NCBI GenBank assembly: GCA_017643365.1
Contig: JAEPNO010000011.1
Coordinates: forward strand, 62,001 to 126,000
Direction of reading: 5' to 3'
DNA length: 64,000 nucleotides
Source: Balneolaceae bacterium
GTDB lineage: Bacteria > Bacteroidota > Rhodothermia > Balneolales > Balneolaceae
The position numbers and the translations under genes are program-made. The notes beneath the pieces were generated by a model. It searched no databases and had not been told where the DNA came from. It saw only the letters and a list, made by a program, of their open reading frames with translations. Every line of letters starts with the position of its first letter. The first letter of the stretch is position 1. Positions 1 through 64,000 of this stretch are shown piece by piece.

Positions 1-337
1 GGTTTTCATGAAGCTTATCGGCCGGAACTTTATTCGATGTCGAAAATTGACTATAAAACGTTACCGTTTTTCCATTGGCTATAAATAAATCTCTGGCTGG
101 AAAGTAATCGAATTGGGTTGCTAATTGCACTAAGTGATTACCCGGGTTCACCTCAATTACAGCTTGGTTAGCTATCATTTTTGCATTGGCAAAATCTAAA
201 TCAAGAACCAATAAGGCTGAGTCTACATTGAAACTGAATTTTATAAACGCCTGTTTATTTTCGGTTGATTGAGCAAAACAGACTACTGAAAAAGTAGCTC
301 AGAAAATCAGCGATAAAAACGGAATTTTAAAACTCAT
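1..337 (-). pseudogene. PEGA-like exported protein, in-frame stop in signal peptide, runs off left edge
   Basis: Reading the minus strand from ATG at 337-335 gives MSFKIPFLSLIF, then TGA (plus-strand 299-301), then ATFSVVCFAQ and an open frame to the window edge. Ignoring the stop, the N-terminus is a perfect Sec signal peptide with an Ala-Gln cleavage site. The mature part (IKFSFNVDSALLVLDLDF, GNHLVQL, then FDYFPARDLFIANGKTVTF) resembles the PEGA-type beta domains of the two larger proteins upstream. The ATG overlaps the end of the preceding gene by 11 nt, so this is the next gene of the operon. No ATG follows the stop for about 45 codons. It may be a nonsense mutant (TGG to TGA), a sequencing error or a recoded codon. 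Only the N-terminal part is visible. Confidence 0.55.
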
Positions 338-1325
338 GGGTAAGTACCAATGTTGGGTAAAGAGTGCCTTCAAAACCGGTTGAAACCAGACTTGTTTTAA
401 CTTTTGTGCGATAATATCGAGTGGTTCCAATATTCATACTATCCCAAACGGTAAACCCGTAAACAAGCGCAATGCCGGCACTATATAAGAGGGCGCTTTT
501 TCGAGCATCCAGCATGATGTCACGTTGTGCATCGGCGTTTTCGCGATACTCAATGGCTTGCAAGGTATTTTCTGTATCGTTATACCTCGATTCCCAGTTT
601 TCGAAACTCGATTTAGCGTTGCCGAAAGTTTCAATTTCATTGATGAGTGGCGAGGTTAAAATTGCCAAGGCTGAAATGGTTAGTACACTTTTAAATTTCT
701 TTCGATGATGCCAATAACCTGCACCGGGAATAAAATAAAAACCCTTGTTTTTAGGATGAATTTCGGCCATTTCATAACTAAACTCAGTAAATGTACCCGG
801 ACTGATCATTACATCTTTGCCTTGCCATTTTTTGCCTTTACCAATTTCAATTTCATACATACCCGGTGCTAACAATGTATCAGCGTAATTTGTTGGAATT
901 AATTCGCCATTAATTCTGAACATATTATCTGCAGTACCTCTTAATTGAAGATTATTCTGATACAAGATTGCATTATAAGAGCTTCTATACTGATCTCGAT
1001 TACGGAAACTAAAGGTAATTCCGGTTTGCACGGTGTCGCCAGGCAGAATTGTTACCCGTGTGCGCCAATCGTTTATAGTGTTCCAAACTAAACGGATAGA
1101 ATAGCTACCGGTTGGTAATAGTATCGCTTCATTATTTTCTAGCTTATATGGATTGTAAAAATCCTCATCCACTACCACGTAAAACTCATCGAGGTTGGTG
1201 TTGATTTGAACCCAGCCAGAATCAGCAACAGAATCGCCTGATTGAGCATTTGCCACGTCTCCTGATAGAAAACAGATCAAGAGGATAGCGTGAAGATGAA
1301 GAAGCGTTTTCTTGAAATTAGTCAT
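327..1325 (-). CDS. PEGA-type exported membrane protein (paralog of the 3412-4380 gene)
   Basis: I place the start at 1325, giving MTNFKKTLLHLHAILLICFLSGDVANAQ, a clean signal peptide; the longer frame back to 1409 only adds residues inside the upstream gene. This ATG overlaps the stop of the upstream lipoprotein gene by 8 nt. The mature N-terminal half holds two PEGA-like beta repeats (around VQINTNLDEFYVVVDEDF and LLAPGMYEIEIGKGKKW). A hydrophobic stretch follows (SVLTISALAILTSPL), then a charged helical linker, a second hydrophobic stretch and a C-terminal LTHEF. The order matches the protein at 3412-4380 (PEGA, hydrophobic, helix, hydrophobic, C-terminal beta segment). Function is unknown; an envelope role is inferred. 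Confidence 0.8.
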   Translation of the reverse strand: MTNFKKTLLHLHAILLICFLSGDVANAQSGDSVADSGWVQINTNLDEFYVVVDEDFYNPYKLENNEAILLPTGSYSIRLVWNTINDWRTRVTILPGDTVQTGITFSFRNRDQYRSSYNAILYQNNLQLRGTADNMFRINGELIPTNYADTLLAPGMYEIEIGKGKKWQGKDVMISPGTFTEFSYEMAEIHPKNKGFYFIPGAGYWHHRKKFKSVLTISALAILTSPLINEIETFGNAKSSFENWESRYNDTENTLQAIEYRENADAQRDIMLDARKSALLYSAGIALVYGFTVWDSMNIGTTRYYRTKVKTSLVSTGFEGTLYPTLVLTHEF

Positions 1326-2388
1326 TAGTAAGTACCCAGTCGTTGCCGTTAAATGTGACGGTAATAGTTTCTGTAAACACAATAGGTTCGCCGAAACTGA
1401 TAAACCCAATCTTGTAAGAATAATCGTTGTCTACATCTTGATATCGATGAGTAATACTATTCATCGAAGAATCCAGCCAATCCACTTGTTTAAAGTCATT
1501 TTGAGATGATTTTTGTAGATATAGAATGGCATAATCGAAGCAAGGTATCGACTCAAAGCTAAGAATATGATCCCAAGTTAGTCCTATTTTTTGCGAAGAG
1601 AATTCGAAAGTGGATGGGGCTGAGTGTGGGTTGGGATCATCCTTACATGCGCTTAAGATATTAGATTCTGTATCCCAGCTTTCCGAAATTTCTCCTGTCT
1701 CGCTTTTAATTTCAAATCGGAAGATTCCATCAATATCATAACCGGAGGTATAAATAAAATTAGGAATATAGCCTGAGCCATAATCTAATGACACCGATCC
1801 GAAATTATTAAAATTAACAGAATCAGGAGCATAAGACAGTTTTAGAGAGGCTTCGCTTAAGAAATTATGGTCCCAGTAAATCCAAAAGGCACCTTCTCTG
1901 TTTACAAATCGAATATTGGAAACTTCCTGTTTATAACTGATGCGAGTAGTATCAGAATAAATGCGATAGTATATGTTATTGTTCAATGTTTGTGAAACAA
2001 CATGTGCATTTTCTGATCGTAGCTGATTTATGTCAATTTCTGGCGGTAGATCTAAAAATGATGCTATACCAAGTTGTAGGTCAGCGTCTACAATGGTTTT
2101 GATACTAGAGAAATATCCGTTCTTTTGTGTTATAGCTATAGGATGATCCGAATAATCGAATCCGTTTGTTAAATCAAAAATGGCATACCCATCTATATTT
2201 TTTGGATGTTGATCTTCGAAGACCAGCTTATTCTCTAAATAATCAATGGAAGTTACCCTAGGTTTTAGAAGCTGATAATCTGGAGATATTAAATCAACAG
2301 TATTACCCGTGGGTGTTTCTGGCACACATTGAACCGTTAAGTACAAAATCAGAATTAATATAAAACACGATGCAAAACTTCTATTCAT
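1318..2388 (-). CDS. Lipoprotein of unknown function, paralog of the 2408-3403 gene
   Basis: 356 aa. The N-terminus MNRSFASCFILILILYLTVQC is a lipoprotein signal with Cys21 as the likely lipid attachment site; the -1 residue is Gln, which is atypical. The mature protein starts CVPETPTGN, exactly as in the neighbouring lipoprotein, and both continue with VD-I-S-Y. The rest is predicted beta-rich and includes a shared Y-APDSVNF element, suggesting repeated Ig/fibronectin-like modules. No catalytic motif was seen. It lies in a minus-strand operon between its paralog (20 nt upstream) and a PEGA protein (8-nt overlap downstream). Function unknown. Confidence 0.8.
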   Translation of the reverse strand: MNRSFASCFILILILYLTVQCVPETPTGNTVDLISPDYQLLKPRVTSIDYLENKLVFEDQHPKNIDGYAIFDLTNGFDYSDHPIAITQKNGYFSSIKTIVDADLQLGIASFLDLPPEIDINQLRSENAHVVSQTLNNNIYYRIYSDTTRISYKQEVSNIRFVNREGAFWIYWDHNFLSEASLKLSYAPDSVNFNNFGSVSLDYGSGYIPNFIYTSGYDIDGIFRFEIKSETGEISESWDTESNILSACKDDPNPHSAPSTFEFSSQKIGLTWDHILSFESIPCFDYAILYLQKSSQNDFKQVDWLDSSMNSITHRYQDVDNDYSYKIGFISFGEPIVFTETITVTFNGNDWVLTND

Positions 2389-2407
2389 TTTTCATTATTT
2401 AGTTGTT

Positions 2408-3403
2408 CTACAAATTCTGGCGAACAACTTCGCTCTCTATAACTATTCCTTCACCATATCTAACTCCTGCTGCTTTTATGTCTACCCATCTAGATTCTTC
2501 TGCTAGCAACAATGTGTTACTTTTTAACTTCGAATGGCGACTAATTAATTTGAAATCAGGATCTTCGTTAGTTCGTTGATAGAGAAATACTTCATCGTAA
2601 CATTCTGAAATCACATCCCAGTTAACACGAACATAATTTATGCTACCGAGAGTTACACGTTCTGTATTTATTGTTGGCGATGTGGTAGGGGATGGTTGCT
2701 CATCACAGATTGAAAATCGATTGCTACCGGTCGAAATATATTCTGATTCATACGAAAATAAATACTTGAGCTTATGACGAAACACTCCATCAAGTTCACC
2801 TTCGAACCGCGTTTGGAAATCAGCAAGTTTTAAGGATGCTTTTTGGGGTGGCGAATTTGACAATACGGGTTCAAAATTCACAGAATCAGGAGCATATTCA
2901 ACAGATATTCGAAAATTCGGATTATAAAAATCAGGCTGATAAAGCACATAGTTCAACGCATTATTAAATGTAATACTTGGATTAAGATTCTCAATCTCAA
3001 ACGTGAAGTATGCATAATCTGAGTAGATTCGCTCCTTATTAATTTCGAAATATGATCTGATTGCATAGGTTTGTGGAAACTCAAGAAAAGCAGCGTCGAT
3101 AAAGGCGAGTCCTATTGTTGCATTAATATCGAATTTCAAGTCGTCTTTCAATTCACCATCGTACTCTAAAAATAATTCTTGCCCGGTAACTCTAAAGATC
3201 GATTGCTTATCCAAATTGATTTGCAAATTCCCGTTCGGAAGTCGTTCTACAGTAAAATTTTCAGGAGTTGGGATATCATAGTTTTCAGAAATTGGATCAA
3301 CAATATTACCGGTGGGCGTTTCGGGTACACAAGCCAATCCTATTAACAAAATTATGCTAATTAAGCTAAGTGTAATAAATTGGAAAGTAACGAAACGTGA
3401 CAA
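2408..3403 (-). CDS. Lipoprotein of unknown function (CVPETPTGN family)
   Basis: 331 aa. The signal MSRFVTFQFITLSLISIILL leads to Cys25 in IGLAC, followed by CVPETPTGN-VDPISENY, the same mature start as the downstream paralog. The two share the SVEYAPDSVNFEP / SYAPDSVNFNN segment and a C-terminal region with a conserved CDE-P or CKDDPNPHSAP stretch before the last beta module, so they arose by tandem duplication and have diverged strongly. Spacing is 8 nt from the upstream PEGA gene and 19 nt to the downstream paralog, consistent with one transcript. No enzyme motif is visible; probably an outer-membrane-anchored beta-rich protein. Confidence 0.8.
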   Translation of the reverse strand: MSRFVTFQFITLSLISIILLIGLACVPETPTGNIVDPISENYDIPTPENFTVERLPNGNLQINLDKQSIFRVTGQELFLEYDGELKDDLKFDINATIGLAFIDAAFLEFPQTYAIRSYFEINKERIYSDYAYFTFEIENLNPSITFNNALNYVLYQPDFYNPNFRISVEYAPDSVNFEPVLSNSPPQKASLKLADFQTRFEGELDGVFRHKLKYLFSYESEYISTGSNRFSICDEQPSPTTSPTINTERVTLGSINYVRVNWDVISECYDEVFLYQRTNEDPDFKLISRHSKLKSNTLLLAEESRWVDIKAAGVRYGEGIVIESEVVRQNL

Positions 3404-3411
3404 AGTAAAAA

Positions 3412-4380
3412 TTAGAAATTTACGGTAAGATTAAACTGCGGAGCCACTTCTCCGAACCGATTAAAAGCTTGCACATTAAATTGCACAGGTGGCTTTTTAT
3501 AACCTTCTTTCGGGCGCTGTAATGTTTTGTACGTGGTAGCCACATAAAGCACACCTGCCCCTATAATTGAAAATGTTCTACGGCGCTTAAATTTTTTGAT
3601 ATCCTCTTCATACTGTTTAAGTCTGTTCTCATGAATTGGACCGGTTGACAAATTTCGACTTTGGTATAGATTTCTTTCATTGGTAATAGTTTCTGCTTTC
3701 GCAGATGCATAGCCTTGATAATATATAAGTGTTGCCAGCCCGGAAATTGTTAGTAAAGCACTCTTATTTTTGCCATCCATGATATATCCTAAACCGGGCA
3801 CAAAACGAGCAATTTTAGGAGTATTTCTGTAATCGTTGAAATAGCGATGTTCGTCTTTAGGATTATCAATTGCCGCATCGATTTTTGCGAAGATGGTGCC
3901 GTATTCAGGATGATTAATAAACAGTTCATGTTCACCTTCGTTAAGTAAAACATTAACCTGTGTGTAGCCAATAAATTCCTGGTTAATAAAAATTTCAGCG
4001 CCCTCTTCCGAATAAACCGACACATTATACCCGTTCATAAAGGTTTGATAAGAACTGCGCGGATCAACGTTTTTGGGACGTAAAAAATTAATTTGCTGTC
4101 CATTTACCTGATTCGCACTCACGATAGCATCAAATTGTGTATCGTGATATCCCTCAAGTACTCCTCGGAAACTACGCTCACCAACGGGGACTTGAATGGT
4201 GTCGCCGGCTATATAGTAAATCGGATTACTCAGATCATCGTCTATCAACAGAATAAACTCTTCGATATTACTAAGTATGGTAAAACCGCCCATTTGGGGA
4301 TTCTGATCGGCCTCTTGCGCCCTAGTGTTTGATGAAGCCCCAAATACACAGATCAAACCCAACAAAAGCAAATACTTCAT
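3412..4380 (-). CDS. PEGA-type exported membrane protein, first gene of the envelope operon
   Basis: 322 aa. Signal peptide MKYLLLLGLICVFGASSNTRAQ with Ala-Gln cleavage. Two PEGA-like repeats follow (FTILSNIEEFILLIDDDLSN with PVGERSFRGVLEGYHD; then VSVYSEEGAEIFINQEFIGY with LNEGEHELFI). These are the G-x-H/Y carbohydrate-binding-like beta modules usually found in surface proteins. Next come a hydrophobic segment (LLTISGLATLIYY), a charged helix, a second hydrophobic segment (TFSIIGAGVLYVATTY) and a C-terminal stretch ending FNLTVNF. It is the first gene of a four- to five-gene minus-strand operon. Substrate and partners are unknown. Confidence 0.8.
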   Translation of the reverse strand: MKYLLLLGLICVFGASSNTRAQEADQNPQMGGFTILSNIEEFILLIDDDLSNPIYYIAGDTIQVPVGERSFRGVLEGYHDTQFDAIVSANQVNGQQINFLRPKNVDPRSSYQTFMNGYNVSVYSEEGAEIFINQEFIGYTQVNVLLNEGEHELFINHPEYGTIFAKIDAAIDNPKDEHRYFNDYRNTPKIARFVPGLGYIMDGKNKSALLTISGLATLIYYQGYASAKAETITNERNLYQSRNLSTGPIHENRLKQYEEDIKKFKRRRTFSIIGAGVLYVATTYKTLQRPKEGYKKPPVQFNVQAFNRFGEVAPQFNLTVNF

Positions 4381-4808
4381 GAAAGAGTGGCTAGTTAATG
4401 CGAATAAAAATATTTAACCAAAAATAGAAAAGAATCAATAAAATAAAAGTAGAATTGGGAAGGAGAGAAGTCAATGTTCAATGTTCAAATTCCAAATTCC
4501 AAAGTCCAAATTCCAAAGTCCAAAAAATGGGTGATCAGTTTGAGGATTTAGTGTTTTTGGTGTTTGTTACTAAATATTAAGACTTCTAAGGATTACCCGG
4601 AGTGAACAATTTCGAGAAGTAAGAAAAAAAGTCCAGCGCAAACTCCTAATCTATAGTAGGAACCGGATGGGAAAACGGTTATTTGAGTAGGAAAGAACTT
4701 TTGAAACTCTACTCATGTATTTGCTTCAGAAACACTAATCCACCAACAATTTCACTAGAAGTTTACTATTTTTAAAGCTTATCAAAAATCTAGAAGAAAA
4801 AAGCATTC
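4381..4808. other. Divergent intergenic region between the envelope operon and leuS
   Basis: 428 nt with no convincing ORF. It must hold the promoters of both flanking units. On the minus strand a TATTTTTG box (plus 4419-4426) fits the Bacteroidota -7 consensus TAnnTTTG, but no TTG lies about 20 nt before it, so the assignment is weak. The middle is occupied by a seven-base repeat array (listed separately). Nothing convincing was found directly in front of leuS. Confidence 0.4.
4471..4526. repeat. Heptanucleotide-period array (TCAATGT / CCAAATT / CCAAAGT)
   Basis: Read in steps of seven the sequence is TCAATGT, TCAATGT, TCAAATT, CCAAATT, CCAAAGT, CCAAATT, CCAAAGT, CCAAAAA: eight consecutive degenerate heptamers. 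The period is exact although the motif drifts. Similar seven-base arrays of different sequence occur at 11859, 59565, 60101 and 60181. Confidence 0.75.
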
Positions 4809-7334
4809 ATGCACTCTTACAATCCAGCTGAAATCGAACCAAAATGGCAAAAGTACTGGCTCGAAAATAAAACTTTTAAAACGCCTACCGATCGAACAAA
4901 GCCGAAGTTTTATGTTCTGGATATGTTTCCTTACCCCAGCGGAAGTGGATTGCATGTAGGGCACCCGGAAGGCTACACAGCCACCGATATTCTCGCGCGA
5001 TATAAGCGAATGAATGGATTTAATGTGCTGCACCCGATTGGTTGGGATGCATTTGGTCTCCCGGCTGAACAATATGCTGTAAAAACCGGAACTCATCCGA
5101 AAATCACTACCGAAAAGAATATCAATCGCTTTCGCGAGCAGCTACAAGCAATTGGTTTTAGCTACGATTGGGATCGCGAAGTAAACACCACCGATCCAAA
5201 TTACTTTAAATGGACGCAGTGGATTTTCCTGAAATTGTTTGAGCAAGGATTAGCCTACGAAGATGAAGTGGCTGTAAATTGGTGCCCTGAGTTGGGAACC
5301 GTGTTGGCGAATGAAGAAGTAATCGACGGTAAAAGCGAAGTGGGTGGATTTCCGGTAATTCGTAAGCCAATGCGCCAATGGGTGTTGAAAATCACCGCGT
5401 ATGCCGAGCGTTTGTTGAATGATTTGGATGAGTTAGACTGGCCGGAATCGCTAAAAGACATGCAGCGTAACTGGATCGGGAAGTCGATTGGTGCTGAAAT
5501 CGATTTTAAGGTGGATGCTCATGATGAAAACATCAGAGTATACACAACTCGTCCGGACACCATTTTCGGCGCTACCTATATGGTATTGGCACCGGAACAT
5601 CATTTAGTGGCAAAAATCACTACCGATGAGCAAAAAGAGGAGGTAGGTGCCTATCAAGAGGAAGCAGCGAAGAAATCGGATCTGGATCGGCAGGAGCTCA
5701 ACAAAGAAAAAACCGGTGTATTTACCGGCGCTTATGCCATCAATCCGGCTAATGGGAAGAAAATCCCAATCTGGATTGCCGATTATGTGTTGGTAAGCTA
5801 CGGTACAGGTGCGATCATGGCCGTTCCCGGGCAAGATGAACGCGATTGGGAATTTGCTGAAAAATTTGAGTTACCGATCGTTCGAACGGTTCAGCCGGAA
5901 GAAGGCTTCGATGGAAATGCATACACGGGTGAAGGTCCTGCCATTAATAGTGACTTCTTAAATGGGATGGAAATCACTGAAGCCAAAGCGAAAATCATTG
6001 AATGGCTGGAAGAGAAAGGAGCCGGGACCAAAGCGGTAAATTACAAATTACGTGATTGGTTATTTTCACGTCAGCGATATTGGGGCGAGCCATTCCCGAT
6101 CATCCATGTTGATGGTGAAGCAAAGGCCGTTGGCTACGATGAGCTTCCTTTAGAGCTTCCCGAAGTGGAAAAATATCAGCCCACCGGTGATGGCGAACCT
6201 CCTTTAGCAAATGCAACCGATTGGGTAAATACCACCGATCCTACAACAGGAAAACCAGCCAAACGTGAAACCAACACCATGCCGCAATGGGCAGGTTCTT
6301 GCTGGTATTATCTTCGTTACATTTCTCCCGATTGGGATGGTGGTCCGGTTGATCCTGATTACGAAAAATACTGGATGCCGGTTGATTTATACGTGGGTGG
6401 AGCGGAACATGCGGTACTTCACTTATTGTATGCGCGCTTCTGGCATAAAGTGTTGTTCGATTTGGGAGTTGTATCCACAAAAGAACCATTTCAGAAATTG
6501 GTGAATCAAGGGATGATTCTTGGCGAAATGGAGTTTACCGCTGCTGATGGAAGTAAACTGGCCGAAGATCAGGTTGAAAAGCGCGGTGACTCTTTTTATC
6601 AAAAGGGGACAGATCTTAAAGTAGATGCTAGGGCTCATAAAATGAGTAAAAGCCGTGGCAATGTGATAAATCCTGATCATGTGATCGATCAATTTGGTGC
6701 CGATTCTTTACGACTCTACGAAATGTTTATGGGACCACTGGAACAGGTTAAGCCATGGAGTACCAAAGGAGTAGATGGTGTTAATCGATTTTTGAATCGT
6801 GCCTGGCGATTGTTGGTTGAAGAGAATTCCGGCGAGTTTAAAATAAGCGATGTTGAGCCGAATAAAGACCAATTGAAGGTTCTGCATACCGCTATTAAGA
6901 AAGTGACTGAAGATGTAGAGGCTATGCGATTTAATACCGCAATTTCTGCATTGATGATTTTTGTGAACGAAGCGAACAGTTGGAAAACAGTGCCAAAAAT
7001 GGTGGCAAACGACTTTGTGAAACTCCTGAATCCCTTTGCACCGCATTTAGCTGAAGAACTATGGAACAAACTTGGTAACGAAAGGACTATATCATACACA
7101 GACTGGCCGGAATTCAACGAAGAATTTCTGAAAGAGGATGAGGTAATGTATCCCGTTCAGGTGAATGGAAAAGTTCGGGCAGATATTTTTGTACTGGCTG
7201 ATAAAGCTAAAAACAAAGACTACGTACTTGAAATAGCCAAAAATGAAAACAAAGTTAAAAAATACTTGGCCGAAGGAAATTTAGTGAAAGAAATATTCGT
7301 GCCCGGAAGAATTATAAACTTTGTAGTAAAATAA
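4809..7334 (+). CDS. leuS: Leucyl-tRNA synthetase
   Basis: 841 aa class I aminoacyl-tRNA synthetase that charges tRNA-Leu with leucine in the cytoplasm. The HIGH signature is HVGH at residues 49-52, after the LeuRS-typical [10 protein letters not shown]. The CP1 editing domain is present, with [19 protein letters not shown] and [19 protein letters not shown]. The KMSKS loop is intact at residues 611-615 (KMSKSRGNV). An anticodon-binding domain with [10 protein letters not shown] and a C-terminal VQVNGKVR segment complete the protein, so length and order match bacterial LeuRS. The ATG follows an A-rich stretch without a clear Shine-Dalgarno. No leucine-responsive leader was recognised upstream. 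Confidence 0.98.
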
Positions 7335-7407
7335 TCAGATTTTTGGCCGATAATATGGAGGAATAGCCAAAGTACAGAATTAGATTGGTACAGAACTTAG
7401 TTCACGT

Positions 7408-9177
7408 ATGATAAATCAAATCAATAACAATTTAGACGAACGGATAGTAAATGCTGTGTTAGATACAGCAATTAGTATTTGTGCTATTGATAGTGATGGA
7501 TTAATCGTAAGTACGAATTTCAAATTCAATCAATTATTGGGTTATGATGAAGGGGAATTACTGCACACCAATTTTTTCGAGTTAATTCCCGACGATTATA
7601 AAAGCATTGAATTAGAGATGGATGCTCACTTTTGGGCAGAGCAATTTGGCTACGATTCCGTTTTTAAAATTCAGCGAAAAGATGGTGCTCATCTATATTT
7701 TGAGGCTACATTTACTTATTTAGAAGATGATACAACGCCCCTGAAAGTAGCCACTTTAAACGATGTAACTGAAAAAGTTGAACGCGAAACTCAGCTTAAA
7801 CAGACCAATGCTTTTTTATCTACAATGATAGAATCGGCCCCTATTGGTGTTGTTATGATCAACCAAAAAGGGATAGTTGAAACATGGAATCAGCATGCTG
7901 AAAACATTTTTGGCTGGTCGAGTGATGAAGCTGTAGGTAAAGTGTTACCCTACGTTCCGCCTCATAAAAGAGATGAATTCAAAGAGAACTTGAAAGAGGC
8001 TTTTTCCAGAGAAGAGAATTTCATGTTGGAATTGGAACGCATGGATAACTACGGGGAAACCATCTACCTCAGAGAATTCATCACGCCAATTAAAACGGAT
8101 AATGAAGCCGTTGAAAAGGTTTTATTACTCATCGAAGATATTACCGATACCACTCTTGTGCAGAAAGCACTTATTGACAGTGAAATTAAATACAGGAGTT
8201 TGGTTGAGGCTAGCAATGATTTGATTTTGAAAACGAATCTTCGAGGTATGATTACGTTTACAAATCAAGCAGCCAATAATGTTCTCGGCTATACTCCTTT
8301 CGAGATGATCGGGAAAAACTCCCTCAGGTTTGTACACGAAACAGCTAAGAAAGATTGGTACAACATCTATAAAGAGTTAAAACTAGGAAAGAGTTTTACA
8401 AATGTAGATTTACACTTGCAAAATGCCAATGGCGAAAATGTAAGTGTAAATGCTAATTTTCAATCTACGTTAAACGAGGAAGGTGAAGTTGTTGGCTTTA
8501 GTTGCTATGCCGCTGATATCTCCGACCGAATTAAATATCAGAACCATCTTGAATCGATGGTTAAAGAAAAAGAAATTCTGATTAAAGAAATTCATCACCG
8601 GGTGAAAAATAACCTGGCTGTTGTTTCTGGTCTACTTTCGTTGCAGTCTACAACGCTTAAAAGTGAAGCGGCTAAACGAGCTTTTGCTGAAAGTCAGGCA
8701 CGCATTAAATCCATTGCAACAATTCACGAGAAACTTTATCAAAACGAGTTGTTTACCAATGTTGAGATAAAGAATTATCTTGAGCAGTTGGTTAAAGATA
8801 TCAGCAACACCTACCGAGATCCGAATAAAAATATTACAACCAAAGTGGTTGGTGATGAAGTGCATTTGAATGTAAATCAGGCGGTTCCTTTTGGAATTAT
8901 GTCAAACGAATTGCTGATCAATGCACATAAATACGCGTTTGAAAATCGCATTTATGGTGAGATCGAAGTTAAAATCGAAAAAGACGATGAGGGACAGGTT
9001 ACTGTATCGGTTGCGGATAATGGAGTTGGTCTTCCCGATAATTTCGACTCGAACGAAGATGGGACATCACTGGGCATGATTTTGATTCGAAGTTTAAGTA
9101 CCCAACTTGATGCTCAACTAAGAGTTTTTAGAGAAAACGGAACTCGTTTTTCTATCTCGTTTATTCCTGACGAATAA
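7408..9177 (+). CDS. Cytoplasmic PAS sensor histidine kinase (HisKA_2 type)
   Basis: 589 aa with no signal peptide or membrane segment. Three PAS domains (about 12-125, 132-245, 258-372) precede a HisKA_2 dimerisation/phosphoacceptor domain with EIHHRVKNN, the acceptor being His396 or His397. A HATPase_c domain follows, with the N box near NELLINAHKYAF and a G box DNGVGLP. HisKA_2 kinases usually donate to stand-alone response regulators; no REC or output domain is attached here. It starts 73 nt after leuS in the same direction and ends at a terminator shared with convergent gltA. The stimulus is unknown; an internal redox, light or ligand signal through PAS is plausible. Confidence 0.92.
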   Translation: MINQINNNLDERIVNAVLDTAISICAIDSDGLIVSTNFKFNQLLGYDEGELLHTNFFELIPDDYKSIELEMDAHFWAEQFGYDSVFKIQRKDGAHLYFEATFTYLEDDTTPLKVATLNDVTEKVERETQLKQTNAFLSTMIESAPIGVVMINQKGIVETWNQHAENIFGWSSDEAVGKVLPYVPPHKRDEFKENLKEAFSREENFMLELERMDNYGETIYLREFITPIKTDNEAVEKVLLLIEDITDTTLVQKALIDSEIKYRSLVEASNDLILKTNLRGMITFTNQAANNVLGYTPFEMIGKNSLRFVHETAKKDWYNIYKELKLGKSFTNVDLHLQNANGENVSVNANFQSTLNEEGEVVGFSCYAADISDRIKYQNHLESMVKEKEILIKEIHHRVKNNLAVVSGLLSLQSTTLKSEAAKRAFAESQARIKSIATIHEKLYQNELFTNVEIKNYLEQLVKDISNTYRDPNKNITTKVVGDEVHLNVNQAVPFGIMSNELLINAHKYAFENRIYGEIEVKIEKDDEGQVTVSVADNGVGLPDNFDSNEDGTSLGMILIRSLSTQLDAQLRVFRENGTRFSISFIPDE

Positions 9178-9178
9178 A

Positions 9179-9202
9179 AAAGGCCTCCAATCGGAAGCCT
9201 TT
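9179..9202. terminator. Bidirectional intrinsic terminator between the PAS kinase and gltA
   Basis: Arms AAAGGCCTCC (9179-9188) and GGAAGCCTTT (9193-9202) pair over ten positions with one C-A mismatch around loop AATC. A T-rich run follows on the plus side (TTTCTTTC) and six T follow on the minus side. It sits between the convergent stops at 9177 and 9228, so it can serve both genes and fits the minus-strand gltA transcript best. Confidence 0.85.
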
Positions 9203-9227
9203 CTTTCAAATAAATATAGTTTAAATA

Positions 9228-10388
9228 CTACCGCTCGCTAATCGATACGTAAGGTTTGTTTTTCTCGCCAACGTAAAGTGCGCGAGGGCGAACCAATCGG
9301 TTGTTTTTAGCTTGCTCGATAAAGTGCCCAGTCCAACCGGAAATTCTACTCATTGCAAAAATACAAGTGAACAAGTCTGGCTGAATGCCCATCGAGTAAT
9401 ACACTGTTGCAGAGAAGAAATCCACATTTGGATCGATATTTTTCTCGCTTTTCATGGTGTTCAGCATATCCATCGACCACTTGTACATTCTTTCCTGGCC
9501 GGTTTCTTCACTGAGCTTTTTAGCCATTTTTTGCAAGTGATAAGCACGTGGGTCGAACACTTTGTACACACGGTGACCAAAGCCCATGATTTTCTCTTTT
9601 TTCTTCAACTTATCTTTGGTAAATGCAACGGCATCAGCGTTTTCACCTTGCTCAGCAAGTTCAAGCAAAGTATTCATAACAGCTGTATTAGCACCACCAT
9701 GTAAAGGTCCTTTAAGCGAGCCAATAGCACCGGTTACAGCAGAATACATGTCAGACATGGTGGCACAGATTGCACGGCACGTAAAGGTAGATGCATTCAT
9801 TCCATGCTCGGCATGCAGGATCAAGCAAAGGTCAAGAGTCTTTTCAGCTTGCTCTCCCGGACGTTCACCGTTTAACATATATAAAAAGTTGTAAGCGGTA
9901 CTTCCTTCAGATAGCGGAGCTACCATTTTCTCACCGCTACGAATGCGTGAAAATGCGGCAATAATTGTTGGCATTTTAGCCGTGATGTTAATCGCCTTTT
10001 CGTAAAAAGAATCGTCAGGTAAATCAATGTCCGACTCCGATAGCATTGACACTGCCGAACGCAGAACCGCCATTGGATTCGATTTTTTATTCACAGAGTG
10101 TAGATAATCGATAATAACTTGTGGTAATTCTCTGCGCGTTTGAAGCTTCTCCTGTAAAGCGTCTAATTCTTCTTGACTCGGTAGTCTATCGTTCCAAAGT
10201 AAAAAACAAACTTCTTCGAATGTGCTGTTTTCAGCGAGTTCATCGATGTTATATCCTTCGTAAATCAATTCCCCACTTTGTCCGTCAATACTGCTTTTAG
10301 TGGTAGAAAATGCAACAATACCCTCAAGTCCCTTATTAATGTAGGGGTATTTTGTTTCATCAAAGCCAGTGTGTAGGTCGTTAGACAT
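9228..10388 (-). CDS. gltA: Citrate synthase
   Basis: 386 aa; condenses acetyl-CoA with oxaloacetate at the entry of the TCA cycle. Family signatures are visible: GPLHGGANTAVM with catalytic His230, and GFGHRVYKVFDPRA with His272 and the arginine-containing substrate loop; the C-terminal NNRLVRPRALYVG is typical. The length of about 385 residues points to the short, dimeric type rather than the NADH-sensitive hexameric type with its longer N-terminus. A 2-methylcitrate synthase is possible, but no prpB or prpD gene is nearby. AAGGAA lies about 6 nt before the ATG as a plausible ribosome-binding site. Confidence 0.95.
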   Translation of the reverse strand: MSNDLHTGFDETKYPYINKGLEGIVAFSTTKSSIDGQSGELIYEGYNIDELAENSTFEEVCFLLWNDRLPSQEELDALQEKLQTRRELPQVIIDYLHSVNKKSNPMAVLRSAVSMLSESDIDLPDDSFYEKAINITAKMPTIIAAFSRIRSGEKMVAPLSEGSTAYNFLYMLNGERPGEQAEKTLDLCLILHAEHGMNASTFTCRAICATMSDMYSAVTGAIGSLKGPLHGGANTAVMNTLLELAEQGENADAVAFTKDKLKKKEKIMGFGHRVYKVFDPRAYHLQKMAKKLSEETGQERMYKWSMDMLNTMKSEKNIDPNVDFFSATVYYSMGIQPDLFTCIFAMSRISGWTGHFIEQAKNNRLVRPRALYVGEKNKPYVSISER

Positions 10389-10601
10389 CGTTTATTCCTT
10401 TAAATTTTTATAGTTCAATACAGGAGTTGTTCAGACAACAGGAATGCTTTTCTTGACCAAAAAATTTCCCGATTCCGATACTTTTCAAGAATTACAATTT
10501 ACATAAACAAGCGGAAAATATTAAACAGTAAAAAAGCGGTTTTACGCATTGAAACCTTAAGGATTAAGTGCCGTAATTTTTGCCTGATTTAAACAGATTT
10601 T

Positions 10602-11096
10602 ATGAGCTCATATCAGTTCGATTTACTCGGTGGATTACATTTTGCACCAGCACTTTTAGCCATGTTTTTTGGAGCATTCGTCTTATTCCGAAAAAAGGGC
10701 GGACCTATTCATATTAAAGCAGGGTATGCATATTCAGCAATGATGCTACTGCTAAACGTTTCAGCACTTCTAATTTACAAGCTGTTTGGCAAGTTTGGGC
10801 CGTTCCACATCGCAGCGGTGATTAGTTTAGTTACATTACTTGGGGGATTAATCCCCGCCTATCTGAGAAAACCCAAACATAATTGGCTCGAGTTTCACTA
10901 CGAATTTATGAATTGGTCGGTGATAGGATTGTACGCCGCTTTTTGGTCAGAAACCTTCAGTAGGTTTTTTCGATTTGCAGGCTTTTGGGTTTTGGTAGCC
11001 ACGGCAACGGCAATTACGGTAGCCGTTGGAGCTTACCTTCTAAAATCCCGTAAGAAAAAGATACTTGAGAAATATCAGTCGCTTGCGAGCGATTAA
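10602..11096 (+). CDS. DUF2306-like four-helix membrane protein
   Basis: 164 aa integral membrane protein with four predicted helices (about 8-27, 43-62, 70-88, 128-148) and a basic tail (KSRKKK). Histidines are near helix ends (GGLHFAPALLAM, GPIHIKAGYAYS, GPFHIAAVI), the arrangement expected of DUF2306-type predicted membrane proteins, where a haem- or metal-related role has been suspected but is not established. The stop overlaps the end of convergent mazG by 4 nt. Function unknown. Confidence 0.75.
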   Translation: MSSYQFDLLGGLHFAPALLAMFFGAFVLFRKKGGPIHIKAGYAYSAMMLLLNVSALLIYKLFGKFGPFHIAAVISLVTLLGGLIPAYLRKPKHNWLEFHYEFMNWSVIGLYAAFWSETFSRFFRFAGFWVLVATATAITVAVGAYLLKSRKKKILEKYQSLASD

Positions 11097-11857
11097 ATCT
11101 TCGATTTAGATGCTTCCCAGAATTTATCCATTTCTTCGAGGGTTGCTTCTTTTAAAGGCTTTCCTTCCTCTTTAAGTGATTGTTCAACAAATCGAAATCG
11201 GGATTCGAATTTTTTGTTGGTTAATCGGAGGCTGTCTTCTGCGGTCAGATCAAAAAACCGGGCAACATTAACCAGACTGAATAATAGATCGCCAAATTCA
11301 TCGGCTTGGTCTTCTTTCGATGAGGTCTCTAATGTTTGTTTAAACTCAGCCAGTTCTTCTTCTAATTTTGTCCAGGCCTGGCGCCACTCAGGCCAATCAA
11401 AGCCTACATTTGCTGCTTTTTCCTGCATCCGTTGTGCTCGAATTAATGCAGGAAGATGTGCGGGTAATCCGTCTAAAGTGCTTTTTTTGCCTTCTTTAAG
11501 TTTGATGTTCTCCCAGTTCTCGGCTACTTGATCTTCTCCATCTACCACTTGTTCCCCAAAAACATGTGGATGACGTGTTATAAGTTTATCCATCAGCGTG
11601 TAAATAACATCGCCTATATTAAACTCAGCCTTTTCATCGGCCATATTGGTATGGAAAACCACATGCAGGAGCAGATCGCCGAGCTCTTTCTTAAATTCGT
11701 TAAAATCCTGATTGTCGATGGCTTCAATAGCTTCATAAGCCTCTTCAATCAAATTATCTTTGATGCTCTCGTGCGTTTGCTTTCGATCCCATGGACATTC
11801 TTTTCTAAGGATGGAAACTAGTTCAACAAGATCTTCGAATTCGCGGCTGGGCTGCAT
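11093..11857 (-). CDS. mazG: Nucleoside triphosphate pyrophosphohydrolase MazG
   Basis: 254 aa. All-alpha NTP pyrophosphohydrolase that hydrolyses NTPs or dNTPs to the monophosphate and PPi, a house-cleaning and ppGpp-related activity. Two MazG domains are present. The first has the metal-binding E-E-x-x-E...E-x-x-D pattern (IEEAYEAIEAI, then KKELGDLLLHVVFH); the second, around DQADEFGDLLFSLVNVARF, retains an E..D pair. ECPWDRKQTHESIK is the family N-terminal signature. It is minus-strand, 81 nt after the amidotransferase-like gene, with a heptamer repeat between them. Confidence 0.95.
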   Translation of the reverse strand: MQPSREFEDLVELVSILRKECPWDRKQTHESIKDNLIEEAYEAIEAIDNQDFNEFKKELGDLLLHVVFHTNMADEKAEFNIGDVIYTLMDKLITRHPHVFGEQVVDGEDQVAENWENIKLKEGKKSTLDGLPAHLPALIRAQRMQEKAANVGFDWPEWRQAWTKLEEELAEFKQTLETSSKEDQADEFGDLLFSLVNVARFFDLTAEDSLRLTNKKFESRFRFVEQSLKEEGKPLKEATLEEMDKFWEASKSKI

Positions 11858-11858
11858 T

Positions 11859-11936
11859 AAATTTAAAATTAAAGATTCAAAATTTAAGATTAACTGAAGA
11901 TAGCATTCTTAATTTTTCATTTTGAATTTTAAATTA
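11859..11936. repeat. Paired, inverted heptamer-period arrays
   Basis: Left array 11859-11893 reads AAATTTA, AAATTAA, AGATTCA, AAATTTA, AGATTAA; right array 11909-11936 reads TTAATTT, TTCATTT, TGAATTT, TAAATTA, the same kind of heptamer on the opposite strand. About 15 nt separate them, so the transcript could fold into a long AU-rich stem. It fills almost the whole gap between two minus-strand genes. Confidence 0.7.
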
Positions 11937-11938
11937 GC

Positions 11939-13204
11939 CTACGTTTTTCTCTTTTTCTTTTTGGCAGCAGGGAAGAGGATGTTATTCAATATCAATCGAT
12001 AGCCCGGGCTGTTTGGATGTAGTGCTAAATCAGTGGGAGGATCATTCACTCGGTGCGTATAGTCTTCAGGATCATGACCGGCATAAAACGTAAAGGTTCC
12101 ATTACCATAATTCCCATGTAGGTATTTAACCTGTTCACGTCCGGGAGCTTCAGCCAAAACCACTACCGATGATTTTACTTTTTCGGTGCGAAAGGCTGTT
12201 GTTTGCCCATAAAATCCTTTGATACTGCTCACATGGTTTTGTGTAAGCATAGTTGGCACAGGATCCCATTTCGCAGAAAACTCAAACAGCGTGAAGAAAT
12301 CTAAACTTTCATCCACCTCACGAATCGCAACAGGAACATCCACATCAGCGTGCTCGTATTGGTAAGGACTTAATTCAATATTGAAATCCTTAAAAGCGAA
12401 AGTCTTGGCATAATCCAATAACTCATGTGCATTGGGATCAACAGGATCACCATCAAAAGGAGAGGGCGCGATATCGATATTTTCAGCGGCTAGGGCAATA
12501 TCAAAAGTGTCGGTTCCGGAACACATCGCAAATAAAAATCCGCCATTGCCCACATATCGTTTTATTTCTCGGGCTACCGCTTTTTTCTGTTCACTAACCT
12601 TAGCAAAACCCAGCTCAGCGGCCATAGCTTCCATTTGCCGAACCTGAGTGATATACCACGGCGTGTTACGGTAATTACCCCAAAACTTCCCGTATTGCCC
12701 CGTAAAATCCTCGTGATGAAGATGCAGCCAATCATACTGATCCAATTCGCCGGCAAGTACTTCGATATCCCAAATCTTTTCATATTCTACCTCGGCGTAG
12801 GTGAGTGCCAGGGTAACGGCGTCATCCCAAGGCAGCGCCTGATCGGGCGTGTAAACGGCGATTTTAGGAGCTTTTTCCAGATTTACCACCGATGTATTAG
12901 CGCCCGGAGATTCCACTTGGTTTACGATGGTAAGCGCTTCGGATGAGCTAACTGTCTGCAAAGTAACATTGCGCAAGCGTGCTTTTCGAATGATGTCATT
13001 CTCGGCAACTATTAAAAACGAACCACCACGATAATTCAACAACCATTTTGCTTTAAAACCATCCTGAATGTGATTAAAAACCACACCGTAGGCTTTCAAG
13101 TGATCGGTTTGGGATGCATCCATAGGGATGAGCACCTGTTGTTGTGCTTGAATTAAATTCGGCGAAAGAAAAACAAGGAGTACAAATACTATTCGCTTCA
13201 TCAT
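11939..13204 (-). CDS. Exported protein with a class I amidotransferase-like fold (family often mislabelled asparagine synthetase B)
   Basis: About 421 aa from MMKRIVFVLLVFLSPNLIQAQ, a signal peptide. The start is 13204 (or the next ATG, 13201), 1 nt after the stop of the upstream TPR gene; the longer frame to 13267 lies inside that gene. The centre (KIAVYTPDQALPWDDAV, WLHLHHEDFTGQYGKFWG, GGFLFAMCSGTDTFDIAL) looks like a flavodoxin-like/GATase1 fold in which FAMCSG resembles the nucleophile elbow. The AsnB name given to such proteins in FCB genomes has no visible basis, because there is no ATP-binding synthetase domain. The C-terminus is basic (AAKKKKRKT). An envelope location follows from the signal; the activity is unknown. 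Confidence 0.75.
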   Translation of the reverse strand: MMKRIVFVLLVFLSPNLIQAQQQVLIPMDASQTDHLKAYGVVFNHIQDGFKAKWLLNYRGGSFLIVAENDIIRKARLRNVTLQTVSSSEALTIVNQVESPGANTSVVNLEKAPKIAVYTPDQALPWDDAVTLALTYAEVEYEKIWDIEVLAGELDQYDWLHLHHEDFTGQYGKFWGNYRNTPWYITQVRQMEAMAAELGFAKVSEQKKAVAREIKRYVGNGGFLFAMCSGTDTFDIALAAENIDIAPSPFDGDPVDPNAHELLDYAKTFAFKDFNIELSPYQYEHADVDVPVAIREVDESLDFFTLFEFSAKWDPVPTMLTQNHVSSIKGFYGQTTAFRTEKVKSSVVVLAEAPGREQVKYLHGNYGNGTFTFYAGHDPEDYTHRVNDPPTDLALHPNSPGYRLILNNILFPAAKKKKRKT

Positions 13205-13205
13205 A

Positions 13206-15128
13206 TTAAGAAGGTGTTTTTGGGAGTGATTGTAAACGTTGGCGAGCATAAGGGGCATAAAATCCATCCGGATATTCTAAAATAATTTGCTCGTACAATT
13301 CAGTACTGGTTATTACTGGAACTTCTCTTGTGCACGTTGTACTGAAAAAACATAGAGCTGCTGATTGAACCGAAACAGAATCAGAACTGATGGGATATCC
13401 ACCAAAGGATTCTGATTTACGAGCTCGTATCCAGAGTAAATCTTCACGCAAAGGAGTATCAGCCCCTGAATCGAGAAATTCATTTAAGTGCTTTACAAAA
13501 TCGGGATTAGTGCCGTCAGAATAGTCAGCTATGGCGAGCAAAATATCGTCTTTAAAGATGGTTTCAGGGAATTGATCCAAGAAATCCAGCATGTTATTAA
13601 AGTTGTAATCATAGGGATTCGATTGCAGCTCTTTAATTCCGCTAGCAAATAAAGATAGTTCGGTATTTGTGGAATCTATGTTAGAGCCTTCTTGAAGCCA
13701 CAGTCGAAGTTGAAGAGCATCGTTGGCATAGTACGAAGTGTTTTTACGACCCAGCGTTTTTAGCTGGATGGTGGCAAATTCAAAATCACCGGCAAAAAAA
13801 TCTGTGAGTGCCAAAAAGTAGCGAGTTTTTTCGGCTAGCTCTCCGGTTCCTGCTTTTCGATTAGCTCGTGTAAAACTAACGCGTGCTTGTGTGAAAGCAT
13901 TATCATGCAGATAAATACGCCCATCCAGATAATCGGCTTGTGCAGATTCCTGCATATTCGGAAATGCTTTCAATTGAACGATGGCATTTTTCGCTTCTTT
14001 CACGTCATAAACATGATCCAAACTAAGTTCAGCTTTACGTAAGTAAACACGGTCTAAGTCGCGATAATTAGGAGCAGTGTTGATCAAAGTATCCAGATAA
14101 GCAATAGATTGATCGAACAACCGAATGCTTTTAAAGTCCTCATCAAGGTTGTAATCTTGCAAGTATTTTCCCCAGCGAGCATAAACATCGGCTAACTTTT
14201 CGTAAGCCATCCATTTGATGTTTCCGACAGAATTTTTTCGATAATAATCGAAGGCATTGGCAGCCAACTGGTATTGGTTATTATCGGCAAGTTGGCCACC
14301 AACCAAATCTAATGCATAATTGTAATCGGAAGTTATTTCTTCGTATTTAAGTGCAGTAGCAAAGGCGCGGCGGTACAATTGGTTCTCGAATAACAACCAA
14401 ATTTGTAACCTGAACAACTCGTAATAAGCAGGATGGGTGACGGCCATATCCTGAAGTTTGAATTCCAGTTCAGCAATGCTGTCATCAAATAAAAGGGGAT
14501 CGTTATAGCGAATTAGCAGCCGTTTAAATAAACCGGATTGATTTGGCTGATCGGCAATAAATTCCAACCATTCGCCAACTGCTTCTTGATAACGACCGGC
14601 TTGCATGTACACATTTGGTATGTCTGTTCTAAAAAGATCCTCGTTATCAAACACTACGCGTGCCTTCTTGTACACTTCGATGGCTTTATCGAACTCCCGA
14701 CGCTCAGCCATTGCATTGGCCGTATTAATATACAACTGCAGCATATCGGGATAGCTATTCAGGTTTTGTTGCCAAATAGTGTATGCGCGAGTGGTATCAC
14801 CTTTAAGGTGGTAGAGCCTTCCTGATAAGATGTTCGTCAGCCCAATATTTCTGTTTTCGTTCAGGCCTTTATTTACAATCGACATTGCCCGGTCGTATTG
14901 TTTCAGTTGGATGTGGCTTTCTACCAGCCGTTCCATAAATAAATAAACCTGCGGTTGTTGATTGTACAGACTTTGCAGGATGGGAATAGCTTCTTCGTAA
15001 CGTTGCTGCTGCATCAAACTCGTAGCAATCTGGAAGGAGTTATCCGATTGCGCCTGTACGTTTTGTAAGGGCATCAGCAAAAAGGCTGATACAAAAATGA
15101 GGATAAAATTTGATAATGCTTTGTTCAC
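13206..15128 (-). CDS. Exported TPR-repeat protein
   Basis: 640 aa. Signal peptide MNKALSNFILIFVSAFLLMPLQNVQAQ, then tandem tetratricopeptide repeats across most of the length (for example residues 31-64, RYEEAIPILQSLYNQQP, and 146-180, REFDKAIEVYKKARV). A C-terminal domain ends YPDGFYAPYARQRLQSL, a TPR-like helix pair common at the end of periplasmic scaffold proteins. It overlaps the end of maf by 4 nt (ATGA) and is followed after 1 nt by the amidotransferase-like gene, so the three are translationally coupled. A role as a periplasmic assembly or scaffold protein is inferred only from the fold. Confidence 0.85.
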   Translation of the reverse strand: MNKALSNFILIFVSAFLLMPLQNVQAQSDNSFQIATSLMQQQRYEEAIPILQSLYNQQPQVYLFMERLVESHIQLKQYDRAMSIVNKGLNENRNIGLTNILSGRLYHLKGDTTRAYTIWQQNLNSYPDMLQLYINTANAMAERREFDKAIEVYKKARVVFDNEDLFRTDIPNVYMQAGRYQEAVGEWLEFIADQPNQSGLFKRLLIRYNDPLLFDDSIAELEFKLQDMAVTHPAYYELFRLQIWLLFENQLYRRAFATALKYEEITSDYNYALDLVGGQLADNNQYQLAANAFDYYRKNSVGNIKWMAYEKLADVYARWGKYLQDYNLDEDFKSIRLFDQSIAYLDTLINTAPNYRDLDRVYLRKAELSLDHVYDVKEAKNAIVQLKAFPNMQESAQADYLDGRIYLHDNAFTQARVSFTRANRKAGTGELAEKTRYFLALTDFFAGDFEFATIQLKTLGRKNTSYYANDALQLRLWLQEGSNIDSTNTELSLFASGIKELQSNPYDYNFNNMLDFLDQFPETIFKDDILLAIADYSDGTNPDFVKHLNEFLDSGADTPLREDLLWIRARKSESFGGYPISSDSVSVQSAALCFFSTTCTREVPVITSTELYEQIILEYPDGFYAPYARQRLQSLPKTPS

Positions 15129-15718
15129 GTAGTAAAAACTTGTGGTTCAAATTCTTTCATTTCGCGATAAAATCTATTTAGTGGAAAACCAACCACGTTA
15201 TAAAAATCACCTTCTATTTTCTCAACAAAAACCGAGCCCCAATCATCTTGAATACCATAAGATCCTGCTTTGTCCATAGGGCTTCCACCGGCAACATAAC
15301 TTTCTATTTCAGGAATACTCAATTCGCTAAAGGTAACGATAGTTTCTTCAACAAAAGTATGGGATTTCACCACCTCTGCTTGCCCATTGGTAGTAACTAA
15401 AGCAACGCCTGTAAATACAGAATGCTGCCGCCCACTTAATGAATTAAGCATATCGATGGCATTGCGTTCATTTTCGGGTTTTCCCAGAATTTGGCCATCT
15501 AATACTACAATGGTATCCGATCCGATCACCAAAGAATTTGCACATCGAGAAGAAACTTCTTCAGCTTTTTGAAGCGACAAACTTGAAACAACTTCAACCG
15601 GATTGTTTGAAGTAATAATCTCTTCGCAAGTGCTAGGTTTCACATCGAATGTTAATCCTAGTTGTGAAAGTAATTTTTTACGGCGCGGACTTTGAGAAGC
15701 CAATACAATTTTTAGCAT
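15125..15718 (-). CDS. maf: Maf family nucleotide pyrophosphatase
   Basis: 197 aa. It hydrolyses non-canonical or methylated nucleoside triphosphates to monophosphates in the cytoplasm. The N-terminal LASQSPRRKKLLSQLG is the Maf signature; VIGSDTIVVLDGQILGKP carries the catalytic/metal Asp region, and GSPMDKAGSYGIQDDWGSVF is the conserved second motif with Asp and Lys. FYNVVGFPLNRF closes the domain. The second motif has D-K-A-G as in dTTP/UTP-type enzymes (YhdE-like), but substrate choice is not certain. First gene of a three-gene minus-strand operon. Confidence 0.95.
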   Translation of the reverse strand: MLKIVLASQSPRRKKLLSQLGLTFDVKPSTCEEIITSNNPVEVVSSLSLQKAEEVSSRCANSLVIGSDTIVVLDGQILGKPENERNAIDMLNSLSGRQHSVFTGVALVTTNGQAEVVKSHTFVEETIVTFSELSIPEIESYVAGGSPMDKAGSYGIQDDWGSVFVEKIEGDFYNVVGFPLNRFYREMKEFEPQVFTT

Positions 15719-15812
15719 ACAGGGTACGTCTCTCCTTTGGAGTTGTTTAATAATTAAATAACTTCAGAAACCGTTTCAAACCTAAATTTCGTAAAGTAGT
15801 TTTAAAGTTAAC

Positions 15813-16055
15813 ATGCCAAAAGCAAAACAAGCTACCGATTCTAAACCAATGTTTTTCTCTGCGTTCAATTATCGATTAATTGGGTTAGCAGTACTATTAA
15901 TTGTGGGTGGTTTTACGGCCATGCTTATGGAAAATGAAGTAAAAGGATTCATTTCACTTTATGTTTCACCAATTGTGATCATGATTGGTTATGTAGTTGT
16001 AATTTTTGCCATTATGAAACACGATCGGGTTGAAGAAGACCCCGAAAACAACTGA
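15813..16055 (+). CDS. DUF3098 small membrane protein
   Basis: 80 aa with two transmembrane helices (about 20-40 and 49-68) and a charged C-terminus (HDRVEEDPENN). FNYRLIGLAVLLIVGGFTAML followed by a second helix after YVSPIVIMIGYVVVI is the DUF3098 pattern, a family almost confined to Bacteroidota and relatives and often found near ftsX or uppP. Here it is 8 nt before a DUF92 gene. Function unknown. Confidence 0.85.
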   Translation: MPKAKQATDSKPMFFSAFNYRLIGLAVLLIVGGFTAMLMENEVKGFISLYVSPIVIMIGYVVVIFAIMKHDRVEEDPENN

Positions 16056-16063
16056 GTACGATT

Positions 16064-16885
16064 GTGCTCGACCGCCAACTAAATATTTTATTCTTCTTTG
16101 CTACCATTTTTGTTTTTCTGCTCTTTTCTGAAGGGTATGAGCAAACCAGATTCTTTGTCGCGGTAGTATTATCCATCTTTTTTGTGTGGTTAGCCTTCAT
16201 TCTAAATTGGCTAACTCTGGATGGCTCCATTTCTGCTTTTTTATTTGGAGTAATTGCTCTTGGGTTTGGCGGCTTGTCGGCTGCCACCATTGTATTAGTG
16301 TTTTTTATCACTTCGTCGTTACTCTCAAAAAGCGAAAAAAACGACGATTTATTCACGATTCCTTTTCGGCGTGATGGCATACAGGTGTGGTCGAATGGCT
16401 TCTGGTTTGCATTCTGGTTAATTCTCTGGTTCACAACCGATGCTTTGATTTTCGAAGTTGCAGCTGTAAGCAGTATTGCATTTTCTACAGCTGATACCTG
16501 GTCTTCTGAAATTGGTGGAAAACGTATAAAAGGAGCAACCTGGCTTATCGGAACCTTCGAAAAAACAGAACCGGGCGTTGATGGCGGCATTAGCTTTGCC
16601 GGTTCGGTAGCATCATTTTTAGGAGCAATATTAATTGCAGTAATCTACTGGGCGTTTAATTCAGATTTATCTTTTGGGATGATGGTTATTATTGTAACAT
16701 CGGGTTTATTAGGCAGTTTAATCGATTCATTGCTTGGAACATACGTGCAAGGTTCGATGCTTTCTAAAAACATTACGGTGCTGTTCAACCATCAAATAAC
16801 TATTTTCGATAACAATACAACAAATTGGGTTTCAGCAGGTAGTGCGTCTTTGCTGGCAATTTGTATCTTCTTGTTTGCTTTTTGA
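16064..16885 (+). CDS. DUF92/TMEM19 family membrane protein
   Basis: 273 aa, about seven transmembrane helices. The DUF92 core is clear: FSTADTWSSEIGGKRIKGATWL, then EPGVDGGISFAGSVAS and GSLIDSLLGTYVQ. Some plant members act as phytyl-phosphate kinases; no such activity is established for the bacterial ones. The start is GTG at 16064 (codons GTG CTC GAC CGC), since no ATG exists between the preceding stop and the conserved region. It lies 8 nt after the DUF3098 gene, probably co-transcribed with it and with the symporter that follows after 26 nt. Confidence 0.85.
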   Translation: MLDRQLNILFFFATIFVFLLFSEGYEQTRFFVAVVLSIFFVWLAFILNWLTLDGSISAFLFGVIALGFGGLSAATIVLVFFITSSLLSKSEKNDDLFTIPFRRDGIQVWSNGFWFAFWLILWFTTDALIFEVAAVSSIAFSTADTWSSEIGGKRIKGATWLIGTFEKTEPGVDGGISFAGSVASFLGAILIAVIYWAFNSDLSFGMMVIIVTSGLLGSLIDSLLGTYVQGSMLSKNITVLFNHQITIFDNNTTNWVSAGSASLLAICIFLFAF

Positions 16886-16911
16886 CAATCATAAATCAAT
16901 AAATTAATTGT

Positions 16912-18216
16912 ATGTGGTATAAAAAATTACACTGGCAAATTGTAATAGGACTTATTCTAGGTCTCGTTTATGGATTAATATCCAGTGTAGCCGGGCTTAA
17001 CGATTTTACTATCGAATACATCAAGCCGTTCGGTACCATATTCATCACGCTATTAAAATTAATTGCCGTTCCTTTGGTTTTGGCGTCGTTAGTTGCCGGT
17101 GTCACCAGTTTAAATGATACCACCAAACTGTCGAGAATGGGTGGTAAAACGGTGCTGATCTACCTTTGTACAACATTATTTGCTGTCTCCATAGGTTTAT
17201 TAGTAGTAAATGTTGCTCAACCGGGGAAAACGTTACCGGAAGAAACCAGAATCAGTTTACAAGAAACCTACAGCGATTCGATTGAGGATCGGGAACAATC
17301 GGCCAAAGCAGTGAAAGAGCGTGGTAATCTCGATATTTTGGTTAATATCGTTCCCGATAACTTCTTTGCATCAGCTTCCAACAACTCAAACATGCTCCAG
17401 GTTGTATTTGTTGCAATTCTTTTAGGGATAGGGATCATTCATCTTGGTGGTGAAAAGGGCAAATTATTGGTTAATGTGTTTGATGCCTTTAACGACGTGA
17501 TCATATTGATTGTAGATCTGATCATGAAAACCGCACCATACGGTGTCTTTGCATTGATGGCTGGATTAATTGTAGATCTTGCCGGCGATGATTTAGGTAA
17601 AGCAATTGAACTTTTAAGTGCTTTGGGGCTATACAGTATTACTTTAATTGTGGCATTACTACTTCATATTTTCATTGTGTATGCTAGCATGTTTAAGTAT
17701 TTCAGTAAAGGCAAAATGAGTTTATTTCAGTTTTTCAAAGCTATTCAACCGGCTATGTTACTCGGTTTTAGTACCAGCTCAAGTTCTGCTACCTTACCTG
17801 TTACGCTCGAACGTGTTGAGAAAAATTTGGGCGTTGATGAAGAAGTTGCCAGTTTTGTGCTCCCTGTAGGGGCAACCATCAACATGGATGGAACCAGTGC
17901 TTATCAAGCAGTAGCGGCGGTGTTTATTGCTCAGGCTTTAGGGCTTGATTTAAGTTTTACTCAACAGCTTATGATTGTATTAACAGCAACTGCGGCTTCG
18001 GTAGGAGCTGCCGGTGTACCGGGCGCAGGAATTGTAATGTTGGTGGTGGTTTTGGAATCCATCAATGTACCAACTGCCGGTATCGCATTAATTCTTGGAG
18101 TAGATAGAATTTTGGACATGTGCCGAACGGTAGTAAATATTACCGGAGATGCTGCCGTATCGTATGCTGTTGCCGCATCGGAAGGGAAATTACACGAGCC
18201 AAATTTTGAAGATTAA
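16912..18216 (+). CDS. Dicarboxylate/amino acid:cation symporter (SDF/DAACS family)
   Basis: 434 aa inner-membrane secondary transporter, homologous to GltP/GltPh, taking up glutamate, aspartate or C4-dicarboxylates with Na+ or H+. Family signatures: the serine-rich re-entrant loop GFSTSSSSATLPVT, the cation-site motif NMDGTSAYQAVAAVF in TM7, the second hairpin AAGVPGAGIVMLVVVLE, and LGVDRILDMCRTVVNITGDA in TM8 with the Asp and Arg that define substrate side-chain choice. An Arg at DMCRT is typical of acidic amino-acid or dicarboxylate carriers. It is preceded by DUF92 on the same strand. Confidence 0.92.
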   Translation: MWYKKLHWQIVIGLILGLVYGLISSVAGLNDFTIEYIKPFGTIFITLLKLIAVPLVLASLVAGVTSLNDTTKLSRMGGKTVLIYLCTTLFAVSIGLLVVNVAQPGKTLPEETRISLQETYSDSIEDREQSAKAVKERGNLDILVNIVPDNFFASASNNSNMLQVVFVAILLGIGIIHLGGEKGKLLVNVFDAFNDVIILIVDLIMKTAPYGVFALMAGLIVDLAGDDLGKAIELLSALGLYSITLIVALLLHIFIVYASMFKYFSKGKMSLFQFFKAIQPAMLLGFSTSSSSATLPVTLERVEKNLGVDEEVASFVLPVGATINMDGTSAYQAVAAVFIAQALGLDLSFTQQLMIVLTATAASVGAAGVPGAGIVMLVVVLESINVPTAGIALILGVDRILDMCRTVVNITGDAAVSYAVAASEGKLHEPNFED

Positions 18217-18299
18217 AATTTCGATATTCAAAAGAATTAATATGGCATTTTGCAGAATTAGCCGTTAATTCTAATACTCTCTATCGCAATAATTTGCCT

Positions 18300-21032
18300 A
18301 TGGGTTGTATGCTACAATCAAGAGTATTAAAGTTAATCAACATAGTATCGTCTCTGCTTCTTTTCTGGACTCTCTTCGGAATGAGCTATGCACAAACTAC
18401 ATTGCTCCCCGGCGATCTTGTTGTGGTTACTACCAATATATCTACGAATGAGCTAGAACTGATCCCCCTGATCGATATTGAGGAAGGTACAATGATCGAA
18501 TTAAAAGGCTCAGGGGTTGATGGTGGTTTCGAATCAAATGTTATCACATTTATTGCAGATGTTAACAAAGGGCAACGATTAGTTGTATCCAATGCCGAAA
18601 GCGATGTAATAACGAAATCAAAAACACTTGATATCGCATCAGAAAAAGGGGTGATCACATTCTCGCAACCGGATGAAGGTATTAACCGATTGCTTCTTGG
18701 CTTATCGTGGGGGAACTATCAAACATCCGTTCCTTTTCCATTGGCTAAGGATTCCTTTCTACCATTTTTGCGTTTTGGTGATGGAATGAATTTCCAGTAT
18801 CACCTGAAAAACGGGGCAAGCGGAACTACTACCATGCTGGTAAATATGATTGTGAATCCGGCCAATTGGCGTACTTCAGATAAAGCATTTGGGAGTTTTC
18901 AAACTTCATTACGTATTCTTTCAGGACCTGTGATTGTTTTTGATCAGAATGTGTCGACAGTTGCAGAGAGCGACAGTATTAGGCTGAATGTTGCTATTTA
19001 TGAGCATGATGGATCAAAGCTTACAGTGGATGCAAAATTTCATCAAGGATTCAGTACCGCCGATACGAACGACGTAAATCGCTTTAAAACATACACCTTC
19101 AATTTTACGGGTTTAATAGGCGATGCGGTATACGAAAAAGTAATTCCGCTTAACGATGACAATATTTATGAGGGTAGAGAAACTGCATTTTTTGAATTAG
19201 GAAACCTCACTGCCGGACAATTTGGCGATTTTATAAGTCATGCTGCTTTTATTCGAGATAATGAAATACCGGACGTTAACATTGCTATTGCAGAACACAC
19301 CGAAAGTACATTGCCGGCTTTCACGTTTATCAATAACGAACGTGTTTATGTGGATGTAAGTGGTTGGTTGTTGAAATTTGGTGATCAGGAAGTAGAGTTA
19401 ACTGACGTATTGGAAATTGCGCCATTCGAACAAAGAACTATAATTCTTGAAGAGTTTATCAAAAAAGAAGAGGTGGAGTATTTCGAGAGATTGCGCGATA
19501 AAAAAGTAAGTGTGCTAACCGATGAAGGTATATTGATTAAGGAATTAACTTTCGAATTACCTAAAACCATTGTTCAACTCAATCCTAAAGAAAAGGTAAA
19601 AAGGCAGATTGATGTTGATTTGAGTAATGCAAAAACCGATCGATCAACGACCACAGATGTTGGTTCACCAAACATACCTAAAATTGCTACTGTAAATGAC
19701 TCGGTTCAAGTGATTGAAAAAGGATGGAAGCCATTTAAAGACAACATAGCATCAGCAGAATTGCAATTACTCTTTTGGGATGAAAGGCAGCAGCTTTTTA
19801 GAGAAATAACAGACTCTAATCAGGATTCTGTAAATAACATTGGAGCCATCTATTTCTATGATTCAGAACTCATGCACGATGCTCAGCTAGAGCTATTTGA
19901 AGACACCACTGTTCAAGCTGGGAATTTGTTATCACAATCAGATTGGATGATAACAGTATCGGCTACGGATAAGAATGAGGATGAAGTAGTGAATGGAGCT
20001 GAAGGATGGAATTTGATTCAAAATAAATCTGGATTAAACATTTCAGTTTCATCATTGATTGCAGCTTTAGATGATCATTTAGGAGCAGGAGCAATCAACC
20101 CATATATTTTTGATTGGCAACTATCTCAAAACAGCCTTAAAAAAGGTTCAGATGTAATTACTGCGGATGCACTTTTCTGGATTAAAGCAGATTCACTGTT
20201 TGATCGAACAGAAGTAGTTATTTCGACTGAACAACTATCGCAAACGACGCCCGAAGTGATTATCGAAGACGAACCGGTATCGATGTTATCACTATTATTG
20301 TATAACGATGCAACCTCACAACATTCTGAAATTTACTTATTTGATAGCGAGAGCGAATTAAAGAAAAGCGTTCCAAATCCAGCAATCGATTTACCGGAAA
20401 ATTCGATAATACCTCAGAATCTTAAGTTTGGGTTACAATCAGAAAGCCAATGGTTTAGTCGGCTGAATTTGAGTTATTCTACCGACGCTTTGTATGCAAT
20501 TCCCATTGGGTTGAGGGATTCTGTTTCGAATAAAATGACTTTAGAAGTAAGCGAATGGAACCTTGAAGGTGGCTGGCAAGTATTTATTGAAGACATCGAA
20601 ACCGAAGAGATCGCCGAATTATTGCCGGGAGTAGGATTCAGTTTTGAGTATGTCGCTTCAAACAATGATGTTGATACAGAATCAGAATCGAATGAAGATG
20701 GTATCAACCAAAGGTATCGATTACTACTAGTTCCGCCCGGTGTAGAATTGTTGGATGAAGCCATCCCCGAGCAAATTGAGTTATTCCAAAATTATCCGAA
20801 TCCATTTAATCCGGCTACCACAATCTCGTTTTATCTGCCGGAACCGGTTGAGGTGTCGCTATCGATATTTAACGTTGTGGGGCAACCTGTTGTAACCTTA
20901 ACAAAAGGTGTTTTAAATGCCGGGGAACATCATTTTGAATGGAACGCTACTGGTTATCCAAGCGGTATGTATATATATCAACTGGAAGTTGGTACTAAGG
21001 TACTAACTCGAAAAATGACTTTGGTAAAATAG
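18300..21032 (+). CDS. Large secreted surface protein with Calx-beta-like domain and C-terminal sorting tail
   Basis: About 910 aa. A TTG lies at 18294; ATG at 18300 or 18309 is more likely, the latter giving MLQSRVLKLINIVSSLLLFW...SYAQ, a good signal peptide. After an N-terminal beta region, residues about 215-325 resemble a Calx-beta motif (YEGRETAFFELGNL, then AAFIRDNEIPDV). A middle region of unknown fold is very rich in Glu, Asp and Ser. The last 85 residues are a secretion-tail domain (ELFQNYPNPFNPATTISF, then GVLNAGEHHFEWNATGYPSG and ending MTLVK), which in FCB bacteria marks type IX-like secretion to the cell surface. Function unknown; adhesion or matrix binding is plausible. Confidence 0.8.
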   Translation: MGCMLQSRVLKLINIVSSLLLFWTLFGMSYAQTTLLPGDLVVVTTNISTNELELIPLIDIEEGTMIELKGSGVDGGFESNVITFIADVNKGQRLVVSNAESDVITKSKTLDIASEKGVITFSQPDEGINRLLLGLSWGNYQTSVPFPLAKDSFLPFLRFGDGMNFQYHLKNGASGTTTMLVNMIVNPANWRTSDKAFGSFQTSLRILSGPVIVFDQNVSTVAESDSIRLNVAIYEHDGSKLTVDAKFHQGFSTADTNDVNRFKTYTFNFTGLIGDAVYEKVIPLNDDNIYEGRETAFFELGNLTAGQFGDFISHAAFIRDNEIPDVNIAIAEHTESTLPAFTFINNERVYVDVSGWLLKFGDQEVELTDVLEIAPFEQRTIILEEFIKKEEVEYFERLRDKKVSVLTDEGILIKELTFELPKTIVQLNPKEKVKRQIDVDLSNAKTDRSTTTDVGSPNIPKIATVNDSVQVIEKGWKPFKDNIASAELQLLFWDERQQLFREITDSNQDSVNNIGAIYFYDSELMHDAQLELFEDTTVQAGNLLSQSDWMITVSATDKNEDEVVNGAEGWNLIQNKSGLNISVSSLIAALDDHLGAGAINPYIFDWQLSQNSLKKGSDVITADALFWIKADSLFDRTEVVISTEQLSQTTPEVIIEDEPVSMLSLLLYNDATSQHSEIYLFDSESELKKSVPNPAIDLPENSIIPQNLKFGLQSESQWFSRLNLSYSTDALYAIPIGLRDSVSNKMTLEVSEWNLEGGWQVFIEDIETEEIAELLPGVGFSFEYVASNNDVDTESESNEDGINQRYRLLLVPPGVELLDEAIPEQIELFQNYPNPFNPATTISFYLPEPVEVSLSIFNVVGQPVVTLTKGVLNAGEHHFEWNATGYPSGMYIYQLEVGTKVLTRKMTLVK

Positions 21033-21077
21033 CTTAACCTAAATACAAACAATTAAATACAGAATTACGCTTCTGAA

Positions 21078-21896
21078 ATGAACTCAAAAAATATTCAAGG
21101 GGTAGACGTTCCCGAAATTGGACTAGGAACCTTTAAACTAATTGGAAAGACTTGCGAACAAGTTGTAAAAATGGCGTTAAACATGGGGTATCGCCATATT
21201 GATACCGCTCAGGTATACAAAAACGAAAGAGAGGTGGGCAACGCCATTAAAGCTGCTCATATTGATCGAAACGAGTTATTCCTTACAACCAAAATTGATC
21301 GAATTAACTTAGATCCGGATAAACTGCTCAAATCTATGGAGAGAAGTTTGCAGGATTTAGATGTAGCCTATGTTGATTTATTATTGATCCATTGGCCGAA
21401 TCCTGATTTCGATCTGGAAAAAGCCATTGAAGCGTTGTTAACTTTACGCGATCAAGGTAAAGCACTGAATATTGGTGTGAGTAATTTCCCAATGAAATTA
21501 CTTAAGGAAGTAAATGAAGAGTTTGCAGCACCGATATTTGCTAATCAAGTTGAATATCATCCACTTTTAGGGCAGTTTGATTTATTGGATTATGCCGCCG
21601 AGCACGATTTGATGGTTACAGCTTATAGTCCACTTGGGCAAGGACAAATGCTTGAAAATGAGCTGCTGCAGGATTTGGGTGAGAAATATGGGAAGTCGCC
21701 TGCGCAAATTGCACTTCGTTGGTTGATTGAGCAAGAACAAGTTACCGTGATCCCTAAAGCGTCCTCAAAAGAGCATCTAGAAGCGAATATCGATATCTAC
21801 GATTTTGTGTTAGATGATGATGATTTTTACGCCATTGATGATCTACAAAAAGACCACCGAATCGTGAATCCGGATTTTGCCCCTGAATGGGATTAG
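21078..21896 (+). CDS. Aldo/keto reductase
   Basis: 272 aa NADPH-dependent oxidoreductase with a TIM-barrel fold, close to the 2,5-diketo-D-gluconate reductase / methylglyoxal reductase group. The catalytic tetrad is visible: Asp42 and Tyr47 in GYRHIDTAQVYKNE, Lys72 in LTTKID, His105 in LLLIHWPN. The family signature NIGVSNF and the cofactor site VIPKASSKEHLEANI are present. The physiological substrate cannot be read from sequence; detoxification of aldehydes is the usual role. The stop overlaps the convergent thioesterase gene by 4 nt. Confidence 0.93.
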   Translation: MNSKNIQGVDVPEIGLGTFKLIGKTCEQVVKMALNMGYRHIDTAQVYKNEREVGNAIKAAHIDRNELFLTTKIDRINLDPDKLLKSMERSLQDLDVAYVDLLLIHWPNPDFDLEKAIEALLTLRDQGKALNIGVSNFPMKLLKEVNEEFAAPIFANQVEYHPLLGQFDLLDYAAEHDLMVTAYSPLGQGQMLENELLQDLGEKYGKSPAQIALRWLIEQEQVTVIPKASSKEHLEANIDIYDFVLDDDDFYAIDDLQKDHRIVNPDFAPEWD

Positions 21897-22633
21897 TTCT
21901 TGTCGAGCACGCCTTCAGCTAAAGCGATTACATTACCGGCCTCGTTGGTGATTTTGAATTGAAGCTTATGGTTGTCTTCTTGTATAAAGGAAGCGGTTAA
22001 CCGGTCATCGACAAAGGTTTCCATCATAAAAATCAGATCAATGTTTGTGAGTCGTTGAACTTGATCTTGGGTGATGGTTTCAAGCATCCATTCCATATAT
22101 CGAACATTATTAACGTGATTATTCATGTCTAAATCTGATCGCCGAACAATTATTTCTTTGGCCTGATCAATTTGGGCATCATCGAACGGACGGATTCGAT
22201 TCGATTTTACTTCTGTAACATGTGGGCGATCGTTGAGCCTGGTATCAAGTACTGCTTGCGGAATTCGGGTTGGTCGCCGAGTTTCGATATTCATTACCAT
22301 CCAATAGCTTAAGCAATGCCCAAGTTCATTTCCGTTGCTATCTAAAAGCCGGTAATTTCGATAAGCACGAACTGCGTCACCCGCTGCAGGCCAAGTTTCC
22401 ACGGTAATCGTATCACGCCATTTTGCCTCACCCGAAACATGAATATCCATTCGATGCAGCACCCAGGTTAAATTCTGCTCGTGCATGTCGGTAATGTCGA
22501 AATTCAAATCCTTGGCATTATTCCCGGCAACTTCCTGAAAGAAATTGCAAATGGAAGGAAGCGATAAGGTCCCCGTGGTATCAACTTCGTTTGCTCGAAT
22601 AGTAAATTGCTCGGTGTGGAAGGTGTTTTCCAT
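21893..22633 (-). CDS. Acyl-ACP thioesterase (FatA/FatB-like)
   Basis: 246 aa from MENTFHTEQFTIRANEVD. The frame extends to 22729, but the first 32 residues (MILKAPPLFFPIF...) are not family-like, so 22633 is preferred. Double hot-dog thioesterase that releases fatty acids from acyl-ACP: N-terminal hot dog with GTLSLPSICNFFQEVAGNNA and TWVLHRMDI, then RRSDLDMNNHVNNVRYMEWMLE, which contains the catalytic Asn-His (N-x-H-V-N-N) region of plant-type acyl-ACP thioesterases. It acts in the cytoplasm on fatty-acid synthesis products. Confidence 0.88.
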   Translation of the reverse strand: MENTFHTEQFTIRANEVDTTGTLSLPSICNFFQEVAGNNAKDLNFDITDMHEQNLTWVLHRMDIHVSGEAKWRDTITVETWPAAGDAVRAYRNYRLLDSNGNELGHCLSYWMVMNIETRRPTRIPQAVLDTRLNDRPHVTEVKSNRIRPFDDAQIDQAKEIIVRRSDLDMNNHVNNVRYMEWMLETITQDQVQRLTNIDLIFMMETFVDDRLTASFIQEDNHKLQFKITNEAGNVIALAEGVLDKN

Positions 22634-22732
22634 TTTTTGATTGTATGGCTCGATTCTAATTTCTTGCGAAGGATGATTAGATCCGGATGAGAATATAGGG
22701 AAAAAAAGTGGCGGTGCTTTTAATATCACCTA

Positions 22733-22785
22733 CAGTACAGACGTAGCATGCTACGTCTGTACTGAATCATGCTACGTCTGTACTG
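22733..22785. repeat. REP-type palindromes upstream of RAYT 1
   Basis: 22733-22764 is a perfect 32-bp palindrome with half-site CAGTACAGACGTAGCA and centre GCATGC. A further partial copy follows (CATGCTACGTCTGTACTG, ending 22785). The arrangement CAGTA plus hairpin is the same as in the REPs at 23180-24000 and 63601-63770, placing it in the RAYT repeat family. It ends about 90 nt before the transposase start. Confidence 0.8.
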
Positions 22786-22872
22786 ATGGATGCCATGTTA
22801 AAACGATTTGCTTGATGAGTATTGAATTATCATTCCATGGATTTTTCAAATAGATTATTGTTTATTTGTAAG

Positions 22873-23481
22873 ATGAATTCAAATAAGGGGAAATATAGAG
22901 CGGATAGCCATAGAGCAGATTGGTGGGATTATTCTGTTGCCGCAGCCTATTTCATTACAATATGCACGAAAAATATGCAGCATTTTTTCGGTTCGATTGA
23001 TAGTGATTTATTACAAGTGAATCATCAATTGTCGGAGATTGGTGAGATTGCGCAAAATGAATGGATAAAAACACCAGATATCAGATCTGATATGAATCTG
23101 TTTTTAGGTGAATTTGTGGTGATGCCCAATCATTTTCATGCCATAATATGTATTGGCAGCAATCAATTTAATGTTAATTCCAGTAGAGACACGATGCCTC
23201 GTGTCGAGAATAGTGAATTAAAGAACAATTCAGGCAATGTCGCGAAGCATCGCGACGGTACTGGAAATCAAAAGCGGTTTGGTGCACAATCAAAAAATTT
23301 AGCATCTATAATTAGAGGTTATAAATCATCCGTTACAAAAAAAGCCCGACAATTAAACCCGGACTTTGCATGGCAGGCGAATTATTACGATCGCATTATT
23401 CGAAATGAATATGAATACGAACGCATTGCAGAATATATTCAGAATAATCCCATGAATTGGGGCAAGGATAAATTTAGATAG
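22873..23481 (+). CDS. REP-associated tyrosine transposase (RAYT 1) with REP DNA inside the ORF
   Basis: 202 aa, Y1 transposase of the IS200/IS605-like HUH superfamily. I start at ATG 22873 (MNSNKGKYRADSHRADWW); the frame upstream begins only with TTG. The core is AAYFITICTKN, the HUH motif MPNHFHAI (His87, His89), the RAYT-specific NLASIIRGYKSSVT, and the catalytic tyrosine in NYYDRIIRNE (Tyr171/172), ending IQNNPMNWGKDKF. Such enzymes nick and join REP hairpins in single-stranded DNA. The linker between the HUH motif and SIIRGYK (residues about 103-131) is encoded by two inverted REP hairpins (23180-23264), so the gene carries its probable substrate within its coding sequence. Confidence 0.9.
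   Translation: MNSNKGKYRADSHRADWWDYSVAAAYFITICTKNMQHFFGSIDSDLLQVNHQLSEIGEIAQNEWIKTPDIRSDMNLFLGEFVVMPNHFHAIICIGSNQFNVNSSRDTMPRVENSELKNNSGNVAKHRDGTGNQKRFGAQSKNLASIIRGYKSSVTKKARQLNPDFAWQANYYDRIIRNEYEYERIAEYIQNNPMNWGKDKFR
23180..23264. repeat. Inverted REP pair embedded in the RAYT 1 coding sequence
   Basis: Plus orientation: CCAGTAGA then hairpin arms GACACGA (23188-23194) and TCGTGTC (23199-23205) around loop TGCC. Minus orientation: hairpin arms GTCGCGA (23239-23245) and TCGCGAC (23250-23256) followed by GGTACTGG (23257-23264), so on the minus strand it also begins CCAGTA. Each has the conserved 5' tag plus hairpin organisation of classical REPs (GTAG tetranucleotide plus stem), arranged tail to tail as in a BIME. 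The frame is open through both. Confidence 0.85.
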
Positions 23482-23510
23482 TGGTTACCAATAAAACATA
23501 GATATTCAAT

Positions 23511-23816
23511 AATTCCAGTAGAGACACGATGCCTCGTGTCGAAAAAAGTGAAATAGCAAACAATTCAGGCAATGTTGCGAAGCATCGCGACGATACTGGA
23601 AATCAAAAGCGGTTTGGTGCACAATCAAAAAATTTAGCATCGATTATCAGAGGATATAAATCATCCGTAACGATGAAAGTGCGACAATTAAACCCAGATT
23701 TTGCATGTCAAGCGAATTATTACGATCGCATTATTCGAAATGAATATGAATACGAACGCATTGCAGAATACATTCAGAATAACCCCATGAATTGGGGCAA
23801 AGATAAATTTAGATAA
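23511..23816 (+). pseudogene. 3' fragment of RAYT 1 (duplicated remnant)
   Basis: The frame from ATG 23529 (95 aa, MPRVEKSEIANNSGNVAKHR to the end) repeats the C-terminal half of RAYT 1, including SIIRGYKSSVT and NYYDRIIRNE but lacking the HUH motif, so it cannot be an active transposase on its own. The apparent start is the ATG inside the REP hairpin (CACGATGCCTC). The frame has stayed open, meaning the duplication is recent or the fragment is used. Confidence 0.85.
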
Positions 23817-23850
23817 AGGTTACTGATAAACAATAGTTATTAGAAAAGCC

Positions 23851-24000
23851 CCAGTAGAGACACGATGCCTCGTGTCGAAAAATTAAATAGAAAAACAGCG
23901 CCAATTGTCAATTATTCGAGTAAAGACACGATGCCTCGTGTCGAAAAAGTGAATTAACGAGCAATTCAGGCAACGTCGCGAAGCATCGCGACGATACTGG
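23851..24000. repeat. Further REP copies downstream of the RAYT fragment
   Basis: Plus-orientation REP at 23851-23876 (CCAGTAGAGACACGA, loop TGCC), a variant at 23918-23942 (GAGTAAAGACACGA...), and a minus-orientation REP at 23975-24000 ending CGATACTGG. Right after it, ATACGCCTGTACTGA (about 24004) is half of the other hairpin family seen near RAYT 2. Over 23180-24000 I count four plus- and three minus-orientation REPs. Confidence 0.8.
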
Positions 24001-24061
24001 AAATACGCCTGTACTGATTCATGCTTCGCCATTACAGAAGCATAAATTCAATCAGGGCAAT

Positions 24062-27000
24062 TTATTTCTTTATCTCCGACATCACACCTACACGCTGGCG
24101 CCAGATTTTGATATCATCGAGGATGATGTAAATGGACGGAAGTACGATTAAGGTTACGATCGTACTGAAAGTCAATCCACCTACAATCGCTCTGGCCATT
24201 GGGAAATAGGGAGGACCATCGCCACCAATTTGCGTGGTTCCGATACACAATGGAATTAATCCAAGAACGGTTGTAGCTGCTGTCATCAAAATTGGACGCA
24301 TACGATCTTTACCACCTTGAATCACAGCTTCGCGACGGCTTAACCCTTCGCTGCGTAAATGCAGGATGTGATCAATCAACACAATTCCATTATTTACCAC
24401 AATGCCCATCAGGATTAGAATTCCGATTATTGCCATTAAATCGAAGGTGGTTCCGGTGATGAAAAAGAACCAGAAAATCCCAACCACACCATACAAAATA
24501 CAAGTAAGTATGCTAGTTGGATAAATAAGTGATTCGAACAGAGATGCCATCACTAAGTAAATTAAAAAGAAAGCAACGGCGAGATTGAAGAGCATTACAT
24601 TCAGTGCTTCGGCGTCGTCGTTAAAACTACGGCCATAGCCCCAGCCATAACCGGCCGGATAAACCATTTGATCCATCACTTGAGCGATTAGTGGTCGAGC
24701 TTCGTCCATGGGTAAACCGTCTAGATTTACAGAAATACCGAGTGAGGTTTTTCGATTCTCACGGAAGATTCTACCCGGACCTTTTGTTTCTTCGAAAGCC
24801 GCAACATTTGATAATTTGATACTTTGGTTGTTGCCAATGCTGATTGGTAACTCGCGTAAATCCTCTACTGATTGTCGGTCGGCATTTTGGAGGGCAAGTA
24901 CCACATCAATTTCAGATTGCTCGCCACGAATTCGGCGTAAATTCATTCCACGAACCGAACTTGAAACCGTTTGAGCGATTGCGGTTGAGGTAAGTCCGTA
25001 ATTTCGGGCTCGTTCATGATCGATGGTAAGTCGAACTTCGTCGCGACCCATTTCAGCATCCGATTTCACATCCGATAAGCCATCAATCTGATTAAGTCTC
25101 CATTCAACTTGTTCGGCTAATTCCTCTAGCACATCCATCGATTCGCCGTGCACAAACACTTTTACCGCTTCGCCACTGTTGCGATTTCGAAACTCGAAAC
25201 TTGGCTCACCAATGGTAACCAACGGTAAGTTTTCTTCGATTTCCTTCTTGATAGTTGGAACCGACTTTTCGGCATCTTCTTCGGCGATCAAAATGATGGT
25301 AGAGTTTGCAAACTCAGGCTCGTAATACGTGTAAACCGATTCAATCTCAAACTTCTCCTGATTTTCGTACAAATAGTCCTCCACTTTGTCTACGGTTTCT
25401 TTAACCCGATCGAGGGTGTAGGAGGCATTTAGATTATACCGTAGCTGTAATTCTCGCTGTTCAACGCGTGGAAACATATCCACATTTATCATACCGGCAG
25501 GGATGATCACACTAAAAAACAGTAAAGTGATCCCAATGGTTGATATCCATCGGCGATCGATAAACCAGCCTAAAAATTTAGCATAAACATCAGCGAGTTT
25601 GTCGATAACAGTCCGCTTTCGAGTTTCAGGAACAGGAATTTTCGAAGTAAGCAATGGAATCACTGTGAGTGAAATCAGCAGAGAAGCGATCAGTGAGATA
25701 ATAATCGGCATACCGATGTAATACATGTATTGCTTGATGAAACTCTCGTTCACAATATTCGGCAAAAACACCACCACAGAAGTAAGGGTACCGGCGGTTA
25801 CTGCAATTCCTACCTCACGGGCACCTAGTATTGCAGATTTTTTACTACTCAAGCCTTTACGCTGATGGCGATGAATATTTTCTGTAACTACAACGGCGTT
25901 ATCAACAAGCATACCAACGGCAAGCATCAATCCCATCATGGAAAGGATATTAAGCGAAATGTTGAGGAAATAGAAAAATCCAAGGGTTACAATCAGTGAA
26001 AAGGGGACTGCTGTAGCCACAATCATGGTGGTACTAAACTGGCGAAGGAAGAAAAACAGCATGATTATTGATAATCCTGCACCTAAAATTCCGGCATTAA
26101 ACAATTCACGAAGCGAGCTTAAAATCCCTTCGGCTTGATTGTTCATTTCGAAAATTTTGATGCCTTGCATCTCGGGCAGTTTATTGATTTCATCAATTTC
26201 AGCAAGTACACGATCTACCGTAGCAACGGTATTGGCCGACGATTCTTTTACGATATCGAGACCAATGGCATATTTTTGATCTAAATGACGGGCATAATTT
26301 CGAACGGGTTCGGTGTATTGTACGTTGGCGATGTCTTTCATTCGGAGATTATTCTCGCCGATAATCAGATTTTCAATATCCTCAACGCCGGTAAGTTCAC
26401 CCATCGGACGTACATTATATCGAAGTCCGGCATCCGTAATTTTACCTGCAGATGTGGAGAAATTCGCACGTTGGAGCGTTTGAGTTAATGCACCCAAATC
26501 GATTCCATATGCCAACACTCGATCGTTGATCAATTCGATTCGGATTTCCTTTTTCTCTACACCGTAGAGAGTTACCTGTCCAACTCCATCGATGCGTTCG
26601 ATACGTTGTTTCAGGTTTCGATTCAGCAAATCATAAGCGTTGGATAAATCACGCTCACTCGAAATTCTGAGTTGTAAAGTGTTTCCACCGCCATCCTGAA
26701 ATTTGAAAATGTTGTAGTATTCAAAATCGTCGGGTAATTGATTTCGAACACTTTCGATTTTTTCCTTCATTTCGATGGCTTTTAAATCAATATCACTGCC
26801 TTGCTTAAAAATGACCTGAATGCCGCCATTATTTTCGCCCGCATTCGAGTTGATGCGATCTACCCCGGAAATAGTCGCCAGGACTTCTTCCATGGGCTTG
26901 ATCACCTGCTCCTCAATTTCTTCTGGCGAAGCATTAGGATAAGGAACCTGAACAAACGCCCCCGGAAATGTAATATCAGGGAAGTACTCAAGTGGCACCA

Positions 27001-27091
27001 AACGAGTGGCAATGAGCCCAACTACCACAAGGCTCACAAACACCATCATTGTGGTTACCGGGCGGCGGACAGACAGTTCGGTTAAGCTCAT
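24062..27091 (-). CDS. RND efflux permease (second of two)
   Basis: 1009 aa inner-membrane RND transporter of the AcrB/HAE1 group, driven by proton influx. It shows the SVRRPVTTMMVFVSLVVVGL first helix, two large periplasmic loops, and the central-helix motif GLMLAVGMLVDNAVVVTENIHRHQ, which holds the TM4 proton-relay Asp followed by Asn where AcrB has a second Asp. The TM10-11 region is GIVVNNGIVLIDHI. It overlaps the preceding permease gene by 4 nt (ATGA). Two different permeases with one adaptor suggest a heteromeric pump as in MdtBC. No TolC-like gene is present, so the outer-membrane channel is encoded elsewhere. Substrate unknown. Confidence 0.93.
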   Translation of the reverse strand: MSLTELSVRRPVTTMMVFVSLVVVGLIATRLVPLEYFPDITFPGAFVQVPYPNASPEEIEEQVIKPMEEVLATISGVDRINSNAGENNGGIQVIFKQGSDIDLKAIEMKEKIESVRNQLPDDFEYYNIFKFQDGGGNTLQLRISSERDLSNAYDLLNRNLKQRIERIDGVGQVTLYGVEKKEIRIELINDRVLAYGIDLGALTQTLQRANFSTSAGKITDAGLRYNVRPMGELTGVEDIENLIIGENNLRMKDIANVQYTEPVRNYARHLDQKYAIGLDIVKESSANTVATVDRVLAEIDEINKLPEMQGIKIFEMNNQAEGILSSLRELFNAGILGAGLSIIMLFFFLRQFSTTMIVATAVPFSLIVTLGFFYFLNISLNILSMMGLMLAVGMLVDNAVVVTENIHRHQRKGLSSKKSAILGAREVGIAVTAGTLTSVVVFLPNIVNESFIKQYMYYIGMPIIISLIASLLISLTVIPLLTSKIPVPETRKRTVIDKLADVYAKFLGWFIDRRWISTIGITLLFFSVIIPAGMINVDMFPRVEQRELQLRYNLNASYTLDRVKETVDKVEDYLYENQEKFEIESVYTYYEPEFANSTIILIAEEDAEKSVPTIKKEIEENLPLVTIGEPSFEFRNRNSGEAVKVFVHGESMDVLEELAEQVEWRLNQIDGLSDVKSDAEMGRDEVRLTIDHERARNYGLTSTAIAQTVSSSVRGMNLRRIRGEQSEIDVVLALQNADRQSVEDLRELPISIGNNQSIKLSNVAAFEETKGPGRIFRENRKTSLGISVNLDGLPMDEARPLIAQVMDQMVYPAGYGWGYGRSFNDDAEALNVMLFNLAVAFFLIYLVMASLFESLIYPTSILTCILYGVVGIFWFFFITGTTFDLMAIIGILILMGIVVNNGIVLIDHILHLRSEGLSRREAVIQGGKDRMRPILMTAATTVLGLIPLCIGTTQIGGDGPPYFPMARAIVGGLTFSTIVTLIVLPSIYIILDDIKIWRQRVGVMSEIKK

Positions 27092-30000
27092 GAATCTACC
27101 GTTACAGTTTCGAGTTCATCTTCGTCGCCATAGTTCTTGAAATCCAGGATGGAATACATCACCGGAATTACAACCAATGTTAACAGCGTACTTACCAGCA
27201 AACCACCAATAACCGTGATTCCCATCGGAGCTCTTAATTCAGCACCATCGCCAAAACCAATAGCCAAAGGCAACAAACCAAGGGTAGTAGTAAGTGTGGT
27301 CATTAAAATAGGGCGGAGGCGAGACTTTCCACCTTCCATAATGGCTTCCAATTTTGACCCGCCTTTGTGCCGCATTTGATTAATTAAATCGATAAGCACG
27401 ATTGCGTTGTTTACCACAATTCCGGCCAATAAAATCAACCCAATGAACACCACCACCGAGATAGTTGTGCCGGTTACATAAAGCGCTAAGATGGCGCCGA
27501 TTAATGCTAAGGGTATTGTAAATAAAATGATGAATGGGTGAAGCAACGACTCAAACTGCGAAGCCATCACCAAATACACCAAGAAAACAGCTAACGAAAG
27601 AGCAAAGATCAACGATTGGAATGAATTCGACATCTCTTCATTTTGGCCGGCGATGCGGGCTGTTGTTCCAATTGGCATGCTGGTTGATGCAATCATTGTT
27701 TGCACTTCTTCAGCAGCTTCGCCTAAATCGCCATAATTTAAATTGGCTGTTACTAAAGCCACACGTTGTTGTGAAGCTCGGCGGATTTCACTCGGGCCGT
27801 TTGCAACTCGAACCGTGGCAATAGCGCTTAGTGGAATTGGACGTTCAGCATTCGGATTCACCACAATTTGCTGGATTTCATCAACCGAAGAACGGTCTTC
27901 TTCGCGAGCACGCACCAGCACATCAATTTTACGATCCCGATAGGTGTAACGTGTGGCTACATCGCCACGAACATTACTAACAATGCGATCTGCCACTTCA
28001 TGAACTTGGAGACCTAAAGCTGCAGCACGATCTCTGTCGAACAGGATTTGGATTTCGGGAGAACCGATTTCCATGGTGTTTTTCACATCTGCAAAACGAG
28101 AATTAGCATCCATTTTTCGTGAAAGCTCATCGCTCACTTGTTTCAAATCTTCTAAATCGAATCCACTTACTTCAATTTCAACGGGAGTAGAGAAGGTGAA
28201 TAGAGATGGTCGTGAAAACTTGTATTGAAGTCCGGGAACTTGTGCCAAAGAACTTCGCATAGCGCTCATAGTTTGTTCCTCGGTATCGGCAGATGCACCG
28301 GAGGCCAACATCACATTTAATTCGCCCGAGTTTTCTCCACCTTGATCAGGATTGGCATCGATACGGTTTCCGGTTCCTGCCACTGCAAAACTTGATCGAA
28401 CCGAATTATTCGAATTTGTTGCAGCCTGAACGCTTCTAAGGGCTGCATCGGTTTGTTCGATAGGAGTGCCGGGTGGTAATTTAAACTCTACTTTAAATTC
28501 ACCTTGAGAAAGTTGTGGAATTAATTCAATTCCGATTTTTGGAATCAGGGTAAGAGATGCAGCAAAAGTAAGAATAGCGATGCCCAGCACAATCAAACGG
28601 TGATTTAAAGCATTGCGTAAAATCCCTACATACATCCGCTCGATAGCATTATAGGTAGCATCAAAAGCTTTCAATGGGAAATGGAAAATGGCTTTAAAAA
28701 CGAAAGCGATTCCGGCAATGATGTATTTAATAATCTTGGTGAAGAAAGCAGGGATGGTGTAAAAAACGAACAATCTCATCGTCCGGAACATACCGCCTAC
28801 TTTAGTTTTTGGCTCTTTCAAAGTGAGAGCAGCGACTTCTTTTTTCTTGCCACTCAAAGAGCTCATCATGGGTATTAGAGTTACCGCAACTGCAAGTGAT
28901 GCAAGTAAAGAAAAAGTAACCGTTAACGCCTGATCGCGGAATAACTGTCCGGCAATACCATCCACAAAAACAAGTGGAAAGAAAACGGCTACGGTGGTAA
29001 GGGTGGAGGCAATTACCGCGGTTCCCACTTCGCCGGCACCATCTTGTGCGGCTTGTAATACTCCTTTGCCCATTTCTCGATGCCGAGCGATGTTCTCTAA
29101 CACCACAATGGAGTTATCCACCAACATACCGATTCCAAGTGCGATTCCACCCAACGACATGATGTTTAGGGTGATATCGTTGCCGTACATCAAATTGAAT
29201 GTAGCGATGATGGAAACCGGAATCGAAATCGAAATAATTACGGTGCTCCAGAAATTGCGGAGGAAGAAATACAGCACTAAGATGGCGAGGAGACCGCCAA
29301 TGATTCCGGCATTTTTAACTTCATTTACGGCCGATGAAATAAAGATCGACTGATCGTACACTTTCTCGAGCTTCATACCTTCAGGTAACGTTTCCTGAAT
29401 TCTACTGATTCGATCTTCCACAACTTCAGCAACGGCTACGGTATTTCCGTCACCTTCTTTGTAGATGGCTACCTCAACCGCTTCCATACCGTTAAGTCGA
29501 GTGATCGCTTCCCGCTCTTTATAAGATTGAGTTACTTCAGCGATATCTTTCAAATATATTGTGTTACCGCCGGCAGTTGAAACGATTACATTTCGAATTT
29601 GCTCGATATTTTTAAATTCGTTGAGCGTTCGAACCAAATATTGTTGAGTTCCTTCTTCTAATCGCCCACCGGAAAGGTTTACATTTTCGGCACTTAAAAT
29701 ATTGGTAACTGCTTCGATGGGGATGTTTAAGTATGAAAGGCGACGTTGATCCAGATTAACCTGAATTTCTTCCTCTAATCCACCGCTGATTTTTACCGAA
29801 GCTACACCATCTGATGATTCGAGGTTTTTCTTCAGCAATTCATCGGCTATAATTCGAAGCTGTTTCAGTTCAGCAATGGCGTCTGTGCTGTTTAGATCTT
29901 CTGTTTCGGCAGCATAATCTACCTTTACATCCCGATCGTTTGCCGGCTCGTCGGTTGTTTTATCGTAATACAACGCATAGCGCATTACGGGATCCAACGT

Positions 30001-30393
30001 TGGATCGAAACGAAGGGTGACAGGTTTTTTAGCATCCAACGGAAGTTGAAGAGCATCCAATTTAGCGATTACATCCAGATTGGAAATATCCATGTTGCTA
30101 CCCCAGCTGAATTCCAGCACAACATCAGATTGGCCGGTTCTGGAAATGGAGCGAACCTTCTTAACACCTTTCACCACGCCAACGGCTTCTTCAATTGGTT
30201 TGGTGATAAGATTCTCTACTTCAAGTGGAGCAGCGCCTTCAAATTCGGTTCTGATGGTAAGGGTAGGATAGCTTAAATCGGGAAGCAGGTTCACGTTTAA
30301 GCGCGATAACGATACTATCCCAAATAGAAGGATAGCTACCGTAAACATACTTATCGTTACTTTACGTTTTATAGAAAAATCAATGAGTTTCAT
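27088..30393 (-). CDS. RND efflux permease (first of two)
   Basis: 1101 aa, about 90 residues longer than its partner. The N-terminus IDFSIKRKVTISMFTVAILLFG, the motif GGIALGIGMLVDNSIVVLENIARHRE with one proton-relay Asp, and GIVVNNAIVLIDLINQ place it in the AcrB/HAE1 RND family. The extra length is a hydrophobic/basic segment after TM6 (MFRTMRLFVFYTIPAFFTKI, then KYIIAGIAFVFKAIFHF) that may add membrane-associated helices. It starts 19 nt after the adaptor gene and overlaps the second permease. Drug, dye or lipid export cannot be told apart from sequence. Confidence 0.93.
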   Translation of the reverse strand: MKLIDFSIKRKVTISMFTVAILLFGIVSLSRLNVNLLPDLSYPTLTIRTEFEGAAPLEVENLITKPIEEAVGVVKGVKKVRSISRTGQSDVVLEFSWGSNMDISNLDVIAKLDALQLPLDAKKPVTLRFDPTLDPVMRYALYYDKTTDEPANDRDVKVDYAAETEDLNSTDAIAELKQLRIIADELLKKNLESSDGVASVKISGGLEEEIQVNLDQRRLSYLNIPIEAVTNILSAENVNLSGGRLEEGTQQYLVRTLNEFKNIEQIRNVIVSTAGGNTIYLKDIAEVTQSYKEREAITRLNGMEAVEVAIYKEGDGNTVAVAEVVEDRISRIQETLPEGMKLEKVYDQSIFISSAVNEVKNAGIIGGLLAILVLYFFLRNFWSTVIISISIPVSIIATFNLMYGNDITLNIMSLGGIALGIGMLVDNSIVVLENIARHREMGKGVLQAAQDGAGEVGTAVIASTLTTVAVFFPLVFVDGIAGQLFRDQALTVTFSLLASLAVAVTLIPMMSSLSGKKKEVAALTLKEPKTKVGGMFRTMRLFVFYTIPAFFTKIIKYIIAGIAFVFKAIFHFPLKAFDATYNAIERMYVGILRNALNHRLIVLGIAILTFAASLTLIPKIGIELIPQLSQGEFKVEFKLPPGTPIEQTDAALRSVQAATNSNNSVRSSFAVAGTGNRIDANPDQGGENSGELNVMLASGASADTEEQTMSAMRSSLAQVPGLQYKFSRPSLFTFSTPVEIEVSGFDLEDLKQVSDELSRKMDANSRFADVKNTMEIGSPEIQILFDRDRAAALGLQVHEVADRIVSNVRGDVATRYTYRDRKIDVLVRAREEDRSSVDEIQQIVVNPNAERPIPLSAIATVRVANGPSEIRRASQQRVALVTANLNYGDLGEAAEEVQTMIASTSMPIGTTARIAGQNEEMSNSFQSLIFALSLAVFLVYLVMASQFESLLHPFIILFTIPLALIGAILALYVTGTTISVVVFIGLILLAGIVVNNAIVLIDLINQMRHKGGSKLEAIMEGGKSRLRPILMTTLTTTLGLLPLAIGFGDGAELRAPMGITVIGGLLVSTLLTLVVIPVMYSILDFKNYGDEDELETVTVDS

Positions 30394-30412
30394 AGCGAAT
30401 CCTCAAGCCGAC

Positions 30413-31471
30413 TTAAAGTCGAACGATGTTAACTTTCGTACTGTCGGTGAGGCTGCCTTGCCCGGTGGTTACAACAATTTCGCCATCCTCTAAACCATCA
30501 ATCACTTCAATGTTTGTACCGTTTATGTATCCGGTTCTGATGATTTTTCTAAATGCCAATGAATCTTTGATAACAAACACCGATTGAGTCTCGTCCTCAG
30601 AAATGATGGCAGCTTTTGGAATCATTTTGGTGTTTTCGCGAGTGTCGTACACAATTTTTACGCGGCCAAACATGCCCGGTCTAAGTTCTTCCTGCCCCTG
30701 ATCCATGTATATAGTCACTTTGAAGGTTCCGGTAGTAGGATCTATTGTTGGGCTGATGCGTTCAACACGACCGGTGAAAAATATACCGGGTACTGCATCT
30801 GCAAGTAATTCGGTGCGTTGACCTTTTCTGATTTTTGATCGTTCGTGTTCTGGAACGTGTAAAATAGCTTGAATAGGGTCGAAATCGGTTACCGTAAACA
30901 TTTGTTGATCGGTTCCGATCATATTTCCTTTTTTCACCATTCGATCGGAAATCACGCCGGTGATTGGTGATTTGATGGATGTATGCTGATAATTCAGCTC
31001 TGTAAGTTCATAAGCAGACTTTTGTGCCTCGTACTCAAAACGAGAGTTTTCATAAACTTCAGCACTTATAAGTTCTTTCTCGAAAAGTTCTTTGTTTCTC
31101 TGGAAGTCGTTGTACATGCGATCGAGAGTTGCTTTAGCACGTTCGGCTTCAATTCGGTATTGGTCATCTTCAATTTTGGCGATTACTTGTCCGGCTCTTA
31201 CTTCATCGCCCTCTTCAACGCTTATTTCCTGAATAATTCCCCGAACTTTAGATACAATATTGGCTTCTTCAACTGCTTCGAGGGTGGCTGTGTTTGAATA
31301 GTATGCGGAAATAGTGCCACGGCTAACATCCATTATTTCAACAGGAATGACGAGGGTTGAGTCTTTGTCGTCGTTCATGTTGTCGTTATTCTCTCCATTA
31401 CTGCAGGCGGCGAACGTAAATATTGATAGGGCAGCGGCAGTGAAAAAAGTACCTAACTGTTGAGTTTTCAT
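30413..31471 (-). CDS. RND periplasmic adaptor (membrane fusion lipoprotein)
   Basis: 352 aa. A lipoprotein signal ends at Cys23 (FTFAAC), then an acidic linker (NGENNDNMNDDKDS). The MFP order is barrel, lipoyl half (ANIVSKVRGIIQEISVEEGD), helical hairpin (residues about 110-165, IEAERAKATLDRMYNDFQRN), lipoyl half (IKSPITGVISDRMVKKGNMI), beta-barrel and membrane-proximal domain (RPGMFGRVKIVYD). The short hairpin is typical of HlyD/AcrA-type adaptors. It heads the three-gene pump operon. A strong hairpin lies immediately before its start codon. Confidence 0.93.
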   Translation of the reverse strand: MKTQQLGTFFTAAALSIFTFAACSNGENNDNMNDDKDSTLVIPVEIMDVSRGTISAYYSNTATLEAVEEANIVSKVRGIIQEISVEEGDEVRAGQVIAKIEDDQYRIEAERAKATLDRMYNDFQRNKELFEKELISAEVYENSRFEYEAQKSAYELTELNYQHTSIKSPITGVISDRMVKKGNMIGTDQQMFTVTDFDPIQAILHVPEHERSKIRKGQRTELLADAVPGIFFTGRVERISPTIDPTTGTFKVTIYMDQGQEELRPGMFGRVKIVYDTRENTKMIPKAAIISEDETQSVFVIKDSLAFRKIIRTGYINGTNIEVIDGLEDGEIVVTTGQGSLTDSTKVNIVRL

Positions 31472-31476
31472 TCTCT

Positions 31477-31535
31477 AAACATTGAATTATTGGGTTAAAA
31501 CGTGCGCTTGGTACGTCTCAATAATTTCAATGTTT
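31477..31535 (-). promoter_or_regulatory. Long hairpin directly upstream of the RND adaptor start
   Basis: The plus strand reads AAACATTGAATTATTG (31477-31492), a 26-nt loop, then CAATAATTTCAATGTTT (31519-31535). The arms pair over 16 positions with one bulged base. On the minus strand the structure ends only 5 nt before the ATG at 31471, and no T-run follows, so it is not a terminator. It could be an operator for a local or distant repressor, or an mRNA fold that hides the start. A smaller inverted repeat (AGTAAGT, GCT, ACTTACT at 31560-31576) lies next to it. Confidence 0.6.
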
Positions 31536-31584
31536 CGTTAGAATGTTAGGCTAAGGTGTAGTAAGTGCTACTTACTTCTTGATA

Positions 31585-32346
31585 TTAATCAGCTTTACGA
31601 AAAATAATATCTCCATAAAAAGCGGTAGCTGAGTTTTTTGTGTTATCGGTATCCGTCATTATCGCAACACCATTAATGTTTGGTGGGACTTCGCCAAAAG
31701 CAGCTTTATAATCTTCAAAAATATTGCGGGTTTGCATTACCCAGGTGTTTGATCGTTCATTTCCAGTTTCGGCAACAATCATATACACCCAATCGGTATA
31801 AGCATTTGGGGCAATGGTATCGATGTCGGCATTGTTCGCCCAGATATAATTAATAGCTCGGATAGGGATAGGGAATCGAGAAAATGTTTTTAAAGCATTG
31901 TATTTCAGTCGATCGCCAAAACTTAAATTTGATTTATCATAATCGAAAGTGATATAAATTCTAGCAGCATAATCATCGCCGTCTTTTGTTTTATAGTTTC
32001 CATCTTTAACAGGAGCTTCGATTTGCCAACTCCATTCTATAATAGGATACTCGGCCGGATTAATATCCACTTGATAAACTAAGCCTGATGCACTGTTTGA
32101 ACTTTCTGCTTTTATCGAAACAAGGGAGTCCTGAGTATGCAGGCTATATTGGGTAGCATCACGGCGCGGAAATGATAAAACACTCCACTTCGATTCTGTT
32201 TCTCCTTCGTTATTTATGGCTTTGGGAGTAAAATCTGTTACCGGAATTATGATCGAAGATTGGGCATAAATAGCTTGTGCGGAAAAGACCCCTGCAAACA
32301 GGAAAAATGCCAAACGAATAACAGGATTAAAAAAATTACTTAGCAT
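31585..32346 (-). CDS. DUF3047 exported protein
   Basis: 253 aa from MLSNFFNPVIRLAFFLFAGVFSAQAIYAQ, a signal peptide starting at 32346; the ORF extends 9 codons further to 32373 with a poor signal. The beta-rich mature part (VYQVDINPAEYPIIEWSWQI, then DGDDYAARIYITFDYDK, NYIWAN, and the C-terminal GVAIMTDTDNTKNSATAFYGDI) is the DUF3047 pattern, resembling carbohydrate-binding jelly-roll folds. Function is not established; periplasmic or surface location is inferred. It is followed on the same strand by the RND operon after 113 nt containing two inverted repeats. Confidence 0.82.
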   Translation of the reverse strand: MLSNFFNPVIRLAFFLFAGVFSAQAIYAQSSIIIPVTDFTPKAINNEGETESKWSVLSFPRRDATQYSLHTQDSLVSIKAESSNSASGLVYQVDINPAEYPIIEWSWQIEAPVKDGNYKTKDGDDYAARIYITFDYDKSNLSFGDRLKYNALKTFSRFPIPIRAINYIWANNADIDTIAPNAYTDWVYMIVAETGNERSNTWVMQTRNIFEDYKAAFGEVPPNINGVAIMTDTDNTKNSATAFYGDIIFRKAD

Positions 32347-32437
32347 ACTATATGTTTTGATATTACAACACATAGTACGATAATTAGTTCTAAATGGATT
32401 GAAAAGCAGTTAAATGTTACTAAACTGTGATAAAGGC

Positions 32438-35161
32438 TTAAGGATGCTTAGTGGGAAGGATTAACGTAAAAACAGAGCCTGAATCTTCCTCGCTTTCAAC
32501 TTCAATTTGTCCATTATTCATCGTAGCCAGTTCTTTAGTTAACAGCAGGCCAAGTCCGGTTCCGGCTTCTTGCGATGTGCCATCACGTTGTGGGCGATTA
32601 TTTCGATTAAAAAGATTTTTCTTAATCGATTCCGGCATTCCAATTCCATAGTCTTTTATCGAGATACTAAGCTGCTCTGATTTGCTGTCATTTTCGACTC
32701 TGATATCAATATCCGATCCTTCATGCGAATACTTAATCGCATTGTTAACTAAGTTTCGGCATATGGTTGTTATCATTTGGGGATCAGCAAAAGCTACAGA
32801 AGGGGAATCAACTTTAGTATTTATTGTGATGTTTTTGGCTTTTATCATAGGGTTTAAAAGTTCTAGACAGCCCTTCATTCGGTTTTCAATATTAAAATAT
32901 TCGGGTATAGGTGATAACTCTCCACTTTGCAATTCAATCCAACCCTGAATGTTTTCTAGTAACTTAATTCCATTAACCGACGAGTTTAATACTAATCGAA
33001 GATGCTCAATGGCTTCTTGCTCATCAAAATTTTTGCTTTCAATTTCATCTATTACAATGCTTAACAATGAGTTCACCCCCGACATCGAATTTCGTAAATC
33101 ATGCGCCAGAATGGAATAAAGTTTGTCTCTGGTTTCTTTTTCTTTGGCTAGTAAAATGTTTTGATCAGAGATTTTTTGGATAAAGTGATTACTCTCGGTG
33201 ATGTCTTGATAGGTGCCATAAATTCTGAACACTTCACCGTTCGAACTCATTGGATTCCCGATGATTCGAACAAATTTAATACTCCCCTTTGCAGTAATAA
33301 TTTGAGTTTCTAATTCGTACGGTTTACCTGTAATTAACGATTCTTTTAATGCCTGCTGAATCCGATCAACCGATTCCCCGGTTAAGTATTTAGTCATATG
33401 ATCAGGAGTTACTTTTGTACCAACTTTCAATTCGTGAATTGAATACATTTCTTCGCTCCAATACAAATCTCCTGAAGTAACGTAATAATCCCATCCCCCA
33501 ACTTTAGCCACATCCTGCGTATCTCGCAGGAAATACTCAATTTTAGTTTTCTCGGTAACATCTTGTAAAGTGCCAACTATTTTCACCAATTTTTTCCCAA
33601 TATGAACCGGTTTTAGAATAGCGTGCACATATTTGTGTTTACCGGATGATGAAATAGCCGGTAGCTCAAATTCTTGCTTTTCAGCTGTTTGCATTGCTTT
33701 AGTTACTATATCCTTAACCTGTTTACGTGGACCGTCGTTAGGGAAGAAAAGTAGTAATTCCTCAAAGTGAAGTACCGAGTTGTAAGGGATTTCACATATT
33801 TCGCATACTCCTTCGGTGATAAACAAATCTCCACTCCAAATATCGTACTCCCAGCCACCTATGTTAGCTAGTTGCTGAGATGCTTTAAACATGGTGTCTA
33901 ATTTTACTTGCTCAGTAATATCCTGAAAGGTTCCTACTAATTTATAGGCAATTCCATTATGGGTTATAGATTTTCCTTTAGCACGTATATATTTATGTTG
34001 ATTTGATGCGGTAATAAAAGGAATTTTGATATCGAAAGGCTCATTGTGTTTTGCACACTTGGTTATTACATCCAAAACTAACTGGCGTGTGCCGTCATCG
34101 GGGTAATGTGAGAGTTCTAGTTCTAGCGTAACTATTTCGGAAGGATCAAGATCATGTATTTCGTAGGCATAATCGGTACCATAAAACTCCATGGTTTGCA
34201 GATCTAATTCCCAACCACCCGTTTTAGTCATTCTTTGGGTCTCTACAAAAAGTACTTCTTGTCGTTTCTTTGCATCAATATTTCGCGATGTTGTTTGTAG
34301 TGCAACAACATCACCTTGTTCATTAAGTATTGGTTGCGTAGTTGTATTAAACCACACAAATTGACCATCTTTTCTTCGTATTCGATATTCCATATTCGAA
34401 TACGATTCGCCTTGAATTGCTGGCTCATGCGATTCTTTCATGATGCGTTCAAGATCATCTACATGAAAAAGATCGTAAGGTGAGAGTCCAATTAGCTCAT
34501 TAGGTTCGTAACCTAGTAACAGTTTAACCGATTCGGAAACGTAGGTATATTCTCCGGTTGGTTGATGCATGCAAATCAACTCCATGCTGTTGGAGATAAG
34601 TTTTTTATGAAAATCTAACTCTTGATTTAAATCATATAGCTTTTGTTGTGCTCCATAAATTGTTTTAACAATACGAGCCGCAAATCCAAGAAATCGTTCA
34701 AGTTGTTGTCGAACATTTGGTGGTACACTTGACTCTGAAAAAAGAGTAATGGATGCGAATACATCCGGTTGTAATTGAATTTCGTGGCAGGCAAAATCCA
34801 ATTGGTCTTTTAATTCAACTCCGGGAATTGACGTTAAATTTAGGTCTTGACTAATTTTTGAAAGTTCAAGGATTCCACTGCTAACTTTCGATTGCCGTAT
34901 ATAGTCGTCAATAATGAGAAAGTCAGAATCAAGATTTGGCGAAATGTTGTTTATTATTTCTTGGCTTTTCTGGGATCGATGTGGTACTAATGTGATTATA
35001 CCAACAGAAAACAGGAATTTCTGTAGTAAGAATTCTAGTACAATTTTGATTGACTCGGGGGAATTAGTTTCGAGAACTTCCATTAGTTCCAAAACCAACG
35101 AATCAAAATCATCAATTATATCATATACAGCATTGTATTTATCATTGCTCGATCTGCCCAT
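32438..35161 (-). CDS. Multi-PAS cytoplasmic histidine kinase
   Basis: 907 aa with no membrane segments. The first 190 residues are an unassigned alpha-helical sensor region. Then come four PAS domains (about 190-305, 306-425, 426-540, 541-655), several with the signature MAKxGGWExD followed by a PAS_3-type core. HisKA follows with the acceptor His687 in ILAHDLRNSMSG, then HATPase_c with NLVNNAIKYSHEG, DYGIGMP and GTGLGLLLTKEL. There is no REC or output domain. It is one of three kinases here that share closely related PAS modules. Signal and partner regulator are unknown. Confidence 0.92.
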   Translation of the reverse strand: MGRSSNDKYNAVYDIIDDFDSLVLELMEVLETNSPESIKIVLEFLLQKFLFSVGIITLVPHRSQKSQEIINNISPNLDSDFLIIDDYIRQSKVSSGILELSKISQDLNLTSIPGVELKDQLDFACHEIQLQPDVFASITLFSESSVPPNVRQQLERFLGFAARIVKTIYGAQQKLYDLNQELDFHKKLISNSMELICMHQPTGEYTYVSESVKLLLGYEPNELIGLSPYDLFHVDDLERIMKESHEPAIQGESYSNMEYRIRRKDGQFVWFNTTTQPILNEQGDVVALQTTSRNIDAKKRQEVLFVETQRMTKTGGWELDLQTMEFYGTDYAYEIHDLDPSEIVTLELELSHYPDDGTRQLVLDVITKCAKHNEPFDIKIPFITASNQHKYIRAKGKSITHNGIAYKLVGTFQDITEQVKLDTMFKASQQLANIGGWEYDIWSGDLFITEGVCEICEIPYNSVLHFEELLLFFPNDGPRKQVKDIVTKAMQTAEKQEFELPAISSSGKHKYVHAILKPVHIGKKLVKIVGTLQDVTEKTKIEYFLRDTQDVAKVGGWDYYVTSGDLYWSEEMYSIHELKVGTKVTPDHMTKYLTGESVDRIQQALKESLITGKPYELETQIITAKGSIKFVRIIGNPMSSNGEVFRIYGTYQDITESNHFIQKISDQNILLAKEKETRDKLYSILAHDLRNSMSGVNSLLSIVIDEIESKNFDEQEAIEHLRLVLNSSVNGIKLLENIQGWIELQSGELSPIPEYFNIENRMKGCLELLNPMIKAKNITINTKVDSPSVAFADPQMITTICRNLVNNAIKYSHEGSDIDIRVENDSKSEQLSISIKDYGIGMPESIKKNLFNRNNRPQRDGTSQEAGTGLGLLLTKELATMNNGQIEVESEEDSGSVFTLILPTKHP

Positions 35162-35339
35162 TAAATCTCCACAAATTTAATAAGGAAGGAGTACAACTAA
35201 TCTAAAAATTAGTCCCACATACATTAGTCTTAGTCACTTACTGTATATACTTAAATATATTGACTTAGCAAATATTTTTTATTCAATTTTTAGAAAAAAA
35301 AGCGATTATTTGTTATAAACGCACTCTTTAGAAAGCGGT

Positions 35340-37688
35340 TTATTTATTTAGAATTGCTACTTCTAATTTTTTAGGGAGGGTAACGATAAATTCAGCACCA
35401 TTGCCCATGGAACTATGCACAGTAACCCGACCTTGTTGTTTTTCCAATAGTTCTTTAACCAATATTAAACCCAAGCCGGTGCCTTTTTCTTTTTGAGTGC
35501 CTTTCATTTGTGGTCGGAATTCCTCATTAAAGAGATTCTGAATTGTTTCTTCGTCCATTCCTGTTCCATAATCCTTCACTGTAATTACGATTTCATCATC
35601 ACATGAAGCATTTATAGTTAGGTCGATATCCGAATTTGGGTTCGAAAATTTAACAGCGTTGTTTAATAAATTTCTAAAAATGGTGGAAACTAAGTTCGGA
35701 TCTCCTTCAATAGCTGTTTCGCCTTCAATCTTAGTATTAACTGTAATATTCTTACTGGATAATGCCGGTCGCAATATTCCTACCGTAACCTCAAGTGAGT
35801 TAGCAACATCAAACTCCAGTACTTTAGGGTTTAGCAATCCTGATTGCAGGCGAACCCATGTAAGCATATTCTGAAGCAATTTGTGGCTGAAATCAGCAGA
35901 GATGAATACGAGCTTTAGCTTTTCTAGTACATCGTCTATATCAACTATATAGTCCGGTTCTTCGATGTCTTCTATAAGTAGATCGAGCAGCCCCTTTACA
36001 CCGAATATTGAGTTCTTTAGGTCGTGAGCTATTACGGCATAAAGTTTTTCTCGTGTATTTGTTAAGTCGGAGAGTTGCTTAACCTGTTCTTTAATCTTCT
36101 CTTCGCGTTCTTTTCTCTCGGTGATATCCTGAAAGGTACCTTTCAAACGGATAGCTTTACCGTCAACGAATTCTGCTATCCCTTTAGCTCGTACCCAAAG
36201 CTCGCGACCTTTAGCGGTAATAAAAGGTAATTCTACGTCCCAACCCTCGCCGGTTTCAATGGCGTTACCTATTGCAGCATTGATAGAATCCCGAGAAAAA
36301 CCTTCGGGATAATATTTTACACCATCTTCAACTTTAACGGGCGTGCCAAGTTCAACTTCGTGTATGCGATATACTTCATCGCTCCAGAATAAATCACCTG
36401 TAATAAGGTCGTATTCCCATCCACCAACTTTAGCCATTTTTTGGGATTCCCGAAATAATTCTTCCAGCCGTTTACTTTCGGTGATGTCTTGAAAACTGCC
36501 AAAGAGCTTAACTACATTAGTACCTAGTAATTCTGGGTTTACAATTATACGAATCCATCGGTGATTCCCTTTTGCAGTAATTAATGGTAAATCCAGTTCG
36601 GTAGGGGTTCCATTTTCGATAGAGTTGTTTAATGCCTTTTCTAGTGTTTCTCGCGGCCCCCCCGTTGGATAATAGCTTAAACCATCCTCGACATATAATT
36701 CGGTATCGGGATCTAGTTCATGTATTTGATAAACTTGTTTCGACCAAAAGAGCTTACCCGTTTCAATATCATAATCCCAACCGCCAATTTTGGCCATTTG
36801 TTGGGCTTGCTCAAATAAAATTTCTATACGTTTTCGCTCAGTGATTTCTCTTGAAGTTGTCTGCAAGCTTACAACTTCACCTTTTTCGTTTGTAACCGGT
36901 TGTGTAGCAGTATCGAACCAAACATAACGGCCATCTTTCCTGCGAATTCGGTACTGCATACTTGGGTATACATTGCCTTTTTTTGCCTCTTCATGCGATT
37001 CATTTGAAATTCTCTCTATATCAGCAGGGTGGAAAAACTGGTAGGGGCTTTGTCCAATTAATTCGCGAGGGCTAAATCCTAACAAGTTTTTAACCGAGGG
37101 AGAAACATAATTGTAAGTACCATCTAAATCGTGCAAGCAAATAAGCTCTGCACTATTATTAGTAAGTATTTTATAGAGTTTATGCTCTTCTTCGAGCTGT
37201 TTAGTCATTTGAATTCTATGCAGAGTAGAGCCAACCCATTCAGAAAGCAATTTCATAAAGGATAGTTCTTCGATACTAAATTCTTCATGACTACTAGTAC
37301 TCGAGAAATTTATAGTACCATAAAGGTTACCCTCGATTTGAAACGGCTTACCGATGTATGATTCAAGACCAAAGGCACCATAACAAGGTTCATTCTTATA
37401 CTCGCTCTTGCCCATTTCAGTTATTTTAAAAACGTCATCTTGATTGATGGCAAGGCTGCAATAAGTATCAGAAAGTTTAAAAACTTGATTTTTTTGCATC
37501 CCACTTTCTTCAGGAAAGAAATTCTTAACCGTGTAAGAATCTTCCTCAATATGGCTGATGATTCCAATTTCCATTCCTAAAGATTCGGTAGACCACTTTA
37601 AAGCGTTTTCCAATTGTGTCTCTAGGTTGGGATGCCGTTGAGAAACAATTTTGAGTAATAAGTCGGTTTTATTGAAACCTAATTTCAT
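35340..37688 (-). CDS. GAF-PAS histidine kinase
   Basis: 782 aa, cytoplasmic. An N-terminal GAF domain (about 20-165, including GKPFQIEGNLYGTINFSS) precedes three PAS domains (170-285, 287-405, 410-525), then HisKA with His555 in VIAHDLKNSIFG and HATPase_c with NLLNNAVKFSNPN, DYGTGMDE and GTGLGLILVKEL. The third PAS module (minus 36121-36437) is roughly three quarters identical, by eye, to one in the divergent kinase at 38090-41122. It is separated from the next kinase on the same strand by 178 AT-rich nt, so it is probably transcribed alone. Confidence 0.92.
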   Translation of the reverse strand: MKLGFNKTDLLLKIVSQRHPNLETQLENALKWSTESLGMEIGIISHIEEDSYTVKNFFPEESGMQKNQVFKLSDTYCSLAINQDDVFKITEMGKSEYKNEPCYGAFGLESYIGKPFQIEGNLYGTINFSSTSSHEEFSIEELSFMKLLSEWVGSTLHRIQMTKQLEEEHKLYKILTNNSAELICLHDLDGTYNYVSPSVKNLLGFSPRELIGQSPYQFFHPADIERISNESHEEAKKGNVYPSMQYRIRRKDGRYVWFDTATQPVTNEKGEVVSLQTTSREITERKRIEILFEQAQQMAKIGGWDYDIETGKLFWSKQVYQIHELDPDTELYVEDGLSYYPTGGPRETLEKALNNSIENGTPTELDLPLITAKGNHRWIRIIVNPELLGTNVVKLFGSFQDITESKRLEELFRESQKMAKVGGWEYDLITGDLFWSDEVYRIHEVELGTPVKVEDGVKYYPEGFSRDSINAAIGNAIETGEGWDVELPFITAKGRELWVRAKGIAEFVDGKAIRLKGTFQDITERKEREEKIKEQVKQLSDLTNTREKLYAVIAHDLKNSIFGVKGLLDLLIEDIEEPDYIVDIDDVLEKLKLVFISADFSHKLLQNMLTWVRLQSGLLNPKVLEFDVANSLEVTVGILRPALSSKNITVNTKIEGETAIEGDPNLVSTIFRNLLNNAVKFSNPNSDIDLTINASCDDEIVITVKDYGTGMDEETIQNLFNEEFRPQMKGTQKEKGTGLGLILVKELLEKQQGRVTVHSSMGNGAEFIVTLPKKLEVAILNK

Positions 37689-38089
37689 AGTTATTAATAA
37701 TTAACGCTTTAAACAACTGACAGCTAAATCAACAGAATAATACAACTTTTAATCACTAACAACATCGTAACTAAGCCATAAAACTTTAGCTGCCAATACC
37801 TTTGCGCATTTAATAATAATGTTCGGCATAAAAATTGTCTTATCAATATTGAATGCGTTTGACTTGAAATGAAAGTGAGCAATTATCATTGATTTCGGTT
37901 TAGAATCATAGTGCTGAACTAAGCAGTTGCTAATCATTCTACAGGAAACTTAATCACTTTGTTTTTCTAAATGATTCGTACTCAAGGTATTAGCAAACAC
38001 AACCTATTTAGAAGACCTAATTGCAATTAAAGATTATAAAAATTAGGGCGATAACGAATTTGTGATAGGGTTATTTAAATAAAGTAATT
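37689..38089. other. Intergenic region between divergent kinases
   Basis: 401 AT-rich nt between the starts of two divergent kinase genes, so two promoters are expected. A TACCTTTG box on the plus strand (37797-37804) matches the TAnnTTTG -7 consensus, but no TTG is found at the proper distance and it would leave a leader of about 280 nt. A 62-codon minus-strand ORF (37749-37937) has no family features and is probably fortuitous. No repeat or structured RNA was recognised. Confidence 0.35.
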
Positions 38090-41000
38090 ATGGATTTACA
38101 GAATAAAACAGATGATAAGTACTTAAGTTACTTAGGTATGGATCTTTTTAAGATGCTGGCAGATTCAGATAGTGATCTTATTGCGTTACACTATGCAGAT
38201 GGTACATATAAATACGTATCGAAAGCATTTACTAAAACTTTGGGTTACGAAATCGATGATCTGGTTGGTAAAAATCCCTATGATTTCTTTCATCAAAACG
38301 ATGCTGAAAAAATTGAAGCCCATCATAAAAAGGCATTAAGCGGCGATTTCAATAGTAGAATTGAATACCGTTTTAGAAATAGTGATGAGAAATATGTTTG
38401 GTTAGAAACAAAAACGTTGCCAATAAAAGATGATGACGGCGATTTGTTGTTTTTACAGACCCGATCTCGCTTAATCGACGAGAAGAAGAAAAAAGACCTA
38501 CTGCTGCAACGGGCAAGAAAAATGACCATGGTAGGTGCATGGGAGTTTGATCTGAGAAGTGAAGAATTGTTTTGGTCGGATGAGGTGTACCAGATTTATG
38601 ATTTATCTAAGGATGTTAAAATAACTGTTGAAAAAGCATTTTCTTATTTCCCACAAGAGTCTGTTGATATCCTTTCTGAGGCCTTTTCTAATGCAATTGT
38701 AAATGGAGAAAGCTATGATCTTTCAATTCAGTTTGTTTCGGAAAAAAATAACCCTAAATGGGTACGCGCTATTGGTGCCCCTGAGTACGAGGATGGCGAA
38801 GTAATTAAGGTTTCGGGTGCGTTTCAGGATATCACGGAATTGAAAAGACTGGAAATACTTTTCCGAGAATCCCAAAAAATGGCCAATGTTGGTGGTTGGG
38901 AATATGATATTGTTTCAGGAGACCTTTTTTGGAGTGATGAGGTGTATAGAATTCACGAGTTAGAAATTGGTACTCCGGTTAAGGTTGAAGATGGAATCAG
39001 TTATTATCCGGAAGGTTTTTCTAGAGATAGTATTACTAAAGCAATTAACCATGCTATGGAAACCGGCGAGGGTTGGGATGTAGAGTTGCCGTTTGTAACT
39101 GCTAAAGGCCGCGAGCTTTGGGTTAGAGCCAAAGGAAGTGTTGAATTTGCTGGCGGTAAACCCGTAAAAATGAGAGGAACTTTCCAGGATTTAACTGAAC
39201 AGCATAATCTTTTAAATCAAGTTCAAAAAGAGAAACAGTTTTCTGAAAAGCTTGCATCCACAGGCCCAATGGCTATGTACATTTACGATTTCAGTAAAGA
39301 GCATGTAAGCTTTATTAATAATAGCTACGAGAATATTTTAGGCTATTCGTACGCCGACATCAATGCCATGACCAACGAGGAGCATTACGGATTGATCCAC
39401 AACGATGATATTCCTGATATGATTGAACGTTTTGTGTGTTTGCAAGAAGATAAAATCGATCAAACCATAGAATATCGAATGAAGCATAAAGATGGGCATT
39501 GGGTTTGGTGCTATTCAATCAATACTCCTTTCGAGCTCGATTCAGAGGGTAAGGTGAAAAGTTATATCGGCATGTTTCACGATATAACTCAGAAAAAGGA
39601 GATGGAAGAGGAATTGATAAAAGCTAGAGATATAGCTGATCAAGCCAATAAAGCTAAAAGCCAATTTCTTGCTAATATGAGCCATGAGATTCGTACTCCT
39701 ATGAATTCAATTTTAGGCTTTACCGATCTTTTAAGTAATAAAATTCAAGAAGAAGAGAACGTTCGATATCTTACCAATATCTCAAATAGTGGCAAACTGC
39801 TTCTAAAATTGATTAATGATATTCTAGATATCTCGAAGATAGAAGCTGGTGCAGTTGATCAAGTCTTGGAGCCGGTTAATGTTGAACGAACTCTTCAAGA
39901 AATTAAAGGAGTCTTCGATCTTAAAGCCAAAGAGAAAAACTTAGAATTTAACTTAACTACACCGAAAAATTTGCCAAATGCATTGTTATTAGATGAAAAG
40001 CATTTGAGGCAAGTGATATTTAATCTGGTAGGGAACGCAATTAAGTTTACGAATGCCGGATCAATAGATTTAGATGTCAAATTTACTGATTCTAATGATG
40101 TTGAAAGTAAAGTAGATTTAGAAATATCGGTTACCGATACCGGAATTGGAATTAAGCCGGAACAAACTAAAAAAATCTTTCAGGCATTTGAGCAGCAGGG
40201 TAGGGTAATTGCTGATGAATTTGGTGGCACAGGGCTGGGCTTAAGTATCTGTAGAAAGTTGATTGAATTAATGGATGGAGATATTTCAATAAAGAGCGAA
40301 CATGGAATAGGTTCATGCTTTACAGTAACCATTCCAAATGTTGTTATTTCAACTATAAAGTCGAAAAAAGACAACTATCGAAATAACAATTTCAAATTCA
40401 ATTTGAAACCATCTAAAGTATTAATAGCCGATGATGTTGAAAACAACCGCGAACTATTGGCTGAGTGTTTGAAAGATCAGCCCATCGAAATAACTATGGC
40501 TGTAAATGGCGAAGAAGCTATTGAAATGGCAAGAAAAGAGGACTTCGATTTGCTACTGCTTGATATTAAAATGCCGAAGGTTGATGGTATCGAAGTAATG
40601 AGAGTTCTAAGAGCAGAAAAGTTTGAGAATAAGATTTTAGCTCTTACAGCTTCCGGAATGATAGGATATGAGAAAGAAGTGTTAAACGAAGGTTTCGATG
40701 ATTTTCTACGCAAACCAATTAGCTACGATGAGCTATTAAGTACTCTCCATTATCATCTCGGCGGGGACGTTGATAAGAAACCGGAAATATTTAAACCGGT
40801 TCCTGTTAAAACAGTGAAACATTCGTCGATAAGTAAATTTGACCTAACCCGATTAAAGGATAATGGTTTTGAAGAGCTATACGCTAAATATTGTTTACTC
40901 GATAAAGATGCTTTGATGATGGACAGCTGCGAAGAATTTGCCAAAATTCTAAAAAAAGCCGGAGAATCAATTAAAAGTAAATGGTGTATTGATCTAGCAA

Positions 41001-41122
41001 CCGAAATGGATTTTGCAGCAAAAACTTTCGACACAGAAAAAGTGATTAAAGAAATAACAAAATTTGAAGATGTAATTACTCGAATGGGAGTGGATACTAT
41101 AAGCGTTGAGGCCAAAAAATGA
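38090..41122 (+). CDS. Hybrid PAS histidine kinase with C-terminal receiver
   Basis: 1010 aa, cytoplasmic. Four PAS domains (about 12-130, 132-255, 257-375, 385-510), the third almost a copy of a module in the divergent gene. HisKA carries His532 in ANMSHEIRTPMNSILGF, HATPase_c has NLVGNAIKFTNAG, DTGIGI and GTGLGLSICRKL, and a REC domain follows (KVLIADDVENNRELL) with phospho-acceptor Asp825 in LLLLDIKMP. The last 110 residues are helical and could be an Hpt-like or dimerisation module, although no clear Hpt His motif was seen. It overlaps the next gene by 4 nt (ATGA), so the two proteins are made together and probably form one phosphorelay. Confidence 0.92.
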   Translation: MDLQNKTDDKYLSYLGMDLFKMLADSDSDLIALHYADGTYKYVSKAFTKTLGYEIDDLVGKNPYDFFHQNDAEKIEAHHKKALSGDFNSRIEYRFRNSDEKYVWLETKTLPIKDDDGDLLFLQTRSRLIDEKKKKDLLLQRARKMTMVGAWEFDLRSEELFWSDEVYQIYDLSKDVKITVEKAFSYFPQESVDILSEAFSNAIVNGESYDLSIQFVSEKNNPKWVRAIGAPEYEDGEVIKVSGAFQDITELKRLEILFRESQKMANVGGWEYDIVSGDLFWSDEVYRIHELEIGTPVKVEDGISYYPEGFSRDSITKAINHAMETGEGWDVELPFVTAKGRELWVRAKGSVEFAGGKPVKMRGTFQDLTEQHNLLNQVQKEKQFSEKLASTGPMAMYIYDFSKEHVSFINNSYENILGYSYADINAMTNEEHYGLIHNDDIPDMIERFVCLQEDKIDQTIEYRMKHKDGHWVWCYSINTPFELDSEGKVKSYIGMFHDITQKKEMEEELIKARDIADQANKAKSQFLANMSHEIRTPMNSILGFTDLLSNKIQEEENVRYLTNISNSGKLLLKLINDILDISKIEAGAVDQVLEPVNVERTLQEIKGVFDLKAKEKNLEFNLTTPKNLPNALLLDEKHLRQVIFNLVGNAIKFTNAGSIDLDVKFTDSNDVESKVDLEISVTDTGIGIKPEQTKKIFQAFEQQGRVIADEFGGTGLGLSICRKLIELMDGDISIKSEHGIGSCFTVTIPNVVISTIKSKKDNYRNNNFKFNLKPSKVLIADDVENNRELLAECLKDQPIEITMAVNGEEAIEMARKEDFDLLLLDIKMPKVDGIEVMRVLRAEKFENKILALTASGMIGYEKEVLNEGFDDFLRKPISYDELLSTLHYHLGGDVDKKPEIFKPVPVKTVKHSSISKFDLTRLKDNGFEELYAKYCLLDKDALMMDSCEEFAKILKKAGESIKSKWCIDLATEMDFAAKTFDTEKVIKEITKFEDVITRMGVDTISVEAKK

Positions 41123-42276
41123 AAGAAGGTAAAATTCTAATTGTAGATGATATGCCGGCAAACCTTCAACTTTTAGGCATGACGCTTAGAGAAGTAGGTT
41201 ATCAGGTAGTTGCAACTTCAAAATCAGATCAGGTGTTAATAAGTGCCGAAAAATCAAAACCAGACCTGATCCTCTTAGATGTAATGATGCCTGGTAAAAA
41301 CGGATTCCAGGTTTGCGAAGACTTGAAAGCCAATGATGAATTAAAACATATCCCGGTAATATTTCTAACTGCAAAAGTTGAACAAGAAAATATCAATTAT
41401 GGGCTGTTAGTAGGGGGTGTAGATTATATTGCCAAACCATTTAACAATAACGAGTTATTGTGTCGAGTAAACACTCATGTTAGTTTGAAGCGCTCGCGAG
41501 ATGAAATTAAAAAACAACGCGAAGAATTAGCTGATGCTGTAGAGTTCAAGAACAAGATTTTTTCTGTGATTGGGCACGATTTAAGAACACCAATTAACGG
41601 GATTTCCGGTGCACTTGAAATGCTGGTAGATTTAACCGAAGAGCACGAAGAATTTGATTCCATTCAGGCAATAACAAAGCTTTCTCATCAATCCTCCATC
41701 GAAATGGGCGCCATGCTCGAGGATTTATTGAATTGGGGGCAATTGGAGTCGGGAACGTTTAAAACGCATCTTCACACCTTCAATATCAGTAATGTGCTTG
41801 AAGTAATTGAGAAATTGAATTCCTACCAGTTATCTACTAAAAATATAACAATGGTTAGGGATTGTGATCCTGAATTGGATATCTACTCTGACCGTAGAAT
41901 CTTGGCTACCATCATTCGAAACATTGAGTCGAATGCAATTAAATTTAGTATGCCAGGTTCCGAAATTCATACATCGGTTAAAAAAGTTGATGACTTACTG
42001 TTAATTTCTATTCAGGATTTTGGTGTAGGCATGAAAGAAGAAATTCGAGATGTCATGTTTTCTGATGGATTTCATCCAAAAGATTTCAGTACAAATAATA
42101 ATGGTGGTGCCGGCATCGGGCTACTGATTTGTAAACGATTGGCATCTTCGTTGGGAGCAGCTATTTCGGTTGAGAGTGAGTTAAATGTTGGTTCAACCTT
42201 TACATTAACAATTCCGCAGCCTGCGAATATTTCTGAAGAAGCAGAACACGTTGTAGTAGAACGTACTCTGAATTAA
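41119..42276 (+). CDS. Receiver-histidine kinase (REC-HisKA-HATPase)
   Basis: 385 aa. An N-terminal REC domain (KILIVDDMPANLQLLGMTL) has phospho-acceptor Asp54 in LILLDVMMPGKNG and the conserved Thr/Lys (FLTAK, IAKPF). HisKA with His153 in VIGHDLRTPINGISG and HATPase_c with NIESNAIKFSMPG, DFGVGM and GIGLLICKRL follow. A kinase controlled by its own receiver is a usual phosphorelay middle component; the neighbouring hybrid kinase, whose last codons it overlaps, is the obvious phosphodonor. No DNA-binding output domain exists in this cluster. Confidence 0.92.
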   Translation: MKEGKILIVDDMPANLQLLGMTLREVGYQVVATSKSDQVLISAEKSKPDLILLDVMMPGKNGFQVCEDLKANDELKHIPVIFLTAKVEQENINYGLLVGGVDYIAKPFNNNELLCRVNTHVSLKRSRDEIKKQREELADAVEFKNKIFSVIGHDLRTPINGISGALEMLVDLTEEHEEFDSIQAITKLSHQSSIEMGAMLEDLLNWGQLESGTFKTHLHTFNISNVLEVIEKLNSYQLSTKNITMVRDCDPELDIYSDRRILATIIRNIESNAIKFSMPGSEIHTSVKKVDDLLLISIQDFGVGMKEEIRDVMFSDGFHPKDFSTNNNGGAGIGLLICKRLASSLGAAISVESELNVGSTFTLTIPQPANISEEAEHVVVERTLN

Positions 42277-42299
42277 TTCATCACCCCCAAATTTTCATC

Positions 42300-42331
42300 T
42301 TTGATCACTCAAGAGTAGTCGTTACCTTTTG
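42300..42331 (+). promoter_or_regulatory. Bacteroidota-type promoter of the B12 uptake operon
   Basis: TTTG at 42300-42303, then 19 nt, then TACCTTTTG at 42323-42331, close to the -33 TTTG / -7 TAnnTTTG consensus known from Bacteroidota. Transcription would start about 42338-42340, just before the cobalamin aptamer at 42348, which is where a riboswitch promoter should be. The -7 box has one extra T. Confidence 0.5.
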
Positions 42332-42347
42332 ACACTCTTTGAAATAG

Positions 42348-42524
42348 TGATGGTTCTCTACCTAGAGATGAAAAGGGAATCCGGTGCAATTCCGGAGCTG
42401 TCCCCGCAACTGTAATTTCGAATTCGGATTATCCGGATTAGTTAACATCCACTTCATGCCACTGTGATGCATATGCATTATGGGAAGGCGATGTTAAGCG
42501 AAAAAGTCAGGAGACCTGCCATCG
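42348..42524 (+). ncRNA. Cobalamin (B12) riboswitch
   Basis: All hallmark blocks occur in order: AAAAGGGAAtCCGGTGCAA (42371 on), GGAGCTGTCCCCGCAACTG with the B12-box core, the central arm with GCCACTG, GGGAAGGCG, then AAGTCAGGAGACCTGCC. P1 is closed by GATGG (42349-42353) with CCATC (42519-42523). It lies 50 nt before the BtuB-like receptor start. No terminator with a T-run follows, and GAGG lies before the ATG, so control of translation is more likely than attenuation. Adenosylcobalamin binding is expected to lower expression of the uptake genes. Confidence 0.95.
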
Positions 42525-42573
42525 TATATCTATTTCTCTGAAGCTTTCGGGAGTTAAAGTTTCTGAGGTAATT

Positions 42574-44502
42574 ATGACCAAATTCTATGCGCTGGCTGCT
42601 TTTGTCGGCTGTCTTTTACTTTTTTCGCAAAAATCGGTTGCCCAAACCATTGCCGATTCGCTTTGGATGGAAGAAATACGAGTGCAAGCAACTCGTGTAA
42701 ATGTTCAAGATGCCTATCAGGCGATAAGCATTCAACGTATCGACTCACTGCAATTACAAAGCTTATCTGCCACTAATCTAGCCGGAGTTTTGCAATGGTT
42801 AACCCCGGTCTATGTTCGGGATGCCGGTCCGGGTGGCTTGGCTACCTTTTCATCTCGTGGATTTTCCGCCTCTCAAACTCAGGTGATCTGGAATGGATTT
42901 GCATTAAATCATCCCATGCTCGGTGTCACAGATTTGACGCTCATTCCATCTGTTGCAGTACAATCTGTTGCTGTAAGTGCCGGTGCTGCGAACGCCTCAT
43001 TTGGTGATAAAGGCGGAGGCACCATCGCCATCGAAACCAAAGAAAGTAAACCGGGCGTTGCAGTTCAATATTCAGCAGGAAGCTTCAATACGCAGGAATA
43101 TTCAGTACAGGCATCCACCGAAATAAAGGATTGGGGAGTTGGGATTATCGCAGGATTCCGAAACGCAGCAAACGATTACACTTATACCACCAAAGAATTT
43201 AGTAACGAGGCCGGCGGTTTTGTTGCGGTTGAAAAAAAACGCGAAAACAACGCCACAGAATCAGCTACCGTGCTGATAAACGTTGAAAGACAGGGAGTTG
43301 ATCAATCCTTTTCATCCAAACTATGGGTGTTGGATTCTAGTAATCAAATTCCCGGTGGAATATCCTCTCAAAGCACCGATGCCTATCAAGAAGATGGCTT
43401 TGTTCGTTGGATTACCCGCTGGAATCGAAATTTAGGAAAGCATCGATTAAAAGTGTCGGCTTACCTTGCCAGTCAACAGCTTGATTACGTCGATGAATCT
43501 TCAGAGATCAACAGCTTAAGCAATACAAATTTTCAAGCTTTCGATGCAAGCCTAAGCTCTTCACTTCGATCTAATTTACAAACGGTTGGTGCTATTCAAG
43601 TATCTCGATCAGCAGTGGAGAGTTCAGAATACCCGTCGGATGTAAATCGAAATCAGCTTTCGGTCAATCTTCAATCGGTGTGGATGCCGATTAAGAAACT
43701 CTTTATTTATCCAGGTTTTCGATATGATTTCTATTCCGATTTCGGGGGAGCTTATTCGGCAAGTTTAGGTTCGAATCTGGAATTATTATCAGATCAACTC
43801 TATCTGAAAACGGCCATCAATAGAACCTTTACAACACCCACTTTCAACGACTTGTACTGGCCGGCGCTTGGCAATCCTAACCTTGATCCGGAAACTATGG
43901 TAAAGGCGGAGTCATCGTTGGAATATAAACTGCGTGCAAAAAGAGTGAGTCTCACTACTGAATTCACTGTATATCAAGCATGGGTAGAAAACGGAATACG
44001 ATGGCTACCAAACGGGCAAGGACAAAGTGCACCTCAAAATATAGAGTCGCTCGATTTGAGAGGGATCGAATTTAGATTGGACTCCCAACTCAAGTTAGGA
44101 TCCTTCGATTTTAGGATAGGAGGATCCATAAATCAAGCATTGGCAAGCATTTCAGAATCACGATTCGAAAATGATCGCTCGGTAGGTAAACAACTTATTT
44201 ATACTCCCGAATGGCAGTATAAAGCCAATTCTTCGATGCGATTCAGATCGCTCTCTACGTCAATTTTTTATGCATTTATTGATCACCGTTTCACCACTAG
44301 TGATCACAGCTCACCCTTCGATCCATTACCGGCTTACAACACACTTGATTGGATAAGTGGCTGGGTATTTAAATCTGGGATTGGAACTCACAGCATACTG
44401 TTTGCCGTGAAGAATGCATTTAACGAGCGCTATTCGGTAATCAGAGATTATCCCATGCCGGGAACCCATTTTAAACTAACACTTGTAACAAACTTCAATT
44501 AA
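42574..44502 (+). CDS. btuB: TonB-dependent outer-membrane cobalamin receptor (BtuB-like)
   Basis: 642 aa. Signal peptide MTKFYALAAFVGCLLLFSQKSVAQ. A TonB-box-like MEEIRVQATR precedes the plug domain (LAGVLQWLTPVYVRDAG, FSSRGFSASQTQVIWNGFALN, GAANASFGDKGGGTIAIET). A 22-strand barrel follows, with the usual TFTTPTFNDLYWPALGNPNLDPE signature and a C-terminal beta strand ending LVTNFN. The substrate is deduced from the cobalamin riboswitch in its leader and the BtuG-like partner 8 nt downstream; sequence alone says only small siderophore/cobalamin-type receptor. It moves B12 into the periplasm using TonB-ExbBD energy; those genes and BtuFCD are not in the window. Confidence 0.9.
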   Translation: MTKFYALAAFVGCLLLFSQKSVAQTIADSLWMEEIRVQATRVNVQDAYQAISIQRIDSLQLQSLSATNLAGVLQWLTPVYVRDAGPGGLATFSSRGFSASQTQVIWNGFALNHPMLGVTDLTLIPSVAVQSVAVSAGAANASFGDKGGGTIAIETKESKPGVAVQYSAGSFNTQEYSVQASTEIKDWGVGIIAGFRNAANDYTYTTKEFSNEAGGFVAVEKKRENNATESATVLINVERQGVDQSFSSKLWVLDSSNQIPGGISSQSTDAYQEDGFVRWITRWNRNLGKHRLKVSAYLASQQLDYVDESSEINSLSNTNFQAFDASLSSSLRSNLQTVGAIQVSRSAVESSEYPSDVNRNQLSVNLQSVWMPIKKLFIYPGFRYDFYSDFGGAYSASLGSNLELLSDQLYLKTAINRTFTTPTFNDLYWPALGNPNLDPETMVKAESSLEYKLRAKRVSLTTEFTVYQAWVENGIRWLPNGQGQSAPQNIESLDLRGIEFRLDSQLKLGSFDFRIGGSINQALASISESRFENDRSVGKQLIYTPEWQYKANSSMRFRSLSTSIFYAFIDHRFTTSDHSSPFDPLPAYNTLDWISGWVFKSGIGTHSILFAVKNAFNERYSVIRDYPMPGTHFKLTLVTNFN

Positions 44503-44509
44503 ACTAACG

Positions 44510-45850
44510 ATGAACAAAGCTACCATTCTATTTTTTGCTTTACTGTTGATTTCAACATCTGCATTTGCGCAGAAAACACTCAAAAACGTATTCATTGCAA
44601 ACGAAGGTAATTTTGGGGCAGGTAATGCTACAATTACTGCCTTCGATTTTGATGCTAAGACATCAACAGACGGGGTGTTTTTTAACGCCAATGGTGTTGC
44701 TCTCGGCGATGTAGCTCAATCTTTAATCGAAATTGATGATCAACTTTTCATCGTGGTTAATAATTCGCAGAAAATTGTAATAACCAATCCGGATACTTTT
44801 CAACAAACCGGGCAAATCACGCTTGGTGCTGGTGCAAGTCCACGCGAAATTATACCCATTGGTAACGGAAAGACGTACATCACCGATTTATTTGGAAATC
44901 ACATTTTAGTTGCAGATTTGGATTCAAAATCGGTGTTAAGCGATACCATAAAAGTGGGGAGAAATCCTGATCAAATGCTAAAAGTTGGGAATCATGTATT
45001 TGTGGCAAATAATGGTTTTGGAGCCGACAGCACCATATTCAAAATTGATATTGCAACACATACGGTTGTTGATACGATTGAAGTAAGTCGCGGTCCCGCC
45101 GGAATGGTATTGGATAGAGAAGGAACTTTATGGGTTGTATGCACCGGTTATTCAGGGGATTACGATGATGATTTTAATCTGATTCCGGGCACATCTCGAC
45201 CGGGTGGCGTTCATGGTATCAATCCTGAAAGCGGAGAAGTGATGGCATCTATTGATGTTGCATCGGCTGGAAGTGACTTGGCGATTAACGAATCCAACGA
45301 CGATTTGTATATCAACAGCGGGGGGATCAGAGTGGTGAATCTCAAAACTTTGTCGACCGTGGCCGATACTCTTATCAAAGGTAATTTCTACGGTTTTAAT
45401 TACGATCCGGTAAATCAGTTGTTTTTTACTGCTGATGCAAAGTCGTTTTCTAGCGCAGGTGAAATAACTTATTATTCTATGGATGGTACTTTAATTAACT
45501 CTTTTGCTAGTGGAATTATACCGGGTGATATCCATTTCAGCTATGAGATAACTTCATCTATTGAAGATAACCATAACACTATTGTGGAAAACTTCGAACT
45601 GTTTCAGAACTATCCTAACCCTTTTAATCCGACAACAGAAATCAGTTTTTCTTTGCCGTCAGCATCTAATGCACGACTTACCATCTTTAATACTGCCGGG
45701 CAGAAAATTGCTGAACTTATCAATGAGAATTTAAATGCCGGTAACCATTCTGTAACGTTTAATGCGAGCTCAATTTCGTCGGGATTGTACTTTTACCGGT
45801 TAGAAACAAACCTTGGAATTATTACCAAAAAAATGATGATTGTGAAATAA
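44510..45850 (+). CDS. BtuG-like beta-propeller with C-terminal sorting domain
   Basis: 446 aa. Signal peptide MNKATILFFALLLISTSAFAQ, then about 340 residues of repeated propeller blades (VFIANEGNFGAGNATITAFD, VNNSQKIVITNPDTFQ, GKTYITDLFGNHILVADLD, GNHVFVANNGFGADSTIFKID). NEGNFG-NAT near the start and the blade pattern match the cobalamin-binding surface protein BtuG of Bacteroides, which caps BtuB. Bacteroides BtuG is a lipoprotein; this one has no lipobox but ends in a sorting tail (ELFQNYPNPFNPTTEISF, ending KKMMIVK). It is in the same riboswitch-controlled operon as the receptor. The B12-binding role is inferred from context and pattern. Confidence 0.8.
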   Translation: MNKATILFFALLLISTSAFAQKTLKNVFIANEGNFGAGNATITAFDFDAKTSTDGVFFNANGVALGDVAQSLIEIDDQLFIVVNNSQKIVITNPDTFQQTGQITLGAGASPREIIPIGNGKTYITDLFGNHILVADLDSKSVLSDTIKVGRNPDQMLKVGNHVFVANNGFGADSTIFKIDIATHTVVDTIEVSRGPAGMVLDREGTLWVVCTGYSGDYDDDFNLIPGTSRPGGVHGINPESGEVMASIDVASAGSDLAINESNDDLYINSGGIRVVNLKTLSTVADTLIKGNFYGFNYDPVNQLFFTADAKSFSSAGEITYYSMDGTLINSFASGIIPGDIHFSYEITSSIEDNHNTIVENFELFQNYPNPFNPTTEISFSLPSASNARLTIFNTAGQKIAELINENLNAGNHSVTFNASSISSGLYFYRLETNLGIITKKMMIVK

Positions 45851-45896
45851 ATAATATTTCAAAATTACTATAAAAACATTTACAGAAATTACGACG

Positions 45897-45935
45897 AAAA
45901 AGCAGTTTTAAACTCGATTAAAAACTGCTTTTTTT
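45897..45935 (+). terminator. Intrinsic terminator of the B12 uptake operon
   Basis: AAAAAGCAGTTTT (45897-45909) pairs perfectly with AAAACTGCTTTTT (45921-45933), loop of 11 nt, followed by a T-run (TTTTTTTA). It lies 46 nt after the propeller gene stop and ends the operon before nrdJ, so nrdJ is not under the riboswitch unless there is readthrough. Confidence 0.9.
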
Positions 45936-45965
45936 ATTATAAAATATATTTCTTGGATAACTAAT

Positions 45966-46158
45966 TGTGGATAACTTTTTTGTTCAATTTTTATTGAAAA
46001 TACCTCGTTTTAATATCTTAAGTGAGGTTTTGGAATGTTTCTTAAAATACTGGGTATCTAATTATTTGTATAAAAAAATATAATTAGGAACGGGTGATTT
46101 GATGACATTTAGTTTGGTGAAAATATCAATGTGGATAAGTGTTGGTATTTGTGGAAAA
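45966..46158 (-). promoter_or_regulatory. DnaA boxes upstream of nrdJ
   Basis: Two perfect DnaA boxes TTATCCACA lie on the minus strand (TGTGGATAA at 45966-45974 and 46130-46138) and a third variant TTTTCCACA at 46150-46158. The second and third end 36 and 16 nt before the -33 element of the nrdJ promoter. DnaA-dependent control of ribonucleotide reductase is known in E. coli (nrdAB), so this may couple dNTP supply to replication here. No dnaA or dnaN gene is near, so an origin is less likely. Confidence 0.55.
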
Positions 46159-46173
46159 GAAATGCAGATTTAA

Positions 46174-46205
46174 TTTGTGGGCGTACCCTCGGGCGTATAT
46201 ATTTG
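46174..46205 (+). promoter_or_regulatory. Bacteroidota-type promoter of nrdJ
   Basis: TTTG at 46174-46177, 20 nt spacer, TATATTTG at 46198-46205: a full match to TTTG-N19-21-TAnnTTTG. The transcript would start near 46212, giving a leader of about 88 nt. No cobalamin aptamer was found in the leader. The imperfect palindrome around GGGCGTATATATTTGG only vaguely resembles an NrdR box. Confidence 0.65.
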
Positions 46206-46299
46206 GTAGCACTTCTTTAGGAGTTTTTGACTCATGTTTTTTTATCGGGGTCACACAACCAACCACACGTATCAATAGTAACCATAGCTAAGTACGCCC

Positions 46300-49200
46300 A
46301 TGAAATTCACCCGCTTTTACACTAAATCAGACTGGAACACACCATACGACGATATTGAATTCGTAAGTAGAACCTCAGAGATTAAAAACCCGGATGGTTC
46401 CCAGGTTTTCCATATGGAGAACGTTCAAGTTCCTAATAGTTGGAGTCAGGTTGCTACGGATATAATTGCTCAAAAGTATTTCAGAAAAGCAGGGGTGCCG
46501 GTTGCTCTAAAAAAAGTGAAAGAAAAAGGCGTGCCCACATGGCTACAACGTTCAGTAGCAGATGAATCGAAATTAAAAGAATTGCCGGAAAACGAGCGAT
46601 TTACTCATGAAGTGGATAGCCGTCAGGTTTTCAACAGATTAGCGGGCTGTTGGACGTATTGGGGCTGGAAGCATGATTATTTTGAGAAAGAAGAAGACGC
46701 AAAAGTATTTTACGATGAGCTTTGCTATATGCTGGCAGAGCAGATGGCAGCGCCGAACAGTCCACAGTGGTTTAACACCGGCTTGCATTGGGCATATGGA
46801 ATTAATGGTCCGGCACAAGGGCATTATTATGTGGATGCCAAAACCGGAAAGCTAACTCGGTCTAAAGATTCTTACACCCATCCACAGCCGCATGCTTGCT
46901 TCATCCAAAGTGTGGATGACGATTTGGTAAACGAAGGCGGTATTATGGATCTGTGGGTGCGCGAAGCACGATTATTCAAATACGGATCGGGAACCGGAAG
47001 TAACTTCTCAGAAATCCGTGGCGCTAACGAACCCTTAAGTGGCGGTGGCCGATCTTCGGGATTGATGAGCTTCCTCAAAATTGGTGATCGCGCGGCAGGT
47101 GCCATCAAATCAGGTGGAACAACCCGACGTGCTGCTAAAATGGTGACGTTGGATCTGGATCATCCGGATATCGAAGAGTACATCAATTGGAAAGTGAAAG
47201 AAGAGCAAAAAGTTGCGGCATTGGTTGCAGGCTCTAAAATCACTCAAAAACACCTTAAAGAAATTATCAAACTGTGCCACACTCCGGTTGAAATTGAAGG
47301 ACGTACGTTCAACGGAGCAATGAGCCGTGATCCGCTAAAAAACAAAGAATTAGGCAAGGTCATCCGCCAAGCTAAACGCGATCAGGTTCCTTTGAACTAT
47401 ATCGAGCGCGTAATTCAACTTGCTGCTCAAGGATTCACCGATCTGGAATTCGACACTTTCGATACCGATTGGAATTCGGAAGCATACGCAACGGTAGCCG
47501 GACAAAATTCAAACAACTCGGTTCGTGTCCCAAACTCGTTCATGAAAGCCGTTAAAGACGACAGCGAATTCAACTTGTACTGGAGAGTTGAAAAGGAAAA
47601 AGCGGCTCTTGAAGGTCGCGAGCCGGAGCCATGCAAAACAATGCAAGCTAACGAGCTTTGGGATCAAATTGCTTACGCAGCTTGGGCTTCTGCCGATCCT
47701 GGAACGCAGTATCACGATACCATCAACGAATGGCATACTTGCCCCGAAGATGGCGAGATCAAAGCAAGTAACCCTTGCTCCGAGTACATGTTTTTAGATA
47801 ACACCGCATGTAACCTGGCTTCGCTAAACTTGATGAAATACTTCAAGGATGAAGACTATAAGGAGTTCGATGTTGAATCGATCCGTTATGCCAGCCGAAT
47901 CTGGACAACCGTTCTCGAGATTTCCGTGTTGATGGCTCAGTTCCCATCCAAAGAAATCGCTGAATTGTCGTATGTGTTCAGAACTTTAGGACTTGGTTAC
48001 GCCAACATTGGTGCGGCTTTGATGGTGCAAGGTATTCCTTACGATTCGGATGAAGCTGCGGCAACTACCGGAGCTATCACGTCCATCATGCACATGAAAG
48101 CCTACGAAACAAGTGCTGAGCTAGCCGGCGAACTTGGTACTTTTGAAGGTTACGAGCGCAATAAAGAGCATATGCTCCGTGTGATGAGAAATCACCGCCG
48201 TGCTGCCTACAACGCCGATCCAAATGAATATGAAGGGTTGACCGTGAAGCCTTTGGGCATCAACGCAACTATTTGCCCGGATTATCTACTAAAAGCAGCA
48301 CAGGAAACTTCAGACGCAGCTGTAGCACTTGGCGAGAAGAATGGATATCGCAATGCACAAGTAACTGTGCTTGCACCAACCGGAACTATTGGCTTAGTGA
48401 TGGATTGCGACACTACGGGAATCGAGCCTGATTTCGCCCTCGTGAAATTCAAGAAATTAGCCGGTGGCGGATACTTCAAAATCATCAATCAAAGTGTACC
48501 CGCAGCGCTTAAGAATTTGGGTTATTCTCCAAAAGAAGCGAAAGCCATTATCGATTATGCAAAAGGCTCAGCTACCTTGGAAGGATGTCCCCACATCAAC
48601 CCACAAACGTTGGGTGATAAAGGATTTACCAAAGATAAAATTGAGGCGATCGAAGCAGCTCTACCAAGCAGTTTCGACATTAAATTTGCCTTCAATCAGT
48701 TTACATTAGGCGAAGAGTTCTGCAAAAATGTACTCGGCATCACCGAAGAGCAATTGTCTGATTTCTCATTCGATATGCTTCGTCACCTAGGATTCAGCAA
48801 AGAGCAAATTCAGGAAGCCAACGACTACGTTTGTGGTACGATGACCGTTGAAGGAGCTCCTTATCTGAAAGACGAGCATCTTGCGGTATTCGATTGTGCC
48901 AACAAATGTGGAAGAACAGGAACACGCTACATTTCGGCTTCGGGTCACATTAAAATGATGGCAGCAGCGCAGCCATTCTTATCAGGCGCGATTTCAAAAA
49001 CCATCAACTTGCCAAACGAAGCTACCGTCGAAGACATGAAAGACGCTTACATGCTTTCGTGGGAGATGATGTTGAAAGCCAATGCGCTTTATCGCGATGG
49101 ATCGAAATTGAGCCAGCCATTAAACAGCATGGCCGATGTGTTCGAAGAGCTGGAAGAAGAAGAGGAGATCGCTGATCCTGCCGTTGCTGAAGCACAAGAT

Positions 49201-49893
49201 AAAGTGGTAGAAATTGCCGAGCGAATTATAACAAAGTATGTGGCTCGTCGCCAGCGGTTACCATTCCGTCGCGAAGGCTACACGCAAAAAGTGAAAATTG
49301 GTGGACAGAGCGTCTATCTACGAACCGGTGAGTACGAAAACGGTCAACTGGGTGAAATCTTTATTGATATGCACCGTGAAGGAGCCGCTTTCCGAAGCTT
49401 ACTAAACTGCTTCGCGATTTCGATTTCTCTTGGTTTACAACATGGTGTGCCACTCGAAGAGTTTGTGGATGCGTTTGTATTTACCAAGTTTGAGCCAAGC
49501 GGTATGGTAAACGGTAACCCGCACGTGAAGATGAGTACCTCGGTAATCGATTACATTTTCCGCGAACTGGCCGTTACTTATTTAGGCAGAGAAGATTTAG
49601 CGCATGTGCCTGCGGATCAAATTACTACCCGTGATTTACGTCCGATTGAAGACGAACCAACTGCACCAAAAGCACCGGTTGCGGCTGTAGCTCCAACGCC
49701 TGCTCCGGAACCTGTGGTTGCACCTGCACCGGTTGCAGCCAAAGCAAGCAGTAGCTATGGAAGCGAGTACGACAAAGCCAAGCAATTGGGTTACACCGGT
49801 GATGCATGCCCCGAATGTGGCAGCATGACGATGGTTCGCAATGGTACATGCATGAAATGCATTACCTGTGGTTCAACTTCGGGTTGTAGTTAA
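46300..49893 (+). CDS. nrdJ: Adenosylcobalamin-dependent (class II) ribonucleotide reductase
   Basis: 1197 aa; reduces ribonucleotides to deoxyribonucleotides using adenosylcobalamin to make the thiyl radical, with or without oxygen. Signatures in order: [73 protein letters not shown] with an active-site Cys, the substrate-loop [33 protein letters not shown], and a C-terminal Ala/Pro-rich linker leading to a zinc-type [18 protein letters not shown] tail with the shuttle cysteines (STSGCS). The long form with this Cys-rich tail is typical of NrdJ. It lies downstream of the B12-uptake operon but has its own promoter. No nrdAB or nrdDG is in the window. Confidence 0.97.
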
Positions 49894-49905
49894 ATAAAAA
49901 AATGT

Positions 49906-49995
49906 CTTTGCGAACCCGACGATTCCTGAGCTTGTCGAAGGAGTCGGGTGATGCAATCTCAAGTATTCTGAGATTGCTTCGCTTCGCTCTCAAAG
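49906..49995. repeat. Interspersed structured repeat downstream of nrdJ
   Basis: Nested inverted repeats: CTTTG (49906-49910) with CAAAG (49991-49995); ACCCGAC (49914-49920) with GTCGGGT (49943-49949); GCAATCTCA (49953-49961) with TGAGATTGC (49969-49977). The inner part contains CCTGAGCTTGTCGAAGGA, a word common in intergenic repeats of many bacteria. The same general type (GCAATCTC...GAGATTGC plus GTCGGGT) is a widespread non-coding repeat in FCB genomes, but only one copy lies in this window. Confidence 0.65.
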
Positions 49996-50026
49996 GCTAA
50001 GATTTTCTTTCATGGAGAAACAGGAT

Positions 50027-50064
50027 AATGCCTCACCAGATTGATTTCGGTGGGGCATTTTTTT
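50027..50064 (+). terminator. Intrinsic terminator downstream of nrdJ
   Basis: AATGCCTCACC (50027-50037) pairs with GGTGGGGCATT (50049-50059) with one T-G wobble, loop of 11 nt, followed by a run of seven T (50058-50064). It is 133 nt after the nrdJ stop, beyond the interspersed repeat. Confidence 0.9.
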
Positions 50065-50090
50065 ATGGAGAAATATTCAAATAATATGCC

Positions 50091-50120
50091 CGTAGGTGCA
50101 ATTCATGAATTGCACCTACG
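50091..50120. repeat. Perfect 30-bp palindrome (REP-like, GTAGGTGCAATTCA family)
   Basis: Half-site CGTAGGTGCAATTCA, perfectly inverted. It starts with a GTAG tetranucleotide and is preceded by ATGCC. A weaker echo follows (ATAATTCATGAATTCAACGAAGG). A near-identical element lies at 52317-52346, so the pair brackets RAYT 2 and the DUF2334 gene. Confidence 0.8.
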
Positions 50121-50281
50121 GATCGATAATTCATGAATTCAACGAAGGTATCTCAAAATTAAAATCAAATTTCAGAATCGAAATATTTAACTATAAGGCA
50201 AACTAGGTCGGGTGAGAAGGGAAGGGAGCCTCTTTTTTATTGAATTCTGAAAGGAATTGCTATGGGATCCATCATACAGGT

Positions 50282-51049
50282 ATGAACAAAAAGTACCCAA
50301 ACAGAAGATCCATCCGACTACAGTCTTGGAATTATGCATGGCCGGGTTATTACTTTATCACTATTTGCACCAAAAATTTTGAGCATACTTTTGGCGAAGT
50401 TCAGCATGGAATTATGAAATTGAATTCATTTGGCGAAATTGCCCAGCAAGAATGGATCAAAACTCGGGAAATCCGTGATAATGTGCTTTTGGATGAATTT
50501 GTGATTATGCCTAATCATATGCATGGAATTATTCGAATAATAGATAAAGGGCCAAGTCGAGATTCCGTACAGGCGTATCGCGAAGGAAGTGAGATCGTAA
50601 GGGCGTATCGCGATACGCCCGTACTCCCAAATCGCGATATGTTCGAATTCCCAAATCGCAATACGCCCATACATCCTCGCGATAAGCCCCAATTGCCAAA
50701 TCGCGATAAGCCCGCAAACAATGATCGAGGTAAGCCCTCTTACCAAAAAAGCAATCTTCCACTAAATGATAAGGTCGTGCCTGAAAATCCGAATGAGAAT
50801 AATATCAATCATCAATTCCCTAAACGCTCGTTTAAATCGCCTTCAAAAAATCTCGGAGCTATCATTCGTGGCTATAAGGCTGCTGTTACCACTAGAATAA
50901 ATAAGAGTCGAAAAGTAAAAGGAATGCATGTCTGGCATAGAAATTATTACGAGCACATCATTCGCAACGAAGCAGCCTTACATAGTATCAGATATTATAT
51001 AAAGGATAATCCTGAAAAATGGGAAATGGATCGGTTTCGTAAGTTGTGA
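50282..51049 (+). CDS. REP-associated tyrosine transposase (RAYT 2) with in-frame REP-derived repeat array
   Basis: 255 aa from ATG 50282 (MNKKYPNRRSIRLQSWNYAWPG); the upstream TTG at 50240 is unlikely. Y1 transposase core: GYYFITICTKN, HUH motif MPNHMHGIIRI, RAYT motif SKNLGAIIRGYKAAVT, catalytic Tyr in NYYEHIIRNE, and the C-terminus YIKDNPEKWEMDRF. The linker between HUH and AIIRGYK is about 80 residues, much longer than in RAYT 1, and made of repeats (NRDMFEFP, NRNTPIHP, NRDKPANN) encoded by GGCGTATCGCGATACGCC-type hairpin DNA. As in RAYT 1, this linker is where REP sequence sits. The TIR-less, single-copy layout suggests a domesticated enzyme maintaining REPs. Confidence 0.88.
   Translation: MNKKYPNRRSIRLQSWNYAWPGYYFITICTKNFEHTFGEVQHGIMKLNSFGEIAQQEWIKTREIRDNVLLDEFVIMPNHMHGIIRIIDKGPSRDSVQAYREGSEIVRAYRDTPVLPNRDMFEFPNRNTPIHPRDKPQLPNRDKPANNDRGKPSYQKSNLPLNDKVVPENPNENNINHQFPKRSFKSPSKNLGAIIRGYKAAVTTRINKSRKVKGMHVWHRNYYEHIIRNEAALHSIRYYIKDNPEKWEMDRFRKL
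50567..50714. repeat. REP hairpins and 24-nt in-frame repeats inside RAYT 2
   Basis: GTACAGGCGTATCGCG (50567-50582), then a perfect 20-bp palindrome with half-site GGGCGTATCG (50601-50620) followed by GTAC. The core TCGCGATA or TCGCAATA recurs at 50608, 50632, 50656, 50677 and 50701, spacings 24, 24, 21 and 24 nt, all multiples of three. The encoded unit is eight residues, roughly N-R-D-x-P-x-x-P. A sixth, degenerate copy follows (GATCGAGGTAAGCCC). Confidence 0.8.
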
Positions 51050-51083
51050 TTTCCAATCCTGTTAACATTGAAAATTTTTCCCA

Positions 51084-52226
51084 TCACTTAATCAGCATCA
51101 TCACTTTTGTTGTGGTTTGTCCGGATGCTGTTAACGAATAGAAATACTGTCCTGATGGGAGCTTACCCGCGTTGAACGACAGCTGATGATTACCCGCAGA
51201 GAAAGACTGATTAACCAAAGCACTAACTACTCTTCCCTGAATATTGTAAATAACAAGTTTAACCCGCGAGGGTTGATTCAAGGAAAAGCTGATGGTGGTG
51301 TTTGGATTAAACGGATTGGGGTAATTCTGATGTAGCTGAAATTCTGAAACTGTGGTGGGATCTTCTTCCACCGAAACAAATTCACCTTTAATACTTTCTG
51401 TAGCCTCAGTGAGAGTCAGATACTCGATGTTTTCCCCAAAATAGTTGTTTAAAGAATCCAACAACTCCACCATCCAGTCGAGTACAATTCCGTCGGAATA
51501 GCCACTTCGGGTGAAATGATCGTGTAGCATCAACCCATAGATACCGGTTTCGGTCGCGGCGGCTTTGATGTCGACTAAAGCACTGTCCAGATTCGATTGA
51601 TAATTTTCATGAGTCAGAGCCCAGGTAAATTCATCATTGATCGGGAAGTTGAAGACATTGCTGTTCATAAACTTGGCGTCCGAATCATCAGAAAAAGACA
51701 GTAAATCGTATTCTGAAAGCACATCAAAGGTAGTTTGGTCGGTTACGTGTCCGGGAGGAATAAACGAGGAAGGAGTGATTCCAACTTCATCAAAAAGAAG
51801 CGCCAGCCCATCCTGAATTAAAGTGCGTTGTTCATCTTTGGTGAATGCCTGATTGAAAGTAGTGCAGTACATTTCATGCCCCCAAAAACTAGCGCGTGCC
51901 GTATTTTCGCAACGATTGCAAATGTGATCGAAGCCGTGCATCGAGATTTCATGTCCTTGATTGATGGTAGATTTTAATTCTTCCGCCAAAACGCCATCAG
52001 CATTTGCAGATTCGATCAAGCGATGAGGTATAACACCCCAAGTAACCTTTCCGCCACGGGATTGAACGGAGTCTTGAAAAGGAATTATAGATCGTGGTAA
52101 AACGGAAGTATTTCGATTGAGGATGTCATCAACACGGATGATAAATTTCAAAGATTCGGTTTGTGCGAAGCCGAGTGAAACCTGACAAAATGAGACTATC
52201 AGGAGTAGCAGAGTTTTTTTAAACAT
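51084..52226 (-). CDS. Secreted DUF2334/polysaccharide deacetylase-like protein with sorting tail
   Basis: 380 aa from MFKKTLLLLIVSFCQVSLGFAQ (start 52226), a signal peptide; the extra 26 residues up to 52304 are not signal-like. NodB-like TIM-barrel features: FIIRVDDIL with the metal/catalytic Asp pair, HEISMHGFDHI with the HxxxH-type metal ligands, and SSFIPPGHV. It matches the DUF2334 branch of the deacetylase superfamily. The C-terminus is a sorting domain (LHQNYPNPFNPNTTISFSL, ending KVMMLIK), so it is probably delivered to the surface. Cell-wall or exopolysaccharide deacetylation is inferred. Convergent with RAYT 2 and enclosed with it between two similar palindromes. Confidence 0.82.
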   Translation of the reverse strand: MFKKTLLLLIVSFCQVSLGFAQTESLKFIIRVDDILNRNTSVLPRSIIPFQDSVQSRGGKVTWGVIPHRLIESANADGVLAEELKSTINQGHEISMHGFDHICNRCENTARASFWGHEMYCTTFNQAFTKDEQRTLIQDGLALLFDEVGITPSSFIPPGHVTDQTTFDVLSEYDLLSFSDDSDAKFMNSNVFNFPINDEFTWALTHENYQSNLDSALVDIKAAATETGIYGLMLHDHFTRSGYSDGIVLDWMVELLDSLNNYFGENIEYLTLTEATESIKGEFVSVEEDPTTVSEFQLHQNYPNPFNPNTTISFSLNQPSRVKLVIYNIQGRVVSALVNQSFSAGNHQLSFNAGKLPSGQYFYSLTASGQTTTKVMMLIK

Positions 52227-52316
52227 GCGAAATGAATGAGGATTTTGCTCAAGATATGAGGCTAAATCTGCATAAAGAAATGATGTACATTCTGACTCAT
52301 GCACAGATTACATGCC

Positions 52317-52346
52317 CGTAGATGCAATTCATGCATTGCACCTACG
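52317..52346. repeat. Imperfect palindrome, second copy of the GTAGGTGCAATTCA family
   Basis: It differs from 50091-50120 at two positions (G to A at the sixth base, A to C at the eighteenth), is preceded by the same ATGCC and is followed by a CATGAATTGCATTAACGAA echo. Same orientation, 2.2 kb from the first copy. Confidence 0.75.
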
Positions 52347-52390
52347 CGTCTCAAAAACATGAATTGCATTAACGAATTTTCAATTCTGAA

Positions 52391-52804
52391 CTATTTCTCT
52401 TTTGGCATCTTATCCCAATCTAAATAGGCGATATTCCACCGGTGACCGTCTAAATCCCGAAATCCCATGCCGTACATCCAACCATTCCATGTTTCAGGTC
52501 CGCCATAAATGGTGCCACCGGCTGCTTTAACTTTCTCGGCTAAATCTTCAACCTCTTGCTTGCTTTGAGCTTCCATCGAAATAAGAATTTCAGCATTGTT
52601 GCTTAGATCAGCTACTGTCGATTGGGTGAATTGCTCGAACTGAGCATGCCCAAACATCATCACCTGCACTTTATTTTTACCAAGATAGATCCCAAACATC
52701 TCCGGGCCTTCTTGATCAACGAAATCAGCGCCCAGTTTTTCAAAAAAGGCTTTTGAGCGTTGAGCATCTTTCACAGGTAGGTTGATCCAGGCCGAATTCG
52801 TCAT
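52391..52804 (-). CDS. VOC-superfamily protein (glyoxalase/PhnB-like)
   Basis: 137 aa with two beta-alpha-beta-beta-beta modules: WINLPVKDAQRSKAFFEKLG, then VQVMMFGHAQFEQF, and GGTIYGGPETWNGWMYGMGFRDLDGHRWNIAYLD. The closing FRDLDGHRWNI is the standard second-module signature of the vicinal oxygen chelate fold; one metal His is visible there. Closest general type is PhnB/YaeR-like small dioxygenase-fold proteins. The substrate cannot be deduced. A lone minus-strand gene between the REP-bracketed segment and the divergent six-gene cassette. Confidence 0.85.
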   Translation of the reverse strand: MTNSAWINLPVKDAQRSKAFFEKLGADFVDQEGPEMFGIYLGKNKVQVMMFGHAQFEQFTQSTVADLSNNAEILISMEAQSKQEVEDLAEKVKAAGGTIYGGPETWNGWMYGMGFRDLDGHRWNIAYLDWDKMPKEK

Positions 52805-52978
52805 AAAAGTGGTTTTTAAAGATTAGAATTCTGAAACAAATCTCAAATTCGTTCATCTTACTCACAGTAATAAAAATGGCTCAAAAAGCAGAATTTTAAA
52901 GTTTGGTTTTAAAAGGTTTTTTTACACATTCTGCAAGGGTACTATTTTTTAACGGGTTAAACTTTACGGGAACTAACT

Positions 52979-53347
52979 ATGGCCAATCTTGAACAAGCTT
53001 TCAAAAATCTAAAAGCAAACATTGCTAAAAAAGTAGATGATGCCGTTTCGCTAGATGTGGTTACGTTTACGGGCAATTTTAACATCAAAGTGGGCGATGT
53101 AATCGGCTCCGATCAGAATAAATTTAATCTGGAAAATGTGCTAAATAGCATGAAAGCCGATGTAAATGCCGATTTAAAATTAGTGGCATATTCTACGATC
53201 AAACTGGATGGGGATCAGGTAAACATCGTAAAAGAAAATCTGGATAGTGAGCAGATGGAGTTAGTTAAATTTCATCGCGAAATGATAGAAGCCAGCCAAA
53301 ATTCGCGCAAAGCCATTGTGGATATGATTAAGGGATTGGTAGACTAA
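52979..53347 (+). CDS. Small protein P1 of the 52979-57472 cassette (unknown family)
   Basis: 122 aa, no signal peptide or membrane helix. An N-terminal amphipathic helix (LEQAFKNLKANIAKKVDDA) is followed by a beta stretch SLDVVTFTGNFNIKVGD, then a second beta stretch DLKLVAYSTIKLDGD, and a C-terminal helix starting KFHREMIEASQNSRKA. The order helix, T-x-x-G beta hairpin, beta pair, His, helix recurs in the products at 55010 and 55399 and partly at 56361, so this looks like the minimal stand-alone form of a shared domain. First gene of the cassette, 13 nt before the next. I do not recognise the family. Confidence 0.8.
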   Translation: MANLEQAFKNLKANIAKKVDDAVSLDVVTFTGNFNIKVGDVIGSDQNKFNLENVLNSMKADVNADLKLVAYSTIKLDGDQVNIVKENLDSEQMELVKFHREMIEASQNSRKAIVDMIKGLVD

Positions 53348-53360
53348 TCCTCGTTTAATC

Positions 53361-55001
53361 ATGGCAGAGTCAGAAAATTTAGATGCTTTATTAGTAGAAG
53401 CTGAGCAACAAGCGGCTCAGTTTGGAGACGACTCTGCCGAGGTAATTCAGCATTTGCGAGACTTGGGTTATCTAAATCAATTACCCTTCGGCGCACATAA
53501 TCGAGAAGTAACACTGAATGCTGCATTATCCAAATTTGAGGCTGAACTTTTAGCCTCAGAAATATTCAACAAAGACGAAATTCAATCACTTCGAGCACTT
53601 TATACCAATGCGTTTGCCGAAGAAATGCTGCGAAAGTTCATGGATTTGGACGAAGGGATTCCAATCAATGAAATGCCACAGACAGGCGAGATTAACCTGA
53701 GTTCAAGATTAATCCATTACCGCTTAGGGATGTACGGATTGTATGCGCTAAACGCCGGCCATGCATTTGGCTTTACAACCATGATGGGACTGCAAACATT
53801 GAAGCATCATTTAAGCATCAGTTCGAATCTGGATGCGGTAAATCAGCTTGCGAACAAAGAAGGGGTGCTAAAAAGGATCCTTTCTATTTATGGCAATGAA
53901 CGCTGTTTGATGTTTGTGCATGTGAATGCCAATGAAATGAAACAACTGCATTTTGAACCCAAAAAAGTACGTTCCGCCCGTGATTTCTATCATCGATTAA
54001 GTGAAGATTTTGAGTTGAAACCAAAATATCTGGCAGGGTTCAAGCGGGATATTTTGTCCAGACATCAAAAAGATGTGAAGTGGGAGTATGTGAAGGGAAG
54101 AAGCACCGATGAACTCACGAATTTTATCATCAAAGTGCTACAGGTGCACCAGTGGATGGATGGGTTTTATGATGGAAAAACGGATGGGGAAATCGGGAGT
54201 ATGAGTCTTAACTCGATCGCCGATCTACTGAAATTTTACAATGCAGGAAACGATGCCGACTTACCACTGAAATCAATGCTGTACTACATCGGCAAAGGCT
54301 ATTTCGTGTTTAATGCGTTAACGATGATCAACAATTATGTGATTGAAGATGCACCTGATAGCCGAGATGAAGACGTTATAAAATCACTTACGATTCAATC
54401 CGGAAGGCTGACTGAATCAGATCGCGCAAAGTTCGAAGCTAACCTGAATGCGGTCTTAGACTCCGCCAAAGTGGAGCTTCATCAACAGAAACAGAAAGCC
54501 AAAATGGGGATCGGCAAGCGAGTGTATTTTGGGATTCGGAGTTTTCTCAAAAAGCTGTTTCGCATTGGAAAGCGATTAGTAAAAATGATTCTCCATCACC
54601 TGAAAAAGATATTTAAGCAACTTTCTGATTTCTTTAAACGTGTGTTGGAATACGGAAAACAGGCATTGAAGTCCTTTATTCAAGGCATAAAATACATCAT
54701 TGGTCGGTTGCCTATCATCACCGAAAATGAACATAAACTGGCCATTACCCATGCCGAGTTTATGGGAGATACCTTTTCGATTTTAAGTGATCCATTTAGC
54801 AAGCAAGGTTACGATAAGCATCACGAAAAAGTACTTGAAGTTCAGCGAAGTGCACAGTTCAGCGTTGCCCTTGTTGGCGAAGTGCTGAAACTGCTTAAAT
54901 ATATGCTAAAAGGCTTTGTGGGATGGCCCATCCTCATCCTGCAATTAGCAAAGGCCACACGAACTTTATATCAAAAACATCAACTTATCTATCAACACTA
55001 G
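53361..55001 (+). CDS. Large protein P2 of the cassette: basic amphipathic region, possible membrane-active effector
   Basis: 546 aa, no signal peptide. Residues about 24-60 (VIQHLRDLGYLNQLPFGAHN, then TLNAALSKFEAEL) have the spacing of a peptidoglycan-binding-type three-helix module, a weak match. The middle is helical without motifs. Residues about 380-455 are extremely basic and amphipathic (GIRSFLKKLFRIGKRLVKMI, then HHLKKIFKQLSDFFKRVL), of the kind that binds or perforates membranes. A hydrophobic stretch near the end (GFVGWPILILQLA) could insert. The gene is 8 nt before P3, whose start has a GGAG ribosome-binding site. Function unknown; a pore-forming or membrane-anchoring role is inference. 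Confidence 0.75.
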   Translation: MAESENLDALLVEAEQQAAQFGDDSAEVIQHLRDLGYLNQLPFGAHNREVTLNAALSKFEAELLASEIFNKDEIQSLRALYTNAFAEEMLRKFMDLDEGIPINEMPQTGEINLSSRLIHYRLGMYGLYALNAGHAFGFTTMMGLQTLKHHLSISSNLDAVNQLANKEGVLKRILSIYGNERCLMFVHVNANEMKQLHFEPKKVRSARDFYHRLSEDFELKPKYLAGFKRDILSRHQKDVKWEYVKGRSTDELTNFIIKVLQVHQWMDGFYDGKTDGEIGSMSLNSIADLLKFYNAGNDADLPLKSMLYYIGKGYFVFNALTMINNYVIEDAPDSRDEDVIKSLTIQSGRLTESDRAKFEANLNAVLDSAKVELHQQKQKAKMGIGKRVYFGIRSFLKKLFRIGKRLVKMILHHLKKIFKQLSDFFKRVLEYGKQALKSFIQGIKYIIGRLPIITENEHKLAITHAEFMGDTFSILSDPFSKQGYDKHHEKVLEVQRSAQFSVALVGEVLKLLKYMLKGFVGWPILILQLAKATRTLYQKHQLIYQH

Positions 55002-55009
55002 GAGTAATT

Positions 55010-55393
55010 ATGGCAGGTACATCCAGCGAAAGTAATTCGAAAAAAGCGATTCAGGATTTTCTGGATAACGCAAAAGAAGGGGTGAAAAATCTTACCACTT
55101 TAGAAATCAAAACCATTGTCGGCGCGATCGAATTTGACAATAAAGGAAAGCTGAAACCACCTTCCGGCGAACTTGAAGGGATTGTGAGTGAGATTCAACT
55201 CGTTTCTGGGGATATCACAACCCGAGTAACACCAAATTTCGGGAAGAATAACGCCCAGCTGATGGAATATCATTTGGTAAAGGAAAATCAGGGGCAAGAA
55301 ATTGTTCGTAAAAACCTTCAAGTGCTAAAAGAAATTGGTACCACTTTGGTGAGTTTGCTAAAGGAAGACGACAAGCTAAACGAGGACTCGTAG
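55010..55393 (+). CDS. Small protein P3 of the cassette (shares core with P1 and P4)
   Basis: 127 aa from ATG 55010, preceded by GGAG; the frame extends upstream to 54923 but only inside the previous gene. N-terminal helix, then LTTLEIKTIVGAIEFD, IVSEIQLVSGDITTRVTPNF, and a C-terminal helix (EYHLVKENQGQEIVRKNLQV). LTTLEI-TIV and GDITTR-T are repeated almost exactly in P4. No known catalytic residues. It is 5 nt before P4, so it is certainly co-expressed. Likely a soluble adaptor or structural subunit. Confidence 0.8.
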   Translation: MAGTSSESNSKKAIQDFLDNAKEGVKNLTTLEIKTIVGAIEFDNKGKLKPPSGELEGIVSEIQLVSGDITTRVTPNFGKNNAQLMEYHLVKENQGQEIVRKNLQVLKEIGTTLVSLLKEDDKLNEDS

Positions 55394-55398
55394 GCTGA

Positions 55399-56364
55399 AT
55401 GGCTAAACACATTGAAAAAGTAATTCGCACCGCCGAAGACCTCACCACGCTTGAGATTAACACAATCGTGAAGCGGAGCATGACCGGCGGTAAACAGCCC
55501 GATGATGACAAAGAAGCGCTCTATAAGTTAGCTGGGATTTATTCAAACGAGCTCGAACGCTTGGGGAATAACTACGCGAAGTGTTTGTCGGAAGAATGCG
55601 AGTTTTACGGCAAAGTGATCAAAACCATGCCTGAAGAAGCGAATTTATTTAGGCGTGTGAGCATTTTTAAAGGCGGTGGTGTGTTTTCGTTTCGGGAGAT
55701 TGGAATCTGGGCTCGATATGCCGATGAATGGATCGAAGATTATGATGAATATCTGGTAAATGAGGAGTCGCAACGGGTAGATGATCAATATCAATTGAAG
55801 CGGATTGCAGCTAAATGCCTGGAGATTTCGAAGATGATCGAAGCCCACTTTTTTAAGGAACGAGATGGGTTTAAAATTCTGCAAGGTGGGATTGTAAAGG
55901 ATTCGATTTCGGAAGAGGAGGTGGGCACTGCAGAGGGGCAAAATTTGAATCCATATTTCACCGAAATCATAGGCTTGGTTCAGTTTCCGGAACAAACTAA
56001 AGAGCATTTGATGGGGCTGATGAACCGATACCTGGAATTAAAACCACATTCGCCCGGAGGGTATAATTGGGTGGAGACCGATCCGGTTAAATTTCAGGAT
56101 AATACCGAGAAGTTTCAATTTGATTTGAGACACCGATTGGCGCTTCGAAAATCCATAGATATTGGCGTTGAAAAGATTTTGATGCAAACCCGAATTGGGA
56201 TGGATGGCGACATCACCACGCGACTCACACAATCATTCAGCGAAGATCCGCAACAATTCATCCTCGATATCCACAATACCTCGATTCGAATTTCGGTGGA
56301 TTTCTGGGAAAAGATATTCGACGCATTGATGTCGTTACTGCATAACGTACTTAAAAAGCGATGA
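55399..56364 (+). CDS. Protein P4 of the cassette: the P3 core split by a long helical insertion
   Basis: 321 aa. The first 25 residues (HIEKVIRTAEDLTTLEINTI) match P3, and the last 60 (MDGDITTRLTQSFSEDPQQF, then LDIHNTSIRISVDFWEKIFD) match the second half of P3. About 210 mostly helical residues (about 30-240) are inserted between, including YADEWIEDYDEYLVNEESQR and FFKERDGFKILQGGIV. No catalytic motif was recognised. The stop overlaps the P5 start by 4 nt. The composition is that of a soluble cytoplasmic protein; a sensor or assembly role is possible. Confidence 0.8.
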   Translation: MAKHIEKVIRTAEDLTTLEINTIVKRSMTGGKQPDDDKEALYKLAGIYSNELERLGNNYAKCLSEECEFYGKVIKTMPEEANLFRRVSIFKGGGVFSFREIGIWARYADEWIEDYDEYLVNEESQRVDDQYQLKRIAAKCLEISKMIEAHFFKERDGFKILQGGIVKDSISEEEVGTAEGQNLNPYFTEIIGLVQFPEQTKEHLMGLMNRYLELKPHSPGGYNWVETDPVKFQDNTEKFQFDLRHRLALRKSIDIGVEKILMQTRIGMDGDITTRLTQSFSEDPQQFILDIHNTSIRISVDFWEKIFDALMSLLHNVLKKR

Positions 56365-56813
56365 AGCTAATTCAAGTCTTAAAAAGAACGTGGAAACGAG
56401 GACAACGTTTAATTCCATATCCAATTTTGAAATATGTAGATGTACTTCTGCAAAGCCTGAATCCCGTTTTTTGGGTGAGAGCAATCCGTTCTTTTAAAGA
56501 ATTTGCGTGTCTGATGCGCCAGCAACGTGTTGAGATAAATGATTTTGAAAAACAGCACGGACTAAAAGCTATCATGTACTTCACTGGTGATATTTCCATT
56601 TACATCGAAGAACAAAAAATAGATGACTTGGATGAACTTTTGGTAGAAAATTTTACCAGCGATCTTCGCAAAAAAAGCCACACCATTACACGTCTGCCTA
56701 GTGTGATGATGGCCTGGTTAGGCCAAATAAGTGGTGCTTTGACGTATATGAAGTGGAATTCAATAATAGATTCAACAAATCAAATCATACACAAATTACA
56801 GGGGTTTTTATGA
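56361..56813 (+). CDS. Protein P5 of the cassette: basic N-terminus, hydrophobic C-terminal segment
   Basis: 150 aa. The N-terminus is basic and amphipathic (MKLIQVLKRTWKRGQRLIPY), followed by a hydrophobic stretch (VDVLLQSLNPVFWVRAI). YFTGDISIYIEEQ resembles the TFTGNFNIKVGD hairpin of P1, and LPSVMMAWLGQISGAL near the end could lie in a membrane. It overlaps P4 and the endolysin-like gene by 4 nt on each side. Position directly before a signal-less cell-wall hydrolase, small size and hydrophobic segments would fit a holin-like or anchoring partner, but this is inference. Confidence 0.75.
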   Translation: MKLIQVLKRTWKRGQRLIPYPILKYVDVLLQSLNPVFWVRAIRSFKEFACLMRQQRVEINDFEKQHGLKAIMYFTGDISIYIEEQKIDDLDELLVENFTSDLRKKSHTITRLPSVMMAWLGQISGALTYMKWNSIIDSTNQIIHKLQGFL

Positions 56814-57472
56814 GCAAAGCATTACAATTAGCATTTGAAGAACTAGGGGTGCGAGAAATTTCGGGGAGTCAACACGAAGCAAGAATTTTGCAATATGCCG
56901 CAGAATCGGGCATGGATTACATCAACGACGATGAGACGCCATGGTGCAGTGTATTCGTAAATTGGGTGTGTACGAAATCCAGTCTACCCACCAGTGGAAA
57001 GCCTAACGCTCGCTCTTGGGTGAATGTGGGCACAACTACAAATCAGCCCAAACCCGGCGATGTGGTAGTTTTTTGGCGAGAAAGTGTTGAATCTTGGAAA
57101 GGGCATGTGGCCTTTTATCTGGGACATTCGCCGGATATGAACAAAGTGTTTTGTTTGGGAGGCAATCAGGGAAATGAAGTGAGTGTTGCCGCTTACGATG
57201 CAAATAAAGTGCTACGATATCAGGTTTTAGAGGGATTAACTCCATCCGGCGTTCCGGCGCCCACACTTAAATCCGGAAGTAAAGGTGATGAAGTGATCAA
57301 GCTTCAAATAGCATTGAACCTAAAAGGCTACTCTGTGGGCGATCCCGATGGTGATTTCGGCAAGAAAACGGAGTCTGCTTTTAAGCGTTTTCAGGCTGAT
57401 AATGGCTTGAAAATCGACGGAGTTTACGGTAGAAATACGAAAGCATTGCTGGAGAGCTTGTTACAAGAATAA
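56810..57472 (+). CDS. Endolysin-like TIGR02594/CHAP-type peptidase with PG_binding_1 domain
   Basis: 220 aa from MSKALQLAFEELGVREISGS (ATG 56810, overlapping the P5 stop); the frame back to 56753 is not used. The N-terminal 150 residues match TIGR02594-type cysteine amidase/peptidases: Cys46 in DETPWCSVFVNWV and His99 in WKGHVAFYLG form the expected dyad. The C-terminal residues 155-220 are a peptidoglycan-binding domain (GDEVIKLQIALNLKGYSVGD, then FGKKTESAFKRFQADNGLKI). No signal peptide, as in phage endolysins, so release would need lysis, a holin or a dedicated secretion device. Last gene of the cassette. Confidence 0.88.
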   Translation: MSKALQLAFEELGVREISGSQHEARILQYAAESGMDYINDDETPWCSVFVNWVCTKSSLPTSGKPNARSWVNVGTTTNQPKPGDVVVFWRESVESWKGHVAFYLGHSPDMNKVFCLGGNQGNEVSVAAYDANKVLRYQVLEGLTPSGVPAPTLKSGSKGDEVIKLQIALNLKGYSVGDPDGDFGKKTESAFKRFQADNGLKIDGVYGRNTKALLESLLQE

Positions 57473-57534
57473 TTGCATTTGCACCAATCCTTTAAAAAAG
57501 GGATACTCATCGTGACTTAAAAAATAGAGGAACA

Positions 57535-57798
57535 ATGAGCGAACGTGATTTAAAAGGCTATTGGCGGAAAAACCTACGCTATCTTTCCATTTTGTTAACC
57601 ATCTGGTTTACGGTTTCCTATGGATTTGGAATCTTGCTGGCCCCAACTCTAAACGAGATAAAAGTGGGTGGGTTTAAACTTGGATTCTGGTTCGCACAGC
57701 AAGGCTCTATCTACGTTTTCGTAATCATCATTTTTGTATACGTGTATTTAATGAACAAGCTCGATCGTGAGTTTGGTGTAAGCGAGGAGGATGCCTGA
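57535..57798 (+). CDS. Small subunit of sodium/solute symporter (DUF4212)
   Basis: 87 aa with two transmembrane helices (about 15-35 and 57-75). The N-terminal KGYWRKNLRYLSILLTIWF and FGFWFAQQGSIYVFVIIIFVYV are the DUF4212 signature of the small subunit that accompanies VC_2705-type symporters. The stop overlaps the start of the large subunit. It begins 62 nt after the cassette, with GAGGAAC before the ATG. Confidence 0.92.
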   Translation: MSERDLKGYWRKNLRYLSILLTIWFTVSYGFGILLAPTLNEIKVGGFKLGFWFAQQGSIYVFVIIIFVYVYLMNKLDREFGVSEEDA

Positions 57799-59561
57799 TG
57801 GACGTTCAAGTTTGGACTTATATCCTCGTAGGAATCACTTTTGCCATTTACATCGGCATTGCAATTTGGTCGAAAGCCGGTACAACCAGCGAATTTTATG
57901 TGGCCGAAGGTGCAGTAAAACCATTAACCAATGGTATGGCCACAGCTGCTGATTGGATGTCTGCCGCTTCATTTTTGTCGATGGCAGGTTTGATTTCGTT
58001 TATGGGCTACGATGGAACCGTGTACCTGATGGGCTGGACCGGTGGCTATGTGCTACTCGCTTTATTGCTGGCTCCGTACCTTCGGAAATTCGGAAAATTC
58101 ACCGTTCCCGATTTTATTGGCGACCGCTATTACTCCCAAATTGCCCGTACTGTAGCAGTGGTTTGTGCGCTAATCGTTTCATTCACCTATGTGGCCGGAC
58201 AAATGCGCGGTGTTGGTCTTGTGTTCTCGAAATTTCTGGAAGTAGACATATTCTGGGGAGTGATCATTGGGATGGCCATCGTGTTTTTCTACGCGGTTTT
58301 AGGCGGGATGAAAGGCATCACTTACACGCAGGTAGCGCAGTATTGCGTTCTTATTTTCGCATTCATGGTACCGGCGTTTTTCATTTCGATGCAGTTGACC
58401 GGAAGCCCGATTCCCCAAATTGGATTCGGATCCCAACTCACCGATGGTTCAGGAATGTATCTACTGGATAAACTGGATCAACTACATACCGAACTTGGCT
58501 TTGCAGAGTACACTTCTGGCACCAAAAGTATGCAGGATGTGTTTTTCATCACCGTTGCATTGATGGTGGGCACCGCCGGACTTCCACACGTAATCGTTCG
58601 CTTTTTTACGGTTCCAAAAGTTAAAGATGCCCGAATCTCGGTAGGGTATGCCCTTATTTTTATCGCCATTTTATATACAACCGCTCCGGCAATTGCAGTG
58701 TTTTCGCGTACGAATCTTATCGACACCGTAAGTGAGCAACCCTATTCAGAAATGCCGGAATGGTTCCACACTTGGGAAGAAACCGGGCTCCTTGCCTGGG
58801 TGGATAAAAATGATGATGGATTGATCAATTATCGCCCGGGAGCAGCCATTGAAGGCGCTCCGGATTTAGTTCGAGAAAATGGAGAGCTGGTCCGAGGAAA
58901 CAGCGGCGAGCCAACGCTCACCAATAAACTGGCGAATTCTCAAAACGAGTTGTATGTCGATCGGGATATCATGGTGCTGGCAAATCCAGAAATTGCAGGA
59001 CTCCCAAACTGGGTAGCGGCCTTGGTTGCTGCGGGTGGACTTGCAGCCGCGCTATCTACAGCGGCGGGATTGCTCTTGGTGATTTCCACAGCTGTTTCTC
59101 ATGATTTGATCAAAAAGCAGATCAACCCGGATATTTCGGATAAAGCCGAACTTCGATATGCTCGAATTGCAGCGGCTGTTGCAGTAGTGGTTGCGGGGTA
59201 TTTTGGTATAAATCCACCGGGCTTTGTGGCTCAAGTGGTTGCCATTGCATTTGGATTGGCAGCAGCGTCATTCTTCCCGGCGATTATTTTGGGGATTTTC
59301 TATAAAAAGATGAATCGCGAAGGAGCCGTAGCCGGAATGGTGGCAGGATTGTTGTTCACCTTGGCGTACATAATCTATTTCAAAATTATGTTTCCGGAAA
59401 TGAACTCGCTCGAAAATTGGTGGTTTGGAATATCGCCGGAGGGGATAGGTACTTTCGGGATGTTGGTGAACTTGTTTGTATCTCTAGCGATCGCTCGTTT
59501 TTATCCGGATCCACCCGAAGAAGTACAAGAAATGGTAGAATCGATACGCTATCCGAGGTAA
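57798..59561 (+). CDS. Sodium/solute symporter large subunit (VC_2705/ActP-like)
   Basis: 587 aa integral membrane protein of the SSS family with about 13 helices. EFYVAEGAVKPLTNGMATAA, SAASFLSMAGLISFMGYDG and GGMKGITYTQVAQYCVLIFA are typical of acetate/monocarboxylate-type symporters. A periplasmic or cytoplasmic loop (about residues 310-390) contains a DKNDDGLINYRPG EF-hand-like stretch that could bind calcium. Works with the preceding DUF4212 subunit. The substrate (acetate, pyruvate or another carboxylate) is not certain. Confidence 0.92.
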   Translation: MDVQVWTYILVGITFAIYIGIAIWSKAGTTSEFYVAEGAVKPLTNGMATAADWMSAASFLSMAGLISFMGYDGTVYLMGWTGGYVLLALLLAPYLRKFGKFTVPDFIGDRYYSQIARTVAVVCALIVSFTYVAGQMRGVGLVFSKFLEVDIFWGVIIGMAIVFFYAVLGGMKGITYTQVAQYCVLIFAFMVPAFFISMQLTGSPIPQIGFGSQLTDGSGMYLLDKLDQLHTELGFAEYTSGTKSMQDVFFITVALMVGTAGLPHVIVRFFTVPKVKDARISVGYALIFIAILYTTAPAIAVFSRTNLIDTVSEQPYSEMPEWFHTWEETGLLAWVDKNDDGLINYRPGAAIEGAPDLVRENGELVRGNSGEPTLTNKLANSQNELYVDRDIMVLANPEIAGLPNWVAALVAAGGLAAALSTAAGLLLVISTAVSHDLIKKQINPDISDKAELRYARIAAAVAVVVAGYFGINPPGFVAQVVAIAFGLAAASFFPAIILGIFYKKMNREGAVAGMVAGLLFTLAYIIYFKIMFPEMNSLENWWFGISPEGIGTFGMLVNLFVSLAIARFYPDPPEEVQEMVESIRYPR

Positions 59562-59564
59562 AGT

Positions 59565-59652
59565 TTAAATGTTAAGTGATATAGGTTAAATGCTTGATGC
59601 GCAATTACTCAGGCACATTTACCGCTTAACACTTAAAACTAAACACTTAACA
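59565..59652. repeat. Paired inverted heptamer-period arrays between convergent genes
   Basis: Left: TTAAATG, TTAAGTG, ATATAGG, TTAAATG, CTTGATG (59565-59599). Right: CTTAACA, CTTAAAA, CTAAACA, CTTAACA (59625-59652), the complementary type. The distal units AATGTTAAGTG and CACTTAACATT can pair. It fills the gap between the symporter and trxA stops and might act as a weak bidirectional terminator. Confidence 0.7.
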
Positions 59653-59657
59653 TTCCT

Positions 59658-60026
59658 TTATGCCGGATCCCCAATCCCGAATTTATCTTCGATTACTTCT
59701 TTAAAAGTATGCTTTGGTAATGCACCTTGTGCCATTTGTGGCTGACCATCCATCGGGATGAAGAGTATTGAAGGGATGCTTCGGATTCCAAAAGCTGCAG
59801 CTAATTCTTGCTCGGCTTCGGTATCAATTTTGTAGATGTCAACCTTGCCAGTGTACTCATCCGAAAGTTCTTCCATCACAGGGGCAATCATTTTACAAGG
59901 CCCGCACCAATCGGCGTAAAAGTCGATGATTGCCGGTCGCTCTCCCTTAAATTTCCACTCTTGCTCGGTTTCGAAATTAAAAATCTTATCTAAAAAGCTT
60001 TGTTTAGTTAAATGCTCTGTCGCCAT
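59658..60026 (-). CDS. trxA: Thioredoxin
   Basis: 122 aa, cytoplasmic disulfide reductase. Active site WCGPC with Cys41 and Cys44, preceded by IIDFYADWCGPCKM; the cis-proline motif is RSIPSILF. The N-terminal 25 residues (MATEHLTKQSFLDKIFNFET) are longer than in E. coli TrxA and are found in Bacteroidota-type thioredoxins. No signal peptide. Transcribed alone from a promoter just upstream. Confidence 0.95.
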   Translation of the reverse strand: MATEHLTKQSFLDKIFNFETEQEWKFKGERPAIIDFYADWCGPCKMIAPVMEELSDEYTGKVDIYKIDTEAEQELAAAFGIRSIPSILFIPMDGQPQMAQGALPKHTFKEVIEDKFGIGDPA

Positions 60027-60051
60027 AATATTCGTTCATTTAATGTTGAAA

Positions 60052-60059
60052 CAAAGGTA
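60052..60059 (-). promoter_or_regulatory. -7 promoter box of trxA
   Basis: Minus-strand TACCTTTG, a perfect TAnnTTTG, 25 nt before the trxA ATG, giving a leader of about 15-20 nt. The -33 position reads CATG instead of TTTG, so the upstream element is weak. Confidence 0.45.
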
Positions 60060-60100
60060 AGGATTTATCCGCGGATGTCATGACTTGTTATAACAATGAG

Positions 60101-60238
60101 AATTATGAATTAAGAATTACTCAATTAAGAAATGACAATTGTGAATAATGATTTGGTAATATATAATTGATGACATCTTCCACGTCTCACGTCTCACGTC
60201 TCACGTCTCACGTCTCACGTCTCACGTCTCACGTCTCA
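60101..60238. repeat. Heptamer arrays in the leader region of the tricorn-type protease
   Basis: 60101-60157 reads AATTATG, AATTAAG, AATTACT, CAATTAAG (eight), AAATGAC, AATTGTG, AATAATG, ATTTGGT. 60181-60238 is a perfect array of eight CACGTCT units plus CA. Both lie between the divergent trxA and protease genes. The perfect array ends about 100 nt before the protease ATG, where changes in copy number by slipped pairing could alter promoter or operator spacing. Confidence 0.85.
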
Positions 60239-60339
60239 ATTCCTCATTTCACTTTACGCTCTAAATACCTACCATGTAACCTTCTTAGTACAAGGTCGTC
60301 CATTTGTGGGATCTATCAATTAATTCAAACTCGGGTTTT

Positions 60340-63300
60340 ATGAAATCTTTGTATTCGCTGGCGTTCGCCATGCTTTTTATGTTTAGTGCGCAAGCACAAA
60401 TCACACCGGAATGGGTGCGTTATCCGGTCGTATCGCCCAATGGAAGCACCATTGCTTTTACCTATAAAGGTGACATCTACACCGTTGCAAGCTCCGGGGG
60501 CGAGGCAACGCGATTGACTTTCCACACAGCTCATGATTACATGCCGGTTTGGAGTCACGATTCGCAGAAGTTAGCCTTTGCTTCCGATCGTCATGGCAAT
60601 TTCGATGTTTTTGTGATGGATGCCCGGGGCGGAGCCGCAACCCGACTTACCTTCCATTCCAACGGCGAAACCCCATATTCTTTTTCGAACGATAACAAAT
60701 CGGTGATATTTGGATCACACAGACAGGATTTGGCCACACATCGCCAGCACCCCACTACTCGCCAGACCGAACTTTATACGGTTCCCGTAAATGGCGGACG
60801 TGTAGATCAGATTTTTACCGTTCCGGCTGAGCGAATTAGTTTAAAAAGAGACGGTACCGGGTTTTTATATCAAGATGTTCCGGGTGGTGAAAATATCTGG
60901 AGAAAACATCACGAGAGTTCAGTTACCCGTGATATTTGGATGTACGATATGAATTCAGGTGAACACACAAAACTCACCGAGTATGGGGGAGAAGATCGTA
61001 ATCCGGTTTTTACCAACGACGAAACGTCGTTCTATTACCTGAGTCAGCAAAACGGCACGTTCAATGTGCACAAAATGGAATTGTCGTCAGGTAACGTAAC
61101 TCAGATCACTAATTTTGATACGCATCCGGTGCGATTTTTGAGTGTGAGCACTAATGGATTAATGACATTCAGCTACCACGGTATTTTATACTCGATGCGC
61201 GAAGGTCAGGAGCCAAGACAAGTACCGGTAACCATCAGAACCCAAGAAGTTGAAAATCCTGAAGACTTGATACGCATCAATGGTGGGGTAGGTGAGATGT
61301 CTGTATCGCCCGATGGAAAGGAAATTGCTTTTGTAGCACGTGGCGAAGTGTTTGTTACCTCTGCGGATGGAAATTTCACGAAACGCATCACCAAAACGGC
61401 TGCCACCGAGCGATTTGTAACATGGAGTGGGGATGGCGATGCCGTGATCTACGCAGGCGAACGCAATGGGAAATGGAGCATTTATCAAACTAAAAAAGTT
61501 CGTGAAGAGGAGCCGTTTTTCTACGCGGCTACTTTGCTGAACGAAGAAGTGCTATTGGAAAACGAATTCGATAATTATCTGCCTGAAATGTCACCTGATG
61601 GCAAAAAAATGGCCTTTATCGAAGATCGTAGAACGCTGAAAGTGATGGATTTGGAATCGAAAGAAACTGTCACATTACTAACTCCCGAAGAGCTTTTCCA
61701 CATGCGAGATGGTGACAAGTACTTTACCTGGAGTCCGGATAGTAAGTGGTTACTTGCTGATTATAGCCGATTGCTCAATAACAGTGATATTGTTCTACTC
61801 GATGCTTCGGGTGAGGAAGAAATGCGCACTTTAGAAGCTAGTGGATTTTACGATCGGAGTCCGCAATGGGTGAACGAAGGAAAGCAGATGATTTGGATGA
61901 GCAACCGAAATGGATTAAAGAGCTATGCCACAAGTGGGAGCACACAATATGATGTGTATTCGATGTTTTTCACTCAGGATGCGTGGGATGAGTTCAATCT
62001 CAGCAAAGAAGAATATGAGTTAAATAAAGCCATTGCCGAAGCCAATAAGAAGAAAGAGGAAGATGGCGACGACGAAGAAGAGGAAAAGGACGATGACAAG
62101 GAGGAAGAGGAAGACAAAAGCATCACTTTCGAATGGGATAACATGGACGAGCGAGTTTCAAAACTCACTATTCATTCTTCTAGTTTAGGGGATGCCGTTT
62201 TATCCAAAGATGGTTCTAAATTGTACTACTTGGCTCGATTCGAAAAAGGCTACAATCTTTGGAGCACCGATTTAAGAACGAAAGAGACTAAAATTGCGAT
62301 CTCACTTGATGGATCATCCGGTGATTTAATATGGGATGCAAAAATGGAAAATTTGTATTTGTTAAGTGGTGGCAGTATCGCCAAAGTTGATCCAGAAAGC
62401 GGCAAAAGAACCGGGATTTCTATCAGTTCAGAAATGATGTTAGATGGTGATGCAGAACGCAAAATGATGTTTGATCATGTGGTGCTGCGAACGGAAAAAA
62501 TCTTCTATGAGCCTACTTTTCACGGCATAGATTGGGAAGCAATGGCAGATGCCTATCAGCCTAAAGTTGCCCACATCGGCAATGGTTTTGAATTCGCTGA
62601 ATTGTTGAGTGAATTACTAGGTGAACTAAATGTATCGCACGCCGGAAGTGGCTATCGCGGTGGTTCTTCGGATGGAGACCAAACAGCATCACTTGGCATT
62701 TTCATGGATTACGAGCACGATGGAGATGGAATCAAAATTGTAGAAGTGATGGAAGGCGGTCCGCTAGATAAAGCTGATTTTGACATCAAACCGGGTATGA
62801 TCATTCAAAAAATTGATGGTAATGTTGTATCTGCAAACGAAGACGTAGCTAAGTATCTGAATCGTAAAGCTGGTGATTTTACACTGCTGGAGATTACTGA
62901 TGATCGCGGTCGAAATGCCCAAGAAATCACAGTTAAACCTATTTCATTGGGCGCAGAATATGGATTACTCTACGACCGCTGGGTTGAAAAAAACGAGCAG
63001 GAAGTTCTTGAGCGATCGAACGGTAGATTGGGGTATGTCCATATTTCCGGAATGGGAGATTCCCAGTTTCGATATGTTATCGAAAAAATGCTGGGCGACC
63101 ATTACGATAAAGAAGCGATCGTGATTGATACTCGAAATAATGGTGGTGGCGATCTGGTTGCTGATTTGCAGATGTTCTTTACTGGCGAGCGTTTCTTAAC
63201 CTATGCAACCGAAGCAAAGGTTGTTGGGGGAGAACCAACCTCTCGTTGGACGAAGCCGGTGATTGGCTTATTTAACGAAAGCATGTACAGCGATGGCCAT

Positions 63301-63579
63301 TGCTATGCGAGTGGCTTCGAAGATTTGGATTTGGGAACATCAGTTGGGATGCCGGTGCCGGGCACGTGTAGTTTTGCCGGATGGGAAGGATTACCCAATG
63401 GAAGCTATTGGGGCGTTGTTCCGGTGAGTGCTAAAAACAAAGCCGGTGAATGGTTAGAAAACAACCAAACGAATCCTGATATAATCGTGAAAAACATGCC
63501 GGGCGTAATTGATTTCGGCAGAGATGAGCAGCTTGAAGTAGCCATCGATCAAATGCTTAGAGAGCTGGATGGGGAATAG
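60340..63579 (+). CDS. Exported tricorn-type S41 protease
   Basis: 1079 aa. ATG 60340 starts MKSLYSLAFAMLFMFSAQAQ, a signal peptide; the frame from TTG 60304 is not needed. Residues about 25-680 form WD40/PD40-type beta-propellers (VSPNGSTIAFTYKGDIYTVA, WSHDSQKLAFASDRHGNFDV), with an extremely acidic insertion near 570-595 (GDDEEEEKDDDKEEEED). A PDZ domain (about 785-865; GGPLDKADFDIKPGMIIQKI) and an S41 core (GRLGYVHISGMGD, DTRNNGGGDLV) follow, with the nucleophile Ser984 in NESMYSDGHCYASGF. Tricorn-family enzymes degrade peptides; the periplasmic location is deduced from the signal. Complete by length and motifs. Confidence 0.93.
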   Translation: MKSLYSLAFAMLFMFSAQAQITPEWVRYPVVSPNGSTIAFTYKGDIYTVASSGGEATRLTFHTAHDYMPVWSHDSQKLAFASDRHGNFDVFVMDARGGAATRLTFHSNGETPYSFSNDNKSVIFGSHRQDLATHRQHPTTRQTELYTVPVNGGRVDQIFTVPAERISLKRDGTGFLYQDVPGGENIWRKHHESSVTRDIWMYDMNSGEHTKLTEYGGEDRNPVFTNDETSFYYLSQQNGTFNVHKMELSSGNVTQITNFDTHPVRFLSVSTNGLMTFSYHGILYSMREGQEPRQVPVTIRTQEVENPEDLIRINGGVGEMSVSPDGKEIAFVARGEVFVTSADGNFTKRITKTAATERFVTWSGDGDAVIYAGERNGKWSIYQTKKVREEEPFFYAATLLNEEVLLENEFDNYLPEMSPDGKKMAFIEDRRTLKVMDLESKETVTLLTPEELFHMRDGDKYFTWSPDSKWLLADYSRLLNNSDIVLLDASGEEEMRTLEASGFYDRSPQWVNEGKQMIWMSNRNGLKSYATSGSTQYDVYSMFFTQDAWDEFNLSKEEYELNKAIAEANKKKEEDGDDEEEEKDDDKEEEEDKSITFEWDNMDERVSKLTIHSSSLGDAVLSKDGSKLYYLARFEKGYNLWSTDLRTKETKIAISLDGSSGDLIWDAKMENLYLLSGGSIAKVDPESGKRTGISISSEMMLDGDAERKMMFDHVVLRTEKIFYEPTFHGIDWEAMADAYQPKVAHIGNGFEFAELLSELLGELNVSHAGSGYRGGSSDGDQTASLGIFMDYEHDGDGIKIVEVMEGGPLDKADFDIKPGMIIQKIDGNVVSANEDVAKYLNRKAGDFTLLEITDDRGRNAQEITVKPISLGAEYGLLYDRWVEKNEQEVLERSNGRLGYVHISGMGDSQFRYVIEKMLGDHYDKEAIVIDTRNNGGGDLVADLQMFFTGERFLTYATEAKVVGGEPTSRWTKPVIGLFNESMYSDGHCYASGFEDLDLGTSVGMPVPGTCSFAGWEGLPNGSYWGVVPVSAKNKAGEWLENNQTNPDIIVKNMPGVIDFGRDEQLEVAIDQMLRELDGE

Positions 63580-63600
63580 GAATTAGCTAATTTTTTTCTT

Positions 63601-63822
63601 CCAGATGGGGCGTAGCATGCTACGTCCTTACTGGTTTTTAGAAAATGGGATTCTGCTTTAATAGGATAAAATGAGCTGTAGCTATTCCTCTAAATTGAGA
63701 GGTATTCGTTTGGATTCGAATTTGTATTCAATTTATCCAGTGGGGACGTAGCATGCTACTCCCGTACTGGTTTTAAAGAAGGGGATTCTCCTTTATTGGG
63801 TAAAGGCGTATCGCAATACGCC
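63601..63822. repeat. REP cluster downstream of the protease: three hairpins, two families
   Basis: 63601-63634 (CCAGATGGGGCGTAGCATGC then TACGTCCTTACTGG) and 63737-63770 (CCAGTGGGGACGTAGCATGC then TACTCCCGTACTGG) are 34-bp quasi-palindromes with CCAG ends and a GTAGCATGCTAC centre, like 22733-22764. Their 3' flanks are also alike (CTGGTTTT, GGGATTCTGCTTTA / GGGATTCTCCTTTA), so a unit of about 135 bp is duplicated. 63805-63822 has arms GGCGTAT and ATACGCC, the family found inside RAYT 2. Confidence 0.8.
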
Positions 63823-63846
63823 TGCACATTTCATTTTAATAAAAAT

Positions 63847-64000
63847 CTATTTCTCAAAGATAGCTAAGCCCCAGTAGCAGGGTTCTACCGAGCATGAATA
63901 CATCGAAATCTCGATTTGATATCGTGCAGAACTTGTTGGTGAATAATAGATCAACGGAAAGTCATCATCTTCGATATCGCTATCAAGTTCTTCGCCGGTA
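63847..64000 (-). CDS. 3' end of a minus-strand gene, unknown product
   Basis: An open minus-strand frame enters from the right edge and ends at TAG (63849-63847), giving 51 residues: TGEELDSDIEDDDFPLIYYS, then PTSSARYQIEISMYSCSVEP, CYWGLAIFEK. Acidic, with two Cys and an aromatic-rich beta-like end. The other two minus frames are interrupted. Not recognised; only the C-terminus is visible. Confidence 0.55.
   Translation of the reverse strand, partial: TGEELDSDIEDDDFPLIYYSPTSSARYQIEISMYSCSVEPCYWGLAIFEK

Follow-up and report, generated by a model that had tools for sequence, protein, structure and literature searches.

A RAYT gene of a Balneolaceae bacterium with REPs of its own type in frame in the linker between its HUH and tyrosine motifs

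The Balneolaceae RAYT gene described here, RAYT1, carries REPs of its own type in frame, in the linker between the HUH motif and the presumed catalytic tyrosine of the encoded protein. The best explanation of this arrangement, to which we give a probability of roughly 0.6, is that the enzyme's own REP has been inserted into a disordered loop, where it is tolerated and recurrently renewed. The gene lies in a 64,000-nucleotide stretch of one contig, hereafter the window, and a sequence-only reading of that stretch had already placed the REPs in the linker, with both the hairpins and the reading frame being confirmed in our analysis. The main features of the gene, in window coordinates, are as follows.

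22873-23481, plus strand: RAYT1 (TnpAREP) coding sequence, 202 aa from ATG
23128-23139: NHFH (HuH) motif of RAYT1
23178-23266, plus strand: in-frame REPIN, with an outer stem TTCCAGTA/TACTGGAA around two REP hairpins
23183-23205, plus strand: REPa, with GTAG at 23183-23186 and the hairpin GACACGATGCCTCGTGTC at 23188-23205
23239-23261, minus strand: REPb, the inverted partner, with the hairpin GTCGCGAAGCATCGCGAC at 23239-23256 and the foot GTAC, not GTAG
23371-23373: conserved Trp codon
23434-23436: presumed catalytic Tyr codon

The RAYT1 protein matches the NCBIfam family REP_Tyr_transpos with an E-value of 7.8e-13, under the curated (strict) cut-off of the family, and a Pfam search of the ORF returned zero matches. 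Its AF2 model (mean pLDDT 83) has the Y1 HUH transposase fold, and the best PDB match of the model is 4er8 (E 1.8e-6), a RAYT bound to a REP hairpin. This comparator structure is the E. coli TnpAREP with its REP, which has the HUH and Tyr core in common with RAYT1 but is 17% identical to it and comes from a gene that its REPs flank; for the E. coli protein's subclass, 2.2, no linker insertion like that of RAYT1 has been described. In the RAYT1 model, the linker from the HUH strand to the next helix has a pLDDT of about 50 and is flanked by well-ordered elements, so that REP insertion at this position is probably harmless to the predicted fold.

The REPIN lies in frame between NHFH on one side and the SIIRGYK helix and the catalytic Tyr region on the other, with CCAGTAGA at 23180-23187 directly 5' of the REPa hairpin and GGTACTGG directly 3' of the REPb hairpin. 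As DNA it folds at -21.2 kcal/mol (z = -5.0), a stability equaled by 0 of 200 shuffles, and the window holds eight matches to the REPa pattern where 0.02 were expected and six to the REPb pattern where 0.06 were expected. The best single hairpin of the linker, of 7 bp, is not significant against codon shuffles in the palindrome scan (p = 0.11), and a search of Rfam found no known RNA family at the locus; the significance of the RAYT1 REPs rests on the doublet, its repeats at the locus, and the homologs, rather than on a single hairpin. Like the REPINs of Bertels and Rainey (2011, PMC3116915), the doublet consists of two inverted REPs that fold as one larger hairpin. It differs from them in lying inside a RAYT coding sequence, in its second REP having GTAC, and in lacking a dispersed genome population. 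The initial description of two inverted REPs holds for the hairpins, both of which are present, but the canonical GTAG is found in the first only, the partner having GTAC and its counterparts in the downstream copies GTAT, and because REPb has no GTAG, at most one of the two internal REPs would be a canonical substrate.

The same description was incomplete for the locus, in that it gave the internal REPs but omitted the REPs downstream of the gene (23851-24004) and a duplicated half gene.

23510-23840, plus strand: incomplete tandem copy of 23175-23505 that begins at the edge of the REPIN and holds the C-terminal RAYT half (ORF 23529-23816)
23851-23876, plus strand: lone downstream REPa, CCAGTAGAGACACGATGCCTCGTGTC
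23914-24004, plus strand: downstream (third) REPIN, oriented like the internal one (RNA fold z -4.4)

All REPINs of the locus have the identical orientation, and the downstream REPs, of which the first has GTAG, count as REPs of the GT[AG]G type next to the gene. In the half-gene copy, the conserved Trp codon TGG has become TGT. The start of the copy coincides exactly with the REPIN, suggesting REP-REP recombination as its likely origin, and the layout is what would be expected after unequal recombination between the internal REP and one downstream. A deletion from a downstream REP to the internal REP of a neighboring, once complete copy, removing the N-terminal half of that copy, would give the same layout, and the codon differences between the half copy and RAYT1 (14 synonymous and 7 nonsynonymous) are too few to separate duplication from deletion. 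The earlier proposal of REP-driven gene rearrangement thus acquires support of a structural kind, through what appears to be a REPIN-bounded half-gene duplication.

Relatives were sampled as 97 RAYT genes from the family of RAYT1 and from named Bacteroidota, Chloroflexota, Gammaproteobacteria, Patescibacteria, and other genomes; the sample was gathered by RAYT1-like queries and so is not unbiased for all RAYTs, and a few records are present in both sources. A hairpin score of at least 8 was reached by 77 of the 97 linkers and by 10 of the 97 equal-length upstream coding controls, and a codon-shuffle p of at most 0.01 by 66 linkers versus 3 controls. The typical linker REP in these genes has the form GTAGAGAC...GTCTCTAC, and in L015, the closest relative found (56-58% identical), the linker contains a 42-nt palindrome that is perfect. 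Linker length, linker sequence, and REP copy number vary widely, and functional-looking relatives with short, REP-free linkers, for which the sequence-only reading had advised looking, do exist (e.g. L053, L066, L051). A REP at least 85% identical to the linker REP was found within 2.5 kb in 26 of 81 cases, and the near flanks of the other 55 contain no closely matching REP. A plasmid search returned only four RAYTs, all distant.

The linker is not the only site. In nine relatives (L028, L029, L031, L032, L055, L062, L075, L096, and L099) REP-like hairpins are found also, or instead, in the N-terminal part, in the turn that follows the FGEI strand. Linkers have 5.3 hairpins per kb, compared with 0.95 for the N-terminal and 0.55 for the C-terminal parts.

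Two features of the linker REPs were observed alongside these counts. In 20 of 47 linker REPs with both feet, the palindrome extends 2-11 bp past the GTAG/CTAC feet (e.g. in L039, L046, L061, L104, and L015), where the flank should be unique sequence, a pattern that copying of the flank into an inverted repeat might produce. In 16 of 97 linkers, versus 1 of 97 controls, there are short tandem repeats in frame, frequently beside the REP, for example in L095, L112, L109, L084, and L083.

The comparison of relatives indicates that what is conserved in linker REPs is the DNA and not the peptide. Hairpins with GTRG lie in frame 0 in 44 cases, in frame 1 in 19, and in frame 2, the one in which GTAG would be read as a TAG stop, in none. 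In gene pairs at 60-70% protein-core identity, the REP cores are 74% identical versus 36% for the fourfold sites of conserved residues, the baseline for REP-core identity from shuffled palindromes being 34%. In 14 gene pairs, REP cores at least 90% alike are read in different frames; for example, GTAGAGACGCGATTAATCGCGTCTCTAC is read as VETRLIASL in L070 and as RDAINRVST in L093. Cores more alike than fourfold sites, together with the same REP in different frames, mean that the linker REP is kept or renewed as DNA. REP type also tracks protein similarity (Mantel r 0.46, p 0.0005), though since the linker is inherited with the gene this correlation alone is no proof of coevolution, and the fourfold-site comparison was added on account of that limit.

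These data bear directly on the reading in which the hairpins are chance palindromes or follow from protein-level conservation of the linker peptide, to which we give almost no credence. Similar peptides, VETxxxxSL and RDAMxxVST, do recur among the linkers, and the best RAYT1 hairpin taken alone is not significant, but both peptides are one DNA in two frames (as in L070/L093 and L048/L049), the linker is variable in length and sequence and predicted to be disordered, and the doublet is far above chance. Chance palindromes were ruled out by the pattern counts, the relatives versus their controls, and the z-score of the doublet fold, and conservation of the linker peptide was ruled out by the frame and fourfold-site tests. 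Conservation at the protein level only, the outcome named at the outset as the one that would count against the REP interpretation, was thus looked for, and conservation of the DNA across two frames was found instead.

A second possibility is that the REPs are passengers, inherited with the gene from a single ancient insertion and neither renewed nor functional. Inheritance of the linker with the gene would lead one to expect part of the correlation between REP and protein, and REPs are found in many unrelated genes (Di Nocera's group, PMC3733652). The REP cores, however, retain their identity where fourfold sites are near saturation, the same REP is found in different frames of related genes, and insertions occur at two separate loops, all of which makes the passenger reading doubtful.

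A selected function in cis is harder to set aside, and we regard it as a possible if tentative alternative. Such a function could be the linkage of enzyme and REP in horizontal transfer, self-nicking as self-limitation, or control of expression by an mRNA hairpin. In its favor are the conservation of the DNA far above fourfold sites, the stability of the doublet also as RNA (z -4.4), the tracking of protein similarity by REP type, and the many genes whose linker REP lacks a closely matching copy in the near flanks. Against it stand the functional-looking relatives that have no REP and the variability of site (linker or N-terminal turn), copy number, and length, which tolerance fits better than does a positioned control element. 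With the same reserve, it may be suggested that the intragenic REP is a selected, built-in copy of the substrate, traveling with the enzyme and matched to its specificity, that would let the enzyme act on its own gene by limiting it, reshuffling it, or reseeding from it.

Recurrent, tolerated insertion remains the preferred reading, and we infer from these sequences that REP insertion into the RAYT gene occurred as an event. A REP would enter its own RAYT gene through the action of the enzyme, or by recombination with nearby REPs, and copies that landed in tolerant loops without creating a stop would survive. Repeated re-insertion or conversion would keep the hairpin matched to the enzyme, and recombination of direct REPs, those within the gene with those downstream of it, could give a REP-bounded duplicate of the C-terminal half. 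The 55 of 81 linker REPs that have no near-flank match, and the confinement of REPa and REPb to one locus, imply that the donor copy is not always visible, and plain purifying selection on the hairpin could produce a similar pattern of preservation.

The genome has three RAYTs of the RAYT1 kind, all with REPs in the same loop, and the REPs are three different ones.

50282-51049, plus strand: RAYT2 coding sequence; its linker likewise holds REPs, of a different type of its own
50566-50737, plus strand: array of REPs in the RAYT2 linker, made up of GTAAGGGCGTATCGCGATACGCCCGTAC and half copies
contig 2, 59356-59988, minus strand: RAYT3, with the linker REPs GGTCAATTCATGAATTGACC and GGATGATTCACGAATCATCC

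The RAYT2 linker REP is GGGCGTATCGCGATACGCCC, accompanied by several half copies. The HUH-to-Trp distance is 77 aa in RAYT1, 136 in RAYT2, and 111 in RAYT3. The HuH motif of RAYT3 is NHIH and that of RAYT2 is NHMH, which deviates from NH[IFV]H, and RAYT2 also has WH and YIKDNP where RAYT1 has WQ and YIQNNP. Dispersed REPs were counted through pattern searches only; by these, the first RAYT3 REP is found at 22 places in the genome and the RAYT2 REP at five, and no dispersed population of REPa or REPb, such as an active REPtron would have, was found, close copies being confined to the RAYT1 locus. In several copies of the RAYT3 type, both arms of the stem are changed (GGTC/GACC, GGAC/GTCC, GGCC/GGCC). 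Of the dispersed copies that were inspected, most fall in no open frame of 80 aa or longer and two fall in open frames of just 84 codons; the check is not valid for one locus (L137), which was cut off-centre. The genome also has a RAYT of another kind, L146, whose HUH-Tyr region is short; within its 3.4-kb locus just one palindrome has a stem of 9 bp or more, and it is unlike a GTAG REP.

The presence of REPs inside the gene is not in itself new, having already been published for TnpAREP subclass 2.4 (Quentin et al. 2018, PMC6006769). That subclass, which is RAYT group 4 of Bertels, is described there as common in Cyanobacteria and Bacteroidetes, with the motifs NH[IFV]H, WQ, and YIxNNP and with HuH and Y separated by an insertion that varies, and in-frame REPs within the gene are said to predominate in it and to typify it. 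RAYT1 would belong to this subclass by the features compared, these being NHFH, which fits the first motif, WQ within WQANYYDR, YIQNNP, which fits the third, the HUH-Tyr insertion, and GTAG REPs both beside the gene and in frame within it; set against the published account of the subclass it has no essential difference, its REPs occurring only at their own locus. The N-terminal REP site was not found in the main-text passages on the subclass. To that qualitative description the present analysis would add the measured conservation of the DNA, the reading of REPs in two frames, the second insertion site, the occurrence of three enzyme-REP pairs within a single genome, and the REP-bounded half-gene duplication, with the excess of DNA over protein conservation and the second site sharpening it. 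In-frame REPs in other genes (PMC3733652) and the Rickettsia RPE elements are likewise palindromic insertions tolerated in protein loops, but their host genes are unrelated, whereas the host in RAYT1 encodes the presumed mobilizing enzyme and the site recurs. Other groups of TnpAREP have been shown to cleave REPs (PMC8266576), and a literature search for a cleavage test of a subclass 2.4 enzyme found none. RAYT-REP pairs are models of a domesticated transposase that sustains a population of tiny repeats, and with the presumed substrate within the enzyme's own open frame, the co-inheritance of enzyme and substrate becomes directly testable. Every linker REP also offers an immediate candidate for the cognate substrate when a RAYT is uncharacterized.

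Other palindromes lie near RAYT genes of this genome. Upstream of RAYT1, at 22733-22785, there is a perfect palindrome, CAGTACAGACGTAGCATGCTACGTCTGTACTG, with an extra half copy; it has one more copy in the genome, which bears a compensated change, and no cognate RAYT was identified for it. Upstream of RAYT2, at 50090-50121, the palindrome CCGTAGGTGCAATTCATGAATTGCACCTACGG resembles the RAYT3 REP rather than that of RAYT2. Finally, a RAYT-like match (L147, G000:C33:94806-95147) lies within a 1213-aa open frame, and the same locus has a 22-nt palindrome, ACAAGGAGTTGCAACTCCTTGT.
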